Shown here: positions 1-49,987 of the stretch, piece after piece
Numbering within the stretch: position 1 is the first letter of the stretch
Layout of the letters: every line of letters begins with the position of its first letter
Source: Campylobacteraceae bacterium
GTDB lineage: Bacteria; Campylobacterota; Campylobacteria; Campylobacterales; BB28
Reading direction: 5' to 3'
Assembly: GCA_016744535.1 (NCBI GenBank)
Contig: JADGEE010000009.1
Coordinates: forward strand, 1 to 49,987
Length of the DNA stretch: 49,987 nucleotides
Position numbers and translations under genes: made by a program
The notes under the pieces: model-generated
Database searches by the model: none
What the model was told of the DNA's origin: nothing
What the model saw: the letters and a program-made list of their open reading frames with translations, nothing else

Positions 1-426
1 AGACATCCTGATATGCTAAGCGATACTTTTAAAGGCTTATGGGAAGATTTAAAAAATGATAGAACTTGGAGTGGAGAAATTAAAAATCTTCGAAAAGATG
101 GTGGTTTTTATTGGGTTAAATCAAAAATAGAACCTATTTATGAAAAAAATGAGAAAATAGGTTATATATCGATTCGTCAAGATATTACAGATAAAAAAAT
201 AATAGATGAGAATGTTATTACTTCTTCAACAGATTTAAAAGGTATTATCACTTATGTAAGTGAAGCTTTTGTTGAAATTAGCGGTTATAGTAAAAGTGAA
301 TTAATTGGAAAACCTCATAATACGGTTAGACATCCTGATATGCTAAGCGATACTTTTAAAGGCTTATGGGAAGATTTAAAAAATGATAGAACTTGGAGTG
401 GAGAAATTAAAAATCTTCGAAAAGAT
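1..426 (+). repeat. Exact 99-bp direct repeat encoding part of two PAS domains
   Basis: Bases 1-99 and 328-426 are identical, a period of 327 bases or 109 codons. The first copy may extend upstream of the window. Similarity continues in both PAS domains after the exact match. Such a repeat could gain or lose PAS units by recombination without breaking the frame. Confidence 0.9.
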
Positions 427-1044
427 AAAACATACTACTGGGTTAAATCAAAAATAGAGCCTCTTTATAATAAAAATAACAAAATAGGTTATATATCAAT
501 TCGTCAAGATATTACAGATAAAAAAATAATTGAAGAGATTGCAATCACTGACGCACTCACAAAATTATATAATAGAAGACATTTTAATGATTTATTTACA
601 AGAGAGATAAATAGAACTAAGAGAGATGAAAAATATTTTAGTTTCTTGATTATGGATATTGATCACTTTAAACAATATAATGATACTTATGGACATCAAG
701 CTGGAGATGAGGTTTTAATTAAATTTGCAAAATCTTTAAAAACATCAATATCAAGAGCAAGTGATTCTGTATTTAGATTAGGTGGTGAAGAGTTTGGATT
801 AATATTTTCAGATTTAAATGAAAAAGATTCTCTTGAATTTGCAAATATAGTTAAAAATGATATTGAAAAATTAGAGATTGAACACTCTAAAAATTCAGCT
901 AGTAAATTTATAACTGCATCAATGGGACTTGTAGTTCAAAAAGGTAAAAATATTTTAAATGATGATGAAATCTATAAATTAGCCGATGAGGCATTATATG
1001 AGGCTAAAGAGAGTGGCAGAAATAAGGTTATTTTAAGTAAATAG
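1..1044 (+). CDS. PAS-PAS-GGDEF diguanylate cyclase (5' end outside window)
   Basis: Probable c-di-GMP synthase. The reading frame is open from base 1, so the start and any N-terminal sensor lie upstream of the window. What is visible is the end of one PAS domain, a complete second PAS domain and a GGDEF domain. The GGDEF domain keeps the active-site GGEEF (bases 781-795) and the upstream RxxD product-inhibition site (RASD). Each PAS ends in the QDITDKK linker common to PAS/PAC modules. The two PAS copies are nearly identical, and 99 bases repeat exactly (1-99 and 328-426). The gene lies 17 bases before a second GGDEF gene with an almost identical catalytic domain, so the pair looks like a recent tandem duplication. 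The sensed signal is unknown; PAS domains of this type often bind haem or flavin, but nothing here proves it. Confidence 0.9.
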   Translation, partial: RHPDMLSDTFKGLWEDLKNDRTWSGEIKNLRKDGGFYWVKSKIEPIYEKNEKIGYISIRQDITDKKIIDENVITSSTDLKGIITYVSEAFVEISGYSKSELIGKPHNTVRHPDMLSDTFKGLWEDLKNDRTWSGEIKNLRKDKTYYWVKSKIEPLYNKNNKIGYISIRQDITDKKIIEEIAITDALTKLYNRRHFNDLFTREINRTKRDEKYFSFLIMDIDHFKQYNDTYGHQAGDEVLIKFAKSLKTSISRASDSVFRLGGEEFGLIFSDLNEKDSLEFANIVKNDIEKLEIEHSKNSASKFITASMGLVVQKGKNILNDDEIYKLADEALYEAKESGRNKVILSK

Positions 1045-1061
1045 AGTTAAAAAGGAAAAAT

Positions 1062-2690
1062 TTGAATAAAATAGTAAAAAAAAATATTAAATTAATACTG
1101 TTTTTTACATTAATATTGCCATTAACTTTAGGTTTATTAATAAATAATTTTGGTGATATAAAATTTATAAGTTTACCTCTACACTCTGTATTAGAGGCTA
1201 GTGGAGGAGTTATTGCATTAATATTAGCAGGGCTTTTTTTCTTAGTGGATATAGATAAACAGAGTTTTACTGTATATCATTGGAGTGCTATTGCTCTTCT
1301 TTTTATGGGTATTTTTGATATTTTTCACGCAAGTGTACCTTTAGGTAAAACTTTTATATGGCTACACTCTATTGCTGTTTTTACAGGTGGTATATTTTTC
1401 CCACTTGTTTGGATAAATGATTTTAAAATTAAAAAGTTTTATTGGGGAGTACTAGTTGTATCATTTTTAATAGCCACTATAATTGCTATTAGTTCTATTG
1501 TTTTTCAAGAGTATGTACCTGCAATGTTAATTAATGGTGAGTTTACATTTACCGCAAATATTTTAAACTTAATTGGTGGTATCGGTTTTTTTATTGCTGG
1601 AATAAGATTTATCTTAAAATATAAAAATGAAGCCATTTTAGAAGATCTCTTTCTTGCAGGACACGCATTTTTATTTGGAGTTGCTGGAATTCTATTTTTT
1701 ATATCAGAACTTTGGGATATGGAGTGGTGGTTTTGGCACTCACTTAGACTTATAGCTTATTTAGTATCACTTATATATATGTTTAAAGCTTATATTGATA
1801 GTAGAGATAAATTAAAAAAATATGTAGATATTATTAATAAAAATGTGATTATATCCTCTACAAATAAAAAAGGTATCATAACTAATGTGAGTGAAGCATT
1901 TAGTCAAATAAGTGGTTACTCAAAAGATGAATTAATAGGGAAAAGCCACAATATTGTAAGACATCCAGATATGCCAAAAGAGTTATATAAAGAGATTTGG
2001 AAGACTATTAAAAGTGGAGAAAATTGGTTAGGTGAAATTAAAAATATAAAAAAAAATAGAGAGTTTTACTGGGTTAGTGTATCTATCTCTCCAACCTTTG
2101 GAGATAGTGGAATTGTTAATGGATATACTGCAATTCGTCAAGATATTACAGATAAAAAGAGAATAGAAGAGATAGCAATTACTGATGCACTTACAAAACT
2201 TTACAATAGAGGTCACTTTAATAATATATTTAAAAGAGAGATAAATAGAACGAAAAGAGATAAAAAATATTTTAGTTTTTTAATAATAGATATTGACCAC
2301 TTTAAGCAATATAATGATACTTATGGACATCAAGCTGGAGATGATGTATTGATTAAATTTGCAAAATCTTTAAAAACATCAATATCAAGAGCAAGTGATT
2401 TTGCATTTAGATTAGGTGGTGAAGAGTTTGGAATGATATTTTCAGATTTAAATGAAGAAGATTCACTTGAATTTGCAAGTATAGTTAAAGAAAATATTGA
2501 AAAATTAGAGATTGAACACTCTAAAAATTCAGCTAGTAAATTTATAACTGCATCAATGGGTCTTGTAGTTCAAAATGCTAAAGAGATAAAAAGTGATGAT
2601 GAGATTTATAAATTAGCCGATGAGGCATTATATGAGGCTAAAGAGAGTGGTAGAAATAAGGTTATTTTATATACTAAGGAGAAATTTTGA
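1062..2690 (+). CDS. Membrane MASE3-like sensor, PAS, GGDEF diguanylate cyclase
   Basis: Predicted membrane-bound c-di-GMP synthase of 542 residues. Residues about 10-245 form roughly seven hydrophobic helices. The segment LHSVLEASGGV resembles the start of the MASE3 sensory membrane domain; that assignment is an inference. A PAS domain follows (about 255-375) and then a GGDEF domain with GGEEF (bases 2416-2430) and an RASD inhibition site. The start is TTG at 1062, preceded by an AAAGGA ribosome-binding site 5 bases away; no ATG upstream fits. The PAS and GGDEF parts are near copies of the gene just upstream, but this gene has its own membrane sensor, so the duplicated output domain has been joined to different inputs. 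Its end overlaps the next start, suggesting translational coupling. Confidence 0.88.
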   Translation: MNKIVKKNIKLILFFTLILPLTLGLLINNFGDIKFISLPLHSVLEASGGVIALILAGLFFLVDIDKQSFTVYHWSAIALLFMGIFDIFHASVPLGKTFIWLHSIAVFTGGIFFPLVWINDFKIKKFYWGVLVVSFLIATIIAISSIVFQEYVPAMLINGEFTFTANILNLIGGIGFFIAGIRFILKYKNEAILEDLFLAGHAFLFGVAGILFFISELWDMEWWFWHSLRLIAYLVSLIYMFKAYIDSRDKLKKYVDIINKNVIISSTNKKGIITNVSEAFSQISGYSKDELIGKSHNIVRHPDMPKELYKEIWKTIKSGENWLGEIKNIKKNREFYWVSVSISPTFGDSGIVNGYTAIRQDITDKKRIEEIAITDALTKLYNRGHFNNIFKREINRTKRDKKYFSFLIIDIDHFKQYNDTYGHQAGDDVLIKFAKSLKTSISRASDFAFRLGGEEFGMIFSDLNEEDSLEFASIVKENIEKLEIEHSKNSASKFITASMGLVVQNAKEIKSDDEIYKLADEALYEAKESGRNKVILYTKEKF

Positions 2691-3703
2691 TAAAAAATAT
2701 AAAAAATAGTATAGAAATTAAAATGAAAAGATTACCGGCAGAATGGGAAAAACAAGAGTTTGTTCAATTAGTGTTTCCTCATATTCATAGTGATTGGAGT
2801 GATTATTTAGACGAAGCTTTAAATTGCTTTATAAATATTGCAATAGAGGTTGCTAAACAACAAAAATGTCTGATTATCTGTAATAAAAGTAATATAAAAA
2901 AAATAAAATCAATTATTCCATTAAATAAAAATTTTATTTTTGCTGAAATAGATTCAAATGATACTTGGTCAAGAGATTTTGGAGGAATTACAATTTTTGA
3001 AGAATCTAAAGCTAAAATTTTAAACTTTGGTTTTAATGGATGGGGACTAAAATTTGCTTCAAATTTTGATAATCAAATAACTATGAAACTAAATGAGATG
3101 GACATTTTTAATAATAGAGACTTAGAGACTAAAGATATTATATTAGAGGGTGGAAGTATAGATTCAAATGGCAATGGAGTAATTTTAACTACAACTAAAT
3201 GCTTACTAGAGTCAAATAGAAATCCACACTTATCAAAATATGAAATTGAAAATAAATTAAAAGAGTATTTTGGAATAGATAGAATTATATGGCTAAATTA
3301 TGGATATTTAGCAGGAGATGATACAGATTCTCATATAGATACACTAGCTAGATTTATAAATAAGAATACCATCATTTATACAAAGTGTTATGATAAAAAT
3401 GATGAGCATTATAATGCACTTTTAAAAATGGAAGATGAATTAAAGAAAAGTGAATTTAATTTAATTGCTCTTCCTTTGCCAGAAGCTAAATATTTTGAAG
3501 GAGATAGACTTCCTGCAACTTATGCAAATTTTTTAATTATAAATAATGCTGTATTAGTTCCAACTTATAATGATATTAATGATAAAATAGCTATAAATAT
3601 ATTTAAAAAAAATTTTACAAATAGAAAAATCATAGCCATTGATTGTAGTGTTTTAATTAAACAACACGGAAGTTTACATTGTGTAACTATGCAGTATCAT
3701 TAA
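2687..3703 (+). CDS. aguA: Agmatine deiminase (Porphyromonas-type PAD family)
   Basis: Hydrolyses agmatine to N-carbamoylputrescine and ammonia in polyamine synthesis. The 338-residue protein has the family landmarks: NDTWSRDFGG for guanidine binding, the EGGSID segment, GDDTDSHIDT with catalytic acid and histidine, and the C-terminal HGSLHCVTMQ with the nucleophile Cys332. The chosen TTG start overlaps the preceding stop (TTGA) and has AAGGAG 5 bases upstream. An ATG at 2723 (MKRLPAEW) matches where many relatives begin but has no good ribosome-binding site, so the N-terminus may be about 12 residues shorter. It lies in a run of same-strand genes with signalling proteins on both sides; a link between polyamines and c-di-GMP is possible but not shown. 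Family members acting on peptidyl-arginine exist but are usually longer and secreted. Confidence 0.88.
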   Translation: MIKNIKNSIEIKMKRLPAEWEKQEFVQLVFPHIHSDWSDYLDEALNCFINIAIEVAKQQKCLIICNKSNIKKIKSIIPLNKNFIFAEIDSNDTWSRDFGGITIFEESKAKILNFGFNGWGLKFASNFDNQITMKLNEMDIFNNRDLETKDIILEGGSIDSNGNGVILTTTKCLLESNRNPHLSKYEIENKLKEYFGIDRIIWLNYGYLAGDDTDSHIDTLARFINKNTIIYTKCYDKNDEHYNALLKMEDELKKSEFNLIALPLPEAKYFEGDRLPATYANFLIINNAVLVPTYNDINDKIAINIFKKNFTNRKIIAIDCSVLIKQHGSLHCVTMQYH

Positions 3704-3712
3704 GGAGAAAAT

Positions 3713-5410
3713 GTGATAAAAATATTAATTGTTAAAGACAAGGAATTTAAAGAGAATAATTTAAAAGAGTTTATAGAGGATAATTTTAAATTTGAGATTA
3801 TGATTTCAAATATTAAAGATGCATTAGAGTTATCTCAAATAGAGTTACCAAATTTAATATTTTTAAATTTATCAGACTTAAATATGAATAATTTTAACTT
3901 AATAGATAGTTTAAAAAGAAGTATTGTAACAGAAGATATTCCAATTATAATTTTTTCAAACCTTACTAAAACATTTATTAAAAATAAAATTCCACTTCAT
4001 CATATAGAGCATATCTCTTCGAGTAAATTCGATAAAGAGCAATTAAAAGAGGCTATTAATAGCACGATTTCTCACGAAAATCAATTTATTGGAAGTTATA
4101 CAAATAGATTTATAAAATCTTTTGTATCTTTTTACTCATCTCAAAATACAGCACTAAAGATGATTGCTATTTTAGAAGCCTTGTCTTATAAAATAAATAT
4201 TCAAATTCAAAAAAAGTTAGATATGAAATCAGTCTTAGCGATATTATCAACTACAATAAAACATCAAACTTTAAATAAAACTATAAAACTCTATAAAGAT
4301 ATGAGATTTGCCACAGTAATTTTAAATTTATTAGAGGGATTTAAAAATCCAAAAAGTATGCACGAAGAGATAATTTATCTAATTTATGAATTTGTAAATG
4401 CAGAGAGAAGAGGAATTGATACCTCTAAATTGAGATTAAAAAGTGTTGATGAAGAGTTACTTAGATTAATAAAAAAAATTATTAGCGAAAATAGAGTAAT
4501 TGTAAAATCAAATTTAGATTTTGAATTAGTTTGGGCAAAACTTATTAATATCTCTATGAATGATGAAATGATTGATATTTATGAATCTGGTAAATTTATA
4601 GATTTTGCAAAAGATATATTAAGAAAAATTATGATGTCAAAATCTGAAGCTGAAGTAAAAATAACTAATGACAGTGATAGATTAAATTTTATTGTAGTAG
4701 TTAATCAATGTACAAAAAATAGTTTAAATGAAATTTCATCTTTTTGTCCACTTGATAGAAATATAAGAATAAATATAGAAAAAGTCGAAGATAATGAACA
4801 CATTATTATATCTTTAGAAAAAAATTTAACTGAAGAAAAAATTCAAAAAAAAATAGAGATAAAAGAAGATAAAAAACCAAAAGATGAGGTGAAACATAAA
4901 CTTCTTAAAAAAAGTATTTTAGATGGTACTAGAAGTGCAAAAGATTATATAGAGGCTTTAGATATTGATATATCAAGTGATTTAGATGAGATGGAAGAGA
5001 TAGAAGATGAGTGGGATTCTTCACTTATATTTTTAGAAAATGATGAATTTAATTTAGAAGATTTACAAGATTTAGGAAATACAATATTAAATTACGCAGA
5101 GAGAATTAGCAATACTTTTTATGAATTTGAAGCGATAGGATTTGCTCTTACTACACTCTCTAAAAATATTTCTGATGTAAAAGATGTGTCTGAAATTGAG
5201 AGTAAAAATATCAAAAAATTAACAATTTTATTAGAGTTACTTAAAGAAGATATTATAAAATGGAGAAAAATAATATTTGTAGAACAAGATACGGAAAATG
5301 TTCACTATTTAGATAGTTCTCTTTTAAGCTCTTGTATGCAGATTGAAGCTATTTTGAAAAATACAGAAGTTGAAAATCAAGATGATGAGGATGATTTTGA
5401 ACTTTTTTAA
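3713..5410 (+). CDS. Receiver-like protein of unknown function
   Basis: A 565-residue protein. Residues 1-120 look like a response-regulator receiver fold (MIKILIVKD start, then FLNLSDLN where the phospho-acceptor loop would be), but the expected aspartate is Asn, so normal phosphorylation is unlikely. The rest is Lys/Glu-rich and apparently helical, with an acidic stretch around 415-445 and an acidic C-terminus (QDDEDDFELF). I recognise no catalytic domain. The start is GTG at 3713 with AAGGAG 5 bases upstream; the ATG two bases earlier reads straight into a stop. It follows agmatine deiminase by 9 bases and probably shares its transcript. It may be a pseudo-receiver protein that binds partners constitutively. 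Function not assigned. Confidence 0.75.
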   Translation: MIKILIVKDKEFKENNLKEFIEDNFKFEIMISNIKDALELSQIELPNLIFLNLSDLNMNNFNLIDSLKRSIVTEDIPIIIFSNLTKTFIKNKIPLHHIEHISSSKFDKEQLKEAINSTISHENQFIGSYTNRFIKSFVSFYSSQNTALKMIAILEALSYKINIQIQKKLDMKSVLAILSTTIKHQTLNKTIKLYKDMRFATVILNLLEGFKNPKSMHEEIIYLIYEFVNAERRGIDTSKLRLKSVDEELLRLIKKIISENRVIVKSNLDFELVWAKLINISMNDEMIDIYESGKFIDFAKDILRKIMMSKSEAEVKITNDSDRLNFIVVVNQCTKNSLNEISSFCPLDRNIRINIEKVEDNEHIIISLEKNLTEEKIQKKIEIKEDKKPKDEVKHKLLKKSILDGTRSAKDYIEALDIDISSDLDEMEEIEDEWDSSLIFLENDEFNLEDLQDLGNTILNYAERISNTFYEFEAIGFALTTLSKNISDVKDVSEIESKNIKKLTILLELLKEDIIKWRKIIFVEQDTENVHYLDSSLLSSCMQIEAILKNTEVENQDDEDDFELF

Positions 5411-5455
5411 ATATTAATTTATGTTATGGTAAAATGTAAATAAAAAGATGAATTA

Positions 5456-6097
5456 ATGAGTAAACTTGTAGAGGTTTTAAGTGGAAAGATTAGAGAGTAT
5501 AATATAAATACTAAAGAGTTTAAGAGTGGTTATATAAAGACTCCCCTAAACAATGAGATTAAATTATTAAAAAGTGGTTTAATTGGAGATGAACAAGCAG
5601 ATAAAAAACATCACGGTGGAGTTGATAAAGCAATACTCTTATATTCTCTTAAAAATTATGAAAAATATAGAAAAGAGTTTGAAAAAAGTTTAAAATTTGG
5701 CTCATTTGGAGAAAATTTTGTAGTTTTAGGATTAAATGAAATTAATGCTTTTATAGGTGATGTTTATAGAATTGGTGAAATAGAGATTGAACTTACACAA
5801 CCTAGGCAACCGTGTTGGAAAATTAGTAAACTTTATGATAAGAGTCTCTTTGAATTTGTAAATAAATATAATGCAACAGGTTTTTATGCAAGAGTCTTAA
5901 AAGAGGGAAATATAAAAAGAGATACAGATATAGAGTTAATTAATAGAAAAAGCAATATTAGTATAGAAAAATCTACTAAAATTTTAATAAATCCACGAAA
6001 ATATAGAGAGTTAATAGATTCACTTTTTGAGATGAATTTTTTAGCTGATAGTTATAAAAAAGATTTAGATAAAAAATTAAAATTATTAAAAAAATAA
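5456..6097 (+). CDS. MOSC domain protein (YiiM-like)
   Basis: A 213-residue MOSC-domain protein of the stand-alone YiiM type. MOSC proteins handle molybdenum-cofactor sulfur chemistry or reduce N-hydroxylated compounds. Visible landmarks are KHHGGVDKAI (51-60), FGSFGENFVV (81-90) and TQPRQPCWKI with the conserved Cys120, the expected sulfur or cofactor ligand. The C-terminal 60 residues form a basic helical tail like the YiiM 3-alpha domain. No iron-sulfur motif is present, so reducing power would come from a separate partner. The ribosome-binding site before the ATG is weak. It is followed 12 bases later by hemY on the same strand. The exact substrate cannot be told from sequence. Confidence 0.8.
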   Translation: MSKLVEVLSGKIREYNINTKEFKSGYIKTPLNNEIKLLKSGLIGDEQADKKHHGGVDKAILLYSLKNYEKYRKEFEKSLKFGSFGENFVVLGLNEINAFIGDVYRIGEIEIELTQPRQPCWKISKLYDKSLFEFVNKYNATGFYARVLKEGNIKRDTDIELINRKSNISIEKSTKILINPRKYRELIDSLFEMNFLADSYKKDLDKKLKLLKK

Positions 6098-6109
6098 ATA
6101 AGGAATATT

Positions 6110-7462
6110 ATGAAAATAGCTGTAATTGGTGGAGGAATTAGCGGTTTATCAACAGTTTTTTATTTAAATAAATTAATACCTGATGCTAAAGTTTTTCTAT
6201 TTGAAAAAGATGATTATTTAGGTGGAAAAATAAAAACTGATAAAGTAGAAGATTATCTATTTGAGAGTGGAAGTAATGGCTTTTTATCAAATAAACCTTT
6301 AACTTTTGATTTTATTAATGAAGTTGGTGGAGATGATTTAATTTTAAAAAGTAATGATAGTGCTAGAATCAGATATATTTTTCATAAAAACAGACTTCAT
6401 AGATTACCTGATAATCCAAAAGATTTTTTGAAAACTAACCTTTTAAGTTTTTCTGGAAAATTAAGAGTTTTAAGTGAATATTTTAGAAAAACTAAAAAAG
6501 ATGATAGTGATGAGAATCTTCAAAGTTTCGGATACAGAAGGGTTGGAAAAGAGTTTACAGATATATTTTTAGATGCTATGAGTGCTGGAATATTTGCCTC
6601 AACTCCCAAAGCATTATCAGTTCAAGCTGGATTTCCAAAAGTTGTTGAGTTAGAAAAAGAGTACGGTGGACTTTTTCGTGGAATGTTAGCTAAGAAAAAA
6701 TCTGACACAGGTCCAAGTGGAGTTCTTACAAGTTTTAAAGGTGGAATGAGTTCATTTATAAATCTTTTAGAGTCAAAATTAAAAATGGAGCTTTTTAAAG
6801 ATACTGAAGTTAATAAAGTTAATAAAAGTTTAAATGGTGGATATAGTGTTGAATTTGAAACAGAAAAATTAACGAAAAAATTTTCTCTTGAATTTGATAA
6901 AGTCATCTTTTCAACTCCGTCAAATACAACTGCTAGATTAATTAGAAAAATAGATAGAGATATTGCGTATGATTTAGCCTCAATTGAGTATACACCTATG
7001 TCAATTGTCAGCTTTGGATATGATGAACCATATTTTGATTTAAATGGATTTGGATTATTAACTACAACCGCATCTCGCCAAGATATTTTAGGAGTGCTTT
7101 GGGATAGTTCTATTTTTAATGACAGAGCAAATGAAAAAAATAGAAGTCTAAGAGTTATGATAGGTGGAGTTAGAAATAGAGATTTAGCACTTAAATCTCG
7201 TGAAGAGTTAATTGAGATTGCAAGAAGAGGAATACAAAACACTATGGATATAAACGAAATTCCTGATAAAGCTTTTGTAAAACAGTGGCGTGAAGCGATT
7301 CCAAATTATGCTATTGGGCATACAGAAAAAGTTAATAAAATTTTCACAAAATTAAAAAAACATAAAGGCTTATATTTAAATTCAAATGCTTATTATGGAG
7401 TTGGTTTCAATGACTGTATAGAAAATTCAAGAAAGTGTATTAAAAATATACTAATAAATTAA
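6110..7462 (+). CDS. hemY: Protoporphyrinogen/coproporphyrinogen oxidase, FAD (HemY type)
   Basis: FAD-dependent oxidation of porphyrinogen to porphyrin, a late step of haem synthesis. The 450-residue protein starts with the dinucleotide-binding motif VIGGGISGL (5-13) and an acidic end of strand two (FEKDDYLGGKI). It has the family segments ESGSNGF, the SAGIFAS loop and a C-terminal FAD contact around YLNSNAYYGVGFNDC. Length matches the family. An AAGGA site precedes the ATG. The HemY family includes both protoporphyrinogen and coproporphyrinogen III oxidases, and sequence reading does not separate them. It was checked against generic amine oxidases; the SAGIFA segment favours HemY. Confidence 0.85.
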   Translation: MKIAVIGGGISGLSTVFYLNKLIPDAKVFLFEKDDYLGGKIKTDKVEDYLFESGSNGFLSNKPLTFDFINEVGGDDLILKSNDSARIRYIFHKNRLHRLPDNPKDFLKTNLLSFSGKLRVLSEYFRKTKKDDSDENLQSFGYRRVGKEFTDIFLDAMSAGIFASTPKALSVQAGFPKVVELEKEYGGLFRGMLAKKKSDTGPSGVLTSFKGGMSSFINLLESKLKMELFKDTEVNKVNKSLNGGYSVEFETEKLTKKFSLEFDKVIFSTPSNTTARLIRKIDRDIAYDLASIEYTPMSIVSFGYDEPYFDLNGFGLLTTTASRQDILGVLWDSSIFNDRANEKNRSLRVMIGGVRNRDLALKSREELIEIARRGIQNTMDINEIPDKAFVKQWREAIPNYAIGHTEKVNKIFTKLKKHKGLYLNSNAYYGVGFNDCIENSRKCIKNILIN

Positions 7463-7484
7463 GTGTAATTTCTTTTGCACTTAA
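7459..7484 (+). terminator. Possible weak hairpin after hemY
   Basis: A 7-base inverted repeat, TTAAGTG at 7459-7465 and CACTTAA at 7478-7484, overlaps the hemY stop codon. The loop is 12 bases and T-rich, and no clear T-run follows, so termination here is uncertain. Confidence 0.35.
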
Positions 7485-7565
7485 CTAAATTTAATCCTCA
7501 TAATTTATAAAAATCACTAATTTGTGATTAAAAAATGAAATAATTCATTAAAATTTGTTTTAAAT

Positions 7566-7598
7566 TATCACAAAAATATCATTTTAATATATTATAAT
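7566..7598 (+). promoter_or_regulatory. Promoter with TATCA direct repeat, copy A
   Basis: TATCACAAAAATATCA (7566-7581) holds two TATCA half-sites 11 bases apart. After exactly 11 further bases comes a perfect -10 box TATAAT (7593-7598). No usual -35 box is present; the repeat occupies that place, as in PhoB/OmpR-type activated promoters. The same arrangement occurs before the genes at 23692 and 47829. An imperfect stem-loop (7601-7628) would lie at the 5' end of the transcript, and the leader to the ATG at 7710 is about 105 bases. Confidence 0.6.
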
Positions 7599-7709
7599 AT
7601 ACTTACTACTTTATTGTAGAATTTAAGTAAAAAACTAATGTTAAATAAAATTGGAACTTATGAAATAGATATTTAAGATTAGTGGCTACTATTAATCAGG
7701 AGTAAATCA

Positions 7710-8849
7710 ATGAAAAAATATTTTTTAACTTTTTTAATATTTATAACTTCACTTTATGCTTATAATTATTCAATAAGAGATGGATGGCAAATGATTGGGG
7801 TTGTTGAAAATATTAAGGATATGAATAATTTTGATAACAGTTGTGTAAAAAGTATTTGGAGATATGATGATACCAATTCATCTTGGCAAATTTATAAACC
7901 AAATAATATACAAGAAAATACTCTAAACTATTTAGATATAGCTATGGGATTTTGGATTCAAGCTGATGGTGATTGCTATGTAAATCCTCCTAAATATATA
8001 CTACCATACAGATTATCAGATGATAATAGTCCTATTATAGACGATTTTAATAATAGTAAAAGATTCGAAATGATTTATACTAAAGAGGCTTTTAGTGAAA
8101 TATATTTAAATTATGTTCATAACAATCCAACTCCAGATGTAGATTTTAATAATAACTCTGTTTTAATACTAAGAACTAGTAATGAGTATAAATACTCTTT
8201 AGATACTTATGTAAAAGAGGTTAAAGATTATCTTAGTTATACAGAAATATCTATAGAGACTCGTATGAGAATTGGTGGTTGTAACTATTTAGAAGATAAT
8301 TTATTTGCAGATATTGAATTTATATCTATACCAAAAACTGGAAAAGAGGTGCTTCTTAATGAAAAGATTAAGATAGAAGGTTGCACTATGTATGGAAAGC
8401 AAACAGATATTGATATAAATGAGACTTTTTTAGAACTATCTTTTAGAGAAATTGATTTGATAAATAACTATGGTGAAACTGCTTATAATACATATAAAAG
8501 ATTAGAAGTAGTTCAAAATTTAAAAGTTTTTGAATATTTATATCAAAATCATATAAATCCAGTTGGAGTTGATAAAGAGTTACCTTTTATTGATTTTGAG
8601 AAAGAGACACTTTTAACTCTATTTTTAGGCTTAAAAGGTTCAACAGGATATGATATAAAAGTTAAATCAATTAAAGAGTATGAATATTACATAGAGGTTG
8701 AAATTGAAAATACTCTAGTTGGTTATGGCTGTCCTGCAGGTAACGCATTAACTTCTCCAGTAACTTTTGTAACAATTCCAAAAACTAATAAAGAGATTAT
8801 TTTTAAAGAATACACAATTCCAAAGCGTTGTGAATATCCAGAAGAGTAA
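7710..8849 (+). CDS. Secreted protein with two PrcB-like repeats
   Basis: A 379-residue protein with a clear signal peptide (MKKYFLTFLIFITSLYA, cleavage near 17-18), so it is exported. Residues 22-92 form a small Trp-rich domain (W26, W50, W59, W82, ending GFWIQADGDC) that I have seen in other secreted proteins of this phylum. Two homologous units follow, about 119-225 and 265-374. Each has a hydrophobic strand, a 'DxD/DFE' turn, a long beta segment and a closing IPKTxKE motif (208-213, 357-362). The second unit contains STGYDIKV, which resembles the TGGYSI core of the PrcB C-terminal domain. Cys pairs (191/225, 341/374) could form disulfides in the periplasm. It is monocistronic, has its own promoter and is followed by a strong hairpin. 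Precise function unknown. Confidence 0.7.
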   Translation: MKKYFLTFLIFITSLYAYNYSIRDGWQMIGVVENIKDMNNFDNSCVKSIWRYDDTNSSWQIYKPNNIQENTLNYLDIAMGFWIQADGDCYVNPPKYILPYRLSDDNSPIIDDFNNSKRFEMIYTKEAFSEIYLNYVHNNPTPDVDFNNNSVLILRTSNEYKYSLDTYVKEVKDYLSYTEISIETRMRIGGCNYLEDNLFADIEFISIPKTGKEVLLNEKIKIEGCTMYGKQTDIDINETFLELSFREIDLINNYGETAYNTYKRLEVVQNLKVFEYLYQNHINPVGVDKELPFIDFEKETLLTLFLGLKGSTGYDIKVKSIKEYEYYIEVEIENTLVGYGCPAGNALTSPVTFVTIPKTNKEIIFKEYTIPKRCEYPEE

Positions 8850-8857
8850 AATATAAG

Positions 8858-8882
8858 ATAGAAGCGAAAAAATCGCTTCTAT
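8858..8882. terminator. Bidirectional terminator hairpin
   Basis: A perfect 10-base stem (ATAGAAGCGA, 8858-8867; TCGCTTCTAT, 8873-8882) with a 5-base A loop lies between the convergent secreted-protein gene and glnA. On the minus strand the stem is followed by a T-rich stretch, so it should stop glnA transcription best. Confidence 0.75.
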
Positions 8883-8886
8883 GATT

Positions 8887-10314
8887 CTAACAAGAATAAG
8901 TTGAAATAAACTCAAATGGATGTGGTCTAGCTTCCCAAGGCCAAATTTCAGTTTCATATTTATAGTGTTGATAAGTTTGAATAAAATCTTCACTCATTAC
9001 GCCACCAGCTTTTAAATAATCTTTATCATCAAGCATAGACTCAACTGCACCTCTTAGAGTATGTGGCATTTGTCTAATACCTTTTTCTCTAATTTCATCA
9101 AGGCTAAGTTCAAATAAATCCTCTTCCATTGGCTGACCTGGTTCAATTTTATTTTGAATTCCATCAATTCCAGCTAAAAGCATTGCACTAAATGCTAAAT
9201 ATGGATTAGCTGTACTATCTGGAAATCTAAATTCAACTCTTTTTGCTTTTGTATTTCCCTCTTTTGACCAAGGAATTCTACAAGATGCACTTCTATTTTG
9301 AGAAGAGTAAGTTAAAATTGAAGGTGCTTCAAATCCAGGAACAAGTCTCTTATAAGAGTTAGTTGAAGCATTTGTAAATGCTGCTAAACTTCCAGCGTGT
9401 TTTAAAACTCCACCAATATAATGTAATGCTGTTTGGCTTAATCCCGCATAACCATCACCTGCAAATGTGTTTTCACCATTGTTCCAAATTGATTGATGAC
9501 AATGCATTCCATTTCCATTATCCCCGTGAAGTGGCTTTGGCATAAAAGTTGCTGTTTTACCATTTATGTGAGCAATATTTTTAATTACATATTTTAATTT
9601 TTGTACATTATCGGCAGCTTCAATTAATGTTCCAAATTTAACACCAATTTCACCTTGACCTTGTGCAACTTCGTGGTGAACAACAAAAGTTTCAAGTCCA
9701 ACCTCTTCTAAAACTTTAACCATTTCAGCTCTTAAATCAACCATTGAATCAACTGGTGCTACTGGAAAATATCCACCTTTTGTTCCAGGTCTATGTCCTG
9801 TGTTGAACTCTTCGCCAAATTCAACGTGAGAATTCCATCCACCCTCTACTGTATCAACTTCATAATATTGACAATTTATATCATCTTTAACTTTTACATT
9901 ATCAAATACAAAGAACTCATTTTCAGGTCCAAAATAAGCTACATCACCAAGTCCTGTTGATTCTAAATATTTAAGTGCTTTTTTAGCAATACTTCTAGGA
10001 CATTTTTCATAAAGCTCATTTTTATAAATATCATAAACATCACAAAAAACAACAATTGTTGGCTCTGCTGGAAATGGATCAATAAATGCACTTGCAGCAT
10101 CAGGAATTAAAATCATATCTGATTTGTTAATTGGTTGCCACGCAGGAACTGAACTACCATCAAATGGTAAACCATCTTCAAATAAATCCTCATCTACAGC
10201 TTTCATAGAGTAAGATACATGGTGCCATATACCCTTAATATCTGTAAATCTAAAATCTACAAATTCTATCTCATTCTCTTCACAAGTTTTAAAAAACTTT
10301 TGAATATCACTCAT
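8887..10314 (-). CDS. glnA: Glutamine synthetase type I
   Basis: Makes glutamine from glutamate, ammonia and ATP; the main ammonia-assimilation enzyme, a cytoplasmic dodecamer. The 475-residue length and motifs fit type I: DGSSVPAW, the metal-binding [20 protein letters not shown], the ATP-binding KxxxxxE region, and NRSASCRIP with the active-site arginine. The usual adenylylation tyrosine (NLYDLPPEE in E. coli) is Phe401 here (DLFELSLDE), so control by GlnE adenylylation is not expected. This matches what is known of Helicobacter pylori GlnA. The start is ATG with AGGAG upstream. It is transcribed alone, convergent with the secreted-protein gene and ending at a shared terminator. Confidence 0.97.
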
Positions 10315-10344
10315 TTTTTCTCCTATTTAGTATAATTTAAATTG

Positions 10345-10350
10345 ATTATA
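10345..10350 (-). promoter_or_regulatory. glnA -10 box
   Basis: On the minus strand TATAAT lies about 30 bases before the glnA ATG, inside the palindrome TTGATTATATCAA (10342-10354). The symmetry could be an operator overlapping the -10 box; no -35 box is evident. Confidence 0.45.
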
Positions 10351-10385
10351 TCAAAATTTAATTAATTTAAAAATATAATTTTTGA

Positions 10386-11165
10386 TTAAATAGTAACCAT
10401 TATTTTTTCTCTTTCTCTATAAATAGCACATTTATCAAATCCTATCTTTTTAACTAAGCTTAAAACTTCATCTTTTTTAAATCCAATTTGGTCTATTAAA
10501 TGTGCATCACTTCCAAAAGTAATATCTATATTTAAATCATATATAAGTTCCATTAGCTCTTTTGACGGATATTGTTCTGCTATTGGTTTTCTAAGTCCCG
10601 CTGAATTAATCTCTATTGACATATTTGCCTTTTTTATGGCTTTAAGTGCCTCTTTAGCAATAACTCTTATATCTTTTTTAGGTAAAAATTTAAAAACTTT
10701 AATTAAATCTAAATGTCCAACTATATCAAATAATTCACTTTTTGCCATCTCTTTTATTAAATCAAAATACTCTTCCCATATTTTATCAATATCTCTATTT
10801 TGATACTCTCCAATAAATTCAGGATTATCAAATCCCCACTTATTTATAAAATGAATTGAACCGATTAAATAATCAACATCTCTTTTTAAAATTTTCTCTT
10901 CCATATAATTATGTAAAAAATCAACTTCATAACCAATTAAAATTTCTATATTATTTTTAAATTCTTCTTTTAACTCTTTTATATCTATTTCATAACTCTC
11001 AATTTCACTCATACTCATTCTATATTTTTTATCAAATTTCATTGGAGCGTGATCACTAAAACCGAAAATATCAATTTTCTCTTCAATTGCTTTTTTTATA
11101 AATTCTCTAGGAATTCCCTCACAATGATTACAGAGAGGGGTATGGTTATGTAAATCTACTATCAT
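10386..11165 (-). CDS. PHP-domain histidinol-phosphatase-like phosphoesterase
   Basis: A 259-residue PHP-family metallo-phosphoesterase resembling HisK/HisJ-type histidinol phosphatase. Metal-site motifs seen are DLHNHTPLCNH (3-13), FSDHAP (36-41), the GYEVDF acid, GSIHF, the HLDL histidine and a C-terminal GSDAH. This set matches the tri-metal PHP active site. No DNA-polymerase or other fused domain is present. If it is histidinol phosphatase it performs the penultimate histidine-biosynthesis step, but no other his gene is nearby. PHP enzymes acting on other phosphates look alike, so substrate assignment is moderate. It is divergent from cheZ. Confidence 0.75.
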   Translation of the reverse strand: MIVDLHNHTPLCNHCEGIPREFIKKAIEEKIDIFGFSDHAPMKFDKKYRMSMSEIESYEIDIKELKEEFKNNIEILIGYEVDFLHNYMEEKILKRDVDYLIGSIHFINKWGFDNPEFIGEYQNRDIDKIWEEYFDLIKEMAKSELFDIVGHLDLIKVFKFLPKKDIRVIAKEALKAIKKANMSIEINSAGLRKPIAEQYPSKELMELIYDLNIDITFGSDAHLIDQIGFKKDEVLSLVKKIGFDKCAIYREREKIMVTI

Positions 11166-11222
11166 TAGTTACCTTTTTATAATTTTATCCGATATTTAAA
11201 TGGAATTATATAAGAAATAGTC

Positions 11223-11228
11223 TATAAT
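11223..11228 (+). promoter_or_regulatory. -10 box for the cheZ transcript
   Basis: TATAAT sits 31 bases before the cheZ ATG. An AGGAG ribosome-binding site (11250-11254) follows. No clear -35 box is seen, as is usual in this phylum. No sigma28 or sigma54 flagellar promoter is apparent. Confidence 0.5.
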
Positions 11229-11259
11229 TTTTTAATTATCAATAAAAGTAGGAGCTTTT

Positions 11260-11970
11260 ATGACACAAGAAGAATTAGATGCTTTAATGGCAGGTGGGGG
11301 AGATTTAGATTTAGATGCATTAGAAGAAGAACCTAAAGAAGAACCTAAAGAAGAACCTAAAGAAGATATGAAAGTCAAAGATGGACATAATGCTGATGAT
11401 TATAAATTAAAGCCAGATGGTGCAATTTGGCCTCCAGCACCACCGACAGATGATTATAAAGTTGTTCATCAATTAGATGATGTGACAAGGGATTCAGAAG
11501 AAAAGGCAACAGAAATTTTTGATAAACTAGAAGCTATCAGTACAATGCTTATGGATATTGAAGGTGACGCTGCTGATGCACAAGGTGTTTTAAATAATAA
11601 TTTAGAAATATTTCAAAAATTAAGTGAAAAATTCCCTAATGTTGAAGCTTTTAAAACATCAATAGATGATATAAAAGCAGCAGTTAAAAAATTAGATACG
11701 ACAGTTTCTAATTCACAAATGGGTAGTGATGAAGTTATGATGGCTATGGATGTGATGCAATATCAAGATATTCATAGACAAAAAATTGAGAGAGTTATTA
11801 ATGTAATGCGAGCATTAACAAAATATATGAATTCACTCTTTGAGGGAAAAATTGATGATAGTAAAAGAGTTAGCTCAGCTGTGCATATTCAAGGAGACAC
11901 TGATACTGAAGATGTAGTAGATGATGATGATATGGAAGCATTAATTGCAGCTTTTGGAAAAAAGGGTTAA
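11260..11970 (+). CDS. cheZ: CheY-P phosphatase CheZ (epsilon type)
   Basis: Chemotaxis phosphatase that removes phosphate from CheY. In this 236-residue protein the helical core carries QYQDIHRQKIERV, with Asp170 and Gln174 spaced as the catalytic D143 and Q147 of E. coli CheZ. The family is known in this phylum from H. pylori HP0170. The N-terminus (MTQEELDALMAGG) resembles the CheY-binding peptide of FliM, and the acidic C-terminus (DDDDMEALIAAFGKKG) resembles the CheY-binding tail of CheZ, so the protein may hold two CheY-docking peptides. Between N-terminus and core lies an acidic linker with three tandem 12-base units coding EEPK. The next gene starts 3 bases after the stop. Confidence 0.85.
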   Translation: MTQEELDALMAGGGDLDLDALEEEPKEEPKEEPKEDMKVKDGHNADDYKLKPDGAIWPPAPPTDDYKVVHQLDDVTRDSEEKATEIFDKLEAISTMLMDIEGDAADAQGVLNNNLEIFQKLSEKFPNVEAFKTSIDDIKAAVKKLDTTVSNSQMGSDEVMMAMDVMQYQDIHRQKIERVINVMRALTKYMNSLFEGKIDDSKRVSSAVHIQGDTDTEDVVDDDDMEALIAAFGKKG

Positions 11971-11973
11971 TAT

Positions 11974-13293
11974 TTGGTTGAACTTTTAACTCCTGCTGGA
12001 AATTTTGAAAAATTAAAAATTGCAATAGAGTATGGAGCAGATGCACTCTATGGTGGTGTTAGCCACTTTTCACTAAGGACTCGTTCAGGTAAAGAGTTTA
12101 GTTATGAGAGTTTTGAAGATGCTATAAAATATGTTCACTCTCATAATAAAAAGATATATGTAACAATAAATGGATTTCCTTTTAATTCACAAATAAAGCT
12201 ATTAACTAATCATATTGAAAAAATGGCAAAAATGAATCCTGATGCTTTTATTATCTCAACTCCAGGTGTTATAAAATTAGCCAAAAAAATTGCTCCACAT
12301 ATTCCAATTCACCTATCAACTCAAGCAAATGTATTAAATTATTTGGATGCCGAGTTTTACTATGAAGCTGGAGTTAGTAGAATAATAGTAGCAAGAGAGA
12401 TGAGTTTAAGTGATGTCAAAGAGATAAAAACAAAAATTCCTAAATTAGAGTTAGAGATATTTGTACACGGAAGTATGTGTTTTGCATATAGTGGCAGATG
12501 TTTAATTAGTTCAGTTCAAAGTGGGAGAGTTCCAAATCGTGGAAGTTGTGCCAATGATTGTAGATTTGATTATGATATGTTTGTAAAAGAGCCAAAAACT
12601 GAAGAGTTAATAAAAGTTAATAATAATGAAATATATATAAAATCTCCTGATAGTGAAAGTATGTTTAGAGTTGAAGAGTATAAAGATGGCACTTACATAA
12701 TGAATGCTAAAGATTTAAATTTAATAAATTATGTTGATAAAATTTTAGAGAGTGGTGTTATAGATTCCCTTAAAATCGAAGGGCGAACAAAAAGTCCATA
12801 CTACACAGCAATTACAGCAAAAACATATAGAAGAGCAATTGATGAATTTTATGCAGGTAAATTTAATCCAAAAGTTTATGAGAATGAATTAAATACTCTA
12901 AAGAATAGAGGCTATACTGATGCGTATTTATTTAGCAGACCTTATGAAAAAAATGAGACTCAAAATTTAACTACAACGCTAAGTGAAGGAACTTATCAAG
13001 TTGAAGCGATAGTTGATGAGAGTGGAGAGAGTTTTTTATCAAAAGGTAAAGTTGAAATAAATATCTTTTATGAGTTAGTGTTACCAAAAGAAGATATAGA
13101 AATAATAGTAAATAATGAAATAGGCGAAATAAAAAAAGAAAATAATAACTTTTTTATAAAATTTAAAAAACTTGAAAATATTACAGGTAAAAGTTTTGAA
13201 ACTATACATAGTGGAAATATAAATAAAATAAAATTACCAATAAATTTACCTAAATTTAGTTTTTTTAGAAGAGAGTTAAAAAGTAATGATTAA
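11974..13293 (+). CDS. U32 peptidase family protein (TrhP/YegQ-like tRNA hydroxylation)
   Basis: A 439-residue member of peptidase family U32. The closest functional analogue is TrhP (YegQ), needed for 5-hydroxyuridine formation in tRNA with prephenate. The TIM-barrel start ELLTPAGNFEKLKIAIEYGADALYGG is characteristic. The FVHGSMCFAYSGRCLIS signature and the following RGSCANDCRFDY supply the conserved cysteines, probably an Fe-S site. The C-terminal part ends in a beta domain. The start is TTG at 11974, giving MVELLTPAGN, the usual family N-terminus, so a later start is unlikely. It overlaps the following ATPase gene by 8 bases. Proteolytic activity is historical naming only. Confidence 0.82.
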   Translation: MVELLTPAGNFEKLKIAIEYGADALYGGVSHFSLRTRSGKEFSYESFEDAIKYVHSHNKKIYVTINGFPFNSQIKLLTNHIEKMAKMNPDAFIISTPGVIKLAKKIAPHIPIHLSTQANVLNYLDAEFYYEAGVSRIIVAREMSLSDVKEIKTKIPKLELEIFVHGSMCFAYSGRCLISSVQSGRVPNRGSCANDCRFDYDMFVKEPKTEELIKVNNNEIYIKSPDSESMFRVEEYKDGTYIMNAKDLNLINYVDKILESGVIDSLKIEGRTKSPYYTAITAKTYRRAIDEFYAGKFNPKVYENELNTLKNRGYTDAYLFSRPYEKNETQNLTTTLSEGTYQVEAIVDESGESFLSKGKVEINIFYELVLPKEDIEIIVNNEIGEIKKENNNFFIKFKKLENITGKSFETIHSGNINKIKLPINLPKFSFFRRELKSND

Positions 13294-14176
13294 GAGTATT
13301 AAGATTTCAAATTATAAAAATTTAGATGGATTTGAATTTGATGGATTTGGAAGACTTAACTTAATTACTGGAAAAAATAATGTTGGGAAAACTAATCTTT
13401 TGGAGGCGATGTATTTAGGTTTAGATAAAATGAATGCGTTACGAAATATTTATATTGAAAGGAATAGTGATACTACTAAACTTACAAATTCATTTACGAA
13501 TTTAGATTTAAAAAAAAATAGTTTAATTACTATAAATAATAAAACTTTTGACTTAAAAGCTGGTATATTAGAATTTACAAAAACAAATGTTATAACAATA
13601 TTAGAAACAAATTTAATATATATTTCATCAAATCAAAAATTAGATGGAGAAATTTTAGCTGAATATTTTTCAGAAATTATTAAAAAAAATAAAAAAAATG
13701 ATTTAATTAAGTGTTTAAAAGTTATAGATAATGAAATAGAAGATATTCAAATTTTAGTTGATAATAAAAAAGCTAATATATATTTAATTCAAAATAACTT
13801 AGTTTTACCAATATCATTTTTTGGTGATGCAATAAAATCAATATTTAATATATTTAGTAGAATACTTGCAAGTGAAAATAAAACTATTTTAATTGATGAA
13901 ATAGAAAATGGAATTCATTATGAAAATCAAAAGGAGTTTTGGTCAAAACTTTTAGAAATTTCAAAAATTACAAATTGTCAAATTATAGCTACAACTCACT
14001 CAATAGAGATGATAAAATACTTTTATGAAGTTACAAAAGATGAAGAGAATTGTAAACTTCTTACTTTAATTAAAGATAGAAAAAATCGTATGAAATTTCA
14101 AGAGAAAGAGAAAGGTTTTATAGAATATCAACTTGCACATATTAAAAATATTGAAGAAACAAGTGTTTTAAGATGA
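13286..14176 (+). CDS. AAA ATPase (RecF/OLD-like), partner of the TOPRIM-like gene
   Basis: A 296-residue ATPase of the RecF/OLD/AAA_15 group. It starts with MIKSIKISNYKNLDGF and has Walker A GKNNVGKT (29-36), Walker B ILIDEIENG (D204, E205) and the H-loop TTHS (H238). It is short: the coiled-coil or helical arm between the two lobes is reduced to about 150 residues with no zinc hook. It overlaps the upstream gene by 8 bases and the downstream TOPRIM-like gene by 4, so the pair is translationally coupled. ATPase plus separate TOPRIM nuclease is the architecture of split OLD systems such as PARIS (AriA/AriB), but both proteins are smaller here. A housekeeping DNA or RNA role is the alternative. 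Confidence 0.78.
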   Translation: MIKSIKISNYKNLDGFEFDGFGRLNLITGKNNVGKTNLLEAMYLGLDKMNALRNIYIERNSDTTKLTNSFTNLDLKKNSLITINNKTFDLKAGILEFTKTNVITILETNLIYISSNQKLDGEILAEYFSEIIKKNKKNDLIKCLKVIDNEIEDIQILVDNKKANIYLIQNNLVLPISFFGDAIKSIFNIFSRILASENKTILIDEIENGIHYENQKEFWSKLLEISKITNCQIIATTHSIEMIKYFYEVTKDEENCKLLTLIKDRKNRMKFQEKEKGFIEYQLAHIKNIEETSVLR

Positions 14177-14823
14177 AAACAAACTTTATATTAGTTGAGG
14201 GAAGTGATGATTTATCAATTTATCGTTTTATTATAAAAAAAATATTTAATATGGACTTTGAGTTACAGAATATATGTAGTGATATAAATTGTGAATTTAA
14301 ATCTAGTGGTGGGTTTCATAATTTTAAATATAAACTAAAAGAGCTATTAGAGAAATATGAAAAAAATTTAATAGATATAAATAGAATTGGTATAATAGGT
14401 GATTTAGATAATAAGAGTAAAAGTGAACGACAAAAAGAGTTAGAGAAAATATTTAGTGATGTTTTTAAAGAGTATAAAGATGAGATAAAACTTTTTACTT
14501 TTATTTGTGAAGATTTTAAAGAGATAGAATTTTTGCTTAAAGAGAGTAAAACTTTAGATTCTAAAGTAGCAGAGTGTTTTTATGATAATTTTAAAGATTC
14601 TTGTAAAAATTTAGATATTAATGATTATCAAATTGAAAAATTAGCTATTAAATATTGGGTGGATGTTTATTTAAACTCTTATTGTTGTAAAGAGATAGAC
14701 CCTAAAGAGAAAAATTGTTCTATATCAAGGGCTTTTAACAAAAAAGATATTGACAAATGTTTTGATATTAAACATAATAAGTTTTTAGATAATTTCCAAA
14801 ATTTTTTAAATAATTTTAATTAA
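14173..14823 (+). CDS. TOPRIM-like protein (DUF3226/DUF4435-like)
   Basis: A 216-residue protein with TOPRIM landmarks: a first strand ending in an acidic residue (FILVEGSDD, Glu9) and IGIIGDLDN with the DxD pair Asp77/Asp79. This resembles DUF3226 or DUF4435 proteins, which include nuclease partners of OLD-type ATPases. The C-terminal half is helical and unusually rich in cysteine (nine in total, including SYCCKEIDPKEKNC), suggesting a metal site. The start overlaps the ATPase stop (ATGA), so the products are made together and probably form a complex. purE follows after 9 bases. Nuclease activity is inferred from the fold; the cellular target is unknown. Confidence 0.68.
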   Translation: MKTNFILVEGSDDLSIYRFIIKKIFNMDFELQNICSDINCEFKSSGGFHNFKYKLKELLEKYEKNLIDINRIGIIGDLDNKSKSERQKELEKIFSDVFKEYKDEIKLFTFICEDFKEIEFLLKESKTLDSKVAECFYDNFKDSCKNLDINDYQIEKLAIKYWVDVYLNSYCCKEIDPKEKNCSISRAFNKKDIDKCFDIKHNKFLDNFQNFLNNFN

Positions 14824-14832
14824 GGAGAGAAA

Positions 14833-15327
14833 ATGAGTTTTGTTTCAATTTTAATGGGTAGTAAAAGTGATTATGAAGTTATGAAGAAGTGTGGTGATAC
14901 ACTAAAGAGTTTTGGTGTTAAATATGAGTTGATTATTAGTTCAGCCCACAGAACACCTGCTAGAACAAAAGATTATGTAATTGATGCTGAAAAAAGAGGC
15001 TCAAAAGTATTTATTTGTGCTGCTGGAATGGCTGCACACTTAGCTGGTGCAGTATCTGCAATGACAACTAAACCTGTTATTGGAGTTCCATTAAAAGGTG
15101 GGGCTATGGATGGAATGGATGCAATGCTTGCCACTGTTCAAATGCCAAAAGGGATGCCTGTTGGAACTGTTGCACTTGGAAATGCAGGGGCTATAAATAG
15201 TGCATATCTTGCAATGCAAATTTTAGCACTAAGCGATAGTGAATTAGCTGTTAAACTTAGTGAAGATAGAGTTATGCAAGCAAAAAAGGTTGAGAGTGAT
15301 TCAAAAGAGATAGAGGTAAGAATTTAA
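14833..15327 (+). CDS. purE: N5-carboxyaminoimidazole ribonucleotide mutase
   Basis: Class I PurE converts N5-CAIR to CAIR in purine synthesis. The 164-residue protein carries the expected SILMGSKSDYEVM start (the SDxxxM substrate loop), SAHRTPAR with the catalytic histidine, AGMAAHLAG, GVPLKGGAMDGMDAML and GNAGAINSAYLA. Length and motifs are typical. A good AGGAG site lies before the ATG. No purK is adjacent. It is followed by the DUF3972-like gene 10 bases downstream. Confidence 0.97.
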   Translation: MSFVSILMGSKSDYEVMKKCGDTLKSFGVKYELIISSAHRTPARTKDYVIDAEKRGSKVFICAAGMAAHLAGAVSAMTTKPVIGVPLKGGAMDGMDAMLATVQMPKGMPVGTVALGNAGAINSAYLAMQILALSDSELAVKLSEDRVMQAKKVESDSKEIEVRI

Positions 15328-15337
15328 AGGAAAACTT

Positions 15338-15841
15338 ATGCAAACTTGGCTAACAATTGAGGAGTTTTGTAAACTTACAAATTTAAGTGAAGATAGAGTT
15401 CAAAAGTTAATAGCAGATGATAAATTAAACTCTAAAAATGATAATGGAAAAGTTTTTATAGAGGCGTCAAGTGGTGCAAATGCACTTGTATCCTCTTCTG
15501 ATAAAAAAGGTGATATATCAGTTGAAGAGGAAGTTAAACTTCAAGGAACTGATTTTTTAGAGAAAACTATCGGTACAATTTTAAATCTACATGAAAAAGT
15601 TATAAGTAGTAAAGATGAAACGCTAGATGTTTTAAAAAATGAGAATCAATTTTTAAAAGAGGCACTATTTCAAATGCAAGAACTTTATGATTCAGATAGA
15701 AGTACAATAGAGACTCTAAATGAGCAACTTAAATATTCACAAGATGAAATCGCATCTATTAAGAGAAAATATAAGCTTATGTGGGGTAAAGCGATTGAAA
15801 CTGGAAATAAATTAGATAAAAATAAAAATGAAAATAATTAA
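15338..15841 (+). CDS. DUF3972-like protein: helix-turn-helix plus coiled coil
   Basis: A 167-residue protein. Residues 1-45 resemble a MerR/excisionase-type winged helix (WLTIEEFCKLTNLSEDRVQKLIADDKL), followed by a Ser/Gly-rich linker. Residues 85-150 are a probable coiled coil with heptad Leu/Ile. This layout matches the DUF3972 family of the Campylobacterales, whose function is not established. The gene sits between purE and the DUF89 gene, and its stop touches the next ATG (TAAATG). A structural or DNA-tethering role is possible; I do not assign one. Confidence 0.65.
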   Translation: MQTWLTIEEFCKLTNLSEDRVQKLIADDKLNSKNDNGKVFIEASSGANALVSSSDKKGDISVEEEVKLQGTDFLEKTIGTILNLHEKVISSKDETLDVLKNENQFLKEALFQMQELYDSDRSTIETLNEQLKYSQDEIASIKRKYKLMWGKAIETGNKLDKNKNENN

Positions 15842-16717
15842 ATGAATATTCAAGCAGAGTGTAAAGTTTGCTTACTTCAGCAAACTTTAAATGTCTTAAA
15901 AAATTTAAAAATAGATGAAGAGACCTCACGAAAAGTTATAAATGAATTAACAGAAAAAATATATAAATTAAATTATGATAAATCCCCACCTGAACATGCA
16001 ATTGATATTTATGGAACTATTTCAAAACTTTTAAATAGGAATGATTTATATAAAGAACAAAAAGCAGACGCAATTTTACAAGCTGAAAATTTTGTACCAC
16101 TTTTAAAAGAAAAAATTCGAAAATCTAACAATAAATTATTAACAGCTATTAAAATAAGTGTTGCAGGAAATGTGCTTGATTTAGCAACTCAAAAGAGTTT
16201 TGATTTAAGTAATGAATTAGAAAATATTTTTAATACTGATTTTACAATTGATAATTTTCAAAATTTAAAAGATGATTTAGAGAGTGCAAAAGAGATTGTT
16301 ATTTTAGCTGATAATGCAGGTGAAAATATCTTTGATAAAATATTGATAGAGACTTTAATTAAACTTTATCCAAATTTAAAAATAAATTATGCTACTAGAG
16401 GAAAACCTATTATTAATGATATTACTTATGAGGAAGCTAAGTTAAGTGGTGTTGGTGAAATTTGTAATTTAGTTGATAGTGGAGTAGCAAGTGCTGGATT
16501 TATATATGAATTAGCAAATAAAAATTTTAGAAAAATTTATGAAAGAGCTGATTTTGTAATTGCAAAAGGAATGGGAAATTTTGAAACTATGATTAATTTA
16601 GTTGATAAAAAGAGTTATTTTCTATTTAAAGTCAAATGTAATGTAGTTTCAAAATTAATAGACAAAAAAATAGGTGATATAATTTGCCTTTCAAATAAAG
16701 TTTATAAGGAGATATAA
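15842..16717 (+). CDS. DUF89 damage-control phosphatase family (ARMT1-like)
   Basis: A 291-residue DUF89 protein, a metal-dependent phosphatase family thought to clear damaged phosphometabolites. Signatures visible are the N-terminal ECKVCLLQQ (Cys7, Cys10) and SVAGNVLDLA. LADNAGENIFDKI (the metal-binding DNAGE), RGKPIINDIT and VIAKGMGNFE follow in the family order. It directly follows the DUF3972-like gene with no gap and overlaps the glutaredoxin gene by one base (TAATG). Substrate unknown; the stand-alone microbial subgroup acts on sugar phosphates and cofactor derivatives in tests. Confidence 0.85.
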   Translation: MNIQAECKVCLLQQTLNVLKNLKIDEETSRKVINELTEKIYKLNYDKSPPEHAIDIYGTISKLLNRNDLYKEQKADAILQAENFVPLLKEKIRKSNNKLLTAIKISVAGNVLDLATQKSFDLSNELENIFNTDFTIDNFQNLKDDLESAKEIVILADNAGENIFDKILIETLIKLYPNLKINYATRGKPIINDITYEEAKLSGVGEICNLVDSGVASAGFIYELANKNFRKIYERADFVIAKGMGNFETMINLVDKKSYFLFKVKCNVVSKLIDKKIGDIICLSNKVYKEI

Positions 16718-16956
16718 TGCAAAAAAGCGTAGTTTTATTCACAAGCCCTGGATGTCAATGGTGTACAGTGGCAAAAAATCATTTTAAAAAGAATCAAATT
16801 AAATTTAGAACTATTGATGTTTCAAAAGATAAAAGAGCAAAAGCCGATTGTGAAAAACACGGCTGTCGTGGTGTACCTGTTATATTAGTTGGAAGTAGAT
16901 GGATTTGTGGATTTGATAAAAATAAAATAAATAGAGAATTAGGGATTAGGGGATAG
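16717..16956 (+). CDS. Glutaredoxin
   Basis: A 79-residue dithiol glutaredoxin-like protein. The active site is SPGCQWC (Cys13, Cys16), followed by the RGVPVILV segment with the cis-proline and a C-terminal GFDKNKINREL helix. The motif CQWC differs from the classic CPYC and is seen in NrdH/GrxC-like relatives. It is the last gene of the run that starts at cheZ; a hairpin overlaps its 3' end. Confidence 0.85.
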   Translation: MQKSVVLFTSPGCQWCTVAKNHFKKNQIKFRTIDVSKDKRAKADCEKHGCRGVPVILVGSRWICGFDKNKINRELGIRG

Positions 16957-16982
16957 ATTCACTCTTTTATTTAATCCCTAAT
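16938..16982. terminator. Hairpin between convergent glutaredoxin and smpB
   Basis: An 11-base perfect inverted repeat (ATTAGGGATTA, 16938-16948; TAATCCCTAAT, 16972-16982) overlaps the ends of both genes. The 23-base loop contains a T-rich run. It can work on either strand. Confidence 0.6.
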
Positions 16983-17439
16983 AATCCCTTTTCATCGCTC
17001 TTTGTGCCTCTCTTTTTAAATCTTTCTCTTTTAGAGTAACTCTCTTATCCGAGGCATTTTTACCTTTTGCTAAAGCTATTTCTACTTTTGCTAAATTTTT
17101 TTGATTAAAATAAAGTGAAAGTGGTACAATTGTTAATCCACCTAATTTTACTTTAGACATTAATTTATCAATCTCTTTTCTATGTAAAAGTAATTTTCTA
17201 GGTCGGCTTTCATCTGGTTTAAAATGTGGATTTGTAGTATTTAAATATGAGATATGTGCTTCAAATAAAAAAGCTTCATTTTTCATTATTTTAACAAAGC
17301 TATTTTTTAAATTAACTCTACCAAGTCTAATAGATTTAATTTCACTCCCCAATAATTCAATTCCAGCTTCAAATTTTTCTAAAATTTCATAATCATGAAA
17401 TGCTTTTTTATTTCTTGCTATTATATTTATTTTTGCCAT
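16978..17439 (-). CDS. smpB: SsrA-binding protein
   Basis: SmpB binds tmRNA and delivers it to stalled ribosomes for trans-translation. The 153-residue length fits. The start MAKINIIARNKKAFHDYEIL, the central GIELLGSEIKSIR, the HEXXI-like LLHRKEIDKL and the basic C-terminal tail (EKDLKREAQRAMKRDY) that enters the mRNA channel are all present. The tmRNA gene itself is not in this window. The gene follows the ATP-sulfurylase-like gene by 18 bases on the same strand, so it could be the last cistron of that operon. Confidence 0.97.
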   Translation of the reverse strand: MAKINIIARNKKAFHDYEILEKFEAGIELLGSEIKSIRLGRVNLKNSFVKIMKNEAFLFEAHISYLNTTNPHFKPDESRPRKLLLHRKEIDKLMSKVKLGGLTIVPLSLYFNQKNLAKVEIALAKGKNASDKRVTLKEKDLKREAQRAMKRDY

Positions 17440-17457
17440 AAAATACTCCTCAAGAGT

Positions 17458-18648
17458 TTAAGTTAGAGATGTAGTTTGATAGAGGTTCATAAGTTCTATA
17501 TAAAAATCTTTTTCATTGTGATGCTCTAAAAGTCCAGTTGATGGTACTATATCGTCATATAGTTTTTCAAAATTTTTAAATCTATTTGGAAATATATGAT
17601 TTAAAATTATTGCTGATATCTCTTTTCTAACTAAAACTGCTGGTGGAAGAAGACCCTCTGTTAAAAGTTCTAGTATAGAGTTTGAGTGATAATGTATATG
17701 ATGGTGTTGTCCGTGTGGACAAGTTGAAATACTAACTAAAGTTTTACATAAATTGCAATAGACAAATTCGTGTGCAATATCAATATCAATATTAATCCCT
17801 TTTATTGTATCAAAAATTGATTTAAGAGAATTTCTATCATAAAACATTCCAACTCCGGCGTGATTTTGTCCAATTACAATTTTTGAACACCCAAAATTTT
17901 TAGCTACTATACTGTTTAAAATAACTTCATTATTTCCTGCAAATATATAAGTATTTTCAAGTGGAACGATTACTACTCTATTTTTTGGAAGATAATTTTT
18001 TACAAAATAATTTAGTGTTTTTAATCTAAGAGAGTATGATAAAACATCATCTTTATAAGGTTTTAATAAAAATATAACTACTAAGTCAGTCTTTTCTAGG
18101 GTTAATCTAATAAGTCGTTCGTGAGCTCTATGGAGTGGTTTTATAGCCATCATTAAAGCTGTTATATCAGAAGCATTTGCATCTTTTTTAGCTTTAGAAA
18201 TTATAGCTTTATTCTTTTTAATTTCATCAAAATCAACTTCATACTCTCCACAAATAGCATATTTTCCTAGCCTTTTTATAGTCTCTTTAACTCCAGGGTG
18301 AGTTATGTCTGAAGTTTTAAAAATTTTTTCTACTCTCTTTAGTGGGTCAATTATAAAAACTTCTTTAGCTACTATTTCACCATATTTTCTATTTTCACAA
18401 ATTAAATCTAATATTTCATTAGGTTTTATACTTTTTAAAATCTCTTCATTCTTTTTACCACTTGGAGCTAAAATAAATGAAAATGGAAAAGTTTTATTTT
18501 TATAAATCCCTTTTTCATCAACTTCATTAGCCTCTCTTTGATTCATTAAAGAAGTTACAGGTTTTAACAGCCCCTCTTTTGCTAAAGCTAGAGTTGAAAT
18601 TGCCTCTTTATCAATATAAATTGCTCTATTTTTTCTTAATGATTCCAT
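17458..18648 (-). CDS. Degenerate ATP-sulfurylase (Sat)-like protein
   Basis: A 396-residue homologue of sulfate adenylyltransferase. The fold is recognisable: an N-terminal PUA-like domain, LHRAHERL (172-179), IGQNHAGVG (259-267) and a zinc site YCNLC...STCPH (Cys298, Cys301, Cys310, His312) next to a His-rich run. Key substrate residues are changed, however. The QxRN motif is MAIK (167-170), GRDH is GQNH, and the SGTxxR element is replaced by NSILEL. Sulfate binding and APS formation are therefore doubtful. The ATG overlaps the end of the HP1021-like regulator gene by 23 bases, so expression is coupled to it. Best reading: a Sat-derived nucleotidyltransferase-like protein with a new or lost function. 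Confidence 0.7.
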   Translation of the reverse strand: MESLRKNRAIYIDKEAISTLALAKEGLLKPVTSLMNQREANEVDEKGIYKNKTFPFSFILAPSGKKNEEILKSIKPNEILDLICENRKYGEIVAKEVFIIDPLKRVEKIFKTSDITHPGVKETIKRLGKYAICGEYEVDFDEIKKNKAIISKAKKDANASDITALMMAIKPLHRAHERLIRLTLEKTDLVVIFLLKPYKDDVLSYSLRLKTLNYFVKNYLPKNRVVIVPLENTYIFAGNNEVILNSIVAKNFGCSKIVIGQNHAGVGMFYDRNSLKSIFDTIKGINIDIDIAHEFVYCNLCKTLVSISTCPHGQHHHIHYHSNSILELLTEGLLPPAVLVRKEISAIILNHIFPNRFKNFEKLYDDIVPSTGLLEHHNEKDFYIELMNLYQTTSLT

Positions 18649-19525
18649 ACTTTTTTCTCTTCTCCCATAAACTTTTTCTACTAATTCCTAGCTTTTTACT
18701 TAGTTCTGTATCAGGATACTTATTTTGACAATTTACAACTACAAATTTTATATAGTCATCAATTGAGAGTACACTTCCTTTATCAAATACTCTATTATCA
18801 CTCTTTAACTCAACTGTGTTAATTGGTAACTCATCTGCACTATCTAAGCTTGAGACTATTACATTTCTGCCTTTAATTACTTCCACTATATCTTTTTTAT
18901 CACTCTTTTTAACATTTTGAAAAGGAGCTAAATATATGATACACTCTCTTGCTCTTGCAATTGAGTAAAAATTTTCTTTCCATTCAGGGTTACTTAAAGA
19001 TATAAATTCTATGCTCCTTTTATTTACTCTAGCATAATGAAATGTAAAAGCATCAGCGTATTTCTGATAATTTGTTTTAACTAAAAGAGGTAAATTGTCT
19101 CTTACATTAATTTCTAAATTCTCTTTTATAATATCTTCAAATGAAAAATCTATATAATTATGGAGAGCTTGATTATCTTTTTTTAACTTTTCATAATCGA
19201 TGAAATGCTCAATTTTTCTAATTAACTCTTCCATCATAAATGGCTTTACTATATAATCATTTGCCCCAGCTTGAAGAGGATTGCTAACTGTATCATTGCT
19301 AATATATGAAATCATTAAAATAATAATAGCTTTTTTATGTTTTGAAATTATAGGATAAAAATTTTGACCTGAAACATTTGTGGAGAGTAATACTATATCA
19401 TAATTTTCCTCTTTAGTTGCCTCTTTAAGTGTTGTAGCAATTTCAGGAGTATAACCAATTTCAGATAGTTTTGAATATATACTTTGTGCTAAATAAATCT
19501 CATTTTCTACAATTAATACTTTCAT
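18626..19525 (-). CDS. HP1021-like orphan response regulator
   Basis: A 299-residue atypical response regulator. The receiver domain (1-115) starts KVLIVENE and ends with VKPF, but the phospho-acceptor position is Ser48 (IVLLSTN), so activity should not depend on phosphorylation. A middle domain of unclear fold follows. The C-terminus (LSKKLGISRKSLWEKRKKYGI) is a Fis-type helix-turn-helix like that of NtrC proteins, without the AAA domain. Length, the Ser substitution and the position directly after ispDF match HP1021 of H. pylori (next to HP1020, ispDF), a redox-responsive regulator of replication start and many genes. Only two cysteines are visible here, fewer than in HP1021, so redox control may differ. 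Confidence 0.82.
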   Translation of the reverse strand: MKVLIVENEIYLAQSIYSKLSEIGYTPEIATTLKEATKEENYDIVLLSTNVSGQNFYPIISKHKKAIIILMISYISNDTVSNPLQAGANDYIVKPFMMEELIRKIEHFIDYEKLKKDNQALHNYIDFSFEDIIKENLEINVRDNLPLLVKTNYQKYADAFTFHYARVNKRSIEFISLSNPEWKENFYSIARARECIIYLAPFQNVKKSDKKDIVEVIKGRNVIVSSLDSADELPINTVELKSDNRVFDKGSVLSIDDYIKFVVVNCQNKYPDTELSKKLGISRKSLWEKRKKYGIIKKK

Positions 19526-20643
19526 CTATCCATCCAATTAAAAAATTTTAAATTTGCTGTACTTAATACCGCTACACCTTCACTTCTTCCAATAAAACCT
19601 AATTTTTCTGTTGTAGTAGCTTTTATATTGACTTGATACTTTTCAATTTGTAACAACTTTGCAATAGATTCTCTAATTTTAACTTTATAATTTAATAATC
19701 TAGGTTTTTGAGCCATAATAGTAACATCTATATTCGTTATTTCATACCCTAGAGAGCCTATAAATGTTACAATTTCACTCAATAACACTTTTGAATCTAT
19801 ATTTTTATATTTTATATCAGTATCAGGAAAAAATTCTCCAATATCTCCAGCTCCAATAGCACCAAGCATTGAATCAATTAAAGAGTGAATTAATACATCT
19901 CCATCAGAGTGTGCTTTAAAACCATAATCTATATCAATTTTAACTCCACCTAACCTCATCTCTTTATTTGCCTCAAATTCGTGTACATCAAAACCATTTC
20001 CAACAAAAATATCATTTGATGGAGCTTTTAAACACTTTAATTCATTTAAATTTTCAATAAATGTTAATTTTGTAGCTTCGCTTGAACCATCTACAAAAGT
20101 AACGCTTCCACCAATTGCTTGAATAGCACTACTATCATCGGTAAAAATTATATCACTCTTTAGTGCCTCTTTTAATTTTGAAGTTTTTGAGAGTTGTGGA
20201 GTTTGGATAAGTTTTACGCTATCTCTGTCTATTGTATTGTTTTGAAATGTGACAGTATCAGAGACACTTAAAAATGGAGCTATACAATCGCTATTTTCTC
20301 TTGCGTTAATAACCCTTAAAATCATTTCTTTATCAATGCAACATCTTGCTACATCACTTACGATTACAAATTTACTCTCTACAAAACTAAGTGCATTATT
20401 TAAAGACTCTTGTCTAGTTTTGCCTCCTTTTATAAAAGTAAAATCAGCAAATTTCTTCATATACTCTAACTCATTTTCATTTGAAGTAATAATAATATTG
20501 TTAAAATTATAAAATGATTTAAATCTATTAGCAACAAAAAACCATAGTGGAATACTTCCTATTCTAAGCCACTGTTTTTTCACTTTTTGCCCAAATCTAT
20601 TAGAATCTCCTGCACTTAAAAGAATTAATGTTAAATCTGACAG
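19522..20643 (-). CDS. ispDF: Bifunctional IspD-IspF of the MEP isoprenoid pathway, CTG start
   Basis: The N-terminal IspD (to about residue 210) transfers CMP to MEP. The C-terminal IspF (from VGNGFDVHEF) makes the cyclic diphosphate; it has DVHEF, HSDGDVLIHS and the FIGRSEGVA end. The first GTG (20583) would leave out the CTP-binding loop. In frame upstream lies SDLTLILLSAGDSNRFGQKVKKQW, which contains the needed LxAGxSxRFGxxxKKQ motif, and the only in-frame stop lies 6 bases before its CTG (20643). AAGGA sits 6 bases before this CTG, and relatives begin with MSD at this point. I therefore place the start at CTG, giving 373 residues. The alternative is a mutated or misread ATG. It overlaps the regulator downstream by 4 bases. 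Confidence 0.88.
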   Translation of the reverse strand: MSDLTLILLSAGDSNRFGQKVKKQWLRIGSIPLWFFVANRFKSFYNFNNIIITSNENELEYMKKFADFTFIKGGKTRQESLNNALSFVESKFVIVSDVARCCIDKEMILRVINARENSDCIAPFLSVSDTVTFQNNTIDRDSVKLIQTPQLSKTSKLKEALKSDIIFTDDSSAIQAIGGSVTFVDGSSEATKLTFIENLNELKCLKAPSNDIFVGNGFDVHEFEANKEMRLGGVKIDIDYGFKAHSDGDVLIHSLIDSMLGAIGAGDIGEFFPDTDIKYKNIDSKVLLSEIVTFIGSLGYEITNIDVTIMAQKPRLLNYKVKIRESIAKLLQIEKYQVNIKATTTEKLGFIGRSEGVAVLSTANLKFFNWMDR

Positions 20644-20678
20644 GATTTATCCTTTTTTTTAAATTTTAGTGTTACCAA

Positions 20679-20691
20679 ATTATACTATAAT
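20679..20691. promoter_or_regulatory. Face-to-face promoters of ispDF and mutS
   Basis: A minus-strand TATAAT (20679-20684) for ispDF and a plus-strand TATAAT (20686-20691) for mutS are almost back to back. The two transcripts would therefore start inside each other's promoter region, so the two genes could interfere with or balance each other. Confidence 0.45.
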
Positions 20692-20714
20692 TTCAAAAAA
20701 ATTTTAGGATTTTA

Positions 20715-23618
20715 ATGTCAAAAAAAAAAAGTTTAATTGATGATTATTTTGATTATCAGATAGAATATGAAAAAAAATATGGTGTTGATGTTATTGTTTT
20801 AATAGAAATTGGAAGTTTTTATGAAGTTTATGGAGTTGATAATGAAAGTGAAAAATTAGGAAAAGCTAAAGAAGTCTCAAACATATTAAATATTCAATTA
20901 ACTAGAAAAGATAAATCTATATTGGATAATTCTCGTAAAAATCCTCTTCTTTGTGGAGTGCCTACTGTCTCTTATGAGCGATATTTAGATATTTTGCTTA
21001 AATTAAATAGATTTACTATCGTTTTAGTTGAACAGATAACACCACTTCCTAAAGTTACTAGAAAAGTTACTAAAGTTATCAGCCCTGGAACACAAATAAA
21101 CTCTTTAAATGAAGATAATAGTTATCTAATCTCGCTTTGTGTACAAGAGGAAAAGAGTAAAATATATACTGTTGGATGTAGTTATATCGATATCTCAACT
21201 GGTAAAAATTCAGTTTTAGAAGTTTATGGAACTCTTGATGATAAACAATTTAGTCTCGATGCAATTTTAAAATTAATTAAAGCTATAAATCCAAAAGAGA
21301 TTTTAATAAACACTCTCGATGTAATAGAGCTAAGTAACGAAGAGATAATCAATTATTTTGAGATTCATAATATTCCATATCACATATTTAATGATAAAAT
21401 TCCATCTATTATGAAAAATGTTAATTATCAAAATGAAGTTTTAAAAGCTATATTTGATGAGCAATCTTTTTTAACTCCTATTGAATCACTACACTTAGAG
21501 AGAGTTCCAACAGGAACGCTAAGTTATATCTTAATGTTAAAATTTGTAAGCGAACACGATAAAAATATTATCAAAAATATAGATAAACCTAAGAGAGATA
21601 TTTATGATTTTTATCTCTATTTAGGGGCTTCAACACTTAATCAATTAAATGTAGTACCAAATAAAATCTCTGAAGCTGAAAGCACTGTCAATAGCCTATA
21701 TAGCCTACTCTCTAAAACTTCAACTCCAATGGGAAAAAGGTTATTAAAAGATAGACTCTTAAATCCAATAGTTGATACTCAAACTTTAAATAAAAGATAT
21801 TCTCAAATAGAGACTTTTTTATCAATTTATAAAGATGTAGAGAAATATTTAAATGAGATAAGTGATATTGAAAGGTTTCATCGTAAAATATCTCTTTTAA
21901 CTCTTCAACCTGCCGAATTTAGCCATCTTCACGGAGCTTATAATTCAATTAATAATTTACTCAATTTATTAAATGCTATAAATATAGAAACCATAAATAA
22001 TTTAATTTTAAATAAAAAGAGTCAAGATAGTTTTAAAAGTTTTAGAGATGAATATTTATCTATTTTTAATATGGAAAAAATCGCAAAATTTAACTTAAAT
22101 CAATTAGATGAGTCTTTTTTTAATGTTGGAGTAAATAAAAATATTGATGATATAGATTTTGAAATTAAAAAAAATTTTAAAAAATTAGAATTTATAGGAG
22201 TAACAATATCTAATATGATAGAGAAAAATAGTTTTTATCTAAAAATTGATTTTAATGAAAAAGATGGTTATCATTTAAGTTTAACAAATTCAAAATTTAA
22301 ACTACTAAATAGAGATAAATTAAAAGAGTTTACTTTTAAATCTTTAACTAATATTACAAAAATTAAAAGTGAAGGTATAACTCTAATTTCTGATAAAATA
22401 ATTTCTCTTAAAGTTAAATTATCAACTATTTTAAGAGAAGAGTATCTGAAATATTTAGAGATATTTTATCAAAAATATAAATTTGTAATGCAAAAATTAG
22501 TGGAGTTTATATCAACTATTGATGTAATAAAAGCTTCTGCAAAATCAGCATCTTTATATAACTACTCAAAACCAACTATTAAAGAGGCAAAAGAGTGTTT
22601 TTTTGAAGCTATTGATTTGAGACATCCATTGATTGAGCAAATTAATTATAATTCTACTTATATCCCTAACTCTATTTTTTTAGGCAATAAAAAATATGCG
22701 TCAAGTTTAGGTAAAAATACTATATCTTATTCAGCAAAAGAGAAGAGTGAATCTATTGATGGATTATTAGTTTATGGAACAAATGCAAGTGGAAAAAGTG
22801 TTTTAATGAAGTCTGTAGGTTTATGTGTAGTTATGGCACAAGCTGGTTTTTTTGTACCAGCATCATCTTTTATATACTCTCCTTTTGAATCACTCTTTAC
22901 TAGAATTAGTGGAGATGATGATATATTTAAAGGATTATCATCATTTGCAATAGAGATGGTAGAACTTAGAGATATTTTAACTAGGGCAAACTCTAAAAGT
23001 TTAGTTTTAGGAGATGAGATAAGTCACGGAACAGAGACAACTTCAGGTCAGGCAATAGTCGCATCAGCAATTATTCAACTTGCCAAAAGAGAGAGTATTT
23101 TTATATTTGCAACACATCTACATCAACTCTCAAAAATGCTAAAAATAAATTCTCTCTCAAATATAGCACACTTTCATCTAAAAGTGCTTTATGATGAACC
23201 AAATAAAAAATTAATTTATGATAGAAAATTAGCACTAGGCTCTGGTAGTGCAGTTTATGGACTTGAAGTTGCAAAATCATTAAAACTAGATAAACAATTT
23301 TTAAATTTAGCATATCAGATAAGAGATGAGATAATGAAAGAGGAAGATGAGTTACACAGACTCTTAAAATCTCCAAAAACTTCAAGATACAACTCAAAAG
23401 TATTAGTTACAAAATGTGCAATTTGCGGTGAAATTGCAGAGGAAGTTCATCATATAAAACCACAATCTACAACTCTAATAAACACTCATCATAAAAGTAA
23501 CTTAGTAGCGTTATGTAATAAACATCATAAGATGGTTCATAATAAAAAATTAATTATAGATGGATTTATTCATACTTCAAATGGAATAGAGTTAAATTTT
23601 AAATTTATCACAAAATAA
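20715..23618 (+). CDS. MutS7-type mismatch-repair ATPase with C-terminal HNH nuclease
   Basis: A 967-residue MutS homologue. The N-terminal mismatch-recognition domain keeps the Phe-x-Glu clamp (IGSFYEVYG). The connector, lever and clamp domains follow. The ATPase has Walker A YGTNASGKSV, the DDDIF/GLSSFAIEM region, LGDEISHGTE (Walker B) and FATHLHQL. After the ATPase comes a Cys/His module (about 898-945): CAIC, HHIKP, SNLVALCNKHH and MVH, a complete HNH endonuclease motif with zinc cysteines. This fusion defines the MutS7 subfamily known from some Campylobacterota, octocoral mitochondria and giant viruses, where mismatch sensing and nicking may be in one chain. An 11-base A run follows the first codons and could be slippery. 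No mutL is nearby. Confidence 0.9.
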   Translation: MSKKKSLIDDYFDYQIEYEKKYGVDVIVLIEIGSFYEVYGVDNESEKLGKAKEVSNILNIQLTRKDKSILDNSRKNPLLCGVPTVSYERYLDILLKLNRFTIVLVEQITPLPKVTRKVTKVISPGTQINSLNEDNSYLISLCVQEEKSKIYTVGCSYIDISTGKNSVLEVYGTLDDKQFSLDAILKLIKAINPKEILINTLDVIELSNEEIINYFEIHNIPYHIFNDKIPSIMKNVNYQNEVLKAIFDEQSFLTPIESLHLERVPTGTLSYILMLKFVSEHDKNIIKNIDKPKRDIYDFYLYLGASTLNQLNVVPNKISEAESTVNSLYSLLSKTSTPMGKRLLKDRLLNPIVDTQTLNKRYSQIETFLSIYKDVEKYLNEISDIERFHRKISLLTLQPAEFSHLHGAYNSINNLLNLLNAINIETINNLILNKKSQDSFKSFRDEYLSIFNMEKIAKFNLNQLDESFFNVGVNKNIDDIDFEIKKNFKKLEFIGVTISNMIEKNSFYLKIDFNEKDGYHLSLTNSKFKLLNRDKLKEFTFKSLTNITKIKSEGITLISDKIISLKVKLSTILREEYLKYLEIFYQKYKFVMQKLVEFISTIDVIKASAKSASLYNYSKPTIKEAKECFFEAIDLRHPLIEQINYNSTYIPNSIFLGNKKYASSLGKNTISYSAKEKSESIDGLLVYGTNASGKSVLMKSVGLCVVMAQAGFFVPASSFIYSPFESLFTRISGDDDIFKGLSSFAIEMVELRDILTRANSKSLVLGDEISHGTETTSGQAIVASAIIQLAKRESIFIFATHLHQLSKMLKINSLSNIAHFHLKVLYDEPNKKLIYDRKLALGSGSAVYGLEVAKSLKLDKQFLNLAYQIRDEIMKEEDELHRLLKSPKTSRYNSKVLVTKCAICGEIAEEVHHIKPQSTTLINTHHKSNLVALCNKHHKMVHNKKLIIDGFIHTSNGIELNFKFITK

Positions 23619-23638
23619 TCATTTTTTTTAAATATACT
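23606..23638 (+). promoter_or_regulatory. Promoter with TATCA direct repeat, copy C
   Basis: TATCACAAAATAATCA (23606-23621) matches copy A at 14 of 16 bases. Eleven bases later comes a -10 box TATACT (23633-23638). It overlaps the end of mutS and drives the membrane-protein gene at 23692. A short imperfect inverted repeat (ATTATCAAT / ATTGGTAAT) follows near the expected transcript start. Confidence 0.55.
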
Positions 23639-23691
23639 TACATTATCAATAATTAATTAAATATTGGTAATTTAAAAAATTAGGAGAATGT

Positions 23692-24189
23692 ATGGATTTA
23701 TGTAACTCTTTAAGAGAGAAGGGCTTAAATATTTTAGCTGAAGCTATTGATATAAAAGGTGAAAAGTGGGGGAATGAGTGGATAAAAAATAATTCTGATT
23801 TAAAATCTGCTGATATTGACAATGCAACAGTTGAAGAGTTAGAAAAATTACAAAAAGCTGAAAAAATTAAAACCAGAGAATTACTCGATATTGTAAAAGA
23901 TAATGGTAATAGTAGAGAAGAGAGTAGAACTAGAAAAGCAGTTAGAGGTGGCTTAGCATTTTTAACAGTTGGATTTACACTATTTCTATTTTACAAAGTT
24001 CTTTTTCCAGGTGGAGGACCTGACCCTTTAATAGCAGCAAAAGATAATGGAATGTTTTGTCAAGCTGTAGTAGATAAACTATTAAATGATAATAAAGAAG
24101 TTTTAATGTATATACTAGGTGCTTTATCAGCAATTATAGCTCAAATTTTTAGTTTCTATTTTGGGAGTTCTGAAAATAACGGTAAATAG
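23692..24189 (+). CDS. Small membrane protein, holin-3TM-like
   Basis: A 165-residue protein. Residues 1-80 are charged and probably helical. Two strong membrane helices follow, about 87-106 (GGLAFLTVGFTLFLFYKVLF) and 137-157, the second ending in the motif FYFGSS. That ending, and the Arg-rich stretch before the first helix, resemble the phage holin_3TMs family. No other phage gene is nearby, so this may be a domesticated or orphan holin-like protein, or the similarity may be superficial. It has its own promoter of the TATCA-repeat type and a terminator hairpin, so it forms a single-gene unit between mutS and the convergent ThiF-like gene. AGGAG precedes the ATG. Confidence 0.6.
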   Translation: MDLCNSLREKGLNILAEAIDIKGEKWGNEWIKNNSDLKSADIDNATVEELEKLQKAEKIKTRELLDIVKDNGNSREESRTRKAVRGGLAFLTVGFTLFLFYKVLFPGGGPDPLIAAKDNGMFCQAVVDKLLNDNKEVLMYILGALSAIIAQIFSFYFGSSENNGK

Positions 24190-24194
24190 TAAAA

Positions 24195-24213
24195 TTAGGG
24201 ATTTTTTCCCTAA
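24195..24213. terminator. Short terminator hairpin
   Basis: A 7-base stem TTAGGGA/TCCCTAA with a 5-base T loop lies between the convergent holin-like and ThiF-like genes, just before the minus-strand stop codon. Confidence 0.55.
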
Positions 24214-24214
24214 A

Positions 24215-24877
24215 TCAACTCGGTAATTTAAATTTTTGAGTCTTTAACTCTCCATCTTGAAAAGTTAAATAATATAATAAATCTTTTTTAACTTCCAATC
24301 CAACTAAAAATCTTAAGGCTAAAGTAGATTGAAGTGAAGCTAAGTGCATCACAATTGGAGGAGTTACGCCACTAGGAACTTTATCTTTTACATTAAATAC
24401 AGATTTGAAAACTGCTTTATCAAACAGACAAACTTGTCCCATAAACTCCTCTACACTTCCATAAATCCAATTAATATTTTTTGATTTAGCAAATTCGTCA
24501 ATTTTAGCTCTTGCGGGTAAATTATCTGTGCAATCTATTATTAAATCTAACTCTATTTCTCTTTTGCTAAACTCATCAATTCCCTCAATAAAAGCCTCTA
24601 CTTCAACTCCATCATATCTTGATTTAATTAAATTCTTTAAAACTTCAGCTTTTGGTTTTTTCTCGTCATCAAGTCTAAAAGCTATCTGTCTATGAATGTT
24701 ATGAAGTGAAACTGTATCAAAATCAACTATATAAACTTTTCCTATTCCACTACTGCCTAAACTTATACTAACACTACAACCAAGTCCACCTGAACCAATT
24801 ATTGCAATAGATTTATCTTTTAATGAATTTTGTCTATCTTCACCCCATAATTGAATTTGTCTCTTAAAATATCCCAT
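24215..24877 (-). CDS. ThiF/MoeB/HesA-family adenylyltransferase
   Basis: A 220-residue E1-like protein that would adenylate the C-terminus of a small sulfur carrier (ThiS or MoaD type). It has RQIQLWG, the nucleotide loop IIGSGGLGCSVS (26-37), the VDFDTVSLHNIHRQ segment with the catalytic Arg, and IIDCTDN. It lacks the CxxC zinc pairs and the C-terminal rhodanese seen in longer MoeB/ThiF enzymes. The partner carrier is not in the window. It overlaps xseB by one base and is the downstream gene of that pair. It could serve molybdopterin or thiamine synthesis; sequence alone does not decide. Confidence 0.82.
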   Translation of the reverse strand: MGYFKRQIQLWGEDRQNSLKDKSIAIIGSGGLGCSVSISLGSSGIGKVYIVDFDTVSLHNIHRQIAFRLDDEKKPKAEVLKNLIKSRYDGVEVEAFIEGIDEFSKREIELDLIIDCTDNLPARAKIDEFAKSKNINWIYGSVEEFMGQVCLFDKAVFKSVFNVKDKVPSGVTPPIVMHLASLQSTLALRFLVGLEVKKDLLYYLTFQDGELKTQKFKLPS

Positions 24878-25065
24878 TAATCACCCTTTTTTAACTCTTC
24901 AAATTCAAGCTTTGCATCTTGTAACATTTTAGTTGCTAGTTCTAGTTCACTTATTCCCTCTTTATAAAATTTCAAACCATCACTTAAACTTAAATTTGAA
25001 TCTAAAAGTTTATCTAAATTTTTTTTTGCTTTCTCTAATTTTTTTTCAAACTCTTTTGCTTTCAT
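24877..25065 (-). CDS. xseB: Exodeoxyribonuclease VII small subunit
   Basis: A 62-residue helical protein. The pattern FEKKLEKAKKNLDKLLDSNLSLSDGLKFYKEG is typical of XseB (family motif LExIVxxLExGxLxLexslxxfExG). It associates with XseA to degrade single-stranded DNA; xseA is not adjacent. It is the first gene of a two-gene minus-strand unit whose promoter region is shared with the divergent histidine kinase. Confidence 0.85.
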   Translation of the reverse strand: MKAKEFEKKLEKAKKNLDKLLDSNLSLSDGLKFYKEGISELELATKMLQDAKLEFEELKKGD

Positions 25066-25096
25066 AAATTATCTCCAAAAAATTTCTACCTCATTT

Positions 25097-25129
25097 TAGC
25101 ATAAATGATTTTTGGTATACTTTATGCTA
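25097..25129. promoter_or_regulatory. Inverted repeat over the histidine-kinase promoter
   Basis: TAGCATAAA (25097-25105) and TTTATGCTA (25121-25129) are perfect inverted copies 15 bases apart. The right arm overlaps the -10 box TATACT (25116-25121) for the kinase gene. The placement between divergent xseB and kinase genes fits an operator that could block one or both promoters; it could equally be a leader hairpin. Confidence 0.45.
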
Positions 25130-25169
25130 GTAGATTAAAAAAATCCGTTAATACTTGAGAGAGTAAACT

Positions 25170-26426
25170 ATGAATTGTGAAAATAAATTAAATATTTTAT
25201 TAGAATTTGGCAAAGTTATCTCTAATGAACAAAACTTAAATAAAGTTGTTGATATACTTGCTGATATTTCAAGAGATGTAACAGAAGCTGATAGATGCTC
25301 AATTTATATTTATGATAAAGAAAAGAAAATTTTGTGGACAAAAGTTGCACAAGAGATGAATAAAATTATTAAACTTCCGCTTGGAAAAGGTGTTGCTGGA
25401 GATGTAGCACTTACTCAAAAAATAAAAATTATTACAGATGCTTATGATGAAAAAAAGTTTGATAAATCTGTTGATAATTCAACTGGTTATGTTACAAGGC
25501 AGATGATAGCACTTCCCGTTATAAATAAAAAGAGAGAAACACTAGGAGTTATACAAGTTTTAAATAGAAAAAAAGGAATATTTGGAGATGAGGATTTAGA
25601 TGCTCTACTTTTAATTTCAAGTTACGCTGCTGCTATTATAGAAAATGCAATTTTACACAAAAACTTAGAGACAAAAGTAGAGTTAGAAGTTAATAAAAAT
25701 AAAGAGAAAGATTTAATTATTTTTCAACAATCAAGACTTGTTGCAATGGGTGAAATGATAAGTGCAATAGCACATAATTGGAGACAACCATTAAACGCAA
25801 TAGGACTTATTATTAGTGATATAAAAGATGCTTTTATTTACGATGAATTAGATGAAAAATATCTACAAAATAGTGTAAAAAATGCAAATAAGTTATTAAC
25901 TTTTATGAGTAATACTATCAATGATTTTAAATATTTTTTTAAAGTTGATGAAGAGAAACAATATTTTGAAGTAGGCCTAGCGGTACAACACGCTGTATCA
26001 CTAATATTAGCTCAATTTAAAAGCCAAGAGATAGATATAAATTTAAAATTTAAAGATAATTTAGAACTTTTTAGTTATTTAGCCAAGTTTGAACAATCAA
26101 TAGTTAATCTGCTTAAAAATTCACAAGACGCAATTATAGAGAAACGAGAAAAAGATAAATCCTATCAAAAAGGTATTATTGATATTGATATCTTTAAGAA
26201 AAATAAGAAAATTATAATAATTATTGAAGATGATGGAATAGGAATTAAAAAAGATACATTAGATAGAATATTTGAACCATATTTTACTACAAAAGAACAA
26301 GGAAAAGGTGTTGGAATGGGACTTTATATGGTTAAAATGATAATTGAAAATAATATGAATGGAAAAATATTTGCAAAAATTGAAGAAAAAACAAAACTTC
26401 AAATTGAATTTGATGAAAAAATTTGA
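25170..26426 (+). CDS. Cytoplasmic GAF-domain sensor histidine kinase
   Basis: A 418-residue histidine kinase without membrane helices. A GAF domain spans about 15-165 (ADRCSIYIYD, LGKGVAGDVA, IGVIQVLNRK-type strand), followed by a coiled-coil linker and the H-box AMGEMISAIAHNWRQPLNAI with His202. The catalytic domain has N box (LLKNSQDAI), G1 (EDDGIGI), F box (IFEPYFTTK) and G2 (GVGMGLYM). No cognate response regulator is adjacent. The HNWRQPLN-type H-box is very common among kinases of this phylum. The GAF ligand cannot be predicted. The end overlaps the next gene by 14 bases. Confidence 0.9.
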   Translation: MNCENKLNILLEFGKVISNEQNLNKVVDILADISRDVTEADRCSIYIYDKEKKILWTKVAQEMNKIIKLPLGKGVAGDVALTQKIKIITDAYDEKKFDKSVDNSTGYVTRQMIALPVINKKRETLGVIQVLNRKKGIFGDEDLDALLLISSYAAAIIENAILHKNLETKVELEVNKNKEKDLIIFQQSRLVAMGEMISAIAHNWRQPLNAIGLIISDIKDAFIYDELDEKYLQNSVKNANKLLTFMSNTINDFKYFFKVDEEKQYFEVGLAVQHAVSLILAQFKSQEIDINLKFKDNLELFSYLAKFEQSIVNLLKNSQDAIIEKREKDKSYQKGIIDIDIFKKNKKIIIIIEDDGIGIKKDTLDRIFEPYFTTKEQGKGVGMGLYMVKMIIENNMNGKIFAKIEEKTKLQIEFDEKI

Positions 26427-27549
26427 TGTAATTATTTTAGGTGCTGGTGCTAGTGGATTGATGGTTGCAACACTCCTTAAAAATAAAAATATAGCTTTAA
26501 TCGAAGCCAATAGCGAAATTGGAATGAAAATGAAAATTTCAGGTGGTGGAAAATGTAATATTACAAATAAATTTTTAAGTGAAAAAAATTATTTAGGTGA
26601 TAGAGTATTTATAAAATCTATATTAGAGCAATTTAGTAATAAAGAGCTATTAACATTTTTAAAAAAGAGAGGTTTAACAGCAACTATAAGAGATGAAAAA
26701 TATTATTTTTGTAAAAACTCTTCAAGTGAAATTTTAAATATATTTAAAAATGAAATTAAAAATATACCTCAATTTTTAAATCATAAAATTTTATCTATCT
26801 CAAAAAAAGATAGTTTTGTAATTAAAACTGATAGAGGTAATTTTTTAGCTAAAAAAGTAATTGTAGCCTCTGGTGGAGTTAGTTACCCAAAAATTGGAGC
26901 TAGTGATATTGGATTTAATATTGCTAAATCTTTTGGACATAAAGTAAATAAACTAAATCCTGCACTTGTCGGTTTTACAGTTCAAAAGGATGAATTTTGG
27001 TTTAAAAACTTAAGTGGAGTTTCATTAATTGCTGATATAAAAGTTGAAAATAAAATTTTTAGAGATTCACTTCTTTTTACCCATAAAGGAATTAGTGGTT
27101 TAGGAATTTTAAGTGCATCTCTCTATTGGCAAAAAGGACAAATGACAATAGATTTTTTACCTAAATATTCACTAGATAGAATTTTACAAAATTCTAAAAA
27201 ACAGATTACTACACTTCTACCGCTTCCAAAAAGATTTATAAAAGAGTTTTTAAAGAGTATAAATATAGAAGATAAACCAATTTATAAATTAACTAATGAT
27301 GAAAAAGATAAATTAAAAAAATTAAAAAATTACTCTTTTGCACCTGCTGGAAATTTTGGTTACTCTATGGCTGAAGTTACAAAAGGTGGAGTCTCAACAG
27401 ATGAAATTAATCCAAATTCAATGGAGAGTAAATTAATTAAAGGATTATATTTTATAGGTGAAGTTGTTAATGTTACGGGTGAACTTGGAGGATATAATTT
27501 TCAATGGGCTTTTAGTTCAGCTTTTATTTGTAGTAATTTACAAAATTAA
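26413..27549 (+). CDS. HI0933/YhiN-family FAD-dependent oxidoreductase
   Basis: A flavoprotein of 378 residues. The chosen ATG at 26413 gives MKKFDVIILGAGASGLM, the normal start with the FAD-binding GxGxxG. An earlier in-frame ATG (26359) would add 18 unrelated residues that lie inside the kinase gene. Family marks are ISGGGKCNITNK, the VASGGVSYPKIGASDIG strand, and the C-terminal GELGGYNFQWAFSSAF. The biochemical role of the HI0933 family is unresolved, and related proteins are annotated only as NAD(P)/FAD-dependent oxidoreductases. It overlaps the kinase gene, suggesting co-expression, and converges on fusA. Confidence 0.85.
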   Translation: MKKFDVIILGAGASGLMVATLLKNKNIALIEANSEIGMKMKISGGGKCNITNKFLSEKNYLGDRVFIKSILEQFSNKELLTFLKKRGLTATIRDEKYYFCKNSSSEILNIFKNEIKNIPQFLNHKILSISKKDSFVIKTDRGNFLAKKVIVASGGVSYPKIGASDIGFNIAKSFGHKVNKLNPALVGFTVQKDEFWFKNLSGVSLIADIKVENKIFRDSLLFTHKGISGLGILSASLYWQKGQMTIDFLPKYSLDRILQNSKKQITTLLPLPKRFIKEFLKSINIEDKPIYKLTNDEKDKLKKLKNYSFAPAGNFGYSMAEVTKGGVSTDEINPNSMESKLIKGLYFIGEVVNVTGELGGYNFQWAFSSAFICSNLQN

Positions 27550-27592
27550 AAGTAATAAAAAGAGAACCTCAAAGAGAGATTTTCTTTAATTA

Positions 27593-29671
27593 TTAACCTT
27601 TTCTTGTTTTAATAATTTCTTCAGCTACACTTTTTGGAACTTCAGCATAATGGTCAAATTCCATAGAGTAACTAGCTCTTCCTTGAGACATACTTCTTAC
27701 ATCAGTCGAGTATCCAAACATTTCTGATAATGGAACCATTGCATTAATTAATTTTACGCCTGAACGCTCATCCATAGATGCAACTTGTCCTCTTCTTCTA
27801 TTTAAATCACCAATTACATCTCCCATATAATCTTCAGGAGTTTCAACTTCAACTTTCATAACAGGCTCTAAAATATAAGGTTTTGCATTTCTAGCAGCTT
27901 CTTTAAAACCCATAGACGCTGCTAATTTAAATGCCATTTCATTAGAATCAACATCATGGTAGCTTCCATCATAAAGTGTTACTTTCATATCTTCGACTTT
28001 AAATCCAGCTAAAACTCCATTTAACATCGCTTCTTGAATACCTTTATCAACTGCAGGAATAAATTCTCTTGGAACAGACCCACCTTTAATTGAATCTACA
28101 AATTCATATCCAGCACCAGCTTCTTGAGGTTCAACTCTTAAGAATACATGTCCATATTGACCTCTACCACCAGACTGTTTTGCATATTTATACTCTTGCT
28201 CTACTGTGTTTTTCATAGATTCTCTATATGCAACTTGAGGCTCACCGACTTCTGCTTCAACTTTGAACTCTCTCATCATTCTATCAACTAAAATTTCAAG
28301 GTGAAGTTCACCCATTCCTGAAATAATTGTTTGACCTGATTCTTCATCAGTTTTAACTTGGAACGATGGATCTTCCTCTGCTAGTTTAGTTAATGCAAGT
28401 CCCATTTTCTCTTGGTCAACTTTAGTTTTTGGCTCAACTGCAACCGAAATTACTGGGTCAGGAAATTCCATTCTCTCTAAAATTGTTTTATCACCCTCTG
28501 CACAAAGAGTATCACCAGTTAGAGTATATTTAAGCCCAACAACTGCACCAATTTCACCAGCGTAAAGCTCTTTAATCTCTTCTCTTTTATTTGCGTGCAT
28601 TTTTAAGAGTCTTCCAACTCTCTCTTTTTTAGACTTTGTAGAGTTATATACATAACTTCCACTTGTTAAAACACCTCTATAGATTCTTGTAAAAGTTAAT
28701 TGACCAACAAATGGGTCAGTCATAACTTTAAATGCTAATCCTGCTAATTTTCCGTCGTCAGTTGAATCAACTGAAACTTCTTCATCAGTTTCACCATTGA
28801 TACCTTTTATATCTCTAACTTCAACTGGAGATGGAAGGTAATCAACAACAGCATCAAGTAGAGTTTGAACACCTTTATTTTTAAAAGCAGTTCCACATAA
28901 CATCGGAATCATTGTCATATTTAAACAACCCGCTTTTACTCCAGCTTTAATCTCTTCATTAGATAACTCTTCAGTCTCTAAATATTTTTCCATCAACTCT
29001 TCGCTAGATTCAGCGGCAGCTTCCATTAACTTTTCTCTATACTCATCTGCTTTTTCTTGAAGTTCAGATGGAATATCAATAACTTCATACTCTGCACCCA
29101 TTGCTTCGTTATTCCAAACAATTGCTTTCATTTCAACTAAATCAATAACACCTTTAAAATCCTCTTCTGCACCAATTGGAATTTGAATTGGAACAGGATT
29201 AGCTTTTAATCTATCTTTAATTTGTGATTCAACTGCAAAAAAGTCAGCTCCAACTCTATCCATTTTATTTACAAAAACAAATCTTGGAACGCCATATTTA
29301 TCAGCTTGTCTCCAAACAGTTTCAGATTGAGGTTGAACTCCACCAACTGAACAAAATACAACAACAGCACCATCAAGTACTCTCATACTTCTTTCAACTT
29401 CAATTGTAAAATCAACGTGACCGGGAGTATCGATAATATTAATTTGTTTATCACCCCAATGACAAGTTGTGGCAGCAGAAGTAATTGTAATACCTCTCTC
29501 TTGTTCTTGTTCCATCCAATCCATTGTAGCAGCACCGTCATGTACTTCACCAATTTTATGTGAAACTCCTGTATAATAAAGAATTCTTTCAGTTGTAGTA
29601 GTTTTACCTGCATCAATATGTGCAGCAATACCTATGTTTCTTACCTTGTTTATAGGTGTTTTTCTAGCCAT
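27593..29671 (-). CDS. fusA: Elongation factor G
   Basis: Ribosomal translocation GTPase of 692 residues. G1 is [16 protein letters not shown]2 has the [11 protein letters not shown] switch, G3 DTPGHVDFT and G4 [10 protein letters not shown]. The five-domain length is normal. It is the last gene of the long minus-strand translation block, 84 bases after rpsG. A single EF-G is present here; a mitochondrial-like paralogue would lack these full motifs. Confidence 0.99.
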
Positions 29672-29738
29672 AGATTATCCTTAATAAAGTTTTAGAAAAT
29701 TAAAAAAATTGTAGATTGAAATTAAAATTTGAAAGAAA

Positions 29739-29755
29739 AGAAATCAAAGGATTTC

Positions 29756-29756
<1 letters not shown>
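29739..29756 (-). terminator. Hairpin between rpsG and fusA
   Basis: On the minus strand AGAAATC-CTTT-GATTTCT forms a 7-base stem that overlaps the last base of the rpsG stop codon and is followed by TTTTCTTTC. It may be a partial terminator or an mRNA processing point inside the operon. Confidence 0.4.
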
Positions 29757-30223
<467 letters not shown>

Positions 30224-30234
30224 TCACTTATTCC

Positions 30235-30609
30235 TTACTTCTTTGGTTTTTTAGTTCCATATTTACTTCTAGAGACATTTCTATTTGCAACACCTGCAGT
30301 ATCTAATGCACCTCTAATAATATGATATTTTACACCAGGTAAATCTTTTACCCTTCCGCCTCTAATTAAAACAATAGAATGCTCTTGTAGATTATGTCCC
30401 TCACCTGGGATATAACTAATTACTTCAAATCCACTTGTTAATCTAACTTTAGCTACTTTTCTAAGTGCAGAGTTAGGTTTTTTAGGAGTTGTAGTATAAA
30501 CTCTAGTACAAACACCTCTTCTTTGAGGACATTTCACTAATGCAGGAGATTTAGATTTTTTAATAACTTTTTTTCTTTCTCTTCTTACTAACTGGTTTAT
30601 AGTAGGCAA
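30235..30609 (-). CDS. rpsL: 30S ribosomal protein S12
   Basis: Decoding-centre protein S12. The open frame extends 16 codons further upstream to an ATG, but S12 normally begins (M)PTINQLVR. The codon just before PTINQ is TTG (30609), preceded by AAAGGA at a suitable distance, and this gives 124 residues, the usual S12 length. [12 protein letters not shown] and [20 protein letters not shown] contain the lysines where streptomycin-resistance changes are known in E. coli; both are wild type here. Confidence 0.98.
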
Positions 30610-30652
30610 ATTATTTCCTTTCCTTGATAAATTAATCAGGTATTCTATTAAA

Positions 30653-39398
<8,746 letters not shown>

Positions 39399-39460
39399 TT
39401 AAGATAAAAGAAGTAAAATAAAAAAGATATTATACTATAAAAAATTATAGATAAAAAAAT

Positions 39461-39487
39461 ATAGATAAAGAAATATACTTTATCTAT
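39461..39487 (-). terminator. rplL-rpoB attenuator-like hairpin
   Basis: A perfect 10-base stem (ATAGATAAAG/CTTTATCTAT) with a 7-base loop, followed on the minus strand by ATTTTTTTATC, has the form of an intrinsic terminator. At this position in many bacteria a partial terminator lowers rpoBC expression relative to L7/L12; the same function is inferred here. Confidence 0.65.
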
Positions 39488-39493
39488 TTAAAA

Positions 39494-39865
39494 TTACTTA
39501 AGTTCTGCGCTAGCACCAGCTTCTTCAAGTTTAGCTTTAGCAGCTTCCGCATCTTCTTTTGAAATTCCCTCTTTAATTGGAGCAGGGGCTGCTTCAACTG
39601 CGGCTTTAGCTTCTTTTAAACCAAGACCAGTTAATTCTCTTACAGCTTTAATTACATTAATTTTCTTAGCACCTACTGAAGTTAAAATAACATCAAATTC
39701 AGTTTGCTCCTCTGCAGCTTCTCCACCAGCACCACCAGCACCAGCAACAACAGTTGGTTGTGCAGAAACACCAAATTTTTCTTCAAACTCTTTTACAAGT
39801 TCACTTAACTCTAATACACTTAAACCTGAGATATAATCTAATACATCTTCTTTAGTAATTGCCAT
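39494..39865 (-). CDS. rplL: 50S ribosomal protein L7/L12
   Basis: A 123-residue stalk protein. N-terminal dimerisation helices are followed by an Ala/Gly-rich hinge ([16 protein letters not shown]) and the C-terminal factor-binding domain ([21 protein letters not shown]). It is 45 bases after rplJ, with a hairpin directly downstream. Confidence 0.99.
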
Positions 39866-39910
39866 TTTGCTATCCTTAAAATAAAAATTTTTATTATTAA
39901 ATTAAAAAAA

Positions 39911-40393
39911 CTACTCTTCTTCTTTTTTCGCTCTTAAATTATCAAGTCCTGTAACAAAATTTCTCACTGGAGCTGTCCAAACAGATAGAAGCATACCAAT
40001 AAGTTCATCTCTTGATGGTAATTTAGAAAGTGCTTCAAGTTTATCAACACCACACGCTTCACCTTCGACAAAGCCTGATTTAATTACAAACTTTTCTTTA
40101 TTAGTTTTAGCATAATCAAAAACTGTTTTTGCAACAGATATTTGATCAACTCCCCAAACTAAAAGATTTGTATCTTTTAACTCAACTCCATCAGCACCTA
40201 TACTTTTAAGTGCTATTGAAGCTAATTTATTTTTTACAACTCTAACTTTTAACTCTGATTCTTTTGCTTTAGTTCTTAAATTTTCTAATTCTGGAACACT
40301 AAGACCTCTGTAATCGCAAACAACGATTGCTTGAGATTCTTTGAATTCAGAAGTTAAATAATCTATTAACTCAGCTTTTTGGGTTCTTGTCAA
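39911..40393 (-). CDS. rplJ: 50S ribosomal protein L10
   Basis: A 160-residue L10, which anchors the L7/L12 stalk to 23S rRNA. It starts MTRTQKAELIDYL and contains VVCDYRGLSVPELENLR and VVKNKLASIAL. The start codon is TTG with AGGAG 7 bases upstream; no nearby ATG fits the conserved N-terminus. It is preceded by a possible autoregulatory leader. Confidence 0.98.
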   Translation of the reverse strand: MTRTQKAELIDYLTSEFKESQAIVVCDYRGLSVPELENLRTKAKESELKVRVVKNKLASIALKSIGADGVELKDTNLLVWGVDQISVAKTVFDYAKTNKEKFVIKSGFVEGEACGVDKLEALSKLPSRDELIGMLLSVWTAPVRNFVTGLDNLRAKKEEE

Positions 40394-40472
40394 ATTTATC
40401 TCCTTTCTAGCAACTAAACTTCAAGTAGGATTTAAACTTACCTACTCTCTTCAGTTCTTTAAGATTGATTTT
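40394..40472 (-). promoter_or_regulatory. Possible L10 leader before rplJ
   Basis: The 79-base gap between rplA and rplJ can fold a stem GTAGG/CCTAC (minus strand, about 40428-40448) before the AAGGAG site. This is where the L10-L12 binding leader occurs in other bacteria. The kink-turn details were not confirmed. Confidence 0.35.
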
Positions 40473-41171
40473 TTATAAATCCATTAAAATTTGAGCATCC
40501 ATTTTAATAGATGGACTCATTGTCAAGGAAAGTGTAGCATTTTTAATATACTTACCCTTTGCACCTGAAGGTTTTTGTTTATTAATAATTTTAATAAATT
40601 CATTTAAATTTTCATTTAATTTTACTTCATCAAAACTAACTTTTCCAATAATTGCGTGAACATTACCTTTCTTATCAACTCTAAAGTTAACTTGTCCAGC
40701 TTTTGCATTAGTTACAGCTTTAGTAACATCTTGCGTCACAGTTCCAGTTTTCGGATTTGGCATAAGTCCTTTTGGTCCAAGCAACCTACCAATTTTACCA
40801 ACTAAACCCATCATATCTGGAGTTGCAATTGTCATATCAAAGTCTAAATTACCTGCTTGAATAGATTCAACTAAATCATCAGCTCCAACTATGTCAGCAC
40901 CAGCAGCCTTTGCCTCATCGGCTTTAACTCCTCTAGCAAAAACAGCAACTTTTACACTTTTACCTGTACCATGAGGAAGCACTACTGCACCTCTTACCAT
41001 TTGGTCAGCATGTCTTGGGTCAACTCCAAGTCTTAGAGAAATTTCAACTGTTTCATCAAACTTAACTGATTTAAGTCCTTTTACTGTTGAAATTGCCTCT
41101 TCTACCTCATAAATCTTATCATTATCAACTTTTTCTAACAAAGCTTTAAATCTTTTTGATATTTTCGCCAT
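40473..41171 (-). CDS. rplA: 50S ribosomal protein L1
   Basis: A 232-residue L1 of the 23S stalk. Typical segments are [55 protein letters not shown] and SLTMSPSIK. It lies 11 bases after rplK. L1 often represses its own operon; no site was looked for beyond this. Confidence 0.99.
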
Positions 41172-41182
41172 CTATAAAACCC

Positions 41183-41608
41183 TTAATCTACAATTTCGAT
41201 GCCCATACTTCTTGCACTTCCCATGATAGTTCTAGCAGCAGCCTCTTTATCTTTAGTATTTAAATCTACAATTTTTGTATCAACAACTTTGGCAATTTGC
41301 TCTCTTGTTAATTTTGCAATTTTATTTTTTAAAGGATTATCACTACCTTTTTTGATACCAGCTTCTTTTTTAAGTAAATCACTCACAGGAGGCTTTTTTG
41401 TAATAAAAGTAAAGCTCTTATCAACATAAACTGTAATAATAACAGGAATATTAAATCCCATCATATCTTTAGTTTTTTCATTAAAAGCTTTACAAAATTC
41501 CATAATATTAACACCTCTTTGTCCAAGTGCAGGACCAACTGGAGGTGATGGGTTTGCCTTTCCGGCAGGTATTTGAAGTTTAATTTCTCCAATTACTTTT
41601 TTTGCCAT
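41183..41608 (-). CDS. rplK: 50S ribosomal protein L11
   Basis: A 141-residue L11 of the GTPase-associated centre. It has [34 protein letters not shown], the [12 protein letters not shown] hinge and a C-terminal RNA-binding domain ending [10 protein letters not shown]. It follows nusG by 21 bases. Confidence 0.99.
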
Positions 41609-41629
41609 CTAACTTTCCTTTTCTTTAAT

Positions 41630-42160
41630 TTAAACTATCTTTTCAACCTGAGAATATAATATCTCCACAGGTGTACTTCTACCAAAAATAGATACATTTA
41701 ATTTTAATTTACCATGTTCTAAGTCATACTCTTCTACTACACCCGTAAAGTTAGCAAAAGGACCTTCTGTAATCCTCACCATTTCACCAGGCTCAAAAGA
41801 TATTTTAGGTCTTGGCGCTTCTTTGTGCTTAGCTTTTTCTAAAATAACAGCTATATCTTTTTCACTAAGAGCTGTTGGATTCTTTGCTTCACCAATAAAT
41901 CTTCCAACTTTAGGAAGAGATTGTATTTTATGCCATAAATCAGTATCTAAATTAAGCTTTGCAAAAGCATAACCGGGATACAAACTTCTCTCAACAATTT
42001 TTTTCTTTCCATTTTTAATTTCTATTAAATGTTCTGTTGGAACTACAATCTCTTCTAATTTTTCTTCAACTTGAAGCTCTTTTACCAAGTTCTCAATTGC
42101 TTTTTTGACTGATAATTCACTTCCTGAATAAGTTTGAATTGCATACCACTTATTAGACAT
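41630..42160 (-). CDS. nusG: Transcription antitermination/elongation factor NusG
   Basis: A 176-residue NusG. The NGN domain starts MSNKWYAIQTYSGSE and includes ERSLYPGYAFAKL and KVGRFIG. The KOW motif FEPGEMVRITEGPFANFTGVVEE lies near 125. It couples RNA polymerase to ribosomes and Rho. It lies 8 bases after secE. Confidence 0.99.
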   Translation of the reverse strand: MSNKWYAIQTYSGSELSVKKAIENLVKELQVEEKLEEIVVPTEHLIEIKNGKKKIVERSLYPGYAFAKLNLDTDLWHKIQSLPKVGRFIGEAKNPTALSEKDIAVILEKAKHKEAPRPKISFEPGEMVRITEGPFANFTGVVEEYDLEHGKLKLNVSIFGRSTPVEILYSQVEKIV

Positions 42161-42168
42161 TTTACCCC

Positions 42169-42351
42169 TTACTCTATTATAAGTGATAGAGAATAAGACA
42201 TTGTAGCATCAACTAAAGCTAAAAATAGACTAATTATTGTTACAACTACAAAAACTGCAAAAAATGCACTTCTAACTTGTTCTTTTGTTGGAAAAATAAC
42301 TTTTAATATTTCCTCTTTTGAATGCTTAACATAGGTTATTACTTTTTCCAT
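42169..42351 (-). CDS. secE: Preprotein translocase subunit SecE
   Basis: A 60-residue SecE of the single-helix bacterial type. An amphipathic helix (SKEEILKVIFPTKEQV) precedes one membrane span (about 28-52). The ATG at 42351 gives MEKVITYVKH. The open frame extends further upstream only because it reads into the tRNA-Trp gene, so the longer form is rejected. SecE binds SecY in the inner membrane. Confidence 0.95.
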   Translation of the reverse strand: MEKVITYVKHSKEEILKVIFPTKEQVRSAFFAVFVVVTIISLFLALVDATMSYSLSLIIE

Positions 42352-42363
42352 TACTTTCCTTAG

Positions 42364-42439
42364 TGGCAGGCCAGGAGGGACTCGAACCCCCAGCACTCGG
42401 ATTTGGAGTCCGATGCTCTACCATTGGAGCTACTGGCCT
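42364..42439 (-). tRNA. tRNA-Trp (CCA)
   Basis: A cloverleaf with a 7-base acceptor stem AGGCCAG/CTGGCCT, a loop CTCCAAA with anticodon CCA, GGTTCGAGTCC T-arm and an encoded 3' CCA. It sits between rpmG and secE, the usual place in this phylum. Confidence 0.97.
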
Positions 42440-42476
42440 ATAAATTTAAAGGGTTTTTCCCTCAAAGGGGAAAAGT

Positions 42477-42644
42477 TTAGCTTTTTAGCTTAACTTCTTT
42501 GTGAATAGTATGTTTTTTTAATCTTTTACAAAATTTTTTAGTTTCAAACTTTTCAGTCTGAGTTCTTGGGTTTTTAGTTGTGGTATAGTTTATATCACCA
42601 CACTCACTACATTTAAGCCCTATTTTTACTCTTATACCAGCCAT
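42477..42644 (-). CDS. rpmG: 50S ribosomal protein L33
   Basis: A 55-residue protein, [20 protein letters not shown] at the start and [13 protein letters not shown] at the end. The CSEC pair is present, with one more Cys ([10 protein letters not shown]), so this is a C+-like, zinc-type L33, although the fourth Cys of a full zinc site is absent. It lies between tuf and tRNA-Trp. Confidence 0.93.
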
Positions 42645-42676
42645 TGTTATCCCTATTTTATAATTAAAAAATTAAT

Positions 42677-43876
42677 TTATGCAATAATCTTTGATACAAC
42701 TCCAGCACCAACAGTTCTACCACCTTCTCTAATTGCAAATCTAGTTCCCTCTTCCATAGCAATTGGATTTATTAATTCAGCTGAAACTTTAATATTATCA
42801 CCTGGCATAACCATTTCAGTTCCCTCTGGAAGTGTTATTGAACCTGTAACATCAGTTGTTCTTACATAAAATTGAGGTCTATATCCATTAAAAAATGGTG
42901 TATGTCTTCCACCCTCTTCTTTAGTTAAAATATAAATTTCTGCTTCAAATTTACTGTGAGGGTTAATTGAGCCTGGCTTACAAAGAACTTGTCCTCTCTC
43001 AACATCTTCTTTTTTAGTTCCTCTTAATAAGATTCCGCAGTTATCTCCTGCTTCTCCTAATTCCATCTCTTTTCTAAACATTTCAATACCAGTTACAGTA
43101 GTAGTTTGAGTATCTCTAATCCCTACAATTTCAATCTCTTCAGCAAGTTTAACACTACCTCTCTCAATTCTACCAGTAACGACTGTACCTCTACCTGAAA
43201 TTGAAAAAACATCTTCAACAGGCATTAAAAACTCTTTATCAGTATCTCTCTCTGGAGTTGGGATATAAGCATCAACTTCAGACATTAAAGCCATAATTTT
43301 TTCGCCCCACTCACCAACTGCACCAGTTTTTGCTTCTTCTAAAGCCCTAAGAGCAGAACCTGCAACGATTGGAATATCATCACCTGGAAATTCATATTGA
43401 CTTAATAACTCTCTAACTTCCATTTCAACTAATTCAAGAAGTTCTTCGTCATCGACCATATCTTGTTTATTTAAGAAAACAACCATATATGGAACACCAA
43501 CTTGTTTTGCAAGAAGAATATGTTCTCTTGTTTGTGGCATAGGACCATCAGCGGCAGAAACAACTAAAATTGCTCCATCCATTTGAGCAGCACCAGTAAT
43601 CATATTTTTAACATAATCAGCATGCCCTGGACAATCAACATGAGCATAATGTTTCTTTTCAGTCTCATACTCAATATGTGAAGTTGCAATCGTAATACCT
43701 CTCTCTTTTTCCTCAGGAGCGTTATCGATATTATCATAGTCTTTCATTTCAGCAAGACCCTTAGTTGCAAGGACTGCAGAAATTGCTGCTGTTAAAGTTG
43801 TTTTACCATGATCAACATGTCCAATTGTACCTATATTAACATGTGGCTTGTTTTTAATAAACTTCTCTTTTGCCAT
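42677..43876 (-). CDS. tuf: Elongation factor Tu
   Basis: A 399-residue EF-Tu. G1 is [10 protein letters not shown]2 [14 protein letters not shown]3 DCPGHADY and G4 NKQDMVD. The ATG at 43876 gives [14 protein letters not shown], the standard start; a longer frame adds only MEGK. It lies between tRNA-Thr(GGT) and rpmG in the tRNA-tuf cluster. Only one copy is seen in the window. Confidence 0.98.
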
Positions 43877-43927
43877 TTTTCCCTCCAATTTGTTTTTTTT
43901 ATAATTTTTCTAGTAAAATAGCCTCAG

Positions 43928-44002
43928 TGGAGCCCATAAGCGGGATTGAACCGCCGACCTCTTCCTTACCAAGGAAGTGCTCTGCCACTGAGCTATATGG
44001 GC
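43928..44002 (-). tRNA. tRNA-Thr (GGT)
   Basis: Acceptor stem GCCCATA/TATGGGC, anticodon loop TTGGTAA with GGT, and an encoded CCA. It lies directly upstream of tuf and is the fourth tRNA of the cluster. Confidence 0.96.
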
Positions 44003-44142
44003 AAAATAACCGACTAAAAAAATCACTTTAAATTTAAAATAATTACAAAATTAAATAACAGATATTTTTAATTAATATAGAAGCTTATTATTGTAGATAA
44101 AACTAAAATACAATAAGTCAGCTCCCAGTTTTATGTGTTTAA

Positions 44143-44219
44143 TGGAGCGGGAAACCGGATTCGAACCGGCGACCCTCAGCTTGGAAGGCTGATGCTCTAG
44201 CCAACTGAGCTATTCCCGC
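44143..44219 (-). tRNA. tRNA-Gly (TCC)
   Basis: Acceptor stem GCGGGAA/TTCCCGC, anticodon loop CTTCCAA with TCC, a T-arm containing GGTTCGAATCC, and an encoded CCA. The 140 bases between this gene and tRNA-Thr(GGT) hold no gene that I see. Confidence 0.96.
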
Positions 44220-44222
44220 AAA

Positions 44223-44307
<85 letters not shown>

Positions 44308-44346
44308 CTAACACTGGTAAAACGCTGATAAAAACATTAACTAAAA

Positions 44347-44423
44347 TGGAGCTGGTGAAGGGACTCGAACCCCCGACCTGCTGATTACAAATCAGCTGCT
44401 CTAGCCAACTGAGCTACACCAGC
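44347..44423 (-). tRNA. tRNA-Thr (TGT)
   Basis: Acceptor stem GCTGGTG/CACCAGC with anticodon loop TTTGTAA (TGT) and an encoded CCA. It is the first gene of the tRNA-tuf cluster, downstream of a consensus promoter. Confidence 0.96.
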
Positions 44424-44467
44424 GAAACTTTTAATTATATTGAGTTCTTTTTGTTAATGTGGGTGGA

Positions 44468-44496
44468 ATTATAATGATTTTTTTTAAAAATGTCAA
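44468..44496 (-). promoter_or_regulatory. Perfect sigma70 promoter of the tRNA-tuf block
   Basis: On the minus strand TTGACA (44496-44491), a 17-base spacer and TATAAT (44473-44468) match the E. coli consensus exactly. Transcription would begin near 44461, about 40 bases before tRNA-Thr(TGT). Campylobacterota promoters usually lack a clear -35 box, so this marks a very strong stable-RNA promoter. Confidence 0.85.
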
Positions 44497-44601
44497 TAGT
44501 TTTTTTTAAATTTACAAAAATATTTAATAAGATTAGTTTGTAAGTTTTAAAAGAGTATTCTTTTTGTCTTGAATAGTTATAAGTTAAATTAATATATTAG
44601 A

Positions 44602-44607
44602 TATAAT
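44602..44607 (+). promoter_or_regulatory. -10 box for the REC-REC-PP2C gene
   Basis: TATAAT lies 15 bases before the ATG at 44623, giving a very short leader that holds only the AGAGG ribosome-binding site. If used, the transcript would start within about 10 bases of the start codon. Confidence 0.4.
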
Positions 44608-44622
44608 CAAAGAAGAGGTAAT

Positions 44623-46161
44623 ATGAGGATATTAATTTTAGAAAATTCTAAATTTACAAGTACGGCATTAAAAGAACACTTTTTAGAAAGAGATAAAAAT
44701 ATAAAAATTTATCAAGCATTTTCATTAAAAGAGTCAAAAAATATTTTAAATACTAAAGAGATTGATTTTATAATTTCCAATTTAATTTTAGCAGATGGAG
44801 AAAATGAGTATTTAATAAGACAATTAAAAAGTTATTCTGAAGCAAAAATAATGGTTTTAACATCAGAAGATAGAGATAGTAAAAGAGAAAAACTTTTTAA
44901 ACTAGGTGTGCTTGATTATTTTTCCAAAACAAACCCATTAAATTTTGTAGTTAATGAAGTTATGAAAGTGATAGAACAATATCTAAGAAATGAAAATATT
45001 ACTATTCTTGTTGTAGATGATTCAAAATTAGTTGTAGGTTATGTAAAAAATATTTTTGAAAATAGAAATTATAAAGTACTTAGAGCTTTAAATGGTGAAG
45101 AAGCATTAGATATACTAAACCATAATCATACAGATATAATGATACTTGATTTAGATATGCCAATTTTATCAGGTTCAAGTGTAATTAAAAAAGTTAGAAA
45201 AAATGATAATTTTTTAGATTTGCCAATAATTGTTTTATCTGCTATAACAAATAAAGATGTGATTTCTGATGCTTTAAAAAATGGAGCTAATGAGTATATT
45301 TTAAAACCATTTTCAGTTGAAACATTAATTTTAAAAACAGAAATGTTTATCTCTATGAGTTACAATCAAAGAGAATTACAAGCACAAAAAGATAAAATTA
45401 CTGATAGTATAAAATTTGCTTCAATTATTCAAAATTCAATATTACCAAATCAAAACTCAATTAATAGAACTTTAAAAGATAACTTTATAATTTGGGAACC
45501 TAAAGATATTGTAGGTGGAGATATATATCAATTTGAAAAAGTTACTAATGGGTTTTTAATTATAATTATTGATTGTATTGGACACGGAGTTGCTGGAGCT
45601 TTTATGACAATGGTAACAAAAACAGCTTTAAATACAATAATTAATAGTGAAAATTATAATAATCCTGCACTTATTTTACAAAAATTAAATAAAAAAATAA
45701 AAACTACTCTAAATCAAGATAAAGAGTATTCAGTTAGTAATGCAGGACTTGACGGAGGAATTTTGTATATTGATGAATTAAATAAAAAAGCACGATTTGC
45801 AAGTGCTAAAACTACTCTTTTTTATGTTCAAAATGATAAATTAAATACTATAAAAGGTGATAGAATTTCTATTGGGTATAAAGATTCAGATATAAATTTT
45901 GAATTTAACAATTATGAAGTAGATATAATAAATGATACATATTTTTATATTTCAACTGATGGATTAATTGACCAAAATGGTGGAAGAAAGGGTTTACCTT
46001 TTGGAAAAAAAAGAGTCCAAGAGTTATTAAATAAAAATTATAAATTTTCATTTAAAGAGCAAAAAGAGAAAATATTAAGTGAATTAATAAATTATCAAAA
46101 TAGAGAAGAGAGAAATGATGATTTAACTATGATTGGTTTTAAATTAAGTGCCAGTCAATAA
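44623..46161 (+). CDS. Response regulator with two receivers and PP2C (RsbU/SpoIIE) phosphatase
   Basis: A 512-residue output protein of a partner-switching type. The first receiver (1-120) has FIISNLILADG, where Asn replaces the phospho-acceptor Asp. The second (about 127-245) is complete, with VVDDSK, MILDLDMP, LSA and LKPFS. A short coiled coil (about 250-275) leads to a PP2C-type Ser/Thr phosphatase with IVGGDIYQ, IDCIGHGVAGAFM and RNDDLTMIGF supplying the metal-binding Asp residues. The usual 'DGHG' is 'CIGHG', a common variant. The likely target is an anti-anti-sigma (STAS) protein, but none is adjacent. It stands alone, divergent from the tRNA cluster. Confidence 0.88.
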   Translation: MRILILENSKFTSTALKEHFLERDKNIKIYQAFSLKESKNILNTKEIDFIISNLILADGENEYLIRQLKSYSEAKIMVLTSEDRDSKREKLFKLGVLDYFSKTNPLNFVVNEVMKVIEQYLRNENITILVVDDSKLVVGYVKNIFENRNYKVLRALNGEEALDILNHNHTDIMILDLDMPILSGSSVIKKVRKNDNFLDLPIIVLSAITNKDVISDALKNGANEYILKPFSVETLILKTEMFISMSYNQRELQAQKDKITDSIKFASIIQNSILPNQNSINRTLKDNFIIWEPKDIVGGDIYQFEKVTNGFLIIIIDCIGHGVAGAFMTMVTKTALNTIINSENYNNPALILQKLNKKIKTTLNQDKEYSVSNAGLDGGILYIDELNKKARFASAKTTLFYVQNDKLNTIKGDRISIGYKDSDINFEFNNYEVDIINDTYFYISTDGLIDQNGGRKGLPFGKKRVQELLNKNYKFSFKEQKEKILSELINYQNREERNDDLTMIGFKLSASQ

Positions 46162-46201
46162 TATAATGAACTAAAAAATCAAGATATATAAAAAATTAAT
46201 T

Positions 46202-47581
46202 TTATAGACCCATCTTAAATGGATTTAAGATATTATTTGGATCAAATGCTTTTTTAATACTTTTAAATAGTGCCATCTCTGCATCACTAAAGGCTAAATA
46301 CATAAATGGAGCTTTTGCTATTCCTATTCCGTGTTCACCACTTAGTGTTCCACCTAATTCAACCGCAAGTTTAAAAACATCTTCAATTGCTTTATGTCCA
46401 ATTTCAACTTCGGCTGGAGAGTTGTGTTTAACCATTACATTTGTATGTACATTTCCATCACCTGTATGACCAAAACAAGGTATTTTTAAATTATATTTTT
46501 GAGAAATTTTAGCAATTTCACTTAGTAGTTTCGGAAGTTCTGCTCTCGGAACTGTAATATCTTCATTTAACTTTTTATCTCCATAAACAGATAGTGCTGG
46601 AGATGCGTTTCTTCTTGCAAACCAAATATCATCAACTTCTTGTTTATCTTTTGCAATTTTAAAATTTTGACAACTATTTTCATTAAAAATTTTCTCTAAA
46701 GCTTTCAGTTGATAATCAAGTTGTTCTTTTACATCTCCATCAATATCACTTATTAAAATTGCTCCCGCATCAATTGGAAGACCTTTACTAAATTTCTCTT
46801 CAACTGCTCTAATTGTTAAATTATCTAAAAATTCCATTGCAACTGGTGTAATTCCGCTAGCCATAGTTTTATAAACTGCATTCATAGCATCATTTACACT
46901 TTTAAAAGTTCCCATTACAGTTTCACTAAGTTTTGGTTTTGCAATTAAACGAAGAGTTATTTCAGTTGTTACAGCAAGTGTACCTTCACTTGCAATTAAA
47001 ATCCCTGCGGTGTTGTATCCAGCCACATCTTTAATAGTCTTTTTTCCAGCTCGAATAACTTCACCATTTGGTAAAACAGCTCTCATAGCTAATACAAAAT
47101 CTTTTGTAATTCCATATTTGGCAGCCCTCATTCCACCAGCATTTTCATTTACATTTCCACCAATTGTAGAGTAGTCTTGACTAGCTGGGTCTGGTGGATA
47201 AAACAGTCCTATCTCTTCAACTGCTTTTTGTAAATCTCTATTTACAACACCAGGTTGAACAACAGCTACTAAATTTTTAGTATCAATTTCTAAAATTTTA
47301 TTCATATGTTTCTCAAATGCTAAAATAATTCCACCTTTTGAAGGTAATGCCCCACCAGTAAAACCACTCCCTGCACCTCTTGGAACGATGACTATTTTAT
47401 GTTCATTACAATATTTTAAAATTTCACTTATATCATTTTCGTCTCTTGGAAAAATCACAGCATCTGGCTCAAACCTCTCTCTTGTTGCATCATAAGAGTA
47501 AGCTAATTTATGTGCTTTATCACTATAAACATTCTCTCTACCTACAAGTTTTTCAAATCTTCGTATATGTTTACTTTCCAT
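46202..47581 (-). CDS. FAD-linked oxidase, GlcD/D-lactate dehydrogenase type
   Basis: A 459-residue FAD-binding oxidase of the GlcD/DLD family, which oxidises 2-hydroxy acids such as glycolate or D-lactate. The FAD segment has VVPRGAGSGFTGGALP, PPDPASQDYSTIGGNVNENAGGMRA and GYNTAGIL; the C-terminal part has CFGHTGDGNVHTN and SGEHGIG with catalytic histidines. The ATG at 47581 is chosen because AGAGG lies 9 bases upstream; a TTG nine bases earlier touches that site. Partner subunits GlcE/GlcF are not nearby, so a single-subunit or quinone-linked enzyme is likely. Glycolate against D-lactate specificity is not decidable here. Confidence 0.87.
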   Translation of the reverse strand: MESKHIRRFEKLVGRENVYSDKAHKLAYSYDATRERFEPDAVIFPRDENDISEILKYCNEHKIVIVPRGAGSGFTGGALPSKGGIILAFEKHMNKILEIDTKNLVAVVQPGVVNRDLQKAVEEIGLFYPPDPASQDYSTIGGNVNENAGGMRAAKYGITKDFVLAMRAVLPNGEVIRAGKKTIKDVAGYNTAGILIASEGTLAVTTEITLRLIAKPKLSETVMGTFKSVNDAMNAVYKTMASGITPVAMEFLDNLTIRAVEEKFSKGLPIDAGAILISDIDGDVKEQLDYQLKALEKIFNENSCQNFKIAKDKQEVDDIWFARRNASPALSVYGDKKLNEDITVPRAELPKLLSEIAKISQKYNLKIPCFGHTGDGNVHTNVMVKHNSPAEVEIGHKAIEDVFKLAVELGGTLSGEHGIGIAKAPFMYLAFSDAEMALFKSIKKAFDPNNILNPFKMGL

Positions 47582-47681
47582 TAATTCCAACCTCTTTAAA
47601 ACTTTTTAAAATTATAACAATATTTTACTTTTTTTTCTTAGATTTAAATAGTACCATCCATTTAGTAAAATCTACTTAACA

Positions 47682-47764
47682 AAATAAAGTGATATTTTTG
47701 TGATAAAGAGTATTAAATTTTTGTAAATTTTCATACTAAATATCATAAAAATATCACTTTATTT
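47682..47764. repeat. Large inverted repeat carrying divergent TATCA-repeat sites
   Basis: Arms of 24 bases (47682-47705 and 47741-47764) are inverted copies with one mismatch, and AGTAT/ATACT pairs inside the loop. Each arm contains a TATCA-N6-TATCA site, one reading toward the PUD-like gene and one toward the FAD oxidase. It lies in the 247-base divergent intergenic region. It could be a divergent operator or a cruciform; no target-site duplication suggesting a mobile element was seen. Confidence 0.8.
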
Positions 47765-47773
47765 ATTTATAAT
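47741..47773 (+). promoter_or_regulatory. Promoter with TATCA direct repeat, copy B
   Basis: TATCATAAAAATATCA (47741-47756), then 11 bases, then TATAAT (47768-47773). Over 34 bases 28 match copy A. A perfect 8-base stem-loop (TATCAAAA/TTTTGATA, 47782-47802) follows at the expected transcript start. The ATG is at 47829 with AAAGGA upstream. Confidence 0.6.
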
Positions 47774-47828
47774 AACCTCAGTATCAAAAATAAATTTTGA
47801 TATAAATTAAACTTTTAAAGGATATAAT

Positions 47829-48221
47829 ATGGGTTTTGGTGGACCTGGTCTATTTACCGTTTACAACTCTTCTAAGTTAAATATCAAAAAAATAAGGCTA
47901 TCACATTTTTTATCAGGAAAAGAATATGCTGATAGAAGTGAAATAGTACTTTTAGATGAATTAAAAAGTGGTGCAAAAAGTAGTGAAAAATATACTTTTC
48001 ATTCTTATGACGGAAAAACTGATCATTGGTGTATAGAGTTTGTAAATGAGAAAGGTGCTTGGATGAGTGGTAATCTTAAGAAAAGTATGAAAGCAGACTA
48101 TAAGTCAGGTGATTATGAGTTAAAGATAACAGATAAAAAATTTACTGTAACTTGTGTAAAGAAAGATGGCTCGACTACTTCAGACTCTAAAGATATTAAG
48201 ATTTTAGATGAAATAATTTAG
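47829..48221 (+). CDS. Small beta-sandwich protein, PUD1/2-like (tentative)
   Basis: A 130-residue protein without signal peptide or membrane span. The pattern VYNSSKLNIKKIRLSH, then a Leu-x-x-Leu-x-Ser-Gly-Ala-x-Ser turn, then a Asp-His-Trp strand (TDHWCIEFVN) and a Lys-rich end resembles the PUD1/PUD2 (up-regulated in daf-2) and aegerolysin-like beta-sandwich families. Two cysteines are present. The match is by eye and weak; bacterial members have no agreed role. The gene has its own TATCA-repeat promoter, a 5' stem-loop and a strong terminator, so it is a single-gene unit. Otherwise it should be read as a hypothetical protein. Confidence 0.55.
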   Translation: MGFGGPGLFTVYNSSKLNIKKIRLSHFLSGKEYADRSEIVLLDELKSGAKSSEKYTFHSYDGKTDHWCIEFVNEKGAWMSGNLKKSMKADYKSGDYELKITDKKFTVTCVKKDGSTTSDSKDIKILDEII

Positions 48222-48228
48222 CTAACTT

Positions 48229-48266
48229 AATAATATAAAAAAGAGTTTATTCTTTTTTATATTATT
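48229..48266. terminator. 16-bp perfect-stem terminator
   Basis: A perfect 16-base stem (48229-48244 with 48251-48266) and a 6-base loop lie between the convergent PUD-like gene and the ferredoxin gene. The A-run/T-run in the arms gives a T-rich end in both directions, so it should act bidirectionally. Confidence 0.8.
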
Positions 48267-48276
48267 TCATATAATT

Positions 48277-49317
48277 TTAAACTTCACTAGCTAATTTAAA
48301 TATATCGCTAAAATCATCTTTAAACTCCGCACATCTACTACAAATTAATTCACCGCCTTTATATGAAAATGGCATTCTACACTCTGTACAAGTTTTTATA
48401 TCATGAGCTATTAAGACTTTTGCTCTATTTAATACAAAATCAACTAAATCGACTTCAGATATATTTTTAATTGATTTATATTTACAAATCTCATTACAGA
48501 TATTGCAATTTACACATTTAGATAATTGAAATAAAATTGTACTTCCTCCAGTATCTTTAAAGAGTGCATCACTTGGACAAAATTCTACACATTCATTACA
48601 ATTTATACAACTGTTTTCTATAATTTTATCTATCAAAAAACTATAATTTTCTACTTTTGTAACTTTTAAATCTTCTATAATTTCTTCTAATGCTCTATTT
48701 AATAACTCTCTCTTTAGTGGAACTCTTTTTAAATAATTATCTTTTATAACTTCTTTTTCGTCACTATTTAAGTTTGCTTTATCTAAAAATTTTGAAAATA
48801 GATATCTTCTTTTATTAATTTCAATATCTGTTTTAATTAAAATTTCTTTTTTTATCTCTAAATCTTTTAAGAATCTATTTGAATTTTTAATTATATTTTC
48901 TATTTGAGTTTGTATTTTTGAGTTTTTATTAACTTCACAATCTTTACATTTTGATAAATCACAACTTAACTCTCTATTTTTTAGTGCCATATATATTAAA
49001 TGATGCTCGTCAAAAATTGCTAAACAAGGAATGTTCTTTTGACAAGTTAAAAGCTCTTCCTTATTATTAAGTGAAAAATCTATTTCATCAAAACTCTCTA
49101 GCGATAAAGCCTCACTTGGGCAAATTCCAACACAGCCACCACAGTTACTACACTTATCTGTAAACAAATTTAATTTTCCTCTAACAAGTGCTAACGCATT
49201 TTCTGAACATATATTAATACAAAAATTACAACTATTGTGAAAATAGTCATTTCTTAAACATTTTAACTTATTAAATTTAAAAAGCGGTGTTTTTTGAATA
49301 TGTTCACTTAGACTCAT
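48277..49317 (-). CDS. Multi-cluster 4Fe-4S ferredoxin-type protein
   Basis: A 346-residue iron-sulfur protein. CxxCxxCxxxC sets are seen at 56-66, 237-247 and 268-278, with a variant set near 20-37 (C20, C30, C33, C37). A further Cys group lies at 119-127. The C-terminus has CxxC...CxxC (310/313 and 326/329), a likely zinc ribbon. Cysteine layout suggests about four [4Fe-4S] clusters. No signal peptide is seen, so it is cytoplasmic. It overlaps the TorD-like gene by 14 bases. That pairing is typical of accessory genes of molybdopterin oxidoreductases (formate dehydrogenase or nitrate/TMAO reductase), so the protein may feed electrons to, or assist, such an enzyme encoded beyond the window. 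Confidence 0.8.
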   Translation of the reverse strand: MSLSEHIQKTPLFKFNKLKCLRNDYFHNSCNFCINICSENALALVRGKLNLFTDKCSNCGGCVGICPSEALSLESFDEIDFSLNNKEELLTCQKNIPCLAIFDEHHLIYMALKNRELSCDLSKCKDCEVNKNSKIQTQIENIIKNSNRFLKDLEIKKEILIKTDIEINKRRYLFSKFLDKANLNSDEKEVIKDNYLKRVPLKRELLNRALEEIIEDLKVTKVENYSFLIDKIIENSCINCNECVEFCPSDALFKDTGGSTILFQLSKCVNCNICNEICKYKSIKNISEVDLVDFVLNRAKVLIAHDIKTCTECRMPFSYKGGELICSRCAEFKDDFSDIFKLASEV

Positions 49318-49870
49318 TTGTCATACTCACTAATAAATCGTAATCAGATATTATAAATTCAGCTGTAAAATCAAATAAGTCTTTAAAAAATGGCGTTTTT
49401 GCCATAGTTTTACAACCTAATAGATATTGAGGAATCCACTCTAAAAGATGCTGTTTTAAAAACCTCTTTTGTGTTTTAATATCCTCTTTCATTACAAGAT
49501 TTTGCATAAAACCAAATTCAATAGAGATATGGTCAGGCGTTTGAATATGAGTATTTAACATATTAACATCATATCCGTGAGAAAAGTAAAACTGTACTAC
49601 TGGATTTTGAAGTCCAACTAAAACATCATTTTTATTATCAATTACAGAGGATTCAATAGGTTGTGCATTCATTAAAAATATTGTCGTAAAATCTATATTA
49701 ATCTCTTCTAATAACAATTCAGGAGTGTTGTTATCAAACCACTCTTTAGTATCTATTCCAATTAAGTCTAAAATTTGTGAATTTGATTTTAACTCATTTA
49801 AAGTTTTTACATCTAATACATCTGAAAAGAATTTTGATAACATTGCGTAAATTTGTGCTCTTTGATTCAT
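49304..49870 (-). CDS. TorD/DmsD-family molybdoenzyme chaperone
   Basis: A 188-residue all-helical protein. The pattern RAQIYAMLSKFFSDVLD at the start and the TPDHISIEFGFMQNLV helix near the middle (PDHIxxEL signature) are characteristic of TorD-like redox-enzyme maturation chaperones. Such proteins bind the twin-arginine leader of a molybdopterin oxidoreductase until the cofactor is inserted. The client is not in the window. It is the first gene of a two-gene overlap with the ferredoxin gene. ATG start. Confidence 0.8.
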   Translation of the reverse strand: MNQRAQIYAMLSKFFSDVLDVKTLNELKSNSQILDLIGIDTKEWFDNNTPELLLEEINIDFTTIFLMNAQPIESSVIDNKNDVLVGLQNPVVQFYFSHGYDVNMLNTHIQTPDHISIEFGFMQNLVMKEDIKTQKRFLKQHLLEWIPQYLLGCKTMAKTPFFKDLFDFTAEFIISDYDLLVSMTNESK

Positions 49871-49894
49871 TAATTATCCTAAATTTTTTAAGCA

Positions 49895-49900
49895 ATTATA
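49895..49900 (-). promoter_or_regulatory. -10 box for the TorD-ferredoxin unit
   Basis: A minus-strand TATAAT lies 25 bases before the TorD ATG, followed by an AGGAT ribosome-binding site. The remaining 87 bases to the window end hold no gene that I can see on either strand. Confidence 0.4.
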
Positions 49901-49987
49901 ATCAAATCTTTTTAAATAGTGCTTATTAAATTTTAATTAAATAAATTAACTTATTATTTAATAAACTATTATAGGAAATAGTTATAT

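Follow-up and report, generated by a model that had tools for sequence, protein, structure and literature searches.

In the PARIS system, a phage trigger frees the TOPRIM tRNase AriB from the ATPase AriA, which otherwise keeps AriB sequestered (PMC12409363). An association of an ABC ATPase with a TOPRIM protein is also cited for AbiL, the AbiLi/AbiLii abortive infection system of Lactococcus (PMC12409363). A homologue of AbiLii is toxic in E. coli, and AbiLi of this AbiL homologue failed to neutralise AbiLii (PMC3985639). PADLOC further contains PDC-M38, a two-gene candidate defence system, and HEC-01, an 'Hma-embedded' candidate. The HECs were found via their embedding in defence operons ('guilt by embedding', as cited in PMC12988326), and this use of embedding to find candidates is already known. 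In OLD and in GajA of Gabija, ATPase and TOPRIM are fused in single proteins, and Gabija also comprises the helicase GajB. Many defence genes have been found via defence islands, and a widespread ATPase-TOPRIM family residing within core operons would be missed in this way. Papers naming DUF3226 or PDC-M38, and phage or toxicity data for the gene pair described below, were not found in a literature search that covered neither preprints nor subscription journals.

The window analyzed here, a stretch of 49,987 nucleotides of contig JADGEE010000009.1 from a Campylobacteraceae bacterium, contains a compact ATPase-TOPRIM gene pair located between a U32 peptidase-family gene and purE. The features of this locus are as follows:

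11974..13293, plus strand: upstream host gene, U32 peptidase family, TrhP-like (NCBIfam TrhP, 1e-104, below cut-off)
13286..14176, plus strand: open reading frame with ATG start, 296 aa, compact ABC/OLD-type (OLD/Rad50-type) ATPase, AbiLi/PDC-M38A-like, presumed sensor/regulator subunit
13370..13393, plus strand: Walker A of the ATPase, GKNNVGKT, residues 29-36 (sequence and conservation)
13886..13912, plus strand: Walker B of the ATPase and next loop, ILIDEIENG, residues 201-209 (sequence and conservation)
13997..13999, plus strand: H-loop His238 of the ATPase (invariant)
14173..14176, plus strand: ATGA stop/start overlap of the ATPase and TOPRIM genes, 4 bp (sequence)
14173..14823, plus strand: open reading frame with ATG start, 216 aa, TOPRIM-type protein, divergent DUF3226, presumed nuclease effector
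14197..14199, plus strand: TOPRIM Glu9 (invariant in 39 homologues)
14401..14409, plus strand: TOPRIM Asp77-x-Asp79 (both Asp invariant in 39 homologues)
14575..14718, plus strand: C-terminal Cys4-Lys-Trp-Tyr region of the TOPRIM partner, C135, C144, K160, W162, Y166, C172 and C182 (conservation)
14833..15327, plus strand: downstream host gene purE (TIGR01162, 7e-55, above cut-off)

The four genes are co-directional, with successive spacings of -8, -4 and +9 bp. The end of the U32 open reading frame contains the ATG of the ATPase gene, and purE starts 9 bp 3' of the pair, behind a GGAG; the ATPase and TOPRIM genes appear to be coupled by their stop/start overlap. In the ATPase, residues G29, N31, N32, G34 and K35 of Walker A are invariant among 30 homologues and T36 is nearly so, while I203, D204, E205, N208, G209 and H238 are invariant in the same set. 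In the partner, E9, D77, D79, C135, C144, K160, W162 and Y166 are 100% conserved in 39 homologues, and C172 and C182 are 85% conserved. The presence of conserved cysteines together with the invariant K160, W162 and Y166 makes a putative metal site in this region plausible. The first-pass annotation of this DNA had described the two overlapping frames and their sizes, the overlap with the U32 gene and the 9-base distance to purE, the Walker A, Walker B and H-loop motifs, the TOPRIM Glu and Asp residues, and nine cysteines in the partner; its coordinates are exact and each of these features is present. The two genes also occur together in other genomes, which indicates that the pair is not a chance arrangement. 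With 512 residues in total, it offers a small testable system for the control of TOPRIM nucleases by ABC ATPases.

Among Pfam profiles the ATPase matches AAA_15 (1.4e-17) and AAA_21 (1e-16), and among PADLOC models AbiLi (4e-49, the best), PDC-M38A (1.7e-41) and AriA (6e-20). The same PADLOC models lead for all 30 ATPase homologues, every one of which matches PDC-M38A. The TOPRIM partner alone reaches 20.1 bits with DUF3226 (PF11536), under the Pfam gathering cut-off of 27, whereas all 39 of its homologues match this profile at E<=0.01 (best 5e-28). Similarly, PDC-M38B is matched by the partner alone at only 1.3e-4 and by 38 of the 39 homologues (best 4e-14). These profiles suggest placing the pair, as a compact and divergent representative, in an AbiLi/PDC-M38-like group of ATPase-DUF3226 systems, which is a candidate type of defence. 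It shares the two-gene layout of PDC-M38, and differs in its weakly matching TOPRIM protein, compact ATPase and location in a housekeeping operon. Unlike the ATPase with its leading AbiLi match, the partner has no AbiLii model among its matches (E<=1 for the protein of the window, E<=0.01 for the 39 homologues), and PADLOC may hold none. Weak matches of the pair to HEC-01A (3e-11) and HEC-01B (3e-3) were also found; HECs, however, were detected by their embedding in defence operons, and the present pair is embedded in core metabolism. The N-terminal part of the ATPase resembles the Old and GajA profiles, but the pair differs from Gabija: ATPase and TOPRIM are here encoded by two genes and the neighbours of the pair are the U32 gene and purE, with no helicase.

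The AlphaFold2 model of the ATPase (pLDDT 87) has its best Foldseek matches in the retron I-A ATPase, Rad50 and PtuA (E from 1e-12 to 1e-10), and the heads of SMC proteins are, like that of Rad50, among the best fold matches. A sequence-profile search of solved structures returned Rad50, PtuA, OLD and RecF. The model of the partner (pLDDT 92) has the order strand-helix-strand-helix-strand(DxD)-helix-strand, as expected of TOPRIM, with E9 just past strand 1 and D77-x-D79 just past the strand of residues 69-76. Foldseek comparison of this model with the PDB gave nothing at E<1e-3, the DUF3226 structure 2p62 being at rank 10 (0.019), and fold comparison with viral structures gave no significant match.

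The distribution of the pair is patchy. While purE is present in 59 of 60 relatives, the TOPRIM partner was found in 5 of the 60, relatives of the ATPase at E<=1e-22 in 12 of 399 genomes of the order, and DUF3226 as a whole in 16 of 200 genomes. A pair of the window type occupies the U32-purE junction in 3 of the 399 genomes: the genome of the window itself, its genus-mate G001 (64% identity) and G034 of another family (45%). In 11 pair-less genomes of eight families the U32 gene and purE adjoin directly, with a gap of up to about 41 bp. Such empty junctions are present in G049 (gap of 2 bp) and G017 (0 bp), genus-mates of G034, which has the 1.6-kb pair at this position. The rarity at the site and the empty junctions in genus-mates of a carrier identify the pair as accessory rather than housekeeping. 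The earlier survey proposal had asked about relatives without the pair, and these are the great majority; a pair at this locus in nearly all relatives, named earlier as what would refute the idea, is not what the genomes show. The earlier view of a module captured by a housekeeping operon, outside a defence island, is largely borne out by the patchiness and the empty sites, and the distribution does not favour the other option then raised, a little-known housekeeping pair.

In a tree of U32+PurE the carriers fall in two separate places, forming one group in 0% of bootstraps, and G034 is nested among its empty-site genus-mates. The three carrier ATPases, in contrast, form one clade with support of 100, a discordance that fits lateral spread. 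Lateral arrival at the same U32-purE junction is the simplest reading, simpler than an old presence of the pair with many losses. In searches of plasmid and phage collections, the window ATPase had no relative over its full length; 13 viral contigs carry distant ATPases. A phylum-wide search gave no further close relatives.

Other genes also occur at this junction. In G001, small open reading frames flank the pair (L193:2380-2775 and L193:4329-4523), encoding a 131-aa protein with a signal-like start and a 64-aa lipoprotein-like protein, which suggests that the junction collects genes. In other families, unrelated genes of about 1.3 kb lie between the U32 gene and purE (L032, L033, L036 and L035, in genomes G026, G008, G056 and G025, respectively); their products include a 418-aa protein and a response-regulator/GGDEF-like protein. 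The presence of such genes indicates a permissive junction.

The pair, with invariant catalytic-type residues, recurs in Campylobacterota, Gammaproteobacteria, Bacteroidota and Cyanobacteria. The wider family was studied in 79 loci from other bacteria and in further genomes. A close co-directional partner lies beside 97 of 113 ATPases. Neighbours named by NCBIfam include hisH, hisA, sufB/sufC, nqrD/nqrE, thiL, murC, mqnE and cydB, as well as rsmG, mutS, fdhD, aconitase (acn), folC and asparagine synthase; thiL here comes after a gene that is nusB-like by eye. Defence genes flanking the pairs are rare: of the 99 genes that lie immediately beside pairs, close and co-directional, not more than two matched any one defence model (threshold 1e-15). 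Both neighbours were close and co-directional for 33 of 87 pairs and for 25 of 66 size-matched operon gene pairs, as counted with a crude ORF caller. The idea that the pairs are more deeply embedded than expected by chance was rejected on these figures; what is notable is that a family both accessory and defence-like equals core genes in its embedding.

The hisH-hisA site was labelled for 18 copies in 15 Campylobacterota loci. In 27 of 30 relatives inspected, hisH lies directly upstream of hisA. Well-supported branches of the ATPase tree force at least seven changes of the site label, and this site has thus been filled or refilled repeatedly. The his-type ATPases of Campylobacterota have an amino acid identity of 0.78-0.83 in residues 1-44 versus about 0.2 (about 22%) in residues 45-180. 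Recent gene conversion was considered as the cause of the near-constant N terminus and rejected: at conserved residues the codons show hardly any increase in identity, and constraint therefore explains it at least as well. This contrast between head and middle would be in line with an unchanging motor joined to a sensing part that varies.

Taken together, we regard the pair as probably a laterally acquired immune-type cassette of two genes, an ATPase and a DUF3226-type TOPRIM protein, that rides on the host operon. Such a cassette would have inserted exactly at the junction of the U32 gene and purE, without an operon of its own, and the stop/start overlaps would allow its transcription and translation together with the host operon. 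The compact ABC ATPase could dimerize or oligomerize and hold its TOPRIM partner in an inactive state. It would sense an infection cue, probably via its variable middle part, and sensing would release or activate the TOPRIM subunit, which could then cut nucleic acid (tRNA or DNA) using Mg2+ bound by E9, D77 and D79. Phage multiplication would be stopped, probably by growth halt of the infected cell. Control of a TOPRIM nuclease by the ATPase is proposed by analogy with PARIS and with AbiL, whose second gene may be toxic. Gene structure, family, conserved catalytic-type residues, patchy presence, empty sites and core-operon embedding are observed, while complex formation, nuclease activity, trigger, substrate and anti-phage action are inferred, and in function the pair may at most resemble PARIS.

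The immune reading is supported by the best profiles being those of known or candidate defence models (AbiLi, PDC-M38A/B), by the predicted fold neighbours retron I-A ATPase, PtuA and Rad50, by the recurrence with invariant residues, the patchiness, the discordance of the host and ATPase trees and the empty junctions, and by a layout of ABC ATPase and separate TOPRIM protein that could correspond to that of PARIS and to the association cited for AbiL. Counting against it are the neighbours, which belong to core metabolism and are not defence genes, the few matches in plasmids and phages, and the TOPRIM model, which has no PDB match below 1e-3.

The pair could also be a selfish or addiction-type element, either a TOPRIM toxin that the ATPase keeps in check or a homing-like cassette, acting mainly for its own persistence in essential operons, so that any phage defence would be secondary; we consider this unlikely. 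It would be in keeping with recurrence at core-operon junctions, with the forced label changes at hisH-hisA, with the tandem arrays of G011 and with the toxicity of the AbiLii homologue (PMC3985639). An unsystematic look, however, turned up neither an integrase nor a terminal repeat nor a homing-endonuclease signature, and AbiLi of the AbiL homologue did not neutralise AbiLii (PMC3985639). Patchy distribution fits a selfish element and defence alike and does not separate them.

An accessory role in DNA repair or chromosome maintenance, with a Rad50/RecF-like ATPase and a TOPRIM nuclease and outside defence, would agree with the Rad50 and SMC heads among the fold matches, but such a pair would hardly be so patchy and so seldom fixed, with signs of lateral spread, or have defence models as its best profiles; this explanation is very unlikely. 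About as improbable is a housekeeping pair tied functionally to its operon neighbours, in tRNA U34 hydroxylation or purine synthesis. The tight co-directional arrangement and the control-like frequency of embedding would be expected of it, yet the site is empty even in genus-mates of a carrier and relatives reside in such unrelated operons as his, suf, nqr, cyd and mur; this role was rejected on the distribution and the empty sites. That the pair is a true PARIS (AriA/AriB, class 4 OLD) system is most improbable and its filing there was rejected on the profile scores, for in spite of the shared two-gene layout, a probable sensor/effector split and the AriA match, AbiLi and PDC-M38A score better by tens of orders of magnitude, the AriB profile of PADLOC gave no match for the DUF3226-type partner and only three of its 39 relatives (best about 1e-3), and solved AriA chains have 464 residues as compared with 296 and 216 aa here; of the earlier proposal of a split OLD/PARIS-like module, the split compact pair remains and the membership is lost.

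Returning to the immune cassette, a broader proposal is made more tentatively and may well be wrong: 'operon-riding' immune cassettes could form a class, in which a family settles repeatedly at stop/start junctions of core operons (U32/purE, hisH/hisA, sufB/sufC, nqrD/nqrE, thiL, murC and others) rather than in defence islands. An essential operon may give steady expression and protection from loss, variants would turn over at fixed sites, and the variable middle part of the ATPase would be the sensor. If true, immune modules would have a genomic lifestyle of another kind. The repeated embedding in housekeeping operons with empty sites seems new in the literature searched, preprints and subscription journals lying outside it.

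Several loci contain more than one pair. The genome of the window has a second, diverged ATPase-TOPRIM pair in a glycan operon (L195:4408-6079, contig C149, the same as L015:804-2475), located between an asparagine-synthase-type gene and a glycan gene, with overlaps of 4 bp between the ATPase gene and the upstream gene and 23 bp between the TOPRIM and ATPase genes. G011 carries tandem arrays (L093, L119 and L181) of at least three ATPase-TOPRIM pairs, arranged head to tail with short overlaps, in which differing types of TOPRIM partner lie next to similar ATPases. At L066:3041-8277 the order is hisH-pair-hisA-pair, with separate pairs on either side of hisA in one his operon, and in G080 (L186:3104-5420 and beyond) two consecutive pairs with 4-bp overlaps lie upstream of hisA. 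In several species of Microcoleus-type cyanobacteria, a pair is located between phosphoketolase and phosphatase-like genes (L060, L106, L124 and others).
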